64,000 bases of DNA from Tomocerus qinae (taxonomy: Eukaryota; Arthropoda; Collembola; Entomobryomorpha; Tomoceridae), in the NCBI GenBank assembly GCA_020055645.1, contig CM034547.1, positions 6,324,001 through 6,388,000 on the forward strand. Direction: 5' to 3'. The translations under genes and the position numbers were made by a program. Shown here in pieces: positions 1 through 64,000 of this stretch. Below the pieces are notes generated by a model. The model had not been told where the DNA came from, did not search any database, and saw nothing but the letters and a program-made list of their open reading frames with translations. The stretch's first letter is position 1, and the number at the start of each line of letters is the position of its first letter.

Positions 1-1174
1 TTAGCAAATTCGCAAACCAGAATCGGATGGAAAAGACAAGAAGTGTTTCAGTTCTGGTTAAGTTGTAGAACATAGTACATAGTGGGTGTGGTGTGTGTCG
101 TTACTTCTATTGTTTCACACCTCTCCTCTTTGGACAGATGTGCATTTCCGACAAAATGGCCAAAATATTATAATTTTGTTAAGCGTTTCAATAATCCACG
201 TCATCAATTACCATTTCACTCTTTATTATCAGATGCAAATACTAGAACATTTGGTATTGCCTGTAGTAAGTAGATTATAGTAGATGTCTATAATTTTCTA
301 TTCATGGACGCTGGAATAAGAAGACTATAGAATATCGGAAAAGCTGATAAATAGATTTTTGCACAAGGATTGATGATTATTTTTCAAGTTTTTCCCTGTC
401 ACTATACTTGAAAGTGCTGTCAATACTTACGATGTATTTTTACTTGCTCTAATGCTGTCTCTATTTGAAACGATCGAAATTGGGAATCTCAATATTTATT
501 CTCTCCTGCTCGGCGACTAAAATTGTTTGTAGTCGTAGTATATACTCACATTAGAACGATGTGGTAGATAGAAAGGAATGGAATTGGAAACGACACGTGT
601 AAGAATAAATTTTTAAAAATTTATGCAAAATTTTCAGATCAGATCCACGAATGAAAAACTACAGATTACTAATGTTTTTTTTAAATATATATCGGTGATA
701 GATGATAGATAGTGCAACAATTTACCATGAAACAGATAAAATTATAGATTACTCATTACTCATTGTCTATTCCATCGCCAGATCTACTTTACATCTGTGG
801 CTCTATGTCAGTACCTAACTGAAAAGCGGCATTTAGCTGCAATACCATCCACCCAGCTGAGGTCATAAGTTTTTTCAGGGGAATGGATATGTTTACAAAT
901 ATTTGCGGCATGTAGACTGTTTTTAATCATGATAATGCAAAAGAATACAGAGAAAAACATTTGTCATTGGTCTTGGAATTGAGGTGGTATTAGTTGTGAC
1001 GTTCTTTATTATTTAGAGTAGAGTTCCGTAAATTCAGTATCAAATTACGAAAAATTGTAATAGAGAATGGAAGCAGTTTCAATTCAGTTGGTGGAATACT
1101 AAATGTTTATAATTGTAATTTTTTATCCAGTAAATGGTCATACCTCTTGAGTCTAGTACGATTATACTATACGA
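1..1174. other. Non-coding stretch before the chitinase
   Basis: I see no convincing coding exon here. The open frames near 82-280 have no recognisable domain or splice context. The stretch holds the first copy of a short direct repeat (listed separately) and otherwise unremarkable AT-rich DNA downstream of the minus-strand chitinase. Confidence 0.6.
93..155 (+). repeat. Direct repeat flanking the chitinase, copy A
   Basis: The core GTGTCGTTACTT[C/T]ATTGTTTCACACCT, followed about 13-15 bases later by CAGATGTGCAT, recurs at 4272-4330 in the same orientation. The two copies bracket the chitinase gene and may be a dispersed element or a local duplication. Confidence 0.5.
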
Positions 1175-1180
1175 TTTATT
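1175..1180 (-). terminator. Polyadenylation signal of the chitinase
   Basis: AATAAA on the minus strand, about 70 bases downstream of the chitinase stop codon. Confidence 0.6.
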
Positions 1181-1250
1181 AGTCAACGCACATCACAAAT
1201 ATTGTTATTACATACAGGGATATTTAGAACCATAGAATATTTTGTTACAA

Positions 1251-3885
1251 TTAAAGACTGTAAGTTTTGTAATGATGGGCTGCCTTCACCTTTCCTGAAC
1301 ATCCGGGTACGGCAGATGGATAAGTACAAGACTTTGATTCTGGATCAAACGCGGTTCCTGGAGCGCATTTTTGAGGGTAAACTCTCCATCCACTTCCTTC
1401 AGGAACGCAGTTGTAGAATTTGCTGCAATCTCCTTCTGGGTCCTTATTTGGTCCACTGGTTTTGCAAATCTCACTTGCAGGAGGATCAGGGTTAGATGGA
1501 GAAGGGCTTTCAGTTGGCATAGGTTGTTCTGGTTGTGGCTGTTCTGGTTGAGTGGGGCGTTCTGTGGAAGGGTTGACACTTCCTTGGGTTGTGGGTGGTG
1601 GGGCCCACCAAGTGGGTTTCGGGCACACAAAGGAAGACCAGGCCCTTGGCGGCTCTGTTGGTTTAGGAGATTGAGTGTACTCTCCAATCAAGGTTCTGTA
1701 AATTGTTCTGATGAGAGGGAATCCTTCTCCATGGCATCTTCCATTGAAGTCGTCAGTTTCCAAAGACCAGACCATGCCACCTCCTAATCCCATGTCACGA
1801 GCGTATTCAGCCTAGAAATAAATAAAATCATTCCTGTCAACTAATTGATACTAAGCTGTCTAGTGTTATAAAAAGGTATGAAAAACATTAAAAAAATACT
1901 TTAGCTTTAATGCTGGCAGGATCATCATATCCAATCCAATCTCTTTCCCGGTAAGCATATGGAGCTTTGTAGTAGGGATCATTAACAACTGTCCATGTTT
2001 GAGACGACATAAATTCGCAAAGCTACAAACAGTATTACTAATAATTAATAGCTCGTGCATAATTAAATTGCAAACTGTAATAAGAAGACTAACTTCATTG
2101 TAACCCCAGAATCCAGCTTCTCTAGTGTAGGGACCTGCTCGGAGAGGTGAATTTCCAGGAGCATAAAGTCCATTCTCCTCTGGCTTATCCAAAGTGACTC
2201 CACGGCCATAAGTACCCATTCCTAAGATGAGCTTCTCTCTCGGGGCACCCAACGATATCCAGTAATTCACACTTGAGTTCTACGGGCATCATTAAAATTG
2301 TTACAAACGTATTCAATTAATAATGTACATCCTTAATTACAATGCAGTTTGCCAACTGCCTTCTAGTATTGTATGCTAATGTGTACCAATTTTTAGTCAT
2401 AATAATACTATACAAGCCAGCCTTGACATTTTCAGTAAAAACCTTGAATATAACTTAGCAAAATGTTATTAGTTCACGTGCATCCATGCACAAAGCGTTT
2501 TTTTGCATTTTCTTGTAGTAATATTGTGTAGGTAGTTATATTTTTTGGAAACCTAAAACAGAACAGAGTAGCATTGTCTGCAACACTTATAGAATTGATG
2601 AATAACCAACGGAAGTCTTTGTTGCAAACTACTCCGATGTTACCTATGGCATAAATATTATGGAGAACTCAATTAACAATTAAAAATTTACTTACAGCAT
2701 TAAAAACTTCGAAATCTCCAGTATCCAATGGATTTCTATAAAGTGGGGCGTGGTGACCTGTGGTCTTGTCCCAAGCACCGTGGAAATCGTAAGCCATGAT
2801 GTTGATAAAGTCCAGGTCTCTGTATACAAGACAAAAATTAATAGCACATTTCTTCTCGATTTTTGAGTACCTTGTCTAAACGCATTCATTATACACAAAA
2901 AAGTATTAGCATAGATGCGAAGTAAAAAATTACGTACCTGGAAACACTTGGAACATCGTAAGCATCTCTGATAGTTGGAACACCAGCAGACACTGCAGCA
3001 GTGAGCAGGTATCCATATTTATTGAACTCTTGTCTCAGTTCACTTGCCAAAAGAGCAAAGTTTTTCTAGCATTCGGTAAAAAATAACTTTTGAATTATGT
3101 CGACACAATCTTGGTCTATATAGTTCATCAATAATAATAATTATTTTATACCTTATCTTCAGGTACACCTCCGCGAGCAGCTGGGTATTCCCAATCCAAA
3201 TCAAGACCGTCGAAATCGTATTCTTGTAAGAAGGGAATGACACTGTCAATGAATCGTTTGCGCCCTGCAGCTGTACTGGCCATCTATAATTTTTACAAAC
3301 GCGCTCAGTTTCAAATTCTGCATATTTTCATTTAGACAACCATAATGTAAATCACACCTGAGAATATTTTTCAGATCCTTCGTTCCAGCCACCAATTGCA
3401 ACGGATGTTTTCAAAGCAGGATTCAAAGTCTTCAAATAGGTAAACCGTTTGAATTGTCCTGTTGGATAACAGTTTAACATTCAGTGGAACTATTCGGATA
3501 AACGGTTAAATACTCAAATTCATGCTAAATACTGACCTTTTCCATATTCTTCACATTTGTCATTCCACGGGTCGAGAGATGTTATGACTCCGTTTCTCAA
3601 ACCCACGAAACCGAAAATAAGATGAGTGCAAAGGAAGGGATCGATGCTCTCTACATCAAATCTACCGTTTCCGGGTCTGTAGACTGCCCAACTTCCAAAG
3701 TAGCATACGACTTTTTTGCCACCTTAAAATTTCAAATCGTTGATAAATTACCCGAATAACTGGATTTAATTCAATAGTAAGTACATAACTATATTATACT
3801 ATCTGTTGATACCTGTTCTTGTTGGTTTGGATAAAACTGAAGAAAGCCCCACCGCCAATAAGGCGAGAACAACTAGAGCTTTCAT
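1251..3885 (-). CDS. Secreted GH18 chitinase with C-terminal chitin-binding domain
   Basis: Endochitinase that hydrolyses beta-1,4-GlcNAc bonds of chitin outside the cell (gut lining, cuticle or moulting fluid). Nine exons: 3813-3885, 3537-3722, 3358-3458, 3152-3283, 2938-3065, 2696-2819, 2094-2279, 1900-2022, 1251-1811. Together they give 537 aa. The start begins a signal peptide ([19 protein letters not shown]). The GH18 barrel follows: [15 protein letters not shown], then the [11 protein letters not shown] strand, the catalytic motif [11 protein letters not shown] with the proton-donor Glu, and [11 protein letters not shown] Pro/Thr/Gln-rich linker leads to a CBM14 (peritrophin-A) domain with the cysteine pattern EICKTSG...CSKFYNC...CAPGTAFD...C. 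The size and plan match arthropod single-domain chitinases with one CBM14. All introns are GT-AG. The family call is certain; the exact subgroup is not. Confidence 0.95.
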
Positions 3886-4005
3886 TTTAACCGAATGCTG
3901 CGGCTGATTTGTTCTGAAAAATTGAACTGGACGAAAGAGATCCAAAATCCAACCTAGATTGGCTGAGATTTATTTGAGAGTCACGACAATTACATCTCTC
4001 CATGT

Positions 4006-4014
4006 CTATTTATA
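4006..4014 (-). promoter_or_regulatory. Putative TATA box of the chitinase
   Basis: TATAAATAG on the minus strand, about 120 bases upstream of the chitinase start codon. This leaves room for a short 5' UTR. The start site itself is not determined. Confidence 0.5.
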
Positions 4015-5075
4015 TTCAGTAGGTAATAAAAGTGATATAGAGAACGAATCCTATAGTTTTAGTTATGACAATCTAGAGCATTTGTAATTAGTCTGCACGT
4101 ATCTCTATTGGCATATTGGAATATGACAATTAATGACATGTACAAAAACATTACGTACAAAAACATTTTTTACTAGAACGAATGCAATTTTCGCACACAC
4201 GGTGCAGTGAATTATTAATACAGAAATGAAGGAGAAACCTTTTGTACTATTTATGATTTGCATTGTGGGCAATGTGTCGTTACTTCCATTGTTTCACACC
4301 TTTTTTATTTCTGCAGATGTGCATGTTGGAGAAATAACAAAATAATGACTAAATTATTCTAATTCGAAGGAATCTTTTTGTATCCAGCGATTCATAATTT
4401 TACTATGAAAATCATTTTTATTTACAGAACAGAGTTGGTACCAGAAAGGAAGTCTGCCAGACTTGTTTCTGTCATAATAATTTACAAAGCTTGAAGGATG
4501 AAGAAAGACTAAATTACTTCTTTGGCTTTCATATGTTAAAAACATAATCTCAATCTCAACATACAGCCGAATGCGATCATTGATCTCAAAGTAGTACAAG
4601 GTGATTTTTCGAATACCTACATATTATAGAATACACCTGAGTGAGTGAAGGCAAGAGGGAAGGGGTATTATAGCTCGCGCGGGTATAGCAATCTTATAAT
4701 GTCATGGCATCTTCATCATGACAATAAACATAGAAGATAACGAATTGGTTTATTAATAATATATGAATAGCTTCCTTTTAGTTGAAGTTGAATAGTAGTG
4801 TATCAATAAAGTCCTACAAGTATGATTTTGTTACTCAAAATCATACTGGAATAAAATACTATACACAGATAAATGATAAACAACAAATTCGTCCATTAAC
4901 ACAATACTAGTACAGACGACACAAATACACTGCATAGAACGGTTTGATAGTAACTACACTTATTATGAAGTTGAAACTGAATCAATGAATGGCATTTACC
5001 TTTCTATAACTACCCCGTATTATTATAACCTATATTATTTTACAAAGATTATAAATCTCATAAGGATATTTAACT
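4015..5075. other. Intergenic region between chitinase and FAM194 gene
   Basis: No coding exon recognised. It contains the second copy of the chitinase-flanking repeat (4272-4335). It also holds a perfect hairpin at 4819-4847 (12-bp arms AGTATGATTTTG / CAAAATCATACT, 5-base loop). The region should carry the upstream regions of both divergent genes. Confidence 0.6.
4272..4335 (+). repeat. Direct repeat flanking the chitinase, copy B
   Basis: Second copy of the repeat at 93-155. The core of about 27 bases is nearly identical, and weaker similarity continues on both sides. Confidence 0.5.
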
Positions 5076-8000
5076 ATGCCGATATCCTTCGAAAATGAAA
5101 ATCCAAGCAGGCTTCAAGAGAAAAGAAATTCACCCTATGATAATGATTCTTATCCAGATTTCAAAAATTTCATGGAAAGCGATGATGACGAAAAGCCGGA
5201 AATCCAAACCAAACAGAAAAATAAAACTAAGAATAAGAATGAAAGACTGAGAGCAAAGTCCGTAATAGGTACCAATCCTCACGATAATGACGATGTTTAA
5301 TTTAAAAGTTCCTGGTTTATTAATTTGTCCAATATTTAAGGGAAAGCATGGCATAGGACAAGAATATCACAAGGACATTTCCTAGCTAACACTTTTTCCA
5401 ATGAAGACGATGATGAAGAGCAAACGGGTTCTTCGACGTTGGAGTCAGATGATGTACAACCCAAAGAAAGAACTTCTGCTCAATATAGTCGATCGACATC
5501 TCCCACCAACAATAACAAAACTGTCAAATTATTCCCACTTGAAGCTATTGACTCTTCTGGGAATGTCCATTTAAAAAATGAAAATCCACCCCCACCAGTA
5601 GAAACCCCGATATCGTCTCCCAATGATGAGTCTATTACATTTCAATTCCAACCTTCAAATGAAAAAGATTCTGGACAGCAGCAAACAGCAGGGGGAGTAC
5701 TTGCAGCTGAATCCCATGACTCTTGGGTAACGGTCCCTTTCGATAATGATAAGCTGGAACTGGAAGAGAGAAATGCCATTGTTTTTAAACCACTCATCGT
5801 GCCGCAGCAAGAAAAATCACCTCGATCAAAAAATGTGCTAAATTTAGGAAACCCTACAGAAGAGTGGCTTTCGAATATCGAAAAACTATTCATTCATTTT
5901 TTCATAGTTATGTTTGACACTGAATCCGATTCGAGTAAAGTAATGTTGGAAATGTTTCCTTTGGAAAACTCGAAGAGGATTGAAGGAACTTTTCGAATCT
6001 TGTACAAAATGGATTCAGGTACAAAATGACATTATAATATAGCTTTGGAACATTGCCCTTCGCATATATGAACAGCTGATTCTATTTTTTTCGATTTTTA
6101 CAAACAGATTTGTACAAGGATCTGGAGCATGTTGTCTACCTAGCTCAAAACTGGATAGTGTCCCGAGCAATTAAAGGTCCTGGTCAGCAGAAAGCATTAA
6201 AGATTATAAATGATTATAAATTTGGTGTAAATGCTGAAGACAACGGACTCCTTTCAACGGAGATGCGACTGAATAATCTTAAAACCTTCATACAATCATT
6301 GGAAACTATAGGTATAAGAATAAAATATTACCTCCAACTCATGTGAATGGTATATCAGAAGTTCATAAAAGATTATTATGTTGATTTTAGGCGATCTCCC
6401 CAAAAGACAGATTAGTGAACACAATCGTTTTAAGAGAGATACTTACGGAGCGGAAGAAAATGAGCCAGTGGTAATTAATCGACCAAAATCACCTCGTGTG
6501 AAACCCGGTTCTCATTATGCCCGAGTTGTGGCAAATATTTTATGTGACCGCCCATGTGGTCGTCCGGTAACCCCTCCTGATGTTTATGCTGATAAATTTG
6601 TCAAGAAATTCTTAAAGTCTCAGTTTATTACCGAAAAGGAACTGCAAGAATACACTGAGTAAAGATGTATTAAATATATTTTGATACGCATACAGAACAA
6701 ATGCAATATTGTTTAGTAATTGCAGCGGTATATTTAAATTAAATGAAAATGTATTTTGCAGTAATATATACGGAAAAAAGTACAGGAAAACAGACATTTT
6801 CCATCAAATCAATCCTAATTTGTATCGAAAAAAACTCAACCCTTCACATATCGACCCACTTAATCGAAATTGTATGCTACCAATATATTCATCAGGTTAC
6901 TTGAAGAAAGTAAAGGATGGTACTTGCTGCCCCAGAAGACCGAAAAGAAAATCGAGCGCTACAGATCATGCCGATGGATTTACATCTCCTAGAGGTCACT
7001 ACCACAGGTACAAAGTGCTATCAGATTCGTCAGAAGAATGGGAGCACGATTTTAATACAGGAAGGAGGACGAAGAGAAAAGCTGGTTACACTCGTGGCCC
7101 CTATGGAGGTTATGTTGTCGGAGTGAAAAATTACTACGAGCAAAAAGTCAAAACAAAAACGCATGGAGAAGCTGAGGGTGATCGTTGGGATCGGCGCAAC
7201 TCCGATAGAAAAGGTATTGAAAGTGGAAGGCCCCGTCATAGATACGACAGTGAACCTGACCCCGAGTTTTATTCGGATAATCGTCGAAAAGGTGGGAAAA
7301 GAGACAAATATTCCTCACGGAAGCCACGCAGGGTTGGTAGCGAGACCTCGGGGAAATGGGAAAAAAATCCTCAGGGCAGACGACCAAAGAAATTGCCCTC
7401 CAAGGGGAAAAAATATACAAGACTACGCCATATTGAAAGTGATCCAGACTCGGAGCTTTTTGAACATGATGCAAAGGGTAGAAGAACTGTACGGAAACCA
7501 GGCCCATTGGGTGATTACTATCAGTTCTCTTCACAACCCCTCCGTAATATTGATAGCGACCCGAATTCGGAAGGATGGGAACATGATCGACATGGTAGAC
7601 GAATTGCTAGAAAAACCAGGTCAAGAAGAACCAAACGACGGCAACGAAATATTGAGAGTGACTCCAATTCGGATAACTGGGAACACAACAAAACTGGCAA
7701 GAGAACAAAGAGAAAACCTGATAAAACGGGTAAGCTCCGCAATATTGACAGTGACCCTAACTCTGTGGGCTGGGAACACGACAAAACTGGCAAGAGAACA
7801 AAGAGAAAACCTGATAATGCGGTTAAGCTCCGCAATATTGACAGTGACCCCAACTCAGAGGGCTGGGAACACGACAAATCAGGAAAAAGGCTTAAAAGAA
7901 AACCCAAGGAGAAAATTGACACATATTCACATAGGAAGCTCCGTAATATTGACAGTGATTCCGATTCTGATGCATGGGAACATAATAAAGATGGCAAACG

Positions 8001-10510
8001 CACAAAAAGAAAACCAAATGTTGATAAATATAGTTATATTGGGCATAAACCACACAAAAAGAAAGGTGGAAATTCACAGTCTGACTCTGACAGCTGGGAG
8101 TATGACAAGAAAGGGTATCGTACAATAAAAAATCCGAATAGTTCTAGACGCATGACTCATGTCCCTCAACCTAAGGAGCATAAGCATTTCGACTACCCAA
8201 AACATAGAGAACATCGAATGAAGGGAATTAAATCAGATTCTGATTCTGATGCCTGGAATCATGACAAACATGGGAAAAGGACTAAACGAAAGGCAAACTA
8301 CGCTCCTCGAAAATCCATAGCATCAGATTCTGACTCCGATGCTTGGATTCATGATGAAAAAGGGAAAAGAGTCAAAAGGATTCCCGGGTAAGATAATATT
8401 TTTGATGTAATGTAAATTAATCAGTACCTAAATATATTCTGAAGAATGCATATTGATATATTGCAGTTACAAACCAAGAAAAAGTATTGCCTCTGATTCA
8501 GACTCCGATGCCTGGGAACATAATCGACGTGGAAGAAGAATCAAGAGGGTTGCAGGGTAAGATAACAAAATAAATGACTGATTTCTGGAATGATTATGAT
8601 AAATATTTTAAATTGTTTTTTAAATTCAATTTATGACAATTATTTTACGAATAAAATTACAGTTACATTCCCCGAAAGGGTATAAATTCCGACCCAGATT
8701 CGGACAATTGGTTGCATGATAGCGATGGGAAAAGAACGGAAAGAGTCCCCATGCATAATATGAAATTGCATGGTATTATAATATATGTAATATTCGAGTT
8801 ATTGGTTTTAAATTTTTTTTGATGGAATGGTAATGGGCAAAATATTTTAAATAGGGCGTTCCAAGCGAAAAGACAAGAGTGGAAAGAAATTGGATGGGTT
8901 GTTCAATACAAATGATAAGCGTAAACGGCAACAACTTGAGGTTGAGGATAAAAATGGAAAAAAGGATGATAAATTACCTCATTTGGGAGATGGGGATCAA
9001 CTTAAAGGTATCCCTAAAACCGGAAAAAATAAATCTATGATAGCAGTGACTCTTCCTCCGCTGGCGAAAAAGAAGGTTAATTTTTATAACTTATATAATC
9101 TACATAATTGTTACATAAAATAGTAAACGATTAGTTCTTGTACTCTATACTTACTGTGTAACTACAATTGGGACAAAAGTATGCATTTGGACAACCGGAA
9201 GACGTCGTACAAATCAACTACAGAGCGAAAGAACAACAAAAACCAAAAAAGCCGAGAGATGATAGAAGAAACACGAAATACGTAACGGAAAGTTTGTTCA
9301 GAGGATATGCGATGAATTCTGACTCTGATGATTCTTTCGATGGAAATCTTAATTTCATTCCGAAATTCTACGATGACGATCAAGATGCAGGACCTTCCCC
9401 TCCACATGAGGAAGGCGATGAAGAAATTACCGAAATTGATGAAATAGGCATTAACACTTGTTGGGAATTATCCGAGATACTTTTCAAATCTCCGTACAAT
9501 AAAACCCTCATTCCAGCACCTGAAAATATTTTGGGCTATATCAAGCACACATTACCGAGGTATACCTTCTGTTTGAAATATTTTCTAACTTAATTAAACA
9601 TAAATTGACAGTTGTTTAATCTCTTGGTAGATCTAGATGGGCTCAAGGGCCTCCGATAGCTACAAGAAAATATCCGAATGGTGCCCTATTTTGTTCAATG
9701 TATGCAAATGGTTCAAGTTTAGTATTTTACCCACATGGAGGATTAGCCATTGCAATTTCCGCCGCAAGACCATGTAAACTTGTTTAGCTTTGATGTTCAT
9801 TTCCAATATTTTACATTTATTTTCGTAATGTGTATCTTATTTTTTCGCCTTACTAGTTCACCGTGTATTGGTCATTCGAGATCCTTTAGACGGATTTTTC
9901 TTTATGGACAAAGCAATTTTGGCTCAATTGCATACTGTTGGTCATGGATCAGTTTATGACCAAAACGGAACTGTCCAGTAATCTTTTTTTACCAATATAA
10001 ACTGAATGAATCCATAACAGAAATTATTATGTACTAAAAAGCATTTATTTTTTATTGATACTATGTAGTTCTCAGTACAATTCTGTTGGTGGATTCCAAA
10101 TGGAGAAAGGAGTAGATCAACCATCACGACGCTGGCTATGGAACGAAGGAGGCATACGACTCATCCTTAAACTAAATAAATACATGCGTCTGCACGTTTC
10201 CAAATTAGATAAAATCGGATTAGCATTTAATGGGAACAAACGAGGTCTTTTCCTCAATGTGGGAGCAGGGAGAAAAGTTGCCGTCCTGAGAGTAGAACAA
10301 AAGGAGGAACTAATTGGACCTAAAGGAAAACCGAAACTGAAAAATCCAGAGAGTTTAGTGCCGCCGTCAACAAAGTCTCGTAGCTCTCGGAATGATACAG
10401 CCTTATCTCTCACGAGTCAAGGAGACATGGCTGCGATGAATGATTATCTGGACGGAAAATATAGTTCCCCCCTTCTCGGATTTGTTGATAAGGAGAACGA
10501 AGAAGCGTGA
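5076..10510 (+). CDS. FAM194-domain protein (ERICH6-like) with long SD/WEHD/KRTKRK repeat array
   Basis: Twelve exons give 1,491 aa: 5076-5268, 5341-6018, 6108-6311, 6391-6658, 6762-8387, 8467-8556, 8663-8772, 8855-9075, 9180-9559, 9631-9773, 9857-9977, 10069-10510. The first intron is the least certain. It is supported by phase and length (72 nt). The N-terminal third is acidic and disordered, with short helical blocks (6108-6658). Exons 5-7 encode about 14 copies of a repeat of the type SDSDSDAWEHDKHGKRTKRK. The C-terminal 250 residues form a FAM194 domain: RKYPNGALFCSMYANGSSLV, FYPHGGLAIAIS, then RRWLWNEGGIRLILKLNKY and LFLNVGAGRK. FAM194/ERICH6 proteins have no firmly established biochemical role. 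The repeats would give alternating acidic (likely casein-kinase-2 target) and basic patches. The domain call is good; orthology to ERICH6 is likely, not proven. Confidence 0.85.
7018..8750 (+). repeat. Protein repeat array inside the FAM194-domain gene
   Basis: About 14 units of 23-45 residues follow the pattern I-x-S-D-[PS]-[ND]-S-[DE]-x-W-x-H-[DN]-x-x-G-[KR]-R-x-x-R. Some early units (about 7230-7500) are degenerate. The clearest run is 7535-8050. The last units fall in the separate exons 8467-8556 (90 nt) and 8663-8772. Both are entered in phase 2, and the boundary falls on a Gly codon before Tyr. Confidence 0.85.
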
Positions 10511-10733
10511 ACATGTTTTGTTCTTCTCACAAGCAGTATATCCTGCAAGTGGAACCCACTATCAACTACAGTTTCAGGACAATTTGGACAGTACAAGTAT
10601 AAATAGTCCAGAACAAACAGTAATTATTATACTATGACTTGTGTCTGTAAAAGTTATGATTACACTTTCTAATACAAATGAGATGATGTGAACACAGTAA
10701 CCGTATGTTAAAGATCTTAACCCAGTACAGTCA

Positions 10734-10739
10734 AATAAA
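10734..10739 (+). terminator. Polyadenylation signal of the FAM194-domain gene
   Basis: AATAAA 224 bases after the stop codon. Confidence 0.5.
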
Positions 10740-11502
10740 ATGGTTAATACAAATAAACGATAATCTAGGGTAAAGGTTCTACTGCGTCATTTATTGACTA
10801 AAATAGATACTGATAAGATTAAAACGTTCAAAAATGTCATTGACTTTTCAACATTGTGCTATAAATAACACAATATCAAATTCATATTCAAGGACAGCTA
10901 CTTTTTTTAAATTTAAAGATAGTAGGATTAAGATGAGGATGGACAACCATAAGTACTTAACAAACAGATATTATTTACAACATTATAATATTAATGATTT
11001 ATATATCATTTTATTTTATTCAGGCACTCTTTACATAAAATGTATTCATGACTTGAAGTTGGGGTTTAGTAAGGGTTTACGACACATTATTTAACATTGT
11101 AAATGTATCTAATGAAACACTACCAACCTGAATATATTTACAATTTGCATGAGTAATTATATTATAACATTTAATATAGTAATTTGCGCTTTTGTAAAAC
11201 TGTAATAAAAGTGAGTGTAAAAAGGTAAGGATAAAACTATACAATCATTAACAATATTAATACTTAGAAAGACAAGACTATTATGATCTTTTAAAATACG
11301 GCTTTAAATGTATAGTAAAAATATCTCAATGACAAAGAATTATATTGTAGAAGTGCTAGAACAGAATAAATATACATAAAATGCAATAAAATTATTGTGC
11401 ACATTCAATTCAATAATCAAAACGTATCTTTAACTATGCGTTTAATAGTTCAGGATAAAAGTAAGCAAACGAGTAATTATTAAATGTGTAATACTTATAT
11501 TA
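10740..11502. other. Convergent intergenic region
   Basis: AT-rich DNA between the 3' ends of the FAM194 gene (+) and the SLC38 gene (-). It probably holds the 3' UTR of the transporter. No further coding exon seen. Confidence 0.6.
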
Positions 11503-13450
11503 TTACATAACACACAAAGGTAAATCCTCCAGCTTTTCAAAAATAAAATCGTATTGAATGGCTTGCGTAATTACACATCCAAATAAAAAAGCACCTACTG
11601 ATAAGAAAACTCCTGAAAGCCATGTTAACCACGCCCCCATTTTGCGATGAAGTCCTCTCGTCAATTCATTGTCACTTTCTGTTTCTGATATTCTCAACAA
11701 GCAGAGCCCTGTGGAAAAATAAATAGAACTATTAAATTACAAATTATTATGTATGGACTTTGAAATTTTATCTGTTAATTAATAACCTGGAAAACTAAAT
11801 ATGAAAACAGCCGCTAAGCTTCCGAGCAGTTTTATCACAGATCCGATATTTGGCAGAAGAACGGCTAAAACAAGTGATAAAATAAACCAAAGAGAAATAC
11901 TAACGATCCGAACACGATTTTGTACTTGCGGATCAATATCATGATGTAAACTGATGCCTCCTCTGGAGAGTTTGTAGTCCCTCCACATATCAATTATGGC
12001 AGCATTGCCACAAAAACTTAAAATAGGGTAAGTCGTATATGTCTTTATGGAAATCGCCACAATTGCTACAAGAACAGATGGGTCGTGTGCGTCATAGGAA
12101 AGAAGTATATCACTGCGGATTTTTGAACCAAATGTTAAGTAACCGTAAGTAGCAGCTACAGTATATGTGAACACACAAATAAAAAGTGCTAATGACATTG
12201 ACAAGGTGAACTGTTTGAGGTTTCGTCTTCTGAAACAAGAATAGATCGGGACGACACTCACATGGCACTGATAACCAAAGCAGATTGTTGGAACAACGAG
12301 AAACACATCTGTCCATTCCGTTGGACTTGTTTTGATTTCTCCAGGAATATACTCTCCAGTATAGTATTGAACAATTATAAGAATTACGATGTAAATTACT
12401 GATACAACTCCAACTGAGCTGACATGCTTCAAAAAATCTATTTTCTTCGGGTAACAGAATGGTAGGATGAATAAAACGGAAGTAATTACTGTAGTAAACG
12501 CTCTGTTCATATACCAAGTATGGCAGAAATGATTTCCATACATGGAGGCGAAAACTAAAAAATGAATCCAAAATGTTAAAATTAAATACTATTAGAAAAT
12601 GGTTGTTGAATAAGTTTAAATATGACAATAAATCAATAGCATACAACAAATATTAGTACCTCGATCGAATTGGTCACCAATAATAATAAGGAATGTAATA
12701 CAAGTTCCAAAACAATACAGTGCAATACAAAGAGAAGTGGCACGTTCGGCAGCTTTTCCCCAAGTATAAGCCAAAACTTCTTGAAGCGTTTTAGCTCCAT
12801 TCCAGTCGGAACAATAAGCTAAGATTATCAATGCAGGAGCTATAAACCCAAGGAGTACCTATTTCAAAACATGATCAAAACAGATTGAGTCGAAATATTA
12901 ATCTGCGAGACATAGCGGAGAGGAAGTTATCAATGAATATCGATTCATTTAATAACTATAATGTATAAATTTTTTACCAGCTGAACTACATTTGCGGCGA
13001 TAACGCCCCCAGCGTCATTGAATGCTGCAAAATATTAACGAATTTAATAACCATCATATATTTAGACAATTAGATATCTAGAATCTAGACTAGAGAATTT
13101 TATACATTGAATATAGTTCTAAGGAATTATTTTCGGAGCTGTCATAATCATCGAATTTAAATATCGAGTTACATACCACTGGGAAAATTGAGTACTCCTG
13201 CACCCAAAGCAGCATTAACAATCAGCATTGATGCAGAAAACCATCCTGTCCCATCCTGCGTACTTTCAAATGTCGACTGAGAAGATCCCCCGTGGATTCT
13301 AACTGGAGGTAGAACAATTAAACGTTCATCTTGCAGCTCATCTGTGTCATCGTTGATAACAAGAGGTTCTGGACTACGGCAATCAAACTGACGATCCTGC
13401 AGAGAAGATTGGTTGAAACCATTCTCAGAAAAATTACTCTTCCCAGGCAT
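11503..13450 (-). CDS. SLC38-family neutral amino-acid transporter (SNAT7-like)
   Basis: Sodium-coupled neutral amino-acid permease of the AAAP superfamily. Human SLC38A7 exports glutamine from lysosomes. Five exons (13177-13450, 12978-13024, 12660-12858, 11787-12554, 11503-11708) give 497 aa. The acidic cytosolic N-terminus (about 75 aa) precedes the first helix, GWFSASMLIVNAALGAGVLN, the hallmark of SLC38 TM1. Further helices follow: GVIAANVVQLVLLGFIAPAL, the SLCIALYCFGTCITFLIII segment, FLVVPTICFGYQCHVSVVPI (the conserved TM5/6 region), and the C-terminal pair after the FSFPGLCLL motif. The charged loop around 11640-11700 and the helix WLTWLSGVFLSVGAFLFGCV match the SNAT7/8 end. Exon phases are consistent throughout. 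The family is sure; the subtype is likely. Confidence 0.9.
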
Positions 13451-14156
13451 AGTACTTTTTTTACATTGCAGGGAGTCACTATGACTGGAAACTGCAAACG
13501 AAAATGGAAAGGTCCGATCCTTTTCTACTTTCCTTCCTGTAACGAGAACGAGAGTTGCAAGGAATTTGGTCCAAATTCAATCTATGCTATGAACAGTTTA
13601 TTTAAATTCTTGTTATAGCCAAATAATTCTTGCCAAATCTGTTCTTCTTCAGAACCAGAAGGCAACTGAAGCAGCTGATATTCTATGTGCGGCAAAGTAG
13701 ATTTAGATCACTTCACGTCGACTCACACAATAACAAAAACACACTGCTGAGTCTCCTATCCTATCCTATCTGTCCACTGTTCTCTTTCATTCTCACTTTC
13801 CTTATCTCCTATTTTCTGTTATCCCCCAGTTCGTTTTTTGGTTTTATTTAGAAAATCAAAACAACAATATAGTGTCAGTTTTAAAGTTGAAAGAAATAAT
13901 CCTATTTCCGGTAAAGTGCGATTTATTATTAGTGGAAGTTTCGGTATGCTCAATTTGCAGACATATGAAGAGGCGTATTTAAAATTAATTTAATTCAACA
14001 AATATTTATATGCAATATAGCATTCATACCTTTAATTTCTTTTATTCTTTTCGTTTGTTGTTTACAGATACAAATATTCGGTATCTGAGGCCTAATACAG
14101 CGAAGCTGTTTCTAATTGCAAAGTAGAAGAAACGAAGATTAGAGGAATAATAAAAT
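13451..14156. other. Divergent promoter region of SLC38 and BOLA3 genes
   Basis: About 700 bases between two start codons on opposite strands. They contain pyrimidine-rich tracts (13740-13850) but no TATA box or coding exon that I can defend. This is likely a shared regulatory region with both 5' UTRs. Confidence 0.5.
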
Positions 14157-15508
14157 ATGATTAAGGCTAATATGCTTTCCTGGTGGAGATTACTGTCATT
14201 CAATCGATGCCAATATTCAGCCAAAGCTTATTGCAAAGTAACTTCTGGAACATCTGTTTCTACCGTTTCATCAGTCTTTAACAGCAGATTTCATTCTACC
14301 AGCAATAATGGTTCTTCTGCCTCTAGTAACGCTGATAATGATATCGCAAGGCAGCAGGGAGAAATTAGACTAAAAGAAAAATTAAGCTTGTCGTTTCCAT
14401 CAGCCTCTCAGATTGAAGTCGAAGATATATCAGGTAAATCTGTGGAAAGTTTAAATTGCTAACATTTCTTGTGTTCTTATTAATATGTAAATTCCCATTT
14501 TTCAATCGAATTCCGCTGTAAAAATTTTCCTTTCACTGCGTATCAAATAATACTTCCACGAAAATAATGGATATATCAGTACATTACGTACAAATCTATT
14601 TATTTACAAATATTATTATTAAATAAAAGACAAATAATTTTTTTCTAATTATATTACATGCGATGAGTGTGTGACTAATTTTTTTGTGACATTGATATAT
14701 GCTTCATGCATATGCCATATGCAATACATAAGACGACTATCATGACTGATTGTGGGTTTTGTGTATTGTTTGGGATGATGTCAACGAAAGCCTTTTATCT
14801 CTGGTAAATATGAGTGATTACATAATGTCGATTTCCCGTACGTTTATTGTTTTCTTTCTTTTAAAGTTTCTTACACGAATTTTATTGAAATGAAGATTTA
14901 ACGATTGAACATAGCACAAATAAATAATAGTAAATATTTTGTTGGTTACACAGGTGGATGCGGTTCAATGTATCAAATTCACGTGGAATCAATAGACTTC
15001 AGTGGATTGAACACAGTGAAACAGCACCAACTTGTCACAAAGGTAATGCTGCATTATGTAATACTAATCCATAAAAAAGTTAATACGATACGATGAAATA
15101 CGAGTTATGGCGGCCTGAGCCACATCCACATAAATAATAATAAATTATACCGGGACCAGAATAAGTGAAGTAGATGTTAGACGAAAGGCTTCTATTTCTT
15201 TCTTCATTTCTTCAAATAGCATTAAAAACAAAATTATTTGTTCGTTCGTCGTCGACAGAGTTAGAATTTTGGTCAACGATAGGAAAATGTTTTCCTATAA
15301 TTTTATGTCCTGTGTGTAATGTGGCTGATTTCATTTTGTATAGAAAATGTTTGAAATAAATTAGCTAGCAGAAATACTTTTGTTTACAAGATAATAGTTA
15401 TTCCCATATTAATTTGTGCCCGTTTGTATTTTATAGGCCTTGCAAGATGACATTAAAGGAATGCATGGCGTTCGTATATCTACGAAAGTACCCATAAAAT
15501 CCAAGTAA
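14157..15508 (+). CDS. BOLA3: Mitochondrial BolA-like protein 3
   Basis: Mitochondrial iron-sulfur assembly factor. In animals, BOLA3 works with GLRX5 to deliver 4Fe-4S clusters, notably to lipoic acid synthase. Exons 14157-14433, 14954-15042 and 15437-15508 give 145 aa. The Ser/Arg-rich N-terminus (about 70 residues with several Arg and no acid until residue 60) fits a mitochondrial targeting peptide. The BolA fold begins at about residue 75. It contains GGCGSMYQIHVESIDFSGLN (the BOLA3-specific Cys) and the helix VKQHQLVTKALQDDIKGMHG with the conserved C-terminal His before VRISTKVP. The length is close to the human protein apart from a longer presequence. Confidence is high. Confidence 0.92.
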
Positions 15509-16536
15509 AAAATAACACAACGAAACTCCAACTTTTATCATAGTTATAAAATACATTTGGTATATAAAAATGTTGCCAATATTATAGAATGAATTATAAG
15601 ACATATAGAATTTAAGGTATGTAAAATTATGGATATTATGTTACTTTTATCTGTAATTGGTTGATACTAATAAAATCTAACTGGTAATTAAAATGATGAG
15701 CGTTTAAAGTTTTTAAGTAAAATGTAAAGCAAACAACTTTGGAGACTTATTGATTTGTCTTGATTTGACTAAAACTAAAAATGAAATAAAAAATAATGGT
15801 GATAGATACAAGGAAGGACGATGACCACTTTTATATTATTTGATTTGAATTTTAAAACGTTGAAAGAGTCATTTTTGTTTAAAAAACATAATGAAATAGG
15901 CGAATTGGTATTCTAGGTTGATTATTGAAAAAACCAAAATAGCTATTATACAACAATACTACATACTGGGAAACATAGACATAAAATGTATTGGCGCTTA
16001 GAGTTTCAGAACCACTGGTTTTCGTGCACTTCTGAATTTGAATTAAATTGTAAATCACAATTAAGTTTAAAGTTGACTTTAATTAATAATGTGCACAGAG
16101 CAGATACATGATTACGTATAAGACCATTAGTTCATCTATTTATCGCACCTATAGTATTCATTATCTAATGAAAGTACAATAGAATGTATATATTATTGAT
16201 TTGTTAACCTGCTTTAATACACAAAACACAGATATACACATTACACATATGGTATCACCCTATAATAGTCATTGCCAAAATTATCCTAGGAGCTTTAGAA
16301 AAGTAGCTTCAACTTCAATTAATTATTTATTGGGTAGTTAGTTAATAGTTAGAGCTTTTAGAGCTGTAGCTGTACACAATTACACGTTTATATTTCCAGA
16401 AGCCAAAAACCACAAAGATAATATGGACGGTAGCAATAATAGTTACCTTTTATACTCGTAACTTATCTACTGAGCCCTGAAACAACAGCACAATACACCA
16501 CAAAATATTCCTCCAGTTTTCACCCGTCAGAATAAA
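15509..16536. other. Intergenic region between BOLA3 and SLC22 gene
   Basis: AT-rich, with AATAAA near 15670 as a possible BOLA3 polyadenylation signal. No coding exon or notable repeat recognised. Confidence 0.55.
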
Positions 16537-18954
16537 ATGGATTTAGACGATGTATACGTACAAATTGGGGAATTTGGGGTGCAACAAAAAATATATTTCT
16601 TTTCTTTGTGTCTTTTTAATCTTTATGCACCCCTACACTTGATTCAAATAGTTTTTACAGGTATAAATTTCAAAGCAATTAATATTCTTTCTGCTATTTA
16701 CAACTAAATATATTAATATGTTATACGTTTCTTGTTTTGAAACGTACAAGTAATTTGAAATCAAAGTGTTATCGTTTTATTTACAGGGCAAGCACCGATA
16801 TTTCAGTGCTATTCAAAGTGCAATGTTTCGGTTTCGAGCGCTCCTGCGACTGCAAGTGGCTTTTGCAATACATCAAATTCTATGTTCAGTTTTACCGACA
16901 ATGACATTGCTTCTGTCCACGCTGATAAATATTTTTACCAGGTTTCCAACAATTCTTGTCCGGGCAATTTAAAATCAAACTGTGACCGCTTAGAATTTGC
17001 AGATTATCCTGATTCCTTTCCCAAACAGGTGTGTAAAATTAAAATTTCTTATTGCGTACTTTAATATTTTAAAATCAAAGGAATGCGATTATGGGTTATT
17101 TTTTGTCATTTAGTGGAGTCTAGTATGCGACAGCGCTTACAGTGTCAAATTGGTACAGTCAGGTAAATTGTAAAATAATAATTAAATAAATTACATGTTT
17201 AAATCTTCTATTAATGATTTTTACTAAAACTGTCGTATAGCTTTTATGGCTGGAGTTGGTATTGGAGCAGTCACACTTGGAGCAGTGGCTGATCATTTTG
17301 GTAGAAGGCGATCCTTAGCTTACACTTTGATTGGCATAATTATTTCTGGAATTTGCTCAAGCTTTGTTCCCTGGTTCCCATTATATATAATACTTCGGTT
17401 AGTAATATTAACATTAGTATTGGAAGAAAAAAGGATTGTACCAGTTGTGTTGTATAACCATTTTGTATTTCTCATGTACTAGATTCCTTGCTGGATTTTT
17501 CTGTGCTGGGAACATACTGTCTAGTTTCGTTTTATCTAGCGAACTTGTTGGTCCCAGTAAAAGAGGTCTTTGTGGTAACATATTTCAGGTTTGTTCATCG
17601 CCGTTAATGGTTTATTTATGCAATTTTATAAACTGCTAAAATTTGCGTTAATTTAAACATAATTGCCCACCTTTTCGGAACAGGTATTCTTTGCCATTGG
17701 AATCGTTATTTATTCTGGTCTAGCATATTTTTTAAGTAACTGGAAAATGCTTTCGTTTGTTTCGACTGCTATTGGAATACCATATCTGTTTTTCTTTATG
17801 TACGTTTGTCTACGATTCACTTATTTTAATTTAAGTTAACAGCTTTGTTATGAAAATATTATTTGATTATTTCTAGCACTTTCGCTGTGGATAATTCTTC
17901 TCAATTCACTGTCTAATTTTTTTAAAATATAGATTGCTTCCTGAATCTCCCAGATGGTTAATAACGCATGAGCGTACACGTGAAGCCAAGCAAGTGCTAC
18001 GTCAAATAGCAGACAGAAATGGAATGATTTTCCCTACAGATTTGGATATTTCGGTTCCTCTTCCTAATGCTAAAAAGAATAATTTATTGGATGTGTTTAA
18101 GAGGAAAAAAACAGCCATATCTACTTGTATTCAGTTATATTCCTGGTCAGAGAATCATAATATATTTTAAACATACCAAAAGTTTTTGATCCCTATATTA
18201 AAATAATTTTATGTATAACACAGGTTCGTTAACAGCATTGTGTACTACGGACTGACATTAGCATCAGATAAATTGGGGAGCAGTATTTACACATCAACAG
18301 TACTTAGTGGTGTAGTTGAAATACCTGCATATATTGTCACAGCAGTTTTGATTGACTGGTATGCACCATATACCTACATTTTATCCATTTATTGTCTGTA
18401 ATTTGTAAAGCATAAGCACGGATAATAACAATATCTTTACTTCTAGGATTGGAAGACGAATAACGCTAGCATTATTCATGGTAATGGGAGGAGTTTCGTG
18501 CATAGCAATTCAGTTTTTAAGCCACTCTTCGGCAGTCACCTTAGGACTTGCTCTTGTGGGAAAATTGTCCATTGCAGCCAGCTTTTCCATTATTTATATC
18601 CATACTGCAGAATTATTTCCAACCGTTATTCGTAACAGTGGACTTGGTCTGTGCTCCCTGTTTGCACGATTTGGAGGAATATTAGCACCATTTGTTAGCA
18701 TGGCGGATTCTATACAGCCGGCTTTACAATTTACCATTTACGGTGTTCTAAGTTTCTCTTCTGGAATCCTGAATTTGTTACTTGAGGAAACGCTTAACAG
18801 AACTTTGCCAGAAACACTTGAGGACTTGAAGGGAGAGCCTAGCCTCCGTAATCAAAGAGGACGGTATGCTCCACTCTCTAATGAAGATATTGAAGAATCT
18901 GACGAAGAGAACTCGACAACGGTTTTCGAAGTCAAAAGTGCGATCACAACATAG
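16537..18954 (+). CDS. SLC22-type organic cation/anion transporter (MFS)
   Basis: Plasma-membrane major-facilitator transporter of small organic ions, similar to insect Orct and carcinine-transporter relatives. Nine exons (16537-16660, 16787-17028, 17114-17162, 17241-17397, 17483-17588, 17684-17799, 17933-18145, 18224-18358, 18447-18954) give 549 aa. TM1 (about residues 20-40) is followed by the large extracellular loop with many Cys and N-glycosylation sequons (residues 43-120). This loop is a hallmark of SLC22. MFS signatures are [17 protein letters not shown] in the TM2-3 loop, [10 protein letters not shown] after TM6, and [16 protein letters not shown] near TM10-11. The cytosolic tail is acidic ([11 protein letters not shown]). 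The substrate cannot be told from the sequence. Confidence 0.92.
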
Positions 18955-20466
18955 AAAAATTATTAAAACGGTATTGATTGCTCAACATTAAAGTATATTA
19001 TTAGTATAAAAAAAAGATAGGTCTAGAGAAAAAATTATGTATCGTGTTAAATGTTAAAAAATAACAATAATGTTAATGTTGAAGTGCATGTGTTAGTGGC
19101 AATAAGTGAATCCAGGCCTGTATATTGTGTTAAAAATCGATAGATTTCTAATTATAGTATATACTGTTTGAAACAGCACATAAAGAATTTGATGACATAC
19201 GTTCACTAAAGCTCTTAAAGATATTTATTATTCAATTCAGATTACTCATATCACAATTCTCAATAATTTCTCCACTCACTCCCACTAGTTCCGCATTAAC
19301 TTCTCTGACCTCTCTTTTGCTTTGCCATGTCCCGATTTACGACAATTACTGAACCTACTAGTATTTTTGTGTATTATATTGTAAGGTACTCAAAAGTTAG
19401 TGGTGTGGTATTATAATTATATATGTAGAATCAATATATTGTAGCTGTAGCTTAATGTTTTCAAAAGCCACGTAGCTCTTCCATTTGTCCATGAGAGCGT
19501 ATAGTTTTAATCCAAAAGAAAGGTATAATACCGCAGATATAGCAAAAAGTAGAAATAATATATTGCATAATAATATTAGCATAGTATTTAAGACAATGAC
19601 ATCGATCGGATGGTATGGGGTATGTAGACTTTACTATTGAAATGCAACAAAATGTACTGGTAAATTTGAAATATAACATGTGTGAATCGAGTAGTGATAG
19701 TAAGAGGAAATATTTAATTTAATTAAGCTCTAAAATAAACTGAATACCTATATCTAACGTGACATTGTCTGTGATAATACGAATTATAATTAAGTATTCA
19801 TAATACGATTTGCAATGTACTGCAATTTGTTCTTGTATCACAAATGAGTCTGTCCAATGTAGGAGTTTTGTGCTATGTGGATTGTGAGTAAGTTTAATAA
19901 AATACCTCAGAAATACTTACATGAAAGTATATACCTAATAGAAGTAAAGATAGGGGTCTGTTATTGTCCGATTATGGTCAACTGAAAACAATATTGCAAG
20001 TTGTAGTAACCATTTTTGGTAACAAATAATGTTACAATGTGTGACCAAGAACTTGTATGTGAGACTGACTTAAAGTTATTAATTATTGTCTTCCGGTATT
20101 ATATTAATTATTTCTATTCCTGTTTATTTCTCTAAAACCACTTCGCAAAATCAATTTGTCTATCTATTCTTTTATGTCAATATTATATAACATATGTATA
20201 ATGTACAAATACTAAAGGAATTTAATTGTGAATGAACCATCTAAGATATAGTTTGAATAATGCTCCAATTTGTGCCTCGATTATTACATAAATATAATAT
20301 ACACATAATGTTAGTGCTAAATAGATACCTATTATTGTATGTATTTATCGATGAACAGCAATCATCCATTGTTAATGCAGTAGTGACGCAATTAATAACT
20401 AATATTTATGACGATAGAAATAGGTGATTAAAAATTTCTTGTTTGTCTGTAAGAAATAAATACACT
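18955..20466. other. Convergent intergenic region
   Basis: 1.5 kb of AT-rich sequence between the 3' ends of the SLC22 gene (+) and the charged secreted-protein gene (-). No coding exon, RNA gene or clear repeat recognised. Confidence 0.55.
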
Positions 20467-20472
20467 TTTATT
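20467..20472 (-). terminator. Polyadenylation signal of the charged secreted-protein gene
   Basis: AATAAA on the minus strand, about 75 bases after the stop codon at 20548. It supports that stop as the true end. Confidence 0.55.
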
Positions 20473-20547
20473 GCACAGCATGTTTAATTAAAATCACTAG
20501 GCTTTTCTAGTAAAACAAAGTTATTCCGGGGATTTTTATGTCTCCAA

Positions 20548-23500
20548 CTAATCATACCTTTGATTACCCTCTTGGATATCAATATCAATCACAGCATCTC
20601 CATGCTCTTGAACATGATGGTGTTGGCCTTGATTTCTGTAGGCATTTGATGAAGTACGTTGGCTTCCTGCAGTTTCGTCAGTGTTACTTAACTGAAGAGA
20701 GTATGACTGTTGTCTATTATTATTTTGTGAATTGAAACGCTTAGAAGATTTTCCAGGCTTTACGTTAGTTATCGTATGTTTAAAAGACACCGATGCTAAA
20801 GGCAATGGTTTCTCTGTAATTATTTCTTGGAATTTTTCTTCCATGCTAATCCTATTGTCGTAATCATCTTGATGACTGTAATTATTATTTTGACTATTTT
20901 GATGATGATCAGAAGATTGACTGGCAAAAGCATTCGACTTTGTCTTTTCTGTGGAAGTATTTTCCGAATACGGTTTTAAAGAATCTTCTCGGATATCGGC
21001 AAATTGTGTTTCTTTTGAATCTTGCATAGATTTCTCCTTGTGCTTTTTACCCTTCCTAGTCTTTTTCACATGATGGAATTTTTCTGTGAACTCAGCTGCA
21101 TTTTCGACATTTTCTCCAGACTCGCTTTCGTCATTTCGGTGGTCGATTCCGTGGGATTTCGTTTTATGTTGATTCTTTTTCTTACCATTTCCTCTTATTT
21201 CTTCATTTTGGATGGTAAACTTTTCAGTAGGATTTTTCTCCAGTTCAACCCGCTGTAATGATATCTCTTCCGTCTCTTTAATTTGAGGTTGAGAATCTAT
21301 TTTTGCAGTGCTTTCCCCATGATCATCATGAGTACGTTCTAAATTCTGTAATCGAGACTCTATCTCTAATTCTCTATAATGCTGTTGGTCAATCTTCTCA
21401 ACGATATCTTCAATTCTTTTAATTCTTTCCTTATCCTCTTGAGAAGTTTCTGACAGTTTCCGAATCACCTCAAGCATCTCATCTTTATGTTTCTTATGCT
21501 CATCATGAAATTCTTCAGCGTTAACTTCTGTAACTTCATTCTCAGCTATCTCTTCATGCTTTAACTTTACCGATTCCTTTGAGACATAATTTTCATTTTC
21601 TGTATCATCTCCAACTTCACGAATCTCATCCTCATCTTTATGTGTCTTATGTTCATCATGAAATACTTCAATGTTAACTTCTATATCTTTATTCTGTGCT
21701 TCTTGCTTCAAGTTGACTGACTCCTCTGTCATAGAATTTTCCTTTACTGCATTATCTCTGACTGCATCGTCATCATCTTCATCACATGAATGCAGTAAGA
21801 GGTTAAAAATTAATATAAAAACCAAACAACAAATATTTCATATAAATAATTTTGTTATTTACATGACAAGTCAGAGCCAGAATCAGAAGTCTTTGAGGAA
21901 TAGTACGTATCAGAATCAGAATCCTTATGGGTTTTTGAGTCCTTGCTTTTCCTACTTCCATGAAGACCCTCTTGAATTTCTGTCACTGTTTTATCAATTT
22001 TCTTTAGCATAGTCATTTTATCTGGAGAAATGGGAAAAATAAATGCCAATTTAGTAAACGACACAGTACAGATATTAAATTACACCCCCACATTACGGTA
22101 TGAACCTCGTAATGTTACGTGGAAATCAGCTTCTTGATTTCTTATGTAAATTGTTTCGATTTTTATTCTGCAGTTACTTTATATTTTTGCGTATCGGGAG
22201 GTGGTCTAACCGGGTGGAAATCTAACGGGGAGGAGATCTGCCGGGAGGAAGTCTAACGGGGAGGAGATTTGACCCGGGAGGAAACCTAACGGGGATGAGA
22301 TCTAAGGAATTCAAATCGATGGTTTTGGACCCCTACAGTATACTAGAGCCCTTAGAACTTAAGAAGCTTATTGTACCAACCAAAAGAAAGTTTCTCAAAG
22401 CACTTTCTCTTTTTCTATGATAATTCCATATAAAATTTTCACCAACTTTCACCATGCCACAATCTTTTGAAATTGAAAAATCTGGGTACTGGTACGATAG
22501 TAGAGGATTAAGGTGGTGAAAGGTTTGAAAGTTAAAAGTACTAGCCAAACACCTTACCTTGTGGTAACCTCATAAAGTAAATAGTTCGGCATTCCTGAAT
22601 TTTATTTGTTTTAGTTGTTATTTATCAAAATCCAATAGTACTGGGTAGTGGATAAGTCATTATTAAGTAGCGGAGCTGCTTTATAGGAATGCCTGATCTG
22701 TCTGTCTGTCTGTCTGTCTGTCTGTTAGCACGATAACTCAAGAACGGTTTGAGATAATCAGTTCAAACTTTCTGAACATAATCTAGGGATAAAAACTGAG
22801 GTCGAGTTTGAATATAGTTAACATCGGGCACACCCCCTGCCTGTGGGCGTGGTTCAAAAACTAAAAATTGGTGTAACTTTCGCTATCGACATTGTAGAAC
22901 GTCATGAAATAACTCGTTCGAAAGGTTAATCGTTAAGTTTGAACATGGTTAACATCGGACACACCCCCTGCCTGTGGGCGTGGTTCAAAAACTAAAAATT
23001 GGTGTAACTTTTGCTACCGACATTGTAGAACGTCATGAAATAGCTCGTTCGAAAGGTTATTCGTCAAGTTTGAACATGGTTAACATCGAACACACCCCCG
23101 GCCTGTGGGCGTGGTTCAAAAACTAAAAATTGGTGTAACTTTTGCTATCGACATTTTAGAACGTCATGAAATAGCTCGTTCGAAAGGTTATTCGTAAAGT
23201 TTGAACATGGTTAACATCGAACACACCCCCGGCCTGTGGGCGTGGTTCAAAAACTAAAAATTGGTAACTTTTGCTGTCGACATTGTAAAACGTCATGAAA
23301 TAGCTCGTTCGAAAGGTCATTCGTTATGTCAGATCAATGTCAAGTCATGTGGGTCAAAACAAGGTAGGTTGATATAGTAACCGCTGTTACAAGGTATGGA
23401 AATAATTCGGATATAAAACCACTCAAAACCACTTATGGGGTTTTGTCCATTGCCAAAGGAGTATCCAAGACTACGGATTTTGGGTCAGCTGCCGTCCCCC

Positions 23501-24434
23501 ATAAGTGGTTTTGAGTGGTTCTGGGGAAAATTATTTCCATACCTTGTAACAGCAGTTACCATATCAACATACCTTGGGTCAAAAGGTCAAAGGTCATTAG
23601 AAAAATGTCAATTAACATGGTAAACCCTCTCCGCTACTTTTTTACATCCATTGTACATGGTTTATTATTATAATGGATTGTATTTGGCAGAGCATGATTC
23701 TTATATGTACGTATGTTGGTGACGGTCGAAATAGATACCTTGTGATTTAGAATCTAAATCTTCAATGCCTCCAGCTTGGATTATTTCTTTTAGCTGTTGG
23801 TTTAAACTTGTAGGAGTTTTAGATATTAAACCCTGGAGAATCAACCCGAATTCTGGAGAAGGCATGTTAACAGTTTGAGATTTCTGAGATCCAAATGGTT
23901 CCGGTATTTGATCATTACGAAAGCCGAACTTCTTAAATAGAATAGCAATGGCTTGAATCCAGTCCCCTTCGTCTGTGTCCTCTTCCGGTGTCATATTATA
24001 TTCACTATCTTCATTTGAATGAGATTCTCCGGAATCCTTAGATTCAAAGTTTATTGATTCATCTTTCTTGTGAAAATTGTGAACACTTTCGTGCTCCGGA
24101 ACTTTATGATCCTTAGCCAAAGAATACTCTTCATCAGTATCAATCGTTGGATACCAAACTTCACCATCGTCTTCATCAACCTGAGATACTTTAGATACCT
24201 GTAGTGTCTCTACTTGAGGTGCCGAATTCCTTCGAATTTTGATATTCGATGCTGTAAAATTATTTACCAATTATAACTAAATCTAATGATGCCAATGCAG
24301 CATAGAAAAGTTAATAGTGTTTAAAATATCTTACGGGCAGATTTTACTGACACTATTCTGTTTACCAAAATAGCTCCTATAAAAAGTAACACTATTCTAC
24401 AATTAGCTGAGTCTTTTATACATAAATTCCACAT
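20548..24434 (-). CDS. Unrecognised secreted, highly charged, disordered protein
   Basis: I do not recognise this gene. Four exons join in phase to 666 aa: 24335-24434, 23739-24251, 21863-22021, 20548-21776. Exon 1 gives an uncleaved anchor or signal peptide with the hydrophobic core CRIVLLFIGAILV and a plausible cleavage near VKSA. The rest is hydrophilic. It has an acidic block (DEDDGEVWYPTIDTDEEYS) and a possibly folded stretch (WIQAIAILFKKFGFRNDQ). Ser/Asp runs (KDSDSDTYYSSKTSDSGSD) follow, then two related segments with EFHDEHKTHKDE- and EFHDEHKKHKDE-type motifs, a coiled-coil-like region (LEVIRKLSE...RIKRIEDIVEKID), and a Gln/Asn/His-rich C-terminus. It resembles acidic extracellular-matrix or mineral-binding proteins in composition only. 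Intron 2 (22022-23738) is unusually long and filled with repeats, so the link between exons 2 and 3 rests on phase and similar composition. Confidence 0.65.
22195..22304. repeat. 16-bp G-rich minisatellite
   Basis: About seven imperfect units of roughly 16 bases, of the type CGGGAGGAAGTCTAAC / GGGGAGGAGATCTGC, inside the long intron of the charged secreted-protein gene. The base composition is strikingly G-rich for this region. Confidence 0.75.
22697..22725. repeat. (CTGT)n microsatellite
   Basis: About seven CTGT/TCTG units at the left edge of the repeat complex in the intron. Confidence 0.85.
22809..23335. repeat. Four tandem units of about 131 bp
   Basis: The landmark CACACCCCC(T/G)GCCTGTGGGCG recurs near 22829, 22960, 23091 and 23222. 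Each time it is followed by GTGGTTCAAAAACTAAAAATTGG and then GAACGTCATGAAATAGCTCG or close variants. The units are over 90% alike by eye. With the CTGT tract on one side and the foldback on the other, this looks like one inserted composite element. Confidence 0.85.
23361..23576. repeat. Inverted repeat (foldback) with about 80-bp arms
   Basis: The left arm, 23361-23440, reads AAGGTAGGTTGATATAGTAA through CCACTTATGGGG. The right arm, 23497-23576, is its reverse complement with a few mismatches. The spacer is about 56 bases. It is a probable MITE or foldback element, or the right end of the composite repeat to its left. Confidence 0.85.
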
Positions 24435-25816
24435 TATATTCAATCAAATTCAATCCTTAAAGCAAATGAAAACCGCTGCTCATTCCATAGTTAGTTTATG
24501 CAAGGTATAAAAACACCTTCCTACAACCAACCAAGTTTCTTCATTCCATTTTCACGAATCACGACACCACGACTTTGTCCATGAATGCCTTGACCATGAT
24601 CTTACATACAAGTGCATAAAATCCATGGGGATATTCGAATTCCGACCACGCTCAAAAACGGGTTTCATTGGTGGATAAAATCAGATAAAATCACTAAAAT
24701 CACCACCCCAAGGGACAAGGGGTTGCCCATGGGTTATCCAAGGAGCTTTAACTGGTTGGGGTATCCCTTGGTTTCTCTTCGGCTGTTTTTTCATAAGGAG
24801 GGTTCAGTTAGGCACTTTGCGTGCAAGGAAAATCTTTGCGTGAGTATCTGTAAGGGACGTTTTTTGTCCCTTATCCGATTGTTGCCAATGACAACTGGTA
24901 GAATTTGTCCCTTATAGTAGATATTCGCCCAAAGTGCCTAGCTGAATCCTCCTGTTAAAGCTGTTGACACTCCTTGGGGTTATCTATCATTTCATTCTGA
25001 AACTTAATATTAGGTAAGGTCTGATTAGTCTGAATATGGAATAGTATTATGTGCACTTGACTTGAGTTACACAATCAGAAACTCATTACACATTGAAACA
25101 TTTAAATACCTATATATTACAAACTATATAAATAATCATAGATATTCCTTATAGTATTATAGTTTACATTATATTTATGCATTGAAATGCATAGTTTGTA
25201 AACTGTAGACAGAGTGGCAGAGAATTTTTGGAATTAGGAAATTAGTTCAAAATTGAACGAAAATCATGAAACTAAACTTCCACTTCACTCCATGTGCTTG
25301 TACGACGTGATGCTGCTGGTTGCAGCTCGATGCTTATGGAAAGCTGTAGAATGTAGACTTGTGAGGTCACGTGTAGTAGCTGGATTGCAGTAAAGCGGGC
25401 AATTGGTTATGACTGAATTTACCGAGAACTTGCATGCAGTTGGATTGCAATTTTGTATTGCATAATAATGCATTCTTTTTCTACTCATTCTTTTTCTTCA
25501 TTTTTGGAAGAAAATTAAAGTTCTCACTGACATTGACAGAAATAAATTAAAAAACCCCGTTCTTTCTCAGTCATCAGTACCTAGATATTTTTAAGACTGC
25601 ATGTCTCACTGACTCACCGTTAATAAGCTAGCCCGACAACTGAACACTATCCGACATCCACCAATGCAAATTTTGTTGCTTTTTATCCTGGACTACTAGA
25701 TCCTAGATGTGAAATACTAGTTCAATTTTTGTATTTTTATGTACACCCTTCAATCTTTTTAGTCTTTTCTGTTCATTGTTACACAAAGGAAAAGAGTATA
25801 CCTACAGACAGATGTA
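24435..25816. other. Intergenic region with foldback repeat, divergent promoters
   Basis: Lies between the start codons of the charged secreted-protein gene (-) and Tid1 (+). It contains the foldback at 24796-24953. An open frame at 24612-24917 lies mostly across this repeat and is not credited as a gene. The region near 25500-25810 should hold the Tid1 promoter. Confidence 0.5.
24796..24953. repeat. Foldback repeat
   Basis: AGGAGGGTTCAGTTAGGCAC at the left (24796-24822) pairs with GTGCCTAGCTGAATCCTCCT at the right (24927-24953) with about 3 mismatches. Inner segments such as GAGTATCTGTAAGGGAC and GTCCCTTATAGTAGATATTC continue the pairing. It is a probable MITE-like relic. Confidence 0.7.
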
Positions 25817-25817
25817 A
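25812..25817 (+). promoter_or_regulatory. Start-stop upstream ORF overlapping the Tid1 start codon
   Basis: The sequence ATGTAATG holds an ATG immediately followed by a TAA stop. The final A of that stop is the first base of the Tid1 start codon at 25817. Such minimal uORFs can stall ribosomes or promote reinitiation. Confidence 0.55.
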
Positions 25818-28517
25818 TGGCAGCGTCTAGAAATCTTCAAAAATTATTGTTGCAAAACAAAAAGTCCGCAAAAGGTTTTGTAGTAAATGTATCACAAAAT
25901 TTTCTCCGAAACGATAAAATTTTGCCATTGTATTCGAATGGAAGTAGGCAAAATTTAGGAAATCGTTCATGTGAGTATATTAAATTTTTTAAATATTATG
26001 TTATTGTTTAATGTATTTTATTTTTTAACGCCCCTCCCGAAAGTTCAAGGTCCAATGTCCAATTAAGGAGGAATTGAAATTTATCATATTGAATATACAG
26101 AAATAATGATGATATTCTCCAGGAAATTGTAAAAATTTGTTACTATTTTGAATTCTAGTTAACTTTCACATAAATGTTCCAGTGAGGAGTATTGGTTGTA
26201 GATACATTCATGTTTCTGCATACCTACCACAAAGGAAGAACTATTATGAAATATTAGGGGTCCCTAAAAATGCCAGTGCAAAAGATATCAAGAAAGCGTA
26301 CTATCAATTAGCAAAGAAACATCACCCTGACACGAATAAAGACGATACAAACTCAGCAAAGAAGTTCCAAGAAGTGTCTGAAGCTTACGAGGTGAGAATG
26401 TTTGCATCCCTTCACTTCAGTAGGAGACGGAAACGAAAAACGAACTGTAAATTGAAACGGTCGAAATCAACTGACTGACATTTCTGACCAATATTGTCTG
26501 TTACAGCTATATACTGAAAGTATAAAGTATGTTTTATGCAAAATAGGTTTTGAGTGATGATACTAAGAGAAAAGAGTATGATACTTGGGGTCAAACATCT
26601 GAGCAAATGGGCAGAGCTGGCGGAGGCCCAAGACAAACGGGATTTGGTCAGCAATCTTGGAATTTTAATTCATCTGTAGATCCCGAGGAACTTTTCCGTA
26701 AAATTTTTGGAGATGCTGCTTTCCGGGGTGGAAAAAACCCATTTGGAGCAGAAGATTACGAAGACTTTGCTGAATCTGTGTATGGACATGGTGCTGCGCA
26801 GGAAGTACGATCTATTTTATGTTCTAATGATATAATATTATTATAATATTATAATACATTACATATTATGTAATGTGAATGTGAACAAAATAATGAAGAC
26901 TGACGCCTGATTATGATATAATCATTGGAATTGGAACAATTTTATTGTTTATTGGTTGTTAAATATAATTTTTTTTAAATATTTTAGATTGTTATGAATC
27001 TGACTTTTCAACAAGCTGCAAGAGGAGTGCACAAAGATGTGATGATGAATGTTACTGACAAATGTCCTAAGTGCAACGGCAGTCGATGTGAGTTGGGAAC
27101 CAAACCCACTAAATGTGAAGCATGTAACGGAACTGGAATGGAGACAATGGCCACGGGTATGTGTGTTTTTTTAATCCATCTTTCATTTATTTTGGTTATA
27201 ATATAGTTGATACTTGATAGCATAACAATGTACAAACAAATATTTCCGAAACCATTTAGGTCCCTTCATTATGAGATCTACATGTCGACACTGTAGAGGA
27301 ACCAGACAGATTATTAGATACCCGTGTATTGAATGCGAGGGAAAAGGTACCGTCGTACAGCGTAAAAAGATAACCGTTCCGGTTCCTGCAGGTACTTCAA
27401 AGTTAATCACAAAGAACAGTTAATAATAGTATTATTCAAGTTCATATTGCCTTATAAAATACTCATGGTAATTTTTTCTCGTGTGTGTTCAGGTGTTGAG
27501 GATGGACAAACGGTTAGAATGCCAGTCGGACAAAAAGAAGTCTTCATAACCTTTAGAGTCGAAACTTCGGAATATTTCCGTCGTGATGGTTCTGATGTCC
27601 ACACTGACACAACTATTTCTTTAGCACAAGCAGCCCTAGGAGGAATAACAAGAGTTCAAGGGCTGTATGAAAATATGGACGTTGAAGTGAGTTTCTCCTT
27701 TTCTGAGTACATTTATGATATTTTGAAAGACAATAAAAGTAGTGAAGTAGATATGTTTACACCTTGTAATCTTCATTATTAACTGTTAAAATTATATAGA
27801 TTCCTCAAGGTACCTCATCCCATGTGAGAATCAAAATGAAAGGGAAAGGAATTCGTAGAGTAAACAATTACGGATATGGCGACCATTATATTCATTTAAA
27901 AATTAAAGTTCCAACTCGCCTATCTTCTAAACAAGAAGCACTATTGAGAGCTTTCGCTGAAATAGAAGAGAATACCCCTGGAACCGTAAATGGTGTGACG
28001 TCTACAAAAAGTGGTAAGTTTTTTTTAGATTAAAATCCATGCAACTTATAAAGCTTTTTATCTTGTTCGATTTATTAGAGAAAGGGAAACAACATATTAT
28101 AGATACTCATTTACTCGTTATTCTTGTTCGTAATTTTAAATTGCGCGGAGTACGAACACAATTCAATTTCATAGTTGAAAATTTATTGAACCCTTTTTAA
28201 CGCAATTGTTTAAACAGAGGACAGTTATTCAAAATTTTATATCAATAATATTACCACACAATTTTACTTTTATAGATATTAGGTAATTAGGTAGTAATTG
28301 GTACTGAAGATGAGACCAATTAGATTTTTATCATTGTATGAAAGGAACATACTGTTGGCATTTGATATGAATGTCCATTTTTATTTTGTTTTCTTGTAAA
28401 CTTAAAGGTGGACATCAAAATTCCCAAAATGTCAACTCAAAAGAAACTTATAAGGGAAGTCAAGATAACGAAAGTAAAGGAATTCTTAAGAAAATCAAAG
28501 AAGCTATATTTGGCTGA
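25817..28517 (+). CDS. DNAJA3: Mitochondrial DnaJ co-chaperone Tid1/DNAJA3, canonical isoform
   Basis: Hsp40 that stimulates mitochondrial Hsp70 in protein folding and mtDNA maintenance; it is Drosophila l(2)tid and human DNAJA3. Exons 25817-25970, 26183-26391, 26547-26804, 26988-27156, 27260-27391, 27493-27686, 27800-28013 and 28408-28517 give 479 aa. The N-terminus is basic with no early acid ([20 protein letters not shown]), as expected for a targeting peptide. The J-domain (from [14 protein letters not shown]) has the HPD motif (KKHHPDTNK). A G/F region follows. The zinc-binding domain has four repeats: [24 protein letters not shown] and CIECEGKG. The C-terminal substrate domains run from [12 protein letters not shown]. 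This isoform ends in [13 protein letters not shown]. An alternative last exon is listed separately. Confidence 0.95.
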
Positions 28518-28661
28518 CACTAGACCATTTAGAAATCAAATTATTAATGATAATTCTCCAGTTAGTTTGTAATATTTTGTTTGATTACAAAGAACAAGTA
28601 CTCCAGCAGTAGCTGCTATCTAATATTATTACTTCAAAATTTTAATAAAAAATTGTTGTAG

Positions 28662-28900
28662 GAGGGAAGAGAAATGTAGATGAAACGGAAACACTTTCTA
28701 AAATACGATCAGCTTTAGAGAATAATGAAATAATTATGACTTCAAATGAATCTACCAAAGCGGATGACGCTGATGATACCAAATTCAATAATAAAGAAGT
28801 GGAAAGCAAGTCAATTCCGGGAAAAGATAAGGAAGAAGAAAATCCAAGCAAATCATGCAACGCTGAACCTGAAAAGGAAATTTTAAGTAGCAAGCAATAA
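28662..28900 (+). CDS. DNAJA3: Alternative last coding exon of Tid1
   Basis: Acceptor TTGTTGTAG at 28661 opens a 239-nt exon. Like exon 8 (28408), it must be entered with one leftover base, so either joins the donor at 28013 in frame. Use of this exon replaces the 37-codon tail by 79 residues plus stop, total 522 aa. It begins GGKRNVDETETLSKIRSALE and ends in a Glu/Lys/Ser-rich disordered tail (EKEILSSKQ). The open frame of 80 codons with coding-like composition argues against chance. Alternative C-termini are known for Tid1 in flies and mammals. Expression is not shown here. Confidence 0.65.
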
Positions 28901-29631
28901 ATTAAACATTTAAAAATGCTTCTGTTTAAGTCAGAACAGTATAAATTTTTAAAGCTTATTTTGTTTTCTATTGCCATATATTGTTAGTTAGTTTGTGAGA
29001 TGACATGAAATCCAATCACTTTATAATGTGATCATGTAGTAGTAAACAATATCGGTGACATTAATAAAGCAGAAGTCAATATTAATACTTGATTTTGAAT
29101 ATTTATCAGTGCCTCCATATTTTTGGTATTCCTATCACTACTTCTGTGCAGTAAAGATCATTTTTACCAAAGGAAGGTGTGGATATAGCTGCACGATGTC
29201 GATACGTAAATTGTAAAAACATATATTTCATATTATATTCCTGCTCCAGTCAGATAAACATAGTAGTAAGTAAGCCTGTTTCTTGCGGGAAATTAGCATA
29301 ACACACAAGCAATAAAGTATTGAAATTGAAGCATTAAAATTTTTCAAACTGATCATGCAGGCAGGATATACGCAAATGTTTGTTCTAGCGCTTAAACGTT
29401 ATTAGAATGGAAAGTAGACAGTAATGTGGTATTTGTTCAGATAACAAAATGGAAGTGACTGGAAATAGAAGCTGATAAATAGATAGACAACATCTTCACG
29501 AAGTCATTCGCATTACATACTTTGTCCTTTCAAGATCCTGTAATTCTTTATTGTATCTGACTCACTGAAACGAAAAAGAAAAAACTAAAAGTTCATCACG
29601 AATTGTATTTCACGAACTATAGCGATAGAAA
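28901..29631. other. Intergenic region
   Basis: Contains AATAAA near 29063 that may end Tid1 transcripts. The last 100 bases should be the 5' UTR of the small secreted-protein gene. No other feature seen. Confidence 0.5.
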
Positions 29632-30548
29632 ATGAACGTTTCCTTTGTTCTCCTGGTGGGGTTTCTGACGATATTTGACTTTGCTACATCAACTGTCTTT
29701 CTAGGTAAGATACTATTTTGGTACATTCTTGAAACTATGAATAAAATATAGTCAAATATAAAATAAAGAATTTTTGAATTCATGTCCATTCAATATGGCA
29801 ATAGGAAGTCGTCAAAGGAAGTGGACTTGTCCTAGTTACTTCATATTGTAAAACTTCATATTGTAAATTTTGGTCAAAAACTTTTCTTCTAGTATTCGCA
29901 TAGTTAGATCTTATACCTCAAATATTTTGGGACATTTATAAAATGTTACAGATGTTATCAAGAGTTCTATGACCAACCCAGATGTTCCTCCGACGCATCA
30001 CGACATTAGCCTTGAGTCAGAGTCTGCATCTAAAAAGTTGAAGCGTGGTCTTGGATTGAGAATCAATTTGGAGGCTGAAAGAATGGATGAAAGAGGATTT
30101 GGATTCGATCACAATCGTCGAGAATATGTCGGCTTGGATGAAAGAGGAATCGGATTCGACCACAATCGTCGGGAATATGTCGGCCTGGATGAAAGAGGAT
30201 TCGGATTCGAACACAATCGTCGGGAATACAGCGGATACCGTGGCGGTTTCGGTGAGTTCGGTTACAACGGAGACTATTACAGAGGCCTTCGTCAACGTCA
30301 TCACAAACATGGAGGCTACTATAATGACGGTAATAATTCTTTCTGTATGCAATTTTACACATTTTATTTTATTCCTATAACTTTTACTGAAATTACATAA
30401 ACAGGTAACAGAGATAATATATTATACCTCGATCTTACTTATGCCGCCGTGATGTGTACGCAAAGTACGCTTGATAAAATAATAATTTGTATTTATTTGC
30501 ATTACAGATTACAATGGAGGATTTAGCAGGTACATACCCATATTCTAA
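29632..30548 (+). CDS. Candidate multicopy secreted peptide precursor (RR-bounded repeats)
   Basis: Three exons (29632-29704, 29952-30329, 30508-30548) give 163 aa. I recognise no family. A signal peptide is clear: MNVSFVLLVGFLTIFDFATS. A spacer then ends in a basic site (KKLKR). Next come three tandem 17-residue repeats of the type DERGFGFDHNRREYVGL, followed by a Gly/Tyr/Arg/His-rich tail (GGFGEFGYNGDYYRGL, RQRHHKHGG) and a short last exon ending YIPIF. Cleavage at the RR pairs would release two near-identical 15-residue peptides, EYVGLDERG[I/F]GF[D/E]HN. No C-terminal Gly-basic amidation signal is present. It could be a neuropeptide-like precursor, an antimicrobial peptide or a structural protein. 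Exon 1 (73 nt, phase 1) matches that of the next gene. All three intron phases agree. Confidence 0.7.
30086..30238 (+). repeat. Three 51-bp coding repeats
   Basis: Units begin at 30086, 30137 and 30188, each encoding a 17-residue repeat of the peptide-precursor gene. The third diverges at its end (EYSGY). The near-identity at DNA level points to recent unit duplication. Confidence 0.9.
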
Positions 30549-30816
30549 TTAACATGGACACAACAAAAGGACTGTCGTTGGAGCTGGAATAATGAATGCC
30601 GATAACAGTAGTTGCACTATATTTATGATTTGTTTTAATTCTGGGATAAAAAACAACGTTGATTTCTATGTTTTGAGATTTTTCACTATTTTATTGTTTG
30701 TATTTGAGACGTTTTCTTGATTTGTTGAGTTCTTTTTTGAGTGAACTATTTTTACCATAATTTATCACCCCAGAAAACATAAAAATCAGCTCCTGTCTCT
30801 CTTACAAGGAAGCTTC

Positions 30817-30822
30817 AATAAA
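30817..30822 (+). terminator. Polyadenylation signal of the peptide-precursor gene
   Basis: AATAAA about 270 bases after the stop codon. Confidence 0.45.
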
Positions 30823-31350
30823 AATTATTTAATGATATAATTTGATTCTTTAACTATCATGAGTGAGCATTTTAACAATGGAAATGACCTGATATGATCC
30901 CAATCGGTACTAATTCATGATTATTCTGTAAAATACAAATTTTTTCTCATTCATATTTGCTTGCATGCGATTTGCGATACAACTTTTGGGATTCTCCCTA
31001 TAAGGTCTTTATCGAGAGCAGTAAACATATTTACATAAAATGAACATTTCTACTTTCTACCAAATTACCATACATTACAATAAAACTACAACCTGAACTT
31101 GGCTTGCTTTCATGGAAATATGTTAGCGGTGTAGCGGAGTAAGCTATTTACATTAAATGTATGAATGTAAAGGGAGAGCGTTTCTCAGAAGGCAAAGGTA
31201 CTAATAATACTTTCAATTTAAATAAGGATTTTTTGACTTTCATATCTTGACGTTCAAGCATCATGTAAATTCCAACGCATAGACGTCAAGAGTAAATGTT
31301 CCAATATACGTAAGTAAACGACAAGACCATAAAAGCATCAGATAAGAAGG
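30823..31350. other. Intergenic region
   Basis: About 530 bases between two small secreted-protein genes. No coding exon or repeat seen. It should include upstream control sequence of the second gene. Confidence 0.5.
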
Positions 31351-31360
31351 TATATATAGG
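31351..31360 (+). promoter_or_regulatory. TATA box of the Gly/Tyr-rich peptide gene
   Basis: TATATATAGG. About 30 bases downstream (31381 onward, GTTCATTGTTCACTTCAGG) is a plausible start site, giving a 5' UTR of about 200 bases before the ATG at 31593. Confidence 0.6.
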
Positions 31361-31592
31361 GAGGGGACTTTATATTGGAAAGTTCATTGTTCACTTCAGG
31401 CGAGAGATCATTGATGTCAAATCTTCTGTAATTCAAATCATATTATTATCTATAACACCTTATTGGCTAATTACTTGCATATTAACCTACTTATTGATTG
31501 GGAACATTAGACAGAGTTCAGACTACTTGTATTTCGACATAACATCATCATTCTATTACTCAAATCTACTTATTTAAGGATTAGGTTGAGCT

Positions 31593-31968
31593 ATGTTGTG
31601 GCCTAAATTTAAAGTTATCCTGCTAGTGGCCATCTTGTGGATTTTTGATGTGACAGTCGCAAAAGGTTGGTAATTTTAATATGTTGAAAAATTTTATTTT
31701 ATTTGTAATCATGGTTTGTGTATTAGACTCTTACATCACCGACTTTGTTTCAGATTTTGTTTCAAAAGATGTTGTTCAACCTTCCAAAGGGGTAGTCCAA
31801 AAAGAGCCAAATATTCAAATCAGGTCTTCACAATTACGCAAATCTAGAAGAAAGCGCAGTCAGCCAGAAAACTACTTTCATGGCTATGATGGAGGATTAG
31901 ATGGAGGTTATGGCTACGGTGCCTTTGGAGGATACAATAAAGAATATGGACTTCCTCAATTTTTGTAG
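31593..31968 (+). CDS. Small secreted Gly/Tyr-rich peptide with furin-type site
   Basis: Two exons (31593-31665, 31754-31968) give 95 aa. The signal peptide is MLWPKFKVILLVAILWIFDV. A propeptide-like segment follows. The basic cluster KSRRKR then fits a furin/proprotein-convertase site. Cleavage would free a 36-residue C-terminal peptide starting SQPENYF, with the Gly/Tyr-rich core GGLDGGYGYGAFGGY and ending LPQFL. The donor at 31666 (GTTGGT) is weak, but the phase fits. Exon 1 is 73 nt, ends in phase 1, and exon 2 opens with Asp-[Val/Phe], exactly as in the gene 2 kb upstream. This suggests the two are diverged duplicates. Gly/Tyr-rich secreted peptides in arthropods include antimicrobial and cuticular types; the function here is open. 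Confidence 0.7.
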
Positions 31969-32029
31969 AGACATATTTGTTTTATCACCACCAGGAACAT
32001 CTTATCTACTAACTACTTCATTTACTGCA

Positions 32030-32035
32030 AATAAA
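32030..32035 (+). terminator. Polyadenylation signal of the Gly/Tyr-rich peptide gene
   Basis: AATAAA about 60 bases after the stop codon. Confidence 0.6.
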
Positions 32036-32426
32036 ACATTTTTGGTGGACATTTTTGTATGAATATTAGTTTTTCTTTTGGACAAAAAGTTGCCATCAAG
32101 TTTTATGCGTCATTACAACATTTATTGAATCTTGAATGCAAAACGCCGAATTATTTTAGCTTTCCTTCCCGAAATTCCTCTGTAAAATTATAAATACTGC
32201 CTGTGAAAATACAGATGTAAAAATGAAAAAATACAGAAAAATTAATTGTTATCGTTATTTTATTTCTATAACTCAGCTAAAGTTGTTATAAATTATGTTA
32301 AAGCATCACCAACTCTTAGTGGACAATGAGAATATACAAATCAACCCCAGAAAAGTAATTTAACGTGAGGGTGCATGGAAACTCAAATCATATCTTGACT
32401 ATCATATTCCATGTTAAATTTCTTTT

Positions 32427-32739
32427 AGCAAAAGCGATATAAGTGGAAAAATACTGGACCGAAAATTACAAGATTGGTATCGCCAGAAAGCCCGATTCTT
32501 CATTGACAACGACATTAAGAGACATTTTCATTTGATAGCCTAGGTTGGAAGTAATTGATGTTTCCCTAAAAAATGGCATTTTTTGGCTATATTTGATGGT
32601 TAAAATATCAATTACTTCTAACATAGACCATCAAATGAAAATGTCTCTTAATGTCGTTGTCAATGAAGAATCGGGCTTTCTGGCGATACCAATCTTGTAA
32701 TTTTCGGTCCAGTATTTTTCCACTTATATCGCTTTTGCC
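32427..32739. repeat. Long near-perfect palindrome (hairpin)
   Basis: The left arm runs from AGCAAAAGCGATATAAGTGG at 32427 to about 32555. The right arm, about 32610-32739, is its reverse complement. The outer 110 bases show almost no mismatches, and the inner part (around GAAGTAATTGAT) has a few. The loop is roughly 50 bases. A transcript would fold into a stem of about 130 bp. Neither arm encodes a recognisable protein. Confidence 0.9.
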
Positions 32740-35700
32740 AAAAAAAGTGGTCATTTATGCAACTCTCATTCTCGGTCATAGGGCTTATTGAGAAAAGTGT
32801 CTGTCCTTGGTAACAATGTGCTGTTGCGCTAAATTTGAAATAATACATCTCCATCTAATAACTACAAACTACTATGAATGATCAGACTGTCATTTTCATG
32901 CAATCCAAATCTGAAATCTGACTGCCTGTGCTGTGCGTATATGGTGTTCTACAAAAAAGGTGAATTTCTTTCTTCTATCTTAGTTAGTCCGACTGTTTTC
33001 AGTATTTTTTGAGAAGGGCAATAGGTAGGGCACAAGGGGGGTACATGCATAATAAACTATTGTAATGGAATAACTAGCTTGCGAAAAACTCAACATTCCA
33101 CCACCGCACATGCACGCATAGTGCATCTTTGTATATCTTGTCTAATGTCTTGCGGTTACATAGTGTATGGAATCAGTAAAAAAGCAGCCCTGGGGCAAAA
33201 TGGGACGGATTTCATTGGCAAAGTTCTTTTTAAGTAGGGAACACTGGCTAACCAATTTTTTATCACACATTTATACAAATTTGTCTGTAAATTGGATTGC
33301 CCACCCGATGATTGCTGATCTTACACATAGCATACTAATTGTTAACAGCAAAAAATGGACTTTTGTCATTTTTGTCTCTTCTGTGTGTATCAGTGTATCT
33401 TTTGAAGTAGTGGCAGCTGGAGTTTTTTTCAAAATATTCTGCCAAATGTTACCATTTTTAAGCCGAATTAAAATGGTGGGTAGTGGTGGGGTTATATATG
33501 GAATTGGGAAAATTTTGTCTACAGTAGGACAGACTGTTAGGGCCGTTCACAATAGCTTACGATATTTAGTAAGCTAATAAATTTTAGATGATCGTGGTGA
33601 TATCGGATTGGTATTTTTATGTGTCATTTATACAGACTGGCTTTCATAAACAGACCCTGGACGGGCTCTGTGAATCTACATTGACTTAGTTTAGTTGTTT
33701 ACTTTTTTTGTTAGATACATAGCAACATCCCCAATTGTGGCATAAACAATCAGAGTATTTTATGTATGCACTATGACCTTAACCAATCTGTGTGTGTGTA
33801 ATAAAACGTAAATGATTGCCTGATTCATTTAGAAATTATAGAAATGCATTCTGTCGTAAAGAATTTTTCAATTTATTCTAATACTAATTATTATGGCTGT
33901 AATATAAAAAATAATAACTATAAATGCTTTTAGCCAATTTAGTCAATATTATGAGACCTGTGGTGTTTCTTAGGCGTACTTCATGAGATAGGAACTGCTA
34001 TAAATAACTGAAAATAACAAGAACCTGTTTTACTGTTTTTGCTTTTGAGGGAAATACCTTTTAGATACAATTAGGGCCTTAAAACCTAAAAATTTTCGCG
34101 TCATTACGGTTATTTTTAGGCCTATTTTCACTATTTTTTGACAAAAAAGTCTAATTAATGTGACGTCATTGCCCCCTTCCCCGAAATCGAGTTCTAAACA
34201 CCTTACTGCATACTGCACTGGATAGAATTCTCTATATTATAAGAGCTGTTATTGAAATTGTGGATGCGAATAAATGCATCTACTACTATTTTAAATTTAA
34301 AACAGCTCTGCTATTGCATATTTCAACATTTTTCCTGTACGTGCTAGGTTTCAGCTAGTAATACGTTTATCGACTGTCTAATGAATATAATTCTAAAAAT
34401 GAATGTGTAATCCCAGAATAATCTACATTCACTTTTGGAGGTTAAGCAAGCGATGTCGGTTGCTTCAGTTTATTTTGCTACCACATTTCGTAGAAGTGAA
34501 GGGTCCCTTCAGTTTTGAAATCCAATCATGTATAATTGTAAGGGCTGACAGCGTCTTATAGGAATAGTAGTAGTATAAGTAGGCTTAGCTCAGAGGTTAG
34601 TTAGGAATGTGGAGACCGCAACCAGAAAAAGTAGTTCCCTCAAGTTTAAATGCGATTCTCTTGTCAGATAATTTACCCAAATTCTTAATATTTTATAATC
34701 CTTATTTTTCTTGCAGGTAAGAATGGTAAGAATGTCGGCACAATGGGAAAAACTTGAAACAAGCTGTATACAAATTAATCTTTTCCTTGAATTAGGGTGC
34801 CCGGAATATGATTGCACTTGTGCAATGTTCGTGCAATTAAAATGTACCTTTACCTACCTGTGTTAATTGCTGTGCTTATTATATTAAAAGCTAAAACTAA
34901 TAATAAATCAAGATCATCCAAGACGTAGTTGGAATCAGGGACTATGTATAGTGTATGATTTGATGAGAATTGCAGTTGTATTTAAAGATGTAAATAAAAA
35001 AATTAGCTAAAGACATAATTAACATTTTCACTAATGTACCCCAAAGCATACATTTATGCATGAAATACTTACGAAGTTATGCTTTGCGTTATTCGTAAAG
35101 TGAAAACATATTTTCCCATCCGCCTAAGTATAATGCCATAACATCAAGTCATCATCAAGGTAGGCTTTATTTTGATTGAAATATAAATAGTAGGGATGCT
35201 ATGCTAGTCCACTATAAGTTCCTCTCCGCTATTGTTCGACCCGTTTCAAGGAAACATCATGAAGTCATAATACGCATTGCTTATTATCAACCCGCAAAGT
35301 TCCTCTCTACTCATAAAAGCAGGCAAACCACAAACCTACCTTACCACTTGACTATTGACTGTAGTAAGTCAACAGATGAAAACAAAAGGCATGTTAATAT
35401 TAATGTTGTCTAAATACATAAAGGTCGATACAAAATGCGTACAAGAGACATTGTAGTCCTATGTACACAGCCACATTACATAAGGACTATGCCTCTATCG
35501 AATATAATGTCCTCCGATGTTTATTATTGTGGAACCACATATTTTAAATTCTATTCCTCTGTGTACGTGGACTGGTACTACAAGCCGTAGTAGTTAGTTG
35601 GTTGATTGGTTGTATATACGTTGTGCACTCTGATGCAATGTTTTCAACTTTTGTTCTGGTTTACTCGCATTCTACACAGAGTGAGACAAAAGTATAATAA

Positions 35701-37648
35701 ATAGATATTTTATGTTGTACATCTACCATTTTCATGGATTTTTAAAGTTTACCTGTAAAGGATGTAATAACAAACAAAATGATCTAAAAATCAGATTTGT
35801 AAATTGCTGTATATAAATGTTTACATCATTTTTCTAAAAATCTCTATCAAGCAATTTTCCTGTCAATAACTGACCCATTTGTGAATTATTATTATGGTCA
35901 TTTTTGTATATAGCCGATTGTTTACAACTATTCATCAAAATTAAACTGCATCCGAAATGCAGGTACAAGACAATGATATATTATTGTTCAATGTTGGTAT
36001 ACTGCACATAGTGCATACTTGATATGCATATGAAAATATCAGTTTCCACTGTAGTAAATGCAAAAAAAAAATTTAAAGGGTAACATATTGTTGGAGTCAA
36101 AGGTTGCAAGAAATCCATTTAGAACTGTTTCTTATTCTTTTATATTGTAAGAAATAATAGTTGTGGATCCTTCACTTGAAGTGGTTTACAATGTAGTAAA
36201 TACAGCTAGACGTATGGCATAGTTGGCTTTCGAAAATAGCAGTTAGAGTAGGAGAGTGGAGGCAAGGAGGATAGGTATTAAATTACGATAGTAAAGGATG
36301 AGTGTAGCTACCTTTTGATGCTAAGAAATATGAGGTGAGTGTAAGACTGGAGGACTATGGCATTAAGGAGGACTGGGATTGCATGCAAAGGGTTATCCTT
36401 AAAAATGTTTTCTTTCGGATATCATGTGGGTAGACTTCTTTGTTCTTGCTTAGTTGACGGTAGAGATACGGAGATAGATAGATAGTACTTACTACGATCT
36501 AATCTTTGTAGCATCGCATCCCTCAGGCTTTATTTCCTAACACCATCACACATATTATTCAGCCAAGCCATCCATGCAGAGCCACATTGCTGGAGGAAGA
36601 AAAGAATCTATAGAAACTACATCCATCCATTACTCTCTCTCTCTCTGTCTCTACATCATGTAACTCTCTCGAAAGACTGGAACCAACGAGTCCAGTGCAG
36701 ACTATATCAGAAACATTATTAGGTCGAATAAAAAGCAGATAAAAATGCATAAGAGATATACAGGTAGAGCATTGTTGTTGTAGACGCTGCACGGTCAGTA
36801 CACTATTTTATAGTTAATCTTGAAATCTGAAGCAAGTCAAGTCAAACGAAGACAAAACTTCACTTCAGGGTCGAATTCGAATTGCCTTCAGGTTTCCTTT
36901 GCCTTAGAGCACTATTATAAGGTACGGCAGGCAGAAAGAAACGTAGAGGCTAGATTACATTACGTTACATTCTATTAGGACGGAGGGAGAAAAAACGGAC
37001 GTCCATACTTATGTGGTCATACAAACAAATATGGATAGATACATATAAGTAGCTCTCTAGCCGACTTTTCTTTATAGCTCCGGCTTTTTTAAACAGCCTT
37101 TCCAAAGCAGTTTCCTTTGGTCGGCTTGACTTTATTAACTTTACTTAACTAAACTTTAAAGGTTTCCTTCTCATGTAAAAAGGGGTTTCATGTGGACAAG
37201 TCCAATACTCTTCTCCTCTCACTACTACTACTACTCACGAAAGACTACTCTCACTGTGAGACAGAGCAGACGGATGAATTAGACGAACAACAATCCAAAA
37301 TCTAATCCAGTCCACTTCTCCGTATGAATGTACATTTCTACGATCCACTTCATTCCAGTTACACAGTTCAGTCCAGTCAGCATCTCCTCGCTGTTCGCAC
37401 AACTCAGTTCGAGAGACAACAAGACGGAGGAAAGTACAGAAAGGATATTCTGTCTCCCACAATGAAAAAGATTACATAGAAATACAATAAGGAACAGTAA
37501 TAAGACACTCACATTCTCTACTCCAGTCCCACTTTGACTCCGAACAAATCCAGTCACACCAGTTTCTTTTAGTTCCATTTCAGTTTATTTGCTTCCCTTC
37601 TTCGCCAGCCACAGTTTTATTTCATTATTGCGGTCACCGCAGTTTACA
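32740..37648. other. Gene-poor 4.9 kb stretch
   Basis: No gene recognised. Open frames at 33167-33577, 34030-34218, 35201-35413 and on the minus strand at 36559-37578 lack domains, homologous look or splice context. A (CT)n tract lies at about 36634-36653. A tRNA A-box-like string (TAGCTCAGAGG) occurs at 34585. The last few hundred bases probably contain the promoter and 5' UTR of the basic secreted-protein gene. Confidence 0.5.
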
Positions 37649-38414
37649 ATGGATACTCGTAAATTTCTTCTTATCCTGACAGTTGTCATTGCTGTCTATG
37701 TCACTGTATCGTCAGCTACACAATCACCAGTAGAAGAACATGACAATAAAGCTGTTCAGCTTGCAGACGAATCCCAGCCACCAAATTCAGACAAAAATGG
37801 TAAATTTTCTTCAGTGAATATTTTTCACGAATATTTTGTGTTTAGGAATGATAAATCGAGATATATAAATAGGACTTTGGTTTTTTGTACTTACAGCAGA
37901 TGATACACCGTCAACGGAGGGGAAAAAGTCAAAACCGAAACGAAAGCATCATGGAAAGAATAAAAATCACAGAAATAACCATCCCCGTCCACGTTCTCAT
38001 GGAGGACGTAATCGTACACGAAATCATCACAAAAACCACCGTCACGGCTCAAAGGACAAATCCAAGAAAAATCCAAGCGTTACCCCATTGCCTCACGAGG
38101 ACACTTCAGTGAAGGCAAACACTGGAGAAAATAAAAGACAAGAGCGAAATCATAACAACAAAAAAGAGAAGAATAACAAAAATCGTTCTCGCAGTCGGGA
38201 GGGAAGAAATCGAAATCATAATGAGCGAGATCATCCGTCGAGTCATCCTATTCAAAACGACGCATCATCAACGTCGATAAATGATCCGGTTGAAGTAGAA
38301 TCCATCTATCAGGCTCAGAATTACAACCACAATCTTGTCGGTCATTCCACAAAAACGAGCGTGAAACATGAGCCGACGAAAGCGACTGGCCCTGGCTCAA
38401 CCACTTCCAACTGA
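37649..38414 (+). CDS. Secreted basic His/Asn/Lys/Arg-rich low-complexity protein
   Basis: Two exons (37649-37799, 37897-38414) give 222 aa of unrecognised family. A signal peptide is evident (KFLLILTVVIAVYVTVSSA). After an acidic spacer, the mature protein is dominated by His, Asn, Lys and Arg (for example KPKRKHHGKNKNHRNNHPRP and RNHHKNHRHGSKDKSKKN). A Ser/Arg block (RSRSREGRNRN) follows, then a less charged tail. The composition suits binding of polyanions or metal ions, but no fold or motif is visible. The acceptor is a tandem ACAGCAG (37894-37899), so splicing could add or omit one Ala in frame. Compositional bias makes orthologue finding hard. Confidence 0.65.
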
Positions 38415-39584
38415 CAGTCAAATCATCCAGTTCATCTTCAACGCTGATGCTATTACAGATTACTAACCAAACTACTAGTAACAAAAAAGGCATATACATA
38501 TTATAACTATTTGCATACTCTACAATTACATAATACGTTACATACGCATACATACATACATACAAGTATAATATAGCATACACACAATTTGACCATATTA
38601 TACAAATCTTTGGACGCTGTATTGAGATAGATTCACATAAATTACGAAGTATGACCAGATAGAATTTTAAACAATCTCAGGCACAACGAAAATAATCCAC
38701 GCTCACTACCAATTACCTCTTTTCTACATTTCAAGTACTGTTTTTTCATTAAAATAAGTACCTTTTTAGTTAAGAGTAGAACTTTACAATCTAGTTATTA
38801 CATTTTTATGATTTTCCTCATCAACATCAAGTACCAATTATAATTCAAAAAAACATCTAGGTGACCAGTTTACTTCTAGTTTGGCGATCCTTTGTTTCTG
38901 TTGATTATAAGTATTTTTGTTTTTAAGAACTGTATTTAATTAAAGTATTATGCCTAAAAAGTATTGATAATGTAAACACTTGAAAGCTATTTAAAAGCAG
39001 AACAATTGAATGTTTTTTACTTAGTCTAGAAGATTATCCCACCAACTGTGAACTAACAGTTATAATATGGAAATATCATATCATTAGGAACAAAGGTACG
39101 GAAGGTAAATAAGTAGATAGCGTTATTATTTTGTAATGTTGTTGTGAATGACAAAAGTTTTTTAGGCTTGACTTTGCTACAAATCCAACCCTTAAGTACC
39201 TAGAACCTTCTAGTAATATTTAAGCTGATATACTCACATGCCTTTAGTATTACCACCCAAGACCATATTATTATTATACTACTACGCTATATTGTATTAT
39301 GTGAATGTGAAACAAGAATCTATTGTTTTTATATTTATTTGTACTTCTGAAATGTAAGTTTGGTGCACGTACCTTACTTACAACCAATATTACATGTTTA
39401 CTACTGAGAAATGCGAGAAAATAAAATCTTTATGGTAATTGTGTTCAGGTTTTGATGTCCTAGAGTTTTCTGTAGTCGCACATAAATGCATAAAATATGA
39501 GAACAGAGTGATACGAATAATGTAGAAAGAGTCGAAGAGTATGGAGCAAGTTGCAGATGGATAAATAATTTAATAGAAAAAAAG
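38415..39584. other. Convergent intergenic region
   Basis: Between the 3' ends of the basic secreted-protein gene (+) and the TGFBRAP1 gene (-). It contains a short (CATA)n microsatellite at about 38544-38563. Nothing else recognised. Confidence 0.55.
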
Positions 39585-42500
39585 TCAGACACACTTTGAG
39601 TGAACTACAACACCCTTCTTGTACATAATTGGTTCAATTGAATCAAATCTACGAGAACAAACAGCACAGACACTCTCGTCGTCCATTCGGTAGCCCTGAT
39701 TGCCTTCGTGCATTTCCAACTTGTAGTCTAAATGAATCCTTTCCGCCAGTCCTTTCACCAGTTGAGATTTTCGTTGCTGACAAAAATAATCATATACAGC
39801 ACTCGGTTAGTCTCTTATACAAATCATTAACAACTAATAGATATAGTAGGTACTCACACAACTACGCATTTCACACACACACACTCACAATACATGTCTA
39901 TCATTTAATGCGACCAAATTCAATTGACACCCCGTAATTACTGCGTGTCAGTTCTGTTGTTTGTCTAGCATGCTATTATTTGCTCTTATCTTATGACTGT
40001 ATCTATTAACTATTTAGTTACCTTCTGGAGTTGATTCCTCATTGCACGATGTAACAAACTAGACATTACAGTTAGCGACCACTCGTCTGGAAACAGATGC
40101 AATACACTAGACAGGTCAAACTCTTCTCCAAAATCTGAGAGGAGGTCATGGCATTCTGGGCTTATGTTGCCGCGTTCTCTGCAAAAAAATACTCAATTAA
40201 AATTGTCTATAGTCTATAATCTCTCGAATGTAGAGCAATTAAATTAAAACGCTTTAACATCCAGTTTGGAATTGTGAAATTACTCTGTCTGAAGATAAAT
40301 ATCAAGCAAATCTAGATACGCCCGTCTTCGCTGACTAGATGACTGAACTTTTCTACAGTATTCGCGTGCTAATTTGTGATCATGCAAGTCCCGAACAAAG
40401 ATTGTTAACGCTGGTGTATGGTCTCCAGCCTATAATCAAATTAATACCATTTACTGTAATTGAGTTATTTTATTTATTTTATCTTTAGAGTAAATTGAGT
40501 AAACTTACTTTTCCATGCAGAATAGCAAGTTCTAGTCGAAGTTTACTGTTCATTAGCCTCCCAATAAGAAATTGAACTTTGAGATGATTTGAGTCCATCA
40601 GAAATTGTTGAAATGTTTCTCGCAACGAATCCTCTCCAGAATCAACTATTTCTTCAATGTAGATGTTGGCTAAGTACGTGTGAATATCTTCATCGTCTAA
40701 CTTTTTAATGTTGACACAATGTTGGAGATATTCTAAACAGTTTTTACGAATCGGATGCATCTTTTCTGCAACTTTGAGCGGAGGGAATACTGAACTAACT
40801 TTCCGTTTTGAGAACACTTGCACTGCTTTTGATGAATTTAACTTTGCCAATTTTTCATAGTATGTCCACACCAAAGATTCGTCACTAGAACTGAATAAAT
40901 CATGTAATAAATCATTTATTTAAAAAGTTTGATTTTGGATGCAGAGAGAGACTGTCAGCTATATTTGCTTACCTTAGTAAAGTGTCAACTACAACATCTA
41001 AACCTTCGAATCGATCCAAATCGCTGCATTCATAATATCCCTGGGCAAGTTGAATCCAAATATCTAAGGCTTTTCTATAATCCCCTTTAGCCTTGTGAAG
41101 ATGGGCAGCACAGTCAAACATCTTCAATTCGTTCAACCAGTCAAGGCAATCTTCGTAGTCGATATTCATTTGATTTGCATTTTGAAGAATGTTGATGAAT
41201 TTTGGTTTGTCTAGCTTAGCTGAAAATTTTACAAGTGCTGTAGATAGGTCCTGCAGACATTTTAAAGACATTTTGCCATTACATTTTTAAAATAAATAGC
41301 TTTAATATCAGTTTGGTATAAATATCACAGAAAACCAATTTACTTTTGATGATGCTATACACTTATCTTCCAACAGCATATCCAAAGCAAATTTATTTAG
41401 TTCATTTATGCTGTACGAATCTTCCTTGGCAAGCTAGAGTAAATAAAAATCGACTCCATTACATTATGTAGATCAAGAGAAGAAAAATTATTTACATGTA
41501 CAAAAATTTTGTTAACTCATACTTGATTGACATCTAAAAAATTGTGAAGTGCAGGCAGGCTTCTGGTAAATGTAGAAGAAGTTGGAAGTATTTTTGGAAA
41601 TAAACTTATAACCTGTAACAAAAAAGTTAATGAGCAATCAATGAATTTCATCATCAGTTACTTAAACGAAAATAGTATGGTTGCACCTCTCTAAGGTCCA
41701 TTCTGGATTCCTTAACAGATTCTAGAGCTAATGGAAAGTCAAATACACTCAAACGAACAAAAACAGCTTTTCTATGAATTTTTCTGAGAAGATATTGTTC
41801 GTGGTCTTGCTTCAGAGTTGCCGTTTGAACCAGAGCAAAGGCTCTGTCTATTTTCTCCGAAGCCAATAAAGCCTTGAAAATTTAAATAAAATAATTACAA
41901 TCTGTCAAAGTCTATTTTAGTCTCTACATGATAAATTAATATACCTCAACTTGGTCCTCAACAGACACTGGTCTAAAACGATACAGGCTTCTTGTTGTTC
42001 CCACGTATAAATTTCCTTCACTTAATGCTAGACATTTTATGCCTGGAAATGGAATGGAGTTGTTGGAAGTTGGATCGTGGAGACTAGTAAAAAATTACCT
42101 TTATTGCTTTTTCATTATATTATTTTTTATTAGGTAGATTTTTTGTAATTTGAAATAATTAAAAATAAATACCTGTTCATGTATAAAGCCTCACTTCCGA
42201 TCGCTACCACATTGAGCCCATCCACTGTCATTTCTTTTACCTTTTCCATCCATACAATCGGTGGACGCTCACTTGTTCCTCTAGAAGTAACAAAAACACC
42301 TAGTCCTCCGGGTCCAATAACTAAAAACTCTTCCTAGTAAACCAAGTTAAATTACATAACGGATACATAAAGAATTTGCATAATTTTGAAAAACAAACGA
42401 ATACAACAATATTTTACCTTTCCGACATGGACAACATTGGGCTGCACTTCTTTAGCATCAAAATCACACAAATCAATAACTGACTTTTTCGGAGCATTCA

Positions 42501-43393
42501 TATTTAAAAATATATATCGACCAGAATTTAAAGCAGCACAAACAAGCCCAGCTTCTATTGCTAATGGACCAACTATTGAATCTAGTCCAATTTCTCTAAG
42601 GAGCTGGAACCCCTTTTCAGTTGCCTTTGCTGTTGTAATGGATTTCCGTCTCGAAAAGCAGAACTATTTTTTAATTTGGAACATTAGATGAATTAAATTA
42701 ATATTGATTGATCTTTAAATAACGAAATCAAGTCATACCTCCACTACGAATGCATCTCCGTTAGTTGGATTTTCGTCTATGGCGATTGATGTGATACTGG
42801 AAATGTTATTAGATCCTTTTACCTCCAATGTTTGTATGTCATACAGAGCTAATAAGCCTCCGCTTAGAATTATCAGACTATCTAAAGCTGAAGCACTTCG
42901 AATGTGAGTAATTGGCAAGCCCTAAAAGAGACATCAATATTTCGAAATTATATTTAAATGAGTATTTATTAGATATCTTTCGCTAAAATATTAAACACGG
43001 CATAAATAAAGTACCTTATTTAAATTTATTTGACGCACTTTAGAAAAAAGTGTTTTGGACCTTTCATCAGTAATAAAATATTCCATAATAGCTCTAGAAA
43101 TTGAAATAGGATAAATTAATACATTTATTTGCTTTATTGAAGATGTAGTAGTAATTAAAATATATCAATTAAATTATACCCTTCCATTGTACCAATAAAC
43201 ATCCTGCTCCCGGAACATTCAATGCATGTAATCTGTTCAAGCAAAATATTATTCATTCAATTCTAGACAATTTAGTTTTCATATTAATAGTAACTTATTA
43301 TCAATTAATAGTAACCTTTGCAGTAACTCCAGACACATCTATGCTGTGAATGACTAGTTGTGGTTCATAGATTTTAATATTTTGAGAATCCAT
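39585..43393 (-). CDS. TGFBRAP1: TGFBRAP1/VPS3-like CORVET tethering subunit
   Basis: Subunit of the CORVET complex that tethers Rab5-positive early endosomes; the human protein was also described as a TGF-beta receptor-associated protein. Fifteen exons give 819 aa: 43316-43393, 43180-43232, 43015-43093, 42739-42921, 42418-42663, 42173-42333, 41945-42083, 41687-41872, 41523-41612, 41344-41433, 40973-41250, 40509-40890, 40284-40429, 40022-40178, 39585-39776. The N-terminal CNH domain carries TGFBRAP1-like strings such as ENPTNGDAFVVEV and EFLVIGPGGLGVFVTSRGTS. The Vps39_1 region contains ISLFPKILPTSSTFTRSLPA. A long alpha-solenoid follows (LVWTYYEKLAKL, ILHGKAGDHTPALTIFVRDL). The C-terminal half zinc-finger is CAVCSRRF...VVHSKC. 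The length is close to human TGFBRAP1 (860 aa). Confidence 0.93.
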
Positions 43394-44489
43394 GTTCGAA
43401 AACTCTAAATTTATTCAAAAAATCCACAGACTGGTGCTTTTTAACGAGATTGATGCAATGTAAAGTTTTTAAATAGAATTACTACGCTGGAAGCTCTTTA
43501 TCAAAAAACATTTAACATATATAAATAAAGGAAACATCAAGTCGCTCCAGTCAGATGTACTATTTAATAATTTTGTTGTATGGAGCAATAACTTTTGCCA
43601 AAATATACATTTTTGTCACAAAATTCTGTTCCTATTTTTACAAGTTCGACAGCTAAAGACAGATATCACAAAATTGCCGGTTCCTTCAACACAACAACAC
43701 CCAGATACTCCTTTTTTGTTCACAATTTAGACTTACAATGTTACGATTTACGAGCCGATGAGTGAGACTTGTGAATGAATAAATAGCTTAGATTTTAATA
43801 ATTTAAATTGAAAGAAGTGGAATAATTTTACTTCAAAATAATTTTAACATTTCTTCCCAGCAAAGAAAAAATAGAAGTTCTGGTCTTCATTTCTTTGTTG
43901 TATATTATATGCTGTATTTCTGACTAAGCCTATAGAGGATGTTTTTCTTTTTAATCTTAAATTAAAAACAACTTATACTTTATTTCGCAGGAAATGTTTC
44001 AAGAAATGTTTCCCTTTAATAAAATTCTACAAACTATTTTACTTTTTCTGAACAAATTATATTTTAGTAAAATCAAAAATGTTTCGATTTAGATTTTTGT
44101 GCCAAAAAATGAATATAAAATTCATTTATCCTTTATTTCTTTATTTTTTATTTTAAAAAAATATTTTACTTTTTCTGAAAAAAATTATATTCGCAAAATG
44201 TTTAATATTTATATGGATGGGCTAATAAACAGCGAAAATTTTTTTGTTTACCTTTTATTCATTAGCATTTTATTTCGTACAAAACATTCTGTTTTCTAAG
44301 AATGATTTTTTATTTTTCATAGTAATTTGATTATTTGTCGGTGATAGATATATTTTAATCCTCAAAATAAGCAATTTTTTCCTCAGCTCAACTATAATAA
44401 TTATTAATACCATAAAAAATATTTAATATTTGACCATATTGAATAATTTCTGACAATTTTAAAACTAATTACCGATCTGAGCCTTTAAC

Positions 44490-44670
44490 TAACGTTGTCC
44501 GACCTTATCCAAAGTTATCCGACCTTATCAGAAAATATCCGACCTTGTCCGAAGTTATCTGAAGTTATCCGACCTTATCCGAAGTTATCCGACCTTATCC
44601 AAAATTATCCGATCTTATCCGAAGTTATCCGAAGTTATGCGATCTTATCCCACGTTATCTGATCTTATCC
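44490..44670. repeat. 10-bp minisatellite TTATCCGANN
   Basis: About 18 units of TTATCCGAAG, TTATCCGACC and variants. A related array sits at 58094-58280. The 3' end of a Helitron-like element lies about 180 bases to the right. Confidence 0.9.
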
Positions 44671-44852
44671 AAATTTTGAAATTCAACCAAAATGTTGACT
44701 CGTAAATATTTTGAAATTCAATAGCAATACCTAATAGTACATACATACTACATACTCATTTGTTGTGTAATATTGGCATTATTGCATGAAAATTTCCTGA
44801 TACATACATACAAACTGGCACGGCGTTTATATTAAAGGATCTTATTGTCTTA

Positions 44853-45124
44853 CTAGCTGAATCCTAGCACACAAAGTGTGCTAGAAAATGTTGAAATCAG
44901 TAAATTTCTAGCGACTGCGCATTGGCCCGAAATTCATAGACCGTTGATTGGACTCAGTACTGATAGTCTAAGTCTAGTCCTTGCTCATTAATTGCAAAAT
45001 ATTACCCTTACTCATTAATTACAAAATATTACGGACAAATATACAAACCTTAATACATTAATACAGAATTCCATGCGCATGTCCCACTTTATGTTTAAAA
45101 GATTATGTTTATGTAGAGTAAAGA
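44853..45124 (-). mobile_element. Non-autonomous Helitron-like element, copy 1
   Basis: Read on the minus strand, it begins TCTTTACTCTACATAAA after a host A. It ends in the hairpin CTAGCACAC-TTT-GTGTGCTAG, then GATTCAG and CTAG before a host T. This matches the hallmarks of Helitrons: A|T insertion, 5' TC, subterminal 3' hairpin, CTRR end, no target duplication. The body is shared with the copy at 57701-57957, including the string GAAATCAGTAAATTTCTA. There is no Rep/helicase coding. Confidence 0.7.
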
Positions 45125-46128
45125 TTACGTTTTGTTTGTATACTATCTTTTTTTTGGTATGTTTCATAATTATGTGTATTTTTGTAGGCGACAATTTAAT
45201 GCTATACAGCGGTTTGAAAAACAAAACCCTATCGATTGTGCACTAGAAAGGTTTCGACAGGGAAATATCACTAATTAGAAACTTTCCATTTCCTGTGTGG
45301 GAGTCAAAATGGACTGGAAATGGAAAATATAACTGAAATTGCTCCAAAGGTTCAAATTTTTTGGCCTTATTTCCCGGACGTTCAACAAAACAAAATGGGA
45401 AATGGGAATATCCGAAAATCTAAATGTTACTCAAAAGTATTTTCTATTTAACTTTATGTTTAATCTGGAAAAAGTATTTTCTAAAGATTAAAAATCATTT
45501 TGTAATTAATAATTGCTAAAAGTAGTTTCTAGAATAAATTAATTGTATTGAAGTCATTACACTTGGTACATTTAATGGAGTTGGTATTTGGCATTGATAA
45601 TGATTTGGCAGATTTAAACTGTTGTCAACATGCAGGGTTGAAAGAGCTAATAGTATCTCCTGCTACCTGCACTGTACGTAGTACTGTAAATATAAACAAG
45701 AGGATCAAAAGCATAAAGTGTGACTTGGCAATTTGGCATAGGTAAATTGTTTTTCTAGTGAGGAATACGAACATATCAAGACGCTTCTCAAGTAAGTACT
45801 TGTAAGTTAAGAAAGAGGGAAAGATCCTAAAATTTCTAAAAATAGAATTACATGCTGGCTCTTGGAATTCACACATTGTTTCTTTTCTCGTACTTAATTT
45901 AACATCTTCTTGATTAGCTCAGATAGTGCTACCTAAACACATTCTCGTGTTGACGTCGTTTCTCTAAGGAATTGTTGTTTTCTCAGTCAGAGCTAAATAA
46001 AAATATCTTAAAGTTCAAAAGCCATTATTTACGTATATCTGTTTCACTCAAAAAAGAGATTTTGGAACGGCACATTTATCCGTAGCTCCCAGCAAGAGAT
46101 AAAGTGTCCCCAAAATTATATCGTAAAA

Positions 46129-48076
46129 ATGGAAAGCAGTCCACTCTGTAACCAACATGTAAGTCCTTATTTTATTGTGTATTTACAAATTAAAAAATAA
46201 TATACTTGTTTATTTTTTCAGATTCTGGAGAAAATATTTGAATTTTGCAAAGTTTCAACATTATTACAATGTCGATTGGTTTGCAAACTTTGGGATGAGG
46301 AGTCTAGTAGAATATTAAAGAAAAAAGCTAAAATCACTCTTGGAACGACGGAAGATATGCTCAGTTTTTCCTCCAGTTTGGAACATTACACGAGTCCATT
46401 TTCTACATTTCTGATTCAATTTCTGTCGACAGATCAGTCGGTTTTAATTTATGAAATCCTTAATAAAACGAAAAAGTGTATTAAGCAAATAAACTTCCAG
46501 TATCAACCTCAGAGTCTTGAAGACACGTCGGATGAAGACGATGAAAGAGAACCAACTTCGCTACTTACATTGCCCCATGTAGAATCCCTGCATCTTTTTT
46601 CTACTCAGTTTGCTCCTTCGGAAGAAACTTTATGTATGCCAGCATTATTTGATAAACTGAATCTTCCACGCCTGACAAGCCTCACGGTGATCCATTTACA
46701 CGATACCAAATGTACAGACACAATTATCAAACTGATGAAACGAAGCAAATATCCTCTAGAAAAATTAAAAGTGCCTTGCACAAAATTGGCTGACATTGCA
46801 CGCGAAACAAACCTCAAGGAATTAAAAGAATTGGATTTATGCGAATTATTTCATGGATCTTTAGCAACAAACCAGACTCTAGATATCTTAACCTCTTCTT
46901 GTCCGAAATTGAAAAAATTGTCAATTGAATTAGCTCACCGAGTCACCAGTTCATACACGAACAGTCTTTTCATCTCATTGGCAAGAACTCTAGAAAGTCT
47001 CAAATTAACTATACAAGATAAAGCAATTTTATCCCGCCAAATCGTCAAAGTGAATTTACGTTTTCCAGAAATGAACAAACTGAAAGTTCTGTATCTTCGC
47101 TTTTCAAACCCTGGTTTGACCTACTTTATAGACAATCTTCCACAACTCTGTTCATTGGAGCTGGACACTCCTTGGCAAAGAAAAGTAAGAGGTGACATCA
47201 TTCCAGGGAATGGGAATCTGGAAAAAGTCCTTTATAATAATCTTTCTACTCTGAAACTATCTGAAACTCTAACCTCTGTTGATGTAGAAAATATTGGAAA
47301 TACATTCCCAAAATTAACATTTTTGGGTTGTGCATTTGAAAGTAACGATGCTCTAACCAAAGTTTTTGAAAAACTGACATTTTTGGAAAGAATTCTAGTA
47401 GAACGTCGTTCTAACATCACCGATTCAGGAATTTGTGGATTTTCTGAATTTGATATTAATCAAATCTGTCAAGAAATCCTTGAAAATAATGCGGAAAATT
47501 GTCGAATGAATATAATTTCCAAGTGGAGTGCTCAAAGACAAAATAATTTCATCGGCAGTTTGAAATGTAAGTTTTTTCATCTTAGAAAAGTAGATTACAG
47601 ATAATTAGCCCTTAATATTTCATAGCGCAATACGAACATTTGTCAACTTTATGGTTATTATCACGTTATGATAGGTTTGAAGACCCTGGAATTTTGCCAG
47701 CATGGACTGACTTGGATCTCAATCTTATTTGGTGTTCTCTCACTCACGGATCTGAGAACTTTAACCATTCAGGTTGGGTTTCCATTGCAGAATGTAAATT
47801 ACACCTTTTTCTATGATAGCTTTCATTTTGCCGTGCAGGTGATTTTTATTCAATTTCATTTACTCACAGACAACTACTTTAAAATACAAGACAAAGTTGC
47901 TAACAGAAGATCACTCAGTTGTGAAAGCCTTGAAAATACGTTTACCTATGCTCTCCAACTTGACCCTCTGGATTAGACATCACGATGAAAAATTAAACAG
48001 CGAAGAAGGGACTCTTCTCCATGCAGTTCTATCTCCGATGGATGTTAACATTTTGGCTACTATTTGTTCTGTATAA
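46129..48076 (+). CDS. F-box and leucine-rich-repeat protein
   Basis: Putative substrate adaptor of an SCF ubiquitin ligase. Exons 46129-46158, 46222-47566, 47675-47772 and 47870-48076 give 559 aa. Residues about 10-40 form an F-box (ILEKIFEFCKVSTLLQCRLV followed by CKLW, the typical end). The rest shows irregular leucine-rich repeats of the FBXL type: LPRLTSLTVIHL, LKELKELDLCELF, CPKLKKLSIELA, MNKLKVLYLRF, LPQLCSLELDT, FPKLTFLGCAF, LKTLEFCQHGLTW, LTDLRTLTIQ and LSNLTLWIRH. The two last small exons were found by matching phase and continuing the LRR pattern. An alternative acceptor at 47626 runs into stops. I cannot name an orthologue. Confidence 0.8.
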
Positions 48077-51000
48077 AAATCATTCTATCTATTATCAAGT
48101 ATTGAGCTTCGAATTTATATTCACAGCAGTAGTCTGTTTTAATGTTTAATAATAAGTTCTCAAGTGTTCTATTGTCTTAGAATGTGTAAAGTCTTGATTT
48201 ACTGCACGATTACAATCACCTGGCTTGCTTTTATCATCTTTTACCTTGAACTTTCATGGAGATAACCTCATCTGCATACAGTATGTTGTTAGACGAGATA
48301 CTACAGCTGAATGAGCTCAAGCATCTCGTATACCACATTCTCAAGTGCATGGCCACAACAAAATACTTTCCAGAACTTTACTTTTAACAATTTTATACGC
48401 CAGCTTAAACAAAGGAATTTTGCATTCTCTCATTCTCTGACATGATAAGCTTATGTACCAGTTTTTACAGAAACAATGGATACTTTTCGGTACCTGTATC
48501 GATTTGTACTTATAGCGATACAATGTATGTCACCAAATTACACAGATTTCGACTTTAGACCAATGAAAGGAAACGTAGCAACTGTTTTCCTGAAAATCTA
48601 GTTACGTCCAGTTACAACCAGTATGGAATTATACAAAGGGGACAAGTATCACTACTGCTTTTTTGAAAACATGCTTTTTCCAGTAAAAACTGGTTTCAAG
48701 GGTGTAGATCGAGTTATAGTGATATTTCTTCTCTTTCTACAATTAGAAAATAAGGTAGGCGTGCTATGGGCATTGCAGACACGTGTATCAGGATGACTAA
48801 CAAAACAAATGTAGATCAAGTATTAATAATAAGCACAAATTGATGTAATCTCTCCTAATTGCATTAATTAATTTACTATACTAATAAACTACACTAATTC
48901 CACTGCTGATAGAGAATCTTTCAGTTTCAGTACTGCAAGATATTGTCTTTACAAGCCTCACCTTGCGCTTCATCTGCATTTGCACAGCCTAGTAATATAT
49001 GATCTCGCTGCAAATAAGTTATTGAACTCTTTTCGACACTGGAGAGTGGAACTCGAACCAAATTGGAATTCAATTACCAATATGCCAGTATCAACAGGTC
49101 CCCGATGTACAATAATATTTCGTGTGCATATCCCATTTCATGTCTACTCATTAGAATAATGTATACAGACAGTTCGGCAGTCGGCACTAAAAATAAACCA
49201 CATTCACAATACAAAAAAAGCTCGCTGAATACCAACTGACCTGAGATCAATCTCTAAAATGTTTTTTCACGTTTGTCTCATCGTCTGATTTAAACTCTTC
49301 TATAATTTTTACACTACCAAGCTACCAATTAACACTATCCATACTAATGTATATGAAAACTATTTTTAACGTACATCTTATAACATTAAATTGATCTTTG
49401 GCTTCATAAGTGTGTGTACAAGAAGAGAGTGAGAAATATCTAGCCACGGATGATGGAGCTATAGTCAAGGTCTTTCCGTGTTATGAAATATAAATTGCAA
49501 TCAGAAACGAATCGCAATTCATTTTCTTTGAGTATTTATTTATCATAGTACCTCCAAACAAAAGCTTAGATATATTATTGTATCAATTAGTTAAAAATGT
49601 CTATGGAGGTGCAGCTAGGACTCTACAAAAACACTGAAAATATCCACCCACAATGAATCTAATATATATCTCTGATTATGATACAACTATTATAGTGCCC
49701 CTATTATAACAACTACCAGGGAACTAAAAATGTACTCCTTTTTTACTTTATTTACATGTAAAGTGTTAGTAAATGGGGCACGCTGATACATCAAAAAAGG
49801 CAAAAAGGACTGCTTTTAATCTTTTTTATAAAAAAGGTAAAAGGCGAAAAAGGACTGCTTTTAAAAAAGCTTAGTCCTATCTTTTTTATAAAAAAAGGTT
49901 AAAGGCAAAAAAGACTGCTTTTAAAAAAGCTTACTTCTATCTTTTTTATAAAAAAGGTAAAAGGTAAAAAAGGTACTTTTTTGTTCCCTGACTACTACAC
50001 TGTAGTAAAGTAAGTTTCAGTTTCTGTATGCAGCATCTACTATCTTAAATTAAACTGTGCTATCTTTGGATTATCCGTTATTTTTGTTTTTATGATCCAG
50101 TTTGTCGATGGTTTTACAAATGTTGATAATTAGTGCTACGGTCCGTTAATAAAATGTATATTACAAATATAAGTTAGTGTAAATATGTAGTTCTACTTTA
50201 AATGTCAACAAGAACATCTCAAATCCAGCTCAGAAACTCTAAATGAGAACATCCAGTAGCAATATTATAATGCTTTACAAATAGAATAACGATTAGATTA
50301 TGAAATGTCAACCCAAAAGTGGCTCATGCACTAACGCTTCTATTTAACTATACTTATTGGTTATGTATACATACGTGTGACGAGCAAGTAATGGTAATTA
50401 TGATAATGAGTGCAGTTTGTTTTGTACTAAAATAAATTTTGAAAAACTGACTAGTAAAAACGTGCAGTATTTTACATTTGATTTGTAATATAATTTTGAA
50501 TCGACTAACTCGGTGAGCGGTGACTTATTTTATTTACTTGTAAAAATAAATGATTACATATTTACATACAGATATGTAAGGGATGCTGAACATACTACGT
50601 GTATAGGTGTATGGTGTATCTACATGGGTTATTTAGGTTTAAAAAGGTTTAGAGTTTTACTTTTAACAAAGTTCAAAGAGTGCAGAGTTCTTTTATTTCG
50701 ATGTTTTGTTCTCTTCAGCATGTTCTCAGTTAGTTTTATTACATCGTTTATTCAATTGGAAATCATATCAATGTGTTTCTTTATCTGAATGAGTAAATAG
50801 GAGGAAAATAAACGAAACCAACATTCTAGATTGTTTAATACACTGACTGTCTATAGACTAGTCTTGTAATTTTCGTTTGAGTGGCTTAACATAATCTATG
50901 CGGAGAAGTTCTAACCTCACATGTTCATGCAGTATACTAAACGAGTAAAGTAGGTACGTAAAAGCATAAAAAGAGTCCATACACCTTGCTGGAATTGAAC

Positions 51001-51210
51001 ACTGATCGTCAGAAGAGCTTCAGGAGAGGTATCGCTTATTTCTGGCAGATATTCTAGTCTGCTTTTGCAATTAATACCTCCATCTACTAAATACAAAACT
51101 TTATTTACACTGTAAAGATATTTTCATAAAAAGTAAAATTTTGAATACAAAAATTGTTCGCACAAAAAATAAGCTATAGAAAAGTACATGATAAGCAGTA
51201 GTACAACGAA
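48077..51210. other. Intergenic region with a 60-bp tandem repeat
   Basis: 3.1 kb without a recognisable gene. The only clear structure is the tandem repeat at 49790-49985. The open frame at 50513-50788 has no domain and no coding support. Confidence 0.55.
49790..49985. repeat. Three units of a 60-bp A/T-symmetric tandem repeat
   Basis: CTTTTTTATAAAAAA recurs exactly 60 bases apart at 49821, 49881 and 49941. Between them are AAAGG(C/T)AAAAA(A/G)GACTGC and TTTTAAAAAAGCTTA. Each unit contains internal dyads. Confidence 0.85.
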
Positions 51211-54200
51211 ATGTTTGTGAATTACTTTTGCAAGAGTCTCAAAGGCTCTTTGACTTCACTCCTTGCAGTTGGCATTTACATAATTTTGACTATTAGCAGT
51301 AGATCTCAATTAGTTTCTGCGCAAGGGATTTTATTTCCTCAAGACTCAGAGTTTCGGGAACGCCGGTGTCTGGATGGAATCTGGAATTTCCGTATTGCCC
51401 CAAGAGACAAACCCGACATCGGATTTGTCCAACAATGGTACTCCCACCCACTTTCTGAGGTAATCAAATTTTTAATTATCTTTTACTATCTAAACACAAC
51501 AGAAAGTTTTGTAATCCTTGAGGGCAATGAAATACTTTAAGGGGATAAAATTTAGGAGGGATATATTATACTATCATTCCAGAATAAATATTTGCACATA
51601 AATCATTGTAGAAAACGTTTAGAACTGAAATTGTAAAGCATTTTTAATCTTCACCTCTGTTGGTTGGGATTGAAGAGATTTTTTTGTTCCTCATGCATTA
51701 AAGCCATTACAAACTCTAATTAAAAATAATTTCGATTGCACATAACAAGTTAATGTATTTGAAGAGCGTGAATTTTAATTTAGAAATTGCAAATTGTCGT
51801 TCACTGCCAGAAATGAGAAGAGACGGCGAAGATACTCAATTAATACATATGCCAAAGTTTAAAAAGCCTGATATAATAAGACATTGAAAGGTTCTGGTGA
51901 ACTCAATGATGTGATCTCAATTAATAATATGCAATTTTAGAGAGAGAGTAGAGCAGGTGATGTCAATGTCACGGCAATTCCATTTTCTCGAGCTTAAAAG
52001 TTATCCTCCAAAAGTACAGCGCTACCGAATTTATATCGGATTGAAAGTTGATGAAGTAGCGCCGGTTTCCTTACTGTACAATCGTAGACTTACAATTAGT
52101 TATCAAAGAGCTTTGCACAACTGTTGAATTCTCAAACGTCCTTGCTGCATATTCTATGTTCACATAGCGTGGGTTTACATTAATATTTGTGTGATGCCCT
52201 ACATCATCATTTCGCATCCCACATGCCACATGCAAGCATATTGTAGGCTATAGTCAATTAGTCAGTACAGAATTTAAAATAACGGTGAGTACAGTGTTTG
52301 CATAAGTCAACGGAAAGAATCAGTCAATTCATAAAAAAGGATTTTGATATCAAAGCACTTTGTTACAAATCTAATTCGGTCAGACAGACTTTATTTGCAT
52401 GTGTCTGTTTCATTATCTGATATGATGTGTATAAATAACATCGAATGTTTTTCTGCACACGAGCGCGAGAATCGTGGCTGATGATGTATAGCGTCTGGGG
52501 ATACTGCGTGACAAATTATTGCCCTCATCTTCCTATGTGACAATATGTTCTTCTTATACCTACGTTTTTATGGAGAATGCAAATCACTAGAAATACAACT
52601 AAAATAATCCTCAGATCAACAATTAAACTTAATATTACTATTCCGGAGTTACCAAACAGTATAAATTTTGTACCCACATAAATACAATGGATTTGCATTG
52701 ATAATAATTTAATTATTTTTTATTATTTATGCTTAATAATTTTGATTGTAAGCATCTTTGAATTTTTCAGACAGGAGAAATTGATTTGATGCCAGTTCCA
52801 AGCAGTTACAATGACATAACTCAGAATAAGACCATCAGGGATCACATTGGATGGGTTTGGTATGATCGAGAGTTTTGGATACCAAAAAGCTGGGCAACCA
52901 ATACTAGAATATTCATTCGCTTTGGTGGTGTCAACTATCACGCGATTGTCGTAAGGAAAATAATTGTTTTTGCAATTGCTAATTTATAAATTGATTTGAT
53001 CAAAAGAATTTTCTTTCAGTGGATAAATGGAGTGAAGGCGGTTGAACATAGCGGTGCCCATTTACCATTTGTAGCCGAACTGGACGCAGCTAATCTTGCA
53101 TTCAAAAGTCCTAACAGGATCACTGTTGCTGTAAATAATACATTAAGCCAGGAGACTGTTCCGCAAGGCACAATTGTTTATCAAACTGCCGAAAGGCAAG
53201 ACTAAGACTACTTTTTAAAAAAAATAGTTTTTAGCATAAGCAACGAAAATCATTTTGATATTTTATTCGCAGGTATCCTAAAGGATATTTTACTCAGAAC
53301 TACAATTTTGATTTTTTCAACTATGCTGGCATCCATCGTCCCGTGTATTTGTTCACTACACCCAAGAATTACATTGATGATATTGCAGTTACGACTGATG
53401 TCCTCACAGAAAGCGAGGGCCATATTAACGGTTAGAATTCCAGTATTCCGCTATAAATTAACTATTGTATTTTCTTATAATCTTTGCATGTATTTCAGGA
53501 GTTGTTTCGTTTTCTGTGAGCACTGTTCCCGATGGGGCAATGCCAATTGCTGTCAATAACTCAAATAAAAGCAGGAAAAGTGGAGGAACATCTACAAAAA
53601 ATACTTCCCCGCGAACACACATTATTGCACATTTGGAAGACCGGAATGGCCATTCTGTAGCCGTAGCTTCAGGAGCCAGAGGTCAATTAGTCATTACAGA
53701 TGCCAAACTTTGGTGGCCTTACACAATGGTTAAGAACGATAGCGAGGCTGGATATTTGTACACCTTAGTGGTGAGATTTTTAAAATTGAACTTTTCATCA
53801 TTGTTTTAGTGTTTTATTCCACAAATTAACTAATACATTGATTTTATTTTGTAAAGGTAACTCTCACAGATGAAAAAAGTAACGAGCTGGATATTTATCG
53901 ATTAAAAGTTGGCATCAGATCCGTTACATGGTCAACTACAACATTTCTGATTAACAATAAACCATTTTACTTTCGTGGCTTCGGCCGTCATGAAGATTTC
54001 AATGTAATTTAGTTATTTAAAACCGTTTAATTAATTCCATGATGTGTAAATCTCTATTATATAGCTTATGCTTGTATGAAAATGATTCTCTAGGTTCGAG
54101 GGAAAGGCATTGACAATGTAATGTTGGTAAAAGATCACAATTTAGTCAAATGGACAGGAGCAAATTCTTACCGCACATCCCACTACCCATATTCCGAAGA

Positions 54201-55792
54201 AATCATGGATCTTACTGATGAACTCGGGATTGTTATCATTGACGAATGCCCTGCCGTCTCTTTAGAGTAATATTTGGCTATTAACGTTACAATTAATGTA
54301 CGTTTTACTTAACAATAATGTTTATGTGGTTTTCAGTGGATTTGGCGACAGGTTACTGGCAAACCATAAGCAACAAATACGAGAAATGGTCAACAGAGAC
54401 AAAAATAGACCTAGTGTCGTTATGTGGTCAGTAGGAAATGAACCACAAAGTCAGAAACCAGCAGCAGAAAATTATTTCCGGTAATTAAATCACCAATTCA
54501 TTATCTAGGCTTATTTAAGACATCATTTTAACAAAAATTAATTTCCCTGCATGGCAGCTTACTAAAATCATTTCAATTTTTTAACTAAAGAAATGTTATT
54601 TTACGTGTTCCAATTTCAAACTAACTATAGAATAACTTGCAATTTACTGCCTTTTAATTACATTGCAAATGCTACTCCTTTTTATCAATTTCCATACGAA
54701 AATGTACTTTTTTGCGGCTTTTTGCTATAATGAAAATGTTGTAAAACAAAGCTTTTTGGAGCTGATTGAATGATCATGAGTTAATTTTTTCACTTAAATT
54801 TGAAATTGAATTGTGCAGACAAATTGTAGAAATGACAAAATCTTTGGACGATAAGCGACCAATTACCTTAGTTATAAATCAAGGATGGTACAACGACAAA
54901 GCAGTATGTTTGCATTTTTTATATTATCTTTTTTCTCTAAAATTAGTGATATTGTTGCCTTAAATCGAGAGCTTGACCCGACGCGACCAATAACTTTGGT
55001 TGTGGCACAAAACTTTGACAAGGATGTTACTGTAATACTTTTAAATTCATTTTATGAAAAATATTATATACCTGTCTATTGTCGCTTTGGGGTTAGTTCT
55101 TAGTAATCTTTTGTAATTTACAAATACATTTCGACTATGTAGGCCAAATTTGTGGACATCTTATCGATTAACCGATACTTCAGTTGGTATTCGGACACTG
55201 GGCACACAGAAGTCATTAAAAATTCCATGATCCTCGACGTTCAGAATTGGATAAAAACATTCAATAGGCCTTTAATGGTTGCAGAATATGGGGCAGACAC
55301 TGTTGCCGGTCTCCATATGGTATAACACGATTGACCTAATTCTCATTATTGTCCAATTTTAAAAGGGATTTATGAAATATATTTATCAAAAATTTTAGAG
55401 TCCAGAATTTGTTTTTACGGAAGAGTATCAACTGGAAATGATGAAGGAGCATTTCAAAGCTTTTGATTTCCTCAGGACAAATACCACTTTTATCGGAGAA
55501 ATGATTTGGAATTTTGCTGATTTCATGACAGCGCAAGGTAAATTATGATCAAATGGTTTACAGATTCAGAAAAGGTATTATTAAGACATTGTTTTATGGC
55601 ATTTTTCTAGGAATAACTCGCATCACAGGAAATCGTAAAGGAATTTTCACAAGAGACAGACAGCCTAAAAGCTCTGCTCATTATTTACGTGCTCGCTACC
55701 ACCTCCTGGCTTCTGAAAGCGACGGATATCCAGAACCTGAAGATTTGAGAGATATTTATCCGATTTTTACAAACAATCGTGGCAAATATTAA
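51211..55792 (+). CDS. GUSB: Secreted/lysosomal beta-glucuronidase (GH2)
   Basis: Exo-hydrolase removing terminal beta-D-glucuronic acid, normally in lysosomes. Exons 51211-51459, 52771-52950, 53020-53195, 53273-53430, 53499-53770, 53857-54003, 54094-54266, 54337-54480, 54819-54903 (or 54947-55031), 55143-55319, 55399-55537 and 55611-55792 give 693 aa. A signal anchor or peptide ([15 protein letters not shown]...VSAQ) precedes the GH2 sugar-binding domain ([31 protein letters not shown]). The barrel follows, with GFGRHEDF, the acid/base Glu in [24 protein letters not shown], the nucleophile Glu in [12 protein letters not shown], and [12 protein letters not shown] plus [15 protein letters not shown]. 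All GUSB landmarks are present. One intron (53196-53272) uses a GC donor. Two alternative exons of equal length exist (see separate entry). Confidence 0.94.
54947..55031 (+). CDS. GUSB: Alternative (mutually exclusive) beta-glucuronidase exon 9b
   Basis: This 85-nt exon is a homologue of the upstream exon 9a (54819-54903, also 85 nt). Both are entered in phase 2 and left in phase 0. Both complete an Arg codon, then encode 28 residues: [20 protein letters not shown]... in 9a and [20 protein letters not shown]... in 9b. Shared positions include the RPITLV core. Only 43 bases separate them, shorter than any other intron found in the window (minimum 61). Including both would shift the frame. The acceptor is TAAAATTAG; the donor is ACT|GTAATA. 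Confidence 0.8.
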
Positions 55793-55895
55793 TAATTCAC
55801 AATTTTAATATTTATTTCTTTCATACAACTTCACATTTCTGTGAAATATTAAAGCATTTATAATTTATTGACTTCGTGAAACTTTACAGATAACA

Positions 55896-55901
55896 AATAA
55901 A
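55896..55901 (+). terminator. Polyadenylation signal of beta-glucuronidase
   Basis: AATAAA about 105 bases after the stop codon. Confidence 0.55.
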
Positions 55902-56371
55902 AAATCTAGTTTATTTTTGACAAAATAGATTTTCGTAAAGAAGAATTTATTTTCATACCTAGCAAGTGGAAATATAAATTATGATTTCCACCATCCGACT
56001 GCGTATGTGAAGTGAAGGAATGGAAATTAGTAAATGTACACAAAATAAAACCAAATATTTTCCATTTATCTACTATTTGTATCTGTATTACTCAAAACAT
56101 TTCTTTAATCTAAATGCAGGTGCATTGTATTGTAATTGGATTCAAGGATTAATAAAATTGCATCTAGTAGCCGAGCAGTAATTAATTCTGACCCGAAAAT
56201 AATTAAAATAAATAGGGACAGTCGGAAAAGGTTATTTAGTTTAATCGAGTCAACTTTTGTTATTATTTCGAGTGAAAGTTTTTTGAATTTTTGCTATGCG
56301 TAGGTGTTTATCTTTTCCGAAGCCACACTTAATTGCTATTCATTTACGAACCACAAATCGTTTGATCAGGA
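55902..56371. other. Convergent intergenic region
   Basis: About 470 bases between the 3' ends of the beta-glucuronidase gene (+) and the LAMP-like gene (-). Nothing recognised. Confidence 0.55.
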
Positions 56372-57369
56372 TTACGCAAAAGTTTCATAGCCCTCATCAT
56401 TTTGGCGACAACAGCATCTTACGCAATGCACACATGCAAATAGAGTAAGTCCAAGAATTATGATGGCAATGGCAAAAGTAACAACAGTAGACCACATCCA
56501 AACTTTCCAAAATTCCGCTGTTTCCGTGTCGTCGTTGTTATCGCTTGGGATTGACGCGCAATCTGATGTAGTAATCGGTGCTTTGAACCCCTCCCTGAAG
56601 AAATCCCCAAAAGCTTGCCAATGAGCATCGAAGAAGTGGACATGGAAAAGATCTGTACGTGCTGTCAACTCGCCCTGCCCACATTGAAAGGAATTAGACG
56701 TGGAAACTGGAAAGAAATCCAAGTTGTCCATTTGTTGTTCAATTCTCTCTGGAAATAAATAAGGCACAAATTATTATTTCAAAAGTGGAAATTCCTTTTG
56801 TATCAAGAAAGGCAAGACTTACTGATAGGCACTCCTGGGACAAATTGCGCGTTGTAGAAAGACACGTAAAATCTACTGATACTGTACAATGGATTTCCAA
56901 ATACATCGTGGAAGTATCTGAAGTCAATCGAGAATTCATTGGTGGCCATTTCACCTGTATCTAGGATTGGGGACTGCCATCGGAAAGAAATTGAATTGAT
57001 AGTTTCGGTATTTGTAAAAAGACTAAATAAGCTATTAAGACAACGCCCATCAGAAATTGCTTCGGGAGGAATATCCAAAGGAAAAGTCTGAGATGATCCG
57101 CCGGGTAATAAAACAGGCACTAGTATTCTTATCGCTCCGGTAAACTTAATACAGGCGACTATGCCTTCCTCTGTCCCGTACCATTGTCCAACATTATTAG
57201 GGTACACTAAAGGGGCTGTTCTATCACCCGAAATTGGAACTGGCTCAAGGCTTTCAGGCCATTCAATATTCCGCAGTTGAAATACAAATGAAAACCCAGA
57301 TGCATTTTCAGTTTTAAAAATCACAGACACAAAGCAAATCGTAAAAAGTCCAAATTGTTTAGAAAACAT
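56372..57369 (-). CDS. LAMP-like type I lysosomal membrane protein
   Basis: Two exons (56823-57369, 56372-56748) give 307 aa. The start at 57369 opens a signal peptide (KQFGLFTICFVSVIF...NASG). The lumenal part holds four well-spaced cysteines: GIVACIKF, DGRCLNSL, FQCGQGE and TSDCASI. This matches the two-disulfide pattern of a LAMP domain. One membrane helix follows (STVVTFAIAIIILGLTLFAC), then a short cytosolic tail with a Cys cluster (RCCCRQNDEGYETFA). GYETF at the tail end is a Gly-Tyr-x-x-Phi lysosomal sorting signal as in LAMP1/2. The protein is shorter than vertebrate LAMP1 (one lumenal domain), like invertebrate LAMP-related proteins. It lies tail to tail with the lysosomal beta-glucuronidase. 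The assignment rests on architecture rather than strong sequence identity. Confidence 0.75.
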
Positions 57370-57700
57370 GTTCAAATAGAGTTCAACTTTTTAATTAAAA
57401 TAATTATTAGATTACTGAGAATCCAGAGTATTTTCTATATTTCAGTCACAACTTGCAAAAATTTCAACCTTCTATTGCCACCTTATGATATTTTAGCAAC
57501 GAGTAACACCATTTACTTTATTGTATGCTTAAATTGTACTTAATTGCATGGTTAATAACACTATTGTCAATTTAATGAATAATTAATAATGCATTTTATG
57601 AGTTTATGTGAAGCAAACAGTTTTCACTTCAAGTTGAAAACAAGACTGTTGAATTAAAAAATGTATTATCTTATCAATACTGAGTACTACGATACGAATA
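57370..57700. other. Upstream region of the LAMP-like gene
   Basis: About 330 bases of AT-rich DNA upstream of the minus-strand LAMP-like gene, up to a Helitron-like insertion. No TATA box or other signal that I can defend. Confidence 0.45.
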
Positions 57701-57957
57701 TCTTTACTCTACATAAAGATAAAGTGGGCATGCGCATGGGATTCTTTCACTATTCCTGAATAAATGTTTGTATCTATGTCCGTAATATTTTGTAATTAAT
57801 GAGTAAGGGTAATATTTTGTAATTAATGAGCGAGGACTAGGCTATCAGTACTGAGTCCAATCAACGGTCTATGAAATTCGGGCCAATGCGCAGTCGGTAG
57901 AAATTTACTGATTTCAACATTTTCTAGCACACTTTATGTGTGCTAGGATTCAACTAG
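57701..57957 (+). mobile_element. Non-autonomous Helitron-like element, copy 2
   Basis: Starts TCTTTACTCTACATAAA directly after A57700. Ends with hairpin CTAGCACAC-TTTA-TGTGTGCTAG, GATTCAA, then CTAG before T57958. It is similar over the whole length to the element at 44853-45124, in the opposite orientation. The 257-bp length leaves no room for a transposase. Confidence 0.7.
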
Positions 57958-59690
57958 TAAGTGCATATAAATATATGCAAATGTTATGATATGTATCCAT
58001 CTCTATATAATAAAGACTGTCTTGTCTTAGGTAAAGCAATTTTACCTGCCACTATATTTTAAATGTCTGTACGTATGGTAGGGTGTTCCCACAATCTTAT
58101 CCAATCTAATCCGATTTTATCCAATTTTATCCAATTTTATCCGATTTTATCCAATTTTATCCGATTTTATCCTATCTTATCCGATTTTATCCGATTTTAT
58201 TCAGTTTTATCCGATTTTATCCGGTTTTATGCAATTTTATCCGGTTTTATCAGATCTTATCCAATCTTGTCGATTTTATCCGTGCCTCAGCCAGATTTCT
58301 TCTGATTCTGACGTCGTCAGATTTCATCAGAATTTAACAGAATAATGCATTCAGCTTTCTAATCGCAATAAAAGGAAAAATTGAGGTATTCTACCGTGAG
58401 GCATATTTTAATTGCTAGTTTGTAAATAAATCAATAAAGGAATGATTAAAAATTCTCCGGCATCAGTCTTTCTCTCTATTACTATTAGTCTCTATTATCG
58501 GTAGTTTACTATTAGAATAGGCAGAAATAGTTGAAAACAAAAGGTTTTCGATGTTAAAAGTTCCATTCTCAATGAAATTCATTGTTAGAAATGTAAGACA
58601 ATTTTTCCATACTATCGTTCCTATCCTATTCTGATTTTATCTATCATTATCATTTAATTTTTTGGATTGTGGCTAAAATGTTTTCTCTATCCCAATCCCA
58701 GAGTATTGGCTAATGGCTAACACATATTTAAATTACAACTTGAACAAGAGAATGAATTTTCATTTTAGGCCAATTTTGCAGGTCGAAAAGAGCATCTTTG
58801 CCCCAGTAGACTTGACGTGGGAGCTTATTGTAAGTACTAATTTAACTATGAGTGATATCTGAAAGATGACCCTGAAATTACAGTGCAAAATATTTTTCCT
58901 TACTTCAGTGCAAAATTAGATATCGAACAAACTTTGTAGCCATTAAAACATCGATACTGTTTGTTTATTAGTAGTAGCAGTGCAATTGTGTTGGTAGGTA
59001 GGTTAACTTCATTTTATTCACATCACCCTTTCTAATTAGTTAATTATCAGTTTGCTATAATTGTATTACAGAAGCATAACAAATGTTCCTTATTTAATGT
59101 ATAGACTTACAAGCGATAAAAAGTCGTGGTTGTTAAATTACCATGCTATATAATATTCCTTATGCTAATGGCATTGACTCTGGCATTGGACTGATTGATT
59201 GCACAATGTCTGTGTAAAATATTATCGCAACTCAACTCTTTATAACTTTTACAATTCTGTTTTAATGTATTCAAACCAGTATAGTGTCATTTTCAGTGCA
59301 TGTGGAGTTATGTTTATATTATTATTATTATGAAGACAATGAATACTAAAATGAACTTCGATAAGACTGAATTTATGCGATATTGATTACTTGTGTGTGG
59401 AACATAATATTACCACATGCACAAAATCAACTGCTAATGGATTGTATATGAATATGCAACTTTAGAAGTGCCATTGGTATATATTAAATTCTTCCACGAG
59501 TATAATATATGGATAGTGCACGCATTTGAATATCGTGTGTATTATAATGGAAATGCACGAAAAAATGAATATAAAGCTTGCATCGCTCCATTGCTCTTCC
59601 TTTTTCGTTCTGACTCGCGTGTGATTAAGAGCAGATCAAAAGCTAGTGTTGAGTGTAAACATTCGGCACTAATAAAATTTTGAAGGTACA
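57958..59690. other. Intergenic region
   Basis: Contains the second TTATCCGA-type minisatellite (58094-58280), then about 1.4 kb of unremarkable AT-rich DNA before the C45 gene. Confidence 0.55.
58094..58280. repeat. 10-bp minisatellite TTATCC[GA]ATT
   Basis: About 18 units of TTATCCGATT / TTATCCAATT, period 10. It is closely related to the array at 44490-44670. It begins about 135 bases beyond the 3' end of the second Helitron-like copy. Confidence 0.9.
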
Positions 59691-61313
59691 ATGGAAAACT
59701 GTGACAAATCTGAAATATTAGACCAGGTGCCAATTCTCCATGTTCGGGGTACAAATTATCAAATCGGACTCGCTGTGGTATAAAATGCTTTTAAAAATAT
59801 TTATCATGGATTTTCCCTCAAAACAATTCCTATAAATTCCAATTTAATTCAGGGACGGACGTTTAAAGGAATGATTCAAGAGTTGTACACCAGCTGGAAG
59901 TTTTTCAATAAGTCTGTACTTCCAAATTACACAACACTGGAAGGAAAACAAATTTATGACGACGCACTTCGTCTTTGTGAAATCAAATTTCCGAGATATG
60001 TCGAAGAACTGAGAGGATTAGCTGAAGGCTCAGGAGTACCGTTCTACAAGGTAATTCTATTAATTTTAATCTCTCCGAAGATAATACTTTTCAAAACTTG
60101 TAATAATGTATTAATTAAATTAAAGGTTTTCATGATACATATTGACTCTCTCGCTAACGAGGACGAATCCACCAAGAAAATCAGCGTAGATACAGGCTGT
60201 ACCAGTATTTTGTGCAATAACGATGAGGTAGCTTTCACATTTATAACAAAATTAAGTCAAGAATTTTCATTTTGAGTTTAATTTAAATGCAACAGGTAAT
60301 TTTGGCTCAAAATGAGGACGCTTTTCCTGAAAACGTGAATAGATTTATCGTCGTGTGTGCAGAAGTGATGGACGATGAGGGCAACAAATTGGAAAAGTTC
60401 ACCGCTCTTACTTATGCTGGATTACTTTCAGGATGTGCGATGGGATTCAATGAAAGCGGAATAATATTTTCCATTAATACTCTCACGGCGAAAAACAGAT
60501 TAGTCGAAGGAACCCGTATGGGATTCAAATCTTTATTTAATTAGCCATAATAGGTGGGCTCTATCATTCATTCTTGGTGTTTACTAGCTCGGTTTTTTGT
60601 AACAAGAGCACTTTTAAGTGCGAAAAGCCACAATGAGATTCTGGAGATCCTTTATGACCAAGACACAGGCATCGCTGATGGCATCAGTGTAAACATTTGC
60701 TACCTGAACAAGCAAAATAATATCGGTGATGTGGACATGTACAGTATTGAAGTTGCACCTCCTAAAATTAGCGAGCCTGGAAAATCCCAAGTAAGTGTTC
60801 GGGCCATTGCTCGTGGGGAAAGTTACGTCCATTGCAACAGGTTATTCACATTCTTCAGAATACAATCACCAATAAATATTATTCTGCCTACTTAAATATA
60901 GTTCGAGCGATATTCTAAGAATTAATTCCGGAAGTATGATTCCCTATAGATATCTGCATTTACAAGTGGAAGAAATAGAAGAGTACTTAACAAGCACTAT
61001 TCATCGCCATAAAGCAATTGCAAAACTCCCGCCTCCTTGTACAATGCAACTGGTAAAAGATGTCATGAGCGACCAGAGTGACGGGGAATACCCAGTTTTT
61101 CGACGATTTCAAAAAGGGGACAAAGACAGTGCTAAAACTGTCGCCACCGGTATAATGACACCATTTTACTTCCAATTTCCCAATTTTTTCGCACTTTTTA
61201 TAACAATCTGTCTTGTTTAAGGAATTTTCGATATCGGCAAAAGAAAATGGCTGATTTATGTCAACCCTCCATCTAAATCGGAAGCCACTGCAATCATTGA
61301 TTTGCAGTTGTGA
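59691..61313 (+). CDS. Peptidase C45 / Tan-like acyltransferase-amidohydrolase
   Basis: Ntn-hydrolase of the C45 family. Members include insect Tan (N-beta-alanyldopamine and carcinine hydrolase) and fungal isopenicillin-N acyltransferase. Exons 59691-59777, 59853-60050, 60126-60227, 60296-60515, 60588-60840, 60902-61149 and 61222-61313 give 399 aa. The N-terminal alpha subunit includes VRGTNYQIGLAVGRTFKGMI and the YVEELRGLAEGSGVPFY block. The autocatalytic Cys lies in DTGCTSILCNN (about residue 120). After it come AQNEDAF (the QN-x-D motif), AGLLSGCAMGFNESGIIFSI, and TPRFFVTRALLSAKSHNEIL. The C-terminus (PPSKSEATAIIDLQL) fits the family. The length matches insect Tan (about 387 aa). Substrate is unknown. 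Confidence 0.88.
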
Positions 61314-61353
61314 TAATTCTTCGGTTTGATATGCTCAAGTTTCAAATTATTGC

Positions 61354-61359
61354 CAATAA
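61354..61359 (+). terminator. Polyadenylation signal of the C45 gene
   Basis: AATAAA about 40 bases after the stop codon. Confidence 0.6.
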
Positions 61360-62815
61360 AACTTTATTACCAACCGTTAACCATCCTAATTTCAGATCCT
61401 TCACAGAGATTATAATTTAGTAAATTGTCGCATTTCATTTATTCACGCCTTTTCGGTTCTATTCTGCCACAATAAATTATCGCAATATTTCTAACATCAG
61501 GTAATGTCTACGTAAAAATCTCAAGTAAGAATATTTTACGCCTTTTTGTCTCCAATCATTGTAGAGATGGAGAACTAAATTGCGTTTGGAAGGAAATCGA
61601 AAGCTACACAAATGGGAATATAGAAGAAAAGGTTGTTATGAATATTTGTCTCCCAGTCTGTCTGTCTCAAATTACACATGGCAAATAGTAATAAAAAGCA
61701 TGTCTGTACTGCTCTGTAAAAAAGGATATAACAGCTACTACTACTTACTACATTCAATTTAGTTGTAGTAGTAAAAGCATTTCAATTCATTATTGTAACA
61801 GAATGTAAATTAATGGTAATAAGCAGGACGGTTGAGTAAGTACATAAAGTATAGAGACGCATAGCTTTTTGCGTATCACTGGAGAGTGGAGACTGGAATG
61901 GAAACAAGTTGCCCTTAAATCTCTCGTGCATATATAGGAAAGCAACTAAGCTGGATAGAGAGATACTGGAGAGCAAGATTTATGATCGTGATTGAGTCTT
62001 CTAAGCTATAGAGAAGAGATAAGGATATCCTTACGTATATCATGTTTATTTACTTATATACACGTTGAAAATATTTATATCGCAACTCGACCTTCCTTTT
62101 CGACTTTTTTATTTATCTGCATATTATCCATCACACGCAGAAGTACCAATTGAGTTTAGGTACATGGTACATAGCACTTTGCCTTTTGTATGCCTAACAA
62201 GTGCAAGTTCCAAGTTGGAGTCACTCTACGCATTTATGCCTGGCAGTTTATATTTTGTGCTTGCTGTATAGACACATTGACATATTGACTTTGATTTGCC
62301 TCTTCATAATATCGACTATTGTAGGTACAGTACAAGTGCACTTTCTTTTATAATAATATTTTGCTTTCGTACTATTGATACCTCAAGGCTATTTGTATTG
62401 TAATTTCATTATACAGAATGCGTTTGTGATGAGCTGTCATCTCATGAAATCATTTCCATGACCAGTGAGCCCATTGGAATTCGAAAAGCAAAAAATTGTG
62501 CCTACTAAAAACTCACCCAAAAATACTTTTGGAGTTTTTGGTAAGAAGCCTAAAAGGTGTCTTTTGTAAGAAGCTTTTAAAAGTATAATTTATCAATTTA
62601 GTATCTGTAACAGTATCTGTAAGAAATTACATGAAGGAGTGTCAAAGATATGATCCAATTCATTTTCATGTTGCGGCGATAATGCATCCATGCCATAAAT
62701 TTTAAATCCTATTGTAAATTGCTATGTAATATATTGCTCGTAGGAGAATTAATTTTCAAATTAAATCTTTATTTTTGGAAAATAGACAAGCCTGTACACT
62801 GTACAAGCAATAAGA
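61360..62815. other. Intergenic region
   Basis: 1.45 kb between the C45 gene and the acyl-CoA ligase gene, both on the plus strand. No coding exon or clear repeat recognised. The promoter of the ligase gene should be here. Confidence 0.55.
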
Positions 62816-64000
62816 ATGGATTCAAAAGAGCATACCCTATGCGGCCCAATAGAAGAGACTTTTGAGGAATGGAATACTGTATCTGAATATCTCTTGGCAA
62901 GTGCGGAGAAACACGCTCGTAATGGTCATTCCAAATTTGCTGTGAGAAAAATGTAGTTAAAGTAATTTTAAATCATAATGTGTTGAAATAAGAAGTAAAC
63001 AATAATAAAGATTATAAAGGAACACTAACCCAACATTGTATTTAATCAGTTTTGGTTTAATGAAATGTTTATAAATACAATAGAACATCAAAACATTTTT
63101 TCTGTGATATTGTTTTTGATAGATTGATAGCATCACAGGAGAATCTTTCGAGTTTTCAGAGTTTGAAAAGCTTTCGAGGAATGTCGCGAGTGCTCTTTAC
63201 AAACGAGGAGTGAGAAAAGGAGATATAATTGTTTACCTTTGCTTCGATTTGGTGAAACTGCATATATTTTTCACTGGAGTCTGGAGAGCAAATGCTAGCG
63301 TCCGTTCAACCTACGTGGAAGAGTTAGTAGGTAATAAATATAGCAAAATTCTGTTTCATTTATGGGCCATTGGACAAATCAGCCTCTGAACGTTATATTA
63401 TTGTAAACATTGTATTTGCAGATAGCATTACTCAAATTGTGGTGGAGTCAAAATCCAAATGGATTCTATGTGAGTCTAGTGATTTTGAGAAGTGTATTCA
63501 GGTTGCCAAAAATGTGGAATGGCCCGTTGAAGTTATCGCAATGGGGAAGATCCCGGAAGGCTATACTTCCTATTCGCCAGTTTCGTCCATTTATGACTTG
63601 CTTCAAGATGATGGATCAGGTACAATTAAGAAATTGGAGATTTTTTAGCTACTAATCATTAATGATGCCCATTCAACTAACTTTGGATGTTAATATTACG
63701 TATTAGCTTGTCCTGCAATCGAAGTAGGACCAAATGACCCAGCATTGATATTAGCAACAAGTGGAACTACTGGGAGGAGTAAGGGCGCTGTTCACACACA
63801 CAAAGGATTGATTGACACTTGTAGAAAATTGATAGCAATCTCTCCTTTGGTGGATGGGAAGCCTAACTTGTGTATATCCAAAGGAACTCATATCAGTGCA
63901 TCGACTTTTGGACTAATAGCAATGATTACAGGAAGAACCGCACTTTACATGTCAAGGATCACTCTTGATAATATTATTTCTGCTGTGGAGCAATACAAAG
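62816..64000 (+). CDS. Acyl-CoA synthetase, 4-coumarate:CoA-ligase type (5' part)
   Basis: ANL-superfamily adenylating enzyme that activates a carboxylic acid with ATP and CoA. Exons seen are 62816-62941, 63123-63330, 63422-63619 and 63707 onward; the gene runs off the window, leaving about 276 of the usual 540-600 residues. The N-terminal pocket half shows TGESFEFSEFEKLSRNVASA and LYKRGVRKGDIIVYL. The P-loop-like A3 motif is LATSGTTGRSKGAVHTH, complete and diagnostic. Divergence from the usual pattern after A3 (GTHISASTFGLIAMITG) resembles arthropod 4CL-like and luciferase-like ligases. No mitochondrial presequence is seen. A peroxisomal C-terminal signal cannot be judged. Substrate unknown. 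Confidence 0.88.

Follow-up and report, generated by a model that had tools for sequence, protein, structure and literature searches.

Two adjacent copies of exon 9 in a β-glucuronidase gene of the collembolan Tomocerus qinae as predicted mutually exclusive exons

The β-glucuronidase gene present in a 64,000-nucleotide stretch of Tomocerus qinae DNA (contig CM034547.1, positions 6,324,001 to 6,388,000; the window hereafter, with positions counted from its first letter) contains two adjacent, homologous copies of its ninth exon, which are named here exon 9a and exon 9b. Analysis of the sequence suggests that it is quite likely that the two are mutually exclusive exons which arose by tandem duplication, the exclusion being steric with a frameshift as its backup. 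The gene very probably makes two forms of β-glucuronidase. Mutually exclusive exons produced by tandem duplication and kept apart by steric exclusion are a well known kind, and the case for the present pair is built on the DNA of one species.

The spliced model reveals a complete gene for a GH2 β-glucuronidase, a putative hydrolase of glucuronides, at positions 51211-55792 of the forward strand. It has 13 exons, 12 of which are used in each mRNA. Exons 1 to 4 are located at 51211-51459, 52771-52950, 53020-53195 and 53273-53430, and exons 5 to 7 at 53499-53770, 53857-54003 and 54094-54266. Exon 8 (54337-54480) carries the acid/base motif VGNEP and ends at the donor CCG/gtaatt. Downstream of the pair, exon 10 (55143-55319) provides the common acceptor and encodes INRYFSW together with the nucleophile motif AEYGAD, and it is followed by exons 11 and 12 at 55399-55537 and 55611-55792. 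Apart from one GC-AG intron (53196-53272, AAG/gcaaga), all introns are GT-AG. The predicted protein is 693 amino acids in length with either 9a or 9b, and realignment of the model protein to the window returned identical introns, which tests consistency only.

The best solved relative of both forms is human GUSB (1bhg), with 623 bits for the form containing 9a and 618.6 bits for the form containing 9b. Human GUSB aligns over residues 38-259 and 300-669, and there is no gap in exon 9 with either copy. The Pfam GH2 domains PF02837, PF00703 and PF02836 score above cut-off, and the GH2_C model of the TIM barrel gives 269.5 bits with 9a against 269.3 bits with 9b. VGNEP aligns to VANEP and AEYGAD to SEYGAE of the human enzyme, and both catalytic glutamates, which in human GUSB numbering we take to be 451 and 540, are present. 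Position 540 of human GUSB is also named in the title of a cited reference. Within 53499-53770, 40 residues with many Asn, Ser, Lys and Thr (protein positions 260-299) stay unaligned against 11 human residues and are likely to be an insertion in the second domain. Elsewhere in the window, a chitin-binding peritrophin domain, which like the clustered myosin relay exons described below suggests an arthropod source, is encoded according to Pfam, and arrays of similar 10-base units (GTTATCCGAA and TTATCCGATT) are present at 44494-44670 and 58097-58282, about 13 kb apart.

Exon 9a (54819-54903) and exon 9b (54947-55031), both on the forward strand, are 85 nt each, are entered in phase 2 and left in phase 0, and have AG upstream and GT downstream as their borders. 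They are separated by a gap of 43 nt (54904-54946) which itself has GT...AG ends. An earlier reading of this DNA, made from the letters and their open reading frames (the sequence-only reading), had described two adjacent homologous exons of this length, phase and spacing, with a common core RPITLV and differences at most other positions, located between the acid/base glutamate and the NRYFSW strand. Coordinates, borders, phases and gap are all as it gave them, the location is right (VGNEP in exon 8, INRYFSW in exon 10) and can be sharpened to loop 5 of the TIM barrel, and of the 28 residues counted after the common split codon 12, including RPITLV, are identical while 16 differ. At the DNA level, 43 of the 85 bases are identical. 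The likeness of the two exons is not due to chance: the ungapped comparison of their peptides scores 56, a value which the 9b peptide, shuffled 200,000 times, never attains (maximum 39), and in a search of 127,834 six-frame positions of the window the best match of each exon after itself is the other exon, the next best scoring 30 and 24. Being adjacent, homologous, equal in length and phase, stop-free and splice-bordered, 9a and 9b show the features described for tandem-duplicated mutually exclusive exons in PMC5740500.

Both strands of the window were scanned for equal-length, same-phase, splice-bordered pairs. Among the 5,463 pairs compared, 18 score at least 45, and one of these is 9a/9b. 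The remaining 17 fall in two places: 8 lie within an open frame at 7.4-7.8 kb that is rich in repeats, and 9 are at 22.8-23.1 kb; tandem arrays are called at 7648-7878 and 22805-23326, and 2 of the 8 pairs extend partly beyond the called array. The array at 22805-23326 consists of four copies of a 131-base unit with 94% matches and contains splice-bordered frames of equal length on the minus strand. The one at 7648-7878, like another at 30084-30228, lies within a long open frame; their repeat units of 93 and 51 bases are multiples of three, and the frames likely encode repeat proteins. As a positive control, the scan recovers the three copies of the relay exon in a muscle-type myosin gene of the same genome (contig C1, 104783900-104787000). 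It also gives 13 matches on the antisense strand of these relay exons, and therefore the scan is not strand-specific. At three loci of β-glucuronidase paralogs the scan found no pair, and a third copy of exon 9 was found neither in the window nor at these three loci by the scan or by a similarity search (best 4-6 matches per query).

In the alignment with CpGUS (4jkm), Tyr-Leu-Met at chain positions 449-451 falls on the triad N-Q-G of exon 9a, which is A-Q-N in exon 9b. These chain positions are taken to be residues 446-448 of PMC6219552, which in that study form loop 5 and line the aglycone site. As reported there, CpGUS given the three loop-5 residues of another enzyme loses activity on some glucuronides and gains activity on glycyrrhizin, a single change at position 448 lowers kcat for a bulky substrate, and loop 3 also has a role in the same bacterial enzymes (PMC6219552). 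By this analogy, exon 9 is likely to carry a specificity loop, with the catalytic residues common to both forms. Provided that the role of loop 5 carries over from the bacterial enzymes to this animal enzyme, the two forms may differ in substrate preference.

Both copies have the appearance of functional coding sequence. There is no stop in frame in either of them, the base differences between them at codon positions 1, 2 and 3 are 12, 10 and 19 (of 28 each), and 6 of the 12 identical residues are encoded by different codons. When an equal number of random base changes is introduced, 1 of 20,000 runs starting from 9a and none of 20,000 starting from 9b attain the protein score observed, and a stop is gained in 15,986 and 14,276 of these runs, respectively. 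We infer from this that 9a and 9b have both long been maintained by selection on the protein.

With regard to the ancestral copy, the evidence points in two directions. Exon 9a is identical to human GUSB at 12 of 28 residues, which is the same number as to 9b, and retains the D-K-A end found in the paralogs on contig C2 described below. Exon 9b is identical to human GUSB at 10 of 28 residues, retains LDPTRP and scores better than 9a against 15 of the 20 compared solved chains, 9a scoring better against 5 (the 20 chains were taken from 60 listed, and several are near-duplicates). The human fit and D-K-A favour 9a and LDPTRP and the 15 chains favour 9b, and from such sequence comparisons it cannot be told which copy is ancestral. 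The view of the sequence-only reading that 9b is family-like and 9a diverged is not borne out, as 9a is nearer to human GUSB by bit score, the Pfam scores are equal and D-K-A is kept in 9a, though 9b has LDPTRP and the better fit to most of the chains.

Splice-site scores treat the two copies differently. In a scoring model built on 35 used introns, the donor and the acceptor of 9a both rank 18 among 35 used sites, and those of 9b are weak, with ranks 7 and 6 of 35. From exon 8 to exon 10, four GT sites outscore the 9b donor (two of these are the donors of exon 8 and 9a), five AG sites outscore the 9b acceptor (one of these is the 9a acceptor), and an AG within exon 9a scores equal to the 9a acceptor. 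The higher-scoring other GT and AG sites between exons 8 and 10 are presumably unused. Because its donor is fifth among the GT sites and its acceptor sixth among the AG sites, 9b could not be picked from site scores alone. The scores suggest that 9a might be the default exon and 9b a regulated or rarer one; no splice regulator of the pair was identified in this sequence analysis.

The low rank of the 9b sites and the presence of better-scoring sites nearby would also agree with the idea that either 9a or, more probably, 9b is hardly used, being a relic or a poison exon, so that a single enzyme is made. The protein segment of 9b points the same way in two respects, as it is without the Asn common to 9a and human GUSB at position 1 of loop 5 and without the D-K-A end. 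However, the frame of 9b is intact, its differences from 9a are biased towards third positions, its Pfam score is equal to that of 9a and it fits 15 of the 20 chains better, and a poison exon would need no in-phase conservation of protein. We therefore consider this explanation rather unlikely, and mutually exclusive use of two living exons remains the preferred reading.

For such exclusive use, the reading frame provides one line of evidence. The model stops after residue 528 when both exons are included, again after residue 528 when neither is included, and after residue 547 when the 43-nt gap is retained. In all three forms the stop precedes the nucleophile, so that AEYGAD is lost, and lies upstream of the last exon junction, a position at which NMD is expected. 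Joint inclusion or joint skipping of 9a and 9b thus predicts no functional product.

The length of the gap provides another line of evidence. The smallest other intron of this gene is 68 nt, and the 35 distinct introns in five β-glucuronidase gene models (two of them partial and the other three complete or almost complete; both introns flanking 9a are included) range from 65 to 1,311 nt. In TCP-1 genes, 36 introns estimated from exon matches (56 of 57 match rows used) have a minimum of about 78 nt. None of these 71 introns (35 measured, 36 estimated) is therefore as short as the gap of 43 nt. Two 37-nt introns placed by the aligner in the paralogs on contig C2 were rejected as artefacts, since an upstream standard donor gives 103 nt and a sensible protein and the sequence that the short introns would keep is without a protein match; 103 nt was used for both in the intron-length set, the minimum of which would be 37 nt if they were real.

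The AG that most closely precedes the 9b acceptor is found at 54903-54904, straddling the 9a donor, and therefore the AG-free zone for the 9b branch point is the gap itself. Steric interference is described for donors and branch points less than about 50 nt apart (PMC5740500, PMC7969005), and a gap of 43 nt with the AG-free zone, where the branch point should lie, confined to it falls below this value. The sequence-only reading had proposed both that joining of 9a and 9b breaks the frame and that a steric block excludes it. The first is confirmed by the stop after residue 528, and the second stands as the best-supported reading, to which the stop on joining adds a backup based on frame. Some animals splice very short introns, and hence the 43-nt gap is strong but not absolute evidence.

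Other causes of exclusion were also considered. The pair shows no sign of U2/U12 incompatibility: its donors are GT, its acceptors are AG, and the donors, read by eye, are without the U12 motif. Arthropod Dscam is an example of exclusion by competing RNA pairings. Pairing between docking and selector sites is described as a mechanism in other genes in PMC6071210. It is improbable, however, that such pairings rather than a steric block are the main cause in the present gene, as folding of the 662-nt region between exons 8 and 10 is ordinary in the one species analysed (z 0.39; 13 of 20 shuffled sequences are at least as stable) and the 43-nt gap suffices to explain the exclusion. Still more improbable is that 9a and 9b are ordinary cassette exons which can be joined into a regulated non-productive mRNA, for although the join yields an early stop, and an early stop acting through NMD is a known way to lower expression, it would require an intron of 43 nt, which is below the length of every one of the 71 introns compared.

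In the steric model that we favour, an ancestral 85-nt exon would have been copied in tandem to give the pair 9a/9b. Exon 8 would be joined to either 9a or 9b and the chosen exon to exon 10, resulting in two full-length β-glucuronidases which would differ in the 16 residues mentioned above, including those of loop 5 bordering the aglycone pocket. Any branch point within the gap would lie less than 40 nt from the 9a donor, U1 and U2 snRNPs would not both fit there, and splicing from 9a to 9b would not take place. Mis-spliced mRNAs containing both exons, neither exon or the gap would stop before the nucleophile and would be removed by NMD. With its stronger sites, 9a would be the default, and for 9b to be used, either 9a would have to be repressed or 9b activated.

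The genome (334 Mb, 115 contigs; only the best candidates were scored) contains at least four further β-glucuronidase genes. Three of them are in tandem on contig C2 near 54.43-54.445 Mb (C2:54429000-54448999) and one is on contig C3 at 39.9 Mb. A DNA search of the species' own genome revealed no near-identical second locus; apart from the window, its only match was a distant paralog. All four paralogs have exon 9 in a single copy, 85 nt long, entered in phase 2 and left in phase 0, which indicates that the pair arose by copying of the whole ancestral exon. Placement by eye gives the loop-5 triads FTN, DSN (in two copies) and SQG for the paralogs, and thus NQG, AQN, FTN, DSN and SQG are all present in one genome.

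Copies 2 and 3 on C2 show no difference in the codons of exons 7-12 that were compared, and copy 1 differs mainly around exon 9 and the intron downstream of it. When copy 1 is compared with copy 2, 18 of the 87 bases of exon 9 differ and dS is 0.73, against 35 of 801 bases and a dS of 0.05-0.27 in exons 7, 8, 10, 11 and 12 (Fisher p 5e-7, with bases treated as independent). The intron after exon 9 (87 vs 472 nt in copies 1 and 2) gives no alignment and the end of the preceding intron aligns poorly. Most other 50-base blocks are at least 90% identical, two in introns 7 and 11 being about 70% identical. Positive selection on exon 9 between these copies was not supported, because dN/dS is about 0.18 and it is dS that is raised (29 codons, a rough estimate); the island around exon 9 therefore appears to be a block of older divergence and not of fast protein change.

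Exchange with another copy could explain this island, as could the retention of different exons of an ancestral pair by the two copies. Searches of the 472-nt intron with 9a, 9b or the exon of C2 copy 2 as query revealed no relic of a second exon 9, and therefore reciprocal loss of an ancestral pair is unproven; the DNA of the copy-1 exon 9 likewise had no match in this intron when copies 1 and 2 were compared. A possible, though somewhat doubtful, extension of these observations is that exon 9 with its loop 5 is a specificity cassette which has been diversified in two ways, as an exclusive pair in one gene and by divergence between tandem paralogs, through retention of different exons or exchange of the cassette.

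If the proposed model is true, one β-glucuronidase gene would give rise to two enzymes which differ in a loop that affects the choice of glucuronide in bacterial enzymes. Alternative splicing, rather than gene duplication, would then become testable as a source of enzyme specificity, with the paralogs of the same genome as a natural comparison, and the 43-nt gap would represent a very compact case of steric exclusion. Among the titles and abstract beginnings listed from the open-licence PMC literature, none reports mutually exclusive exons in a β-glucuronidase or another glycoside hydrolase; PMC8956072, PMC9146820 and PMC3800588 are unrelated to this subject. For human Asn484, the same literature gave one paper, which is unrelated.

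Several known systems resemble the pair in part. The relay exons of muscle myosin heavy chain are mutually exclusive in arthropods (PMC2257972), and they are, like 9a and 9b by prediction, tandem homologous exons of which one is used per mRNA. However, the relay copies in the present genome are three in number and belong to a motor protein, and because they lie about 0.7 and 1.0 kb apart, they are not excluded by a too-short gap. In insect serpin-1, one gene likewise gives isoforms by means of alternative exons, and both splicing and gene duplication add diversity (PMC10513286), as the paralogs may do here. Serpin-1, however, is an inhibitor and not an enzyme, and the number of its exons is expanded in some species. 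Its alternative exons are terminal and swap the reactive-centre loop, a specificity loop on one scaffold.

Human KHK is a different enzyme from β-glucuronidase and has a different fold. It is similar to the present case in being an enzyme with a swapped duplicated exon, which in KHK lies beside the ATP site, the catalytic Arg being conserved in both forms (PMC9741552). Exons 4a and 4b of vertebrate 2-oxoglutarate dehydrogenase (OGDH) are, like 9a and 9b, a mutually exclusive pair in a metabolic enzyme with short spacing between donor and branch point; in human, the branch points are located 25-41 nt from the upstream donor, below the threshold of ~50 nt (PMC7969005). However, the OGDH pair switches calcium sensitivity and not the substrate pocket, and its branch points have been mapped by experiment whereas that of 9b is predicted to lie in the gap.
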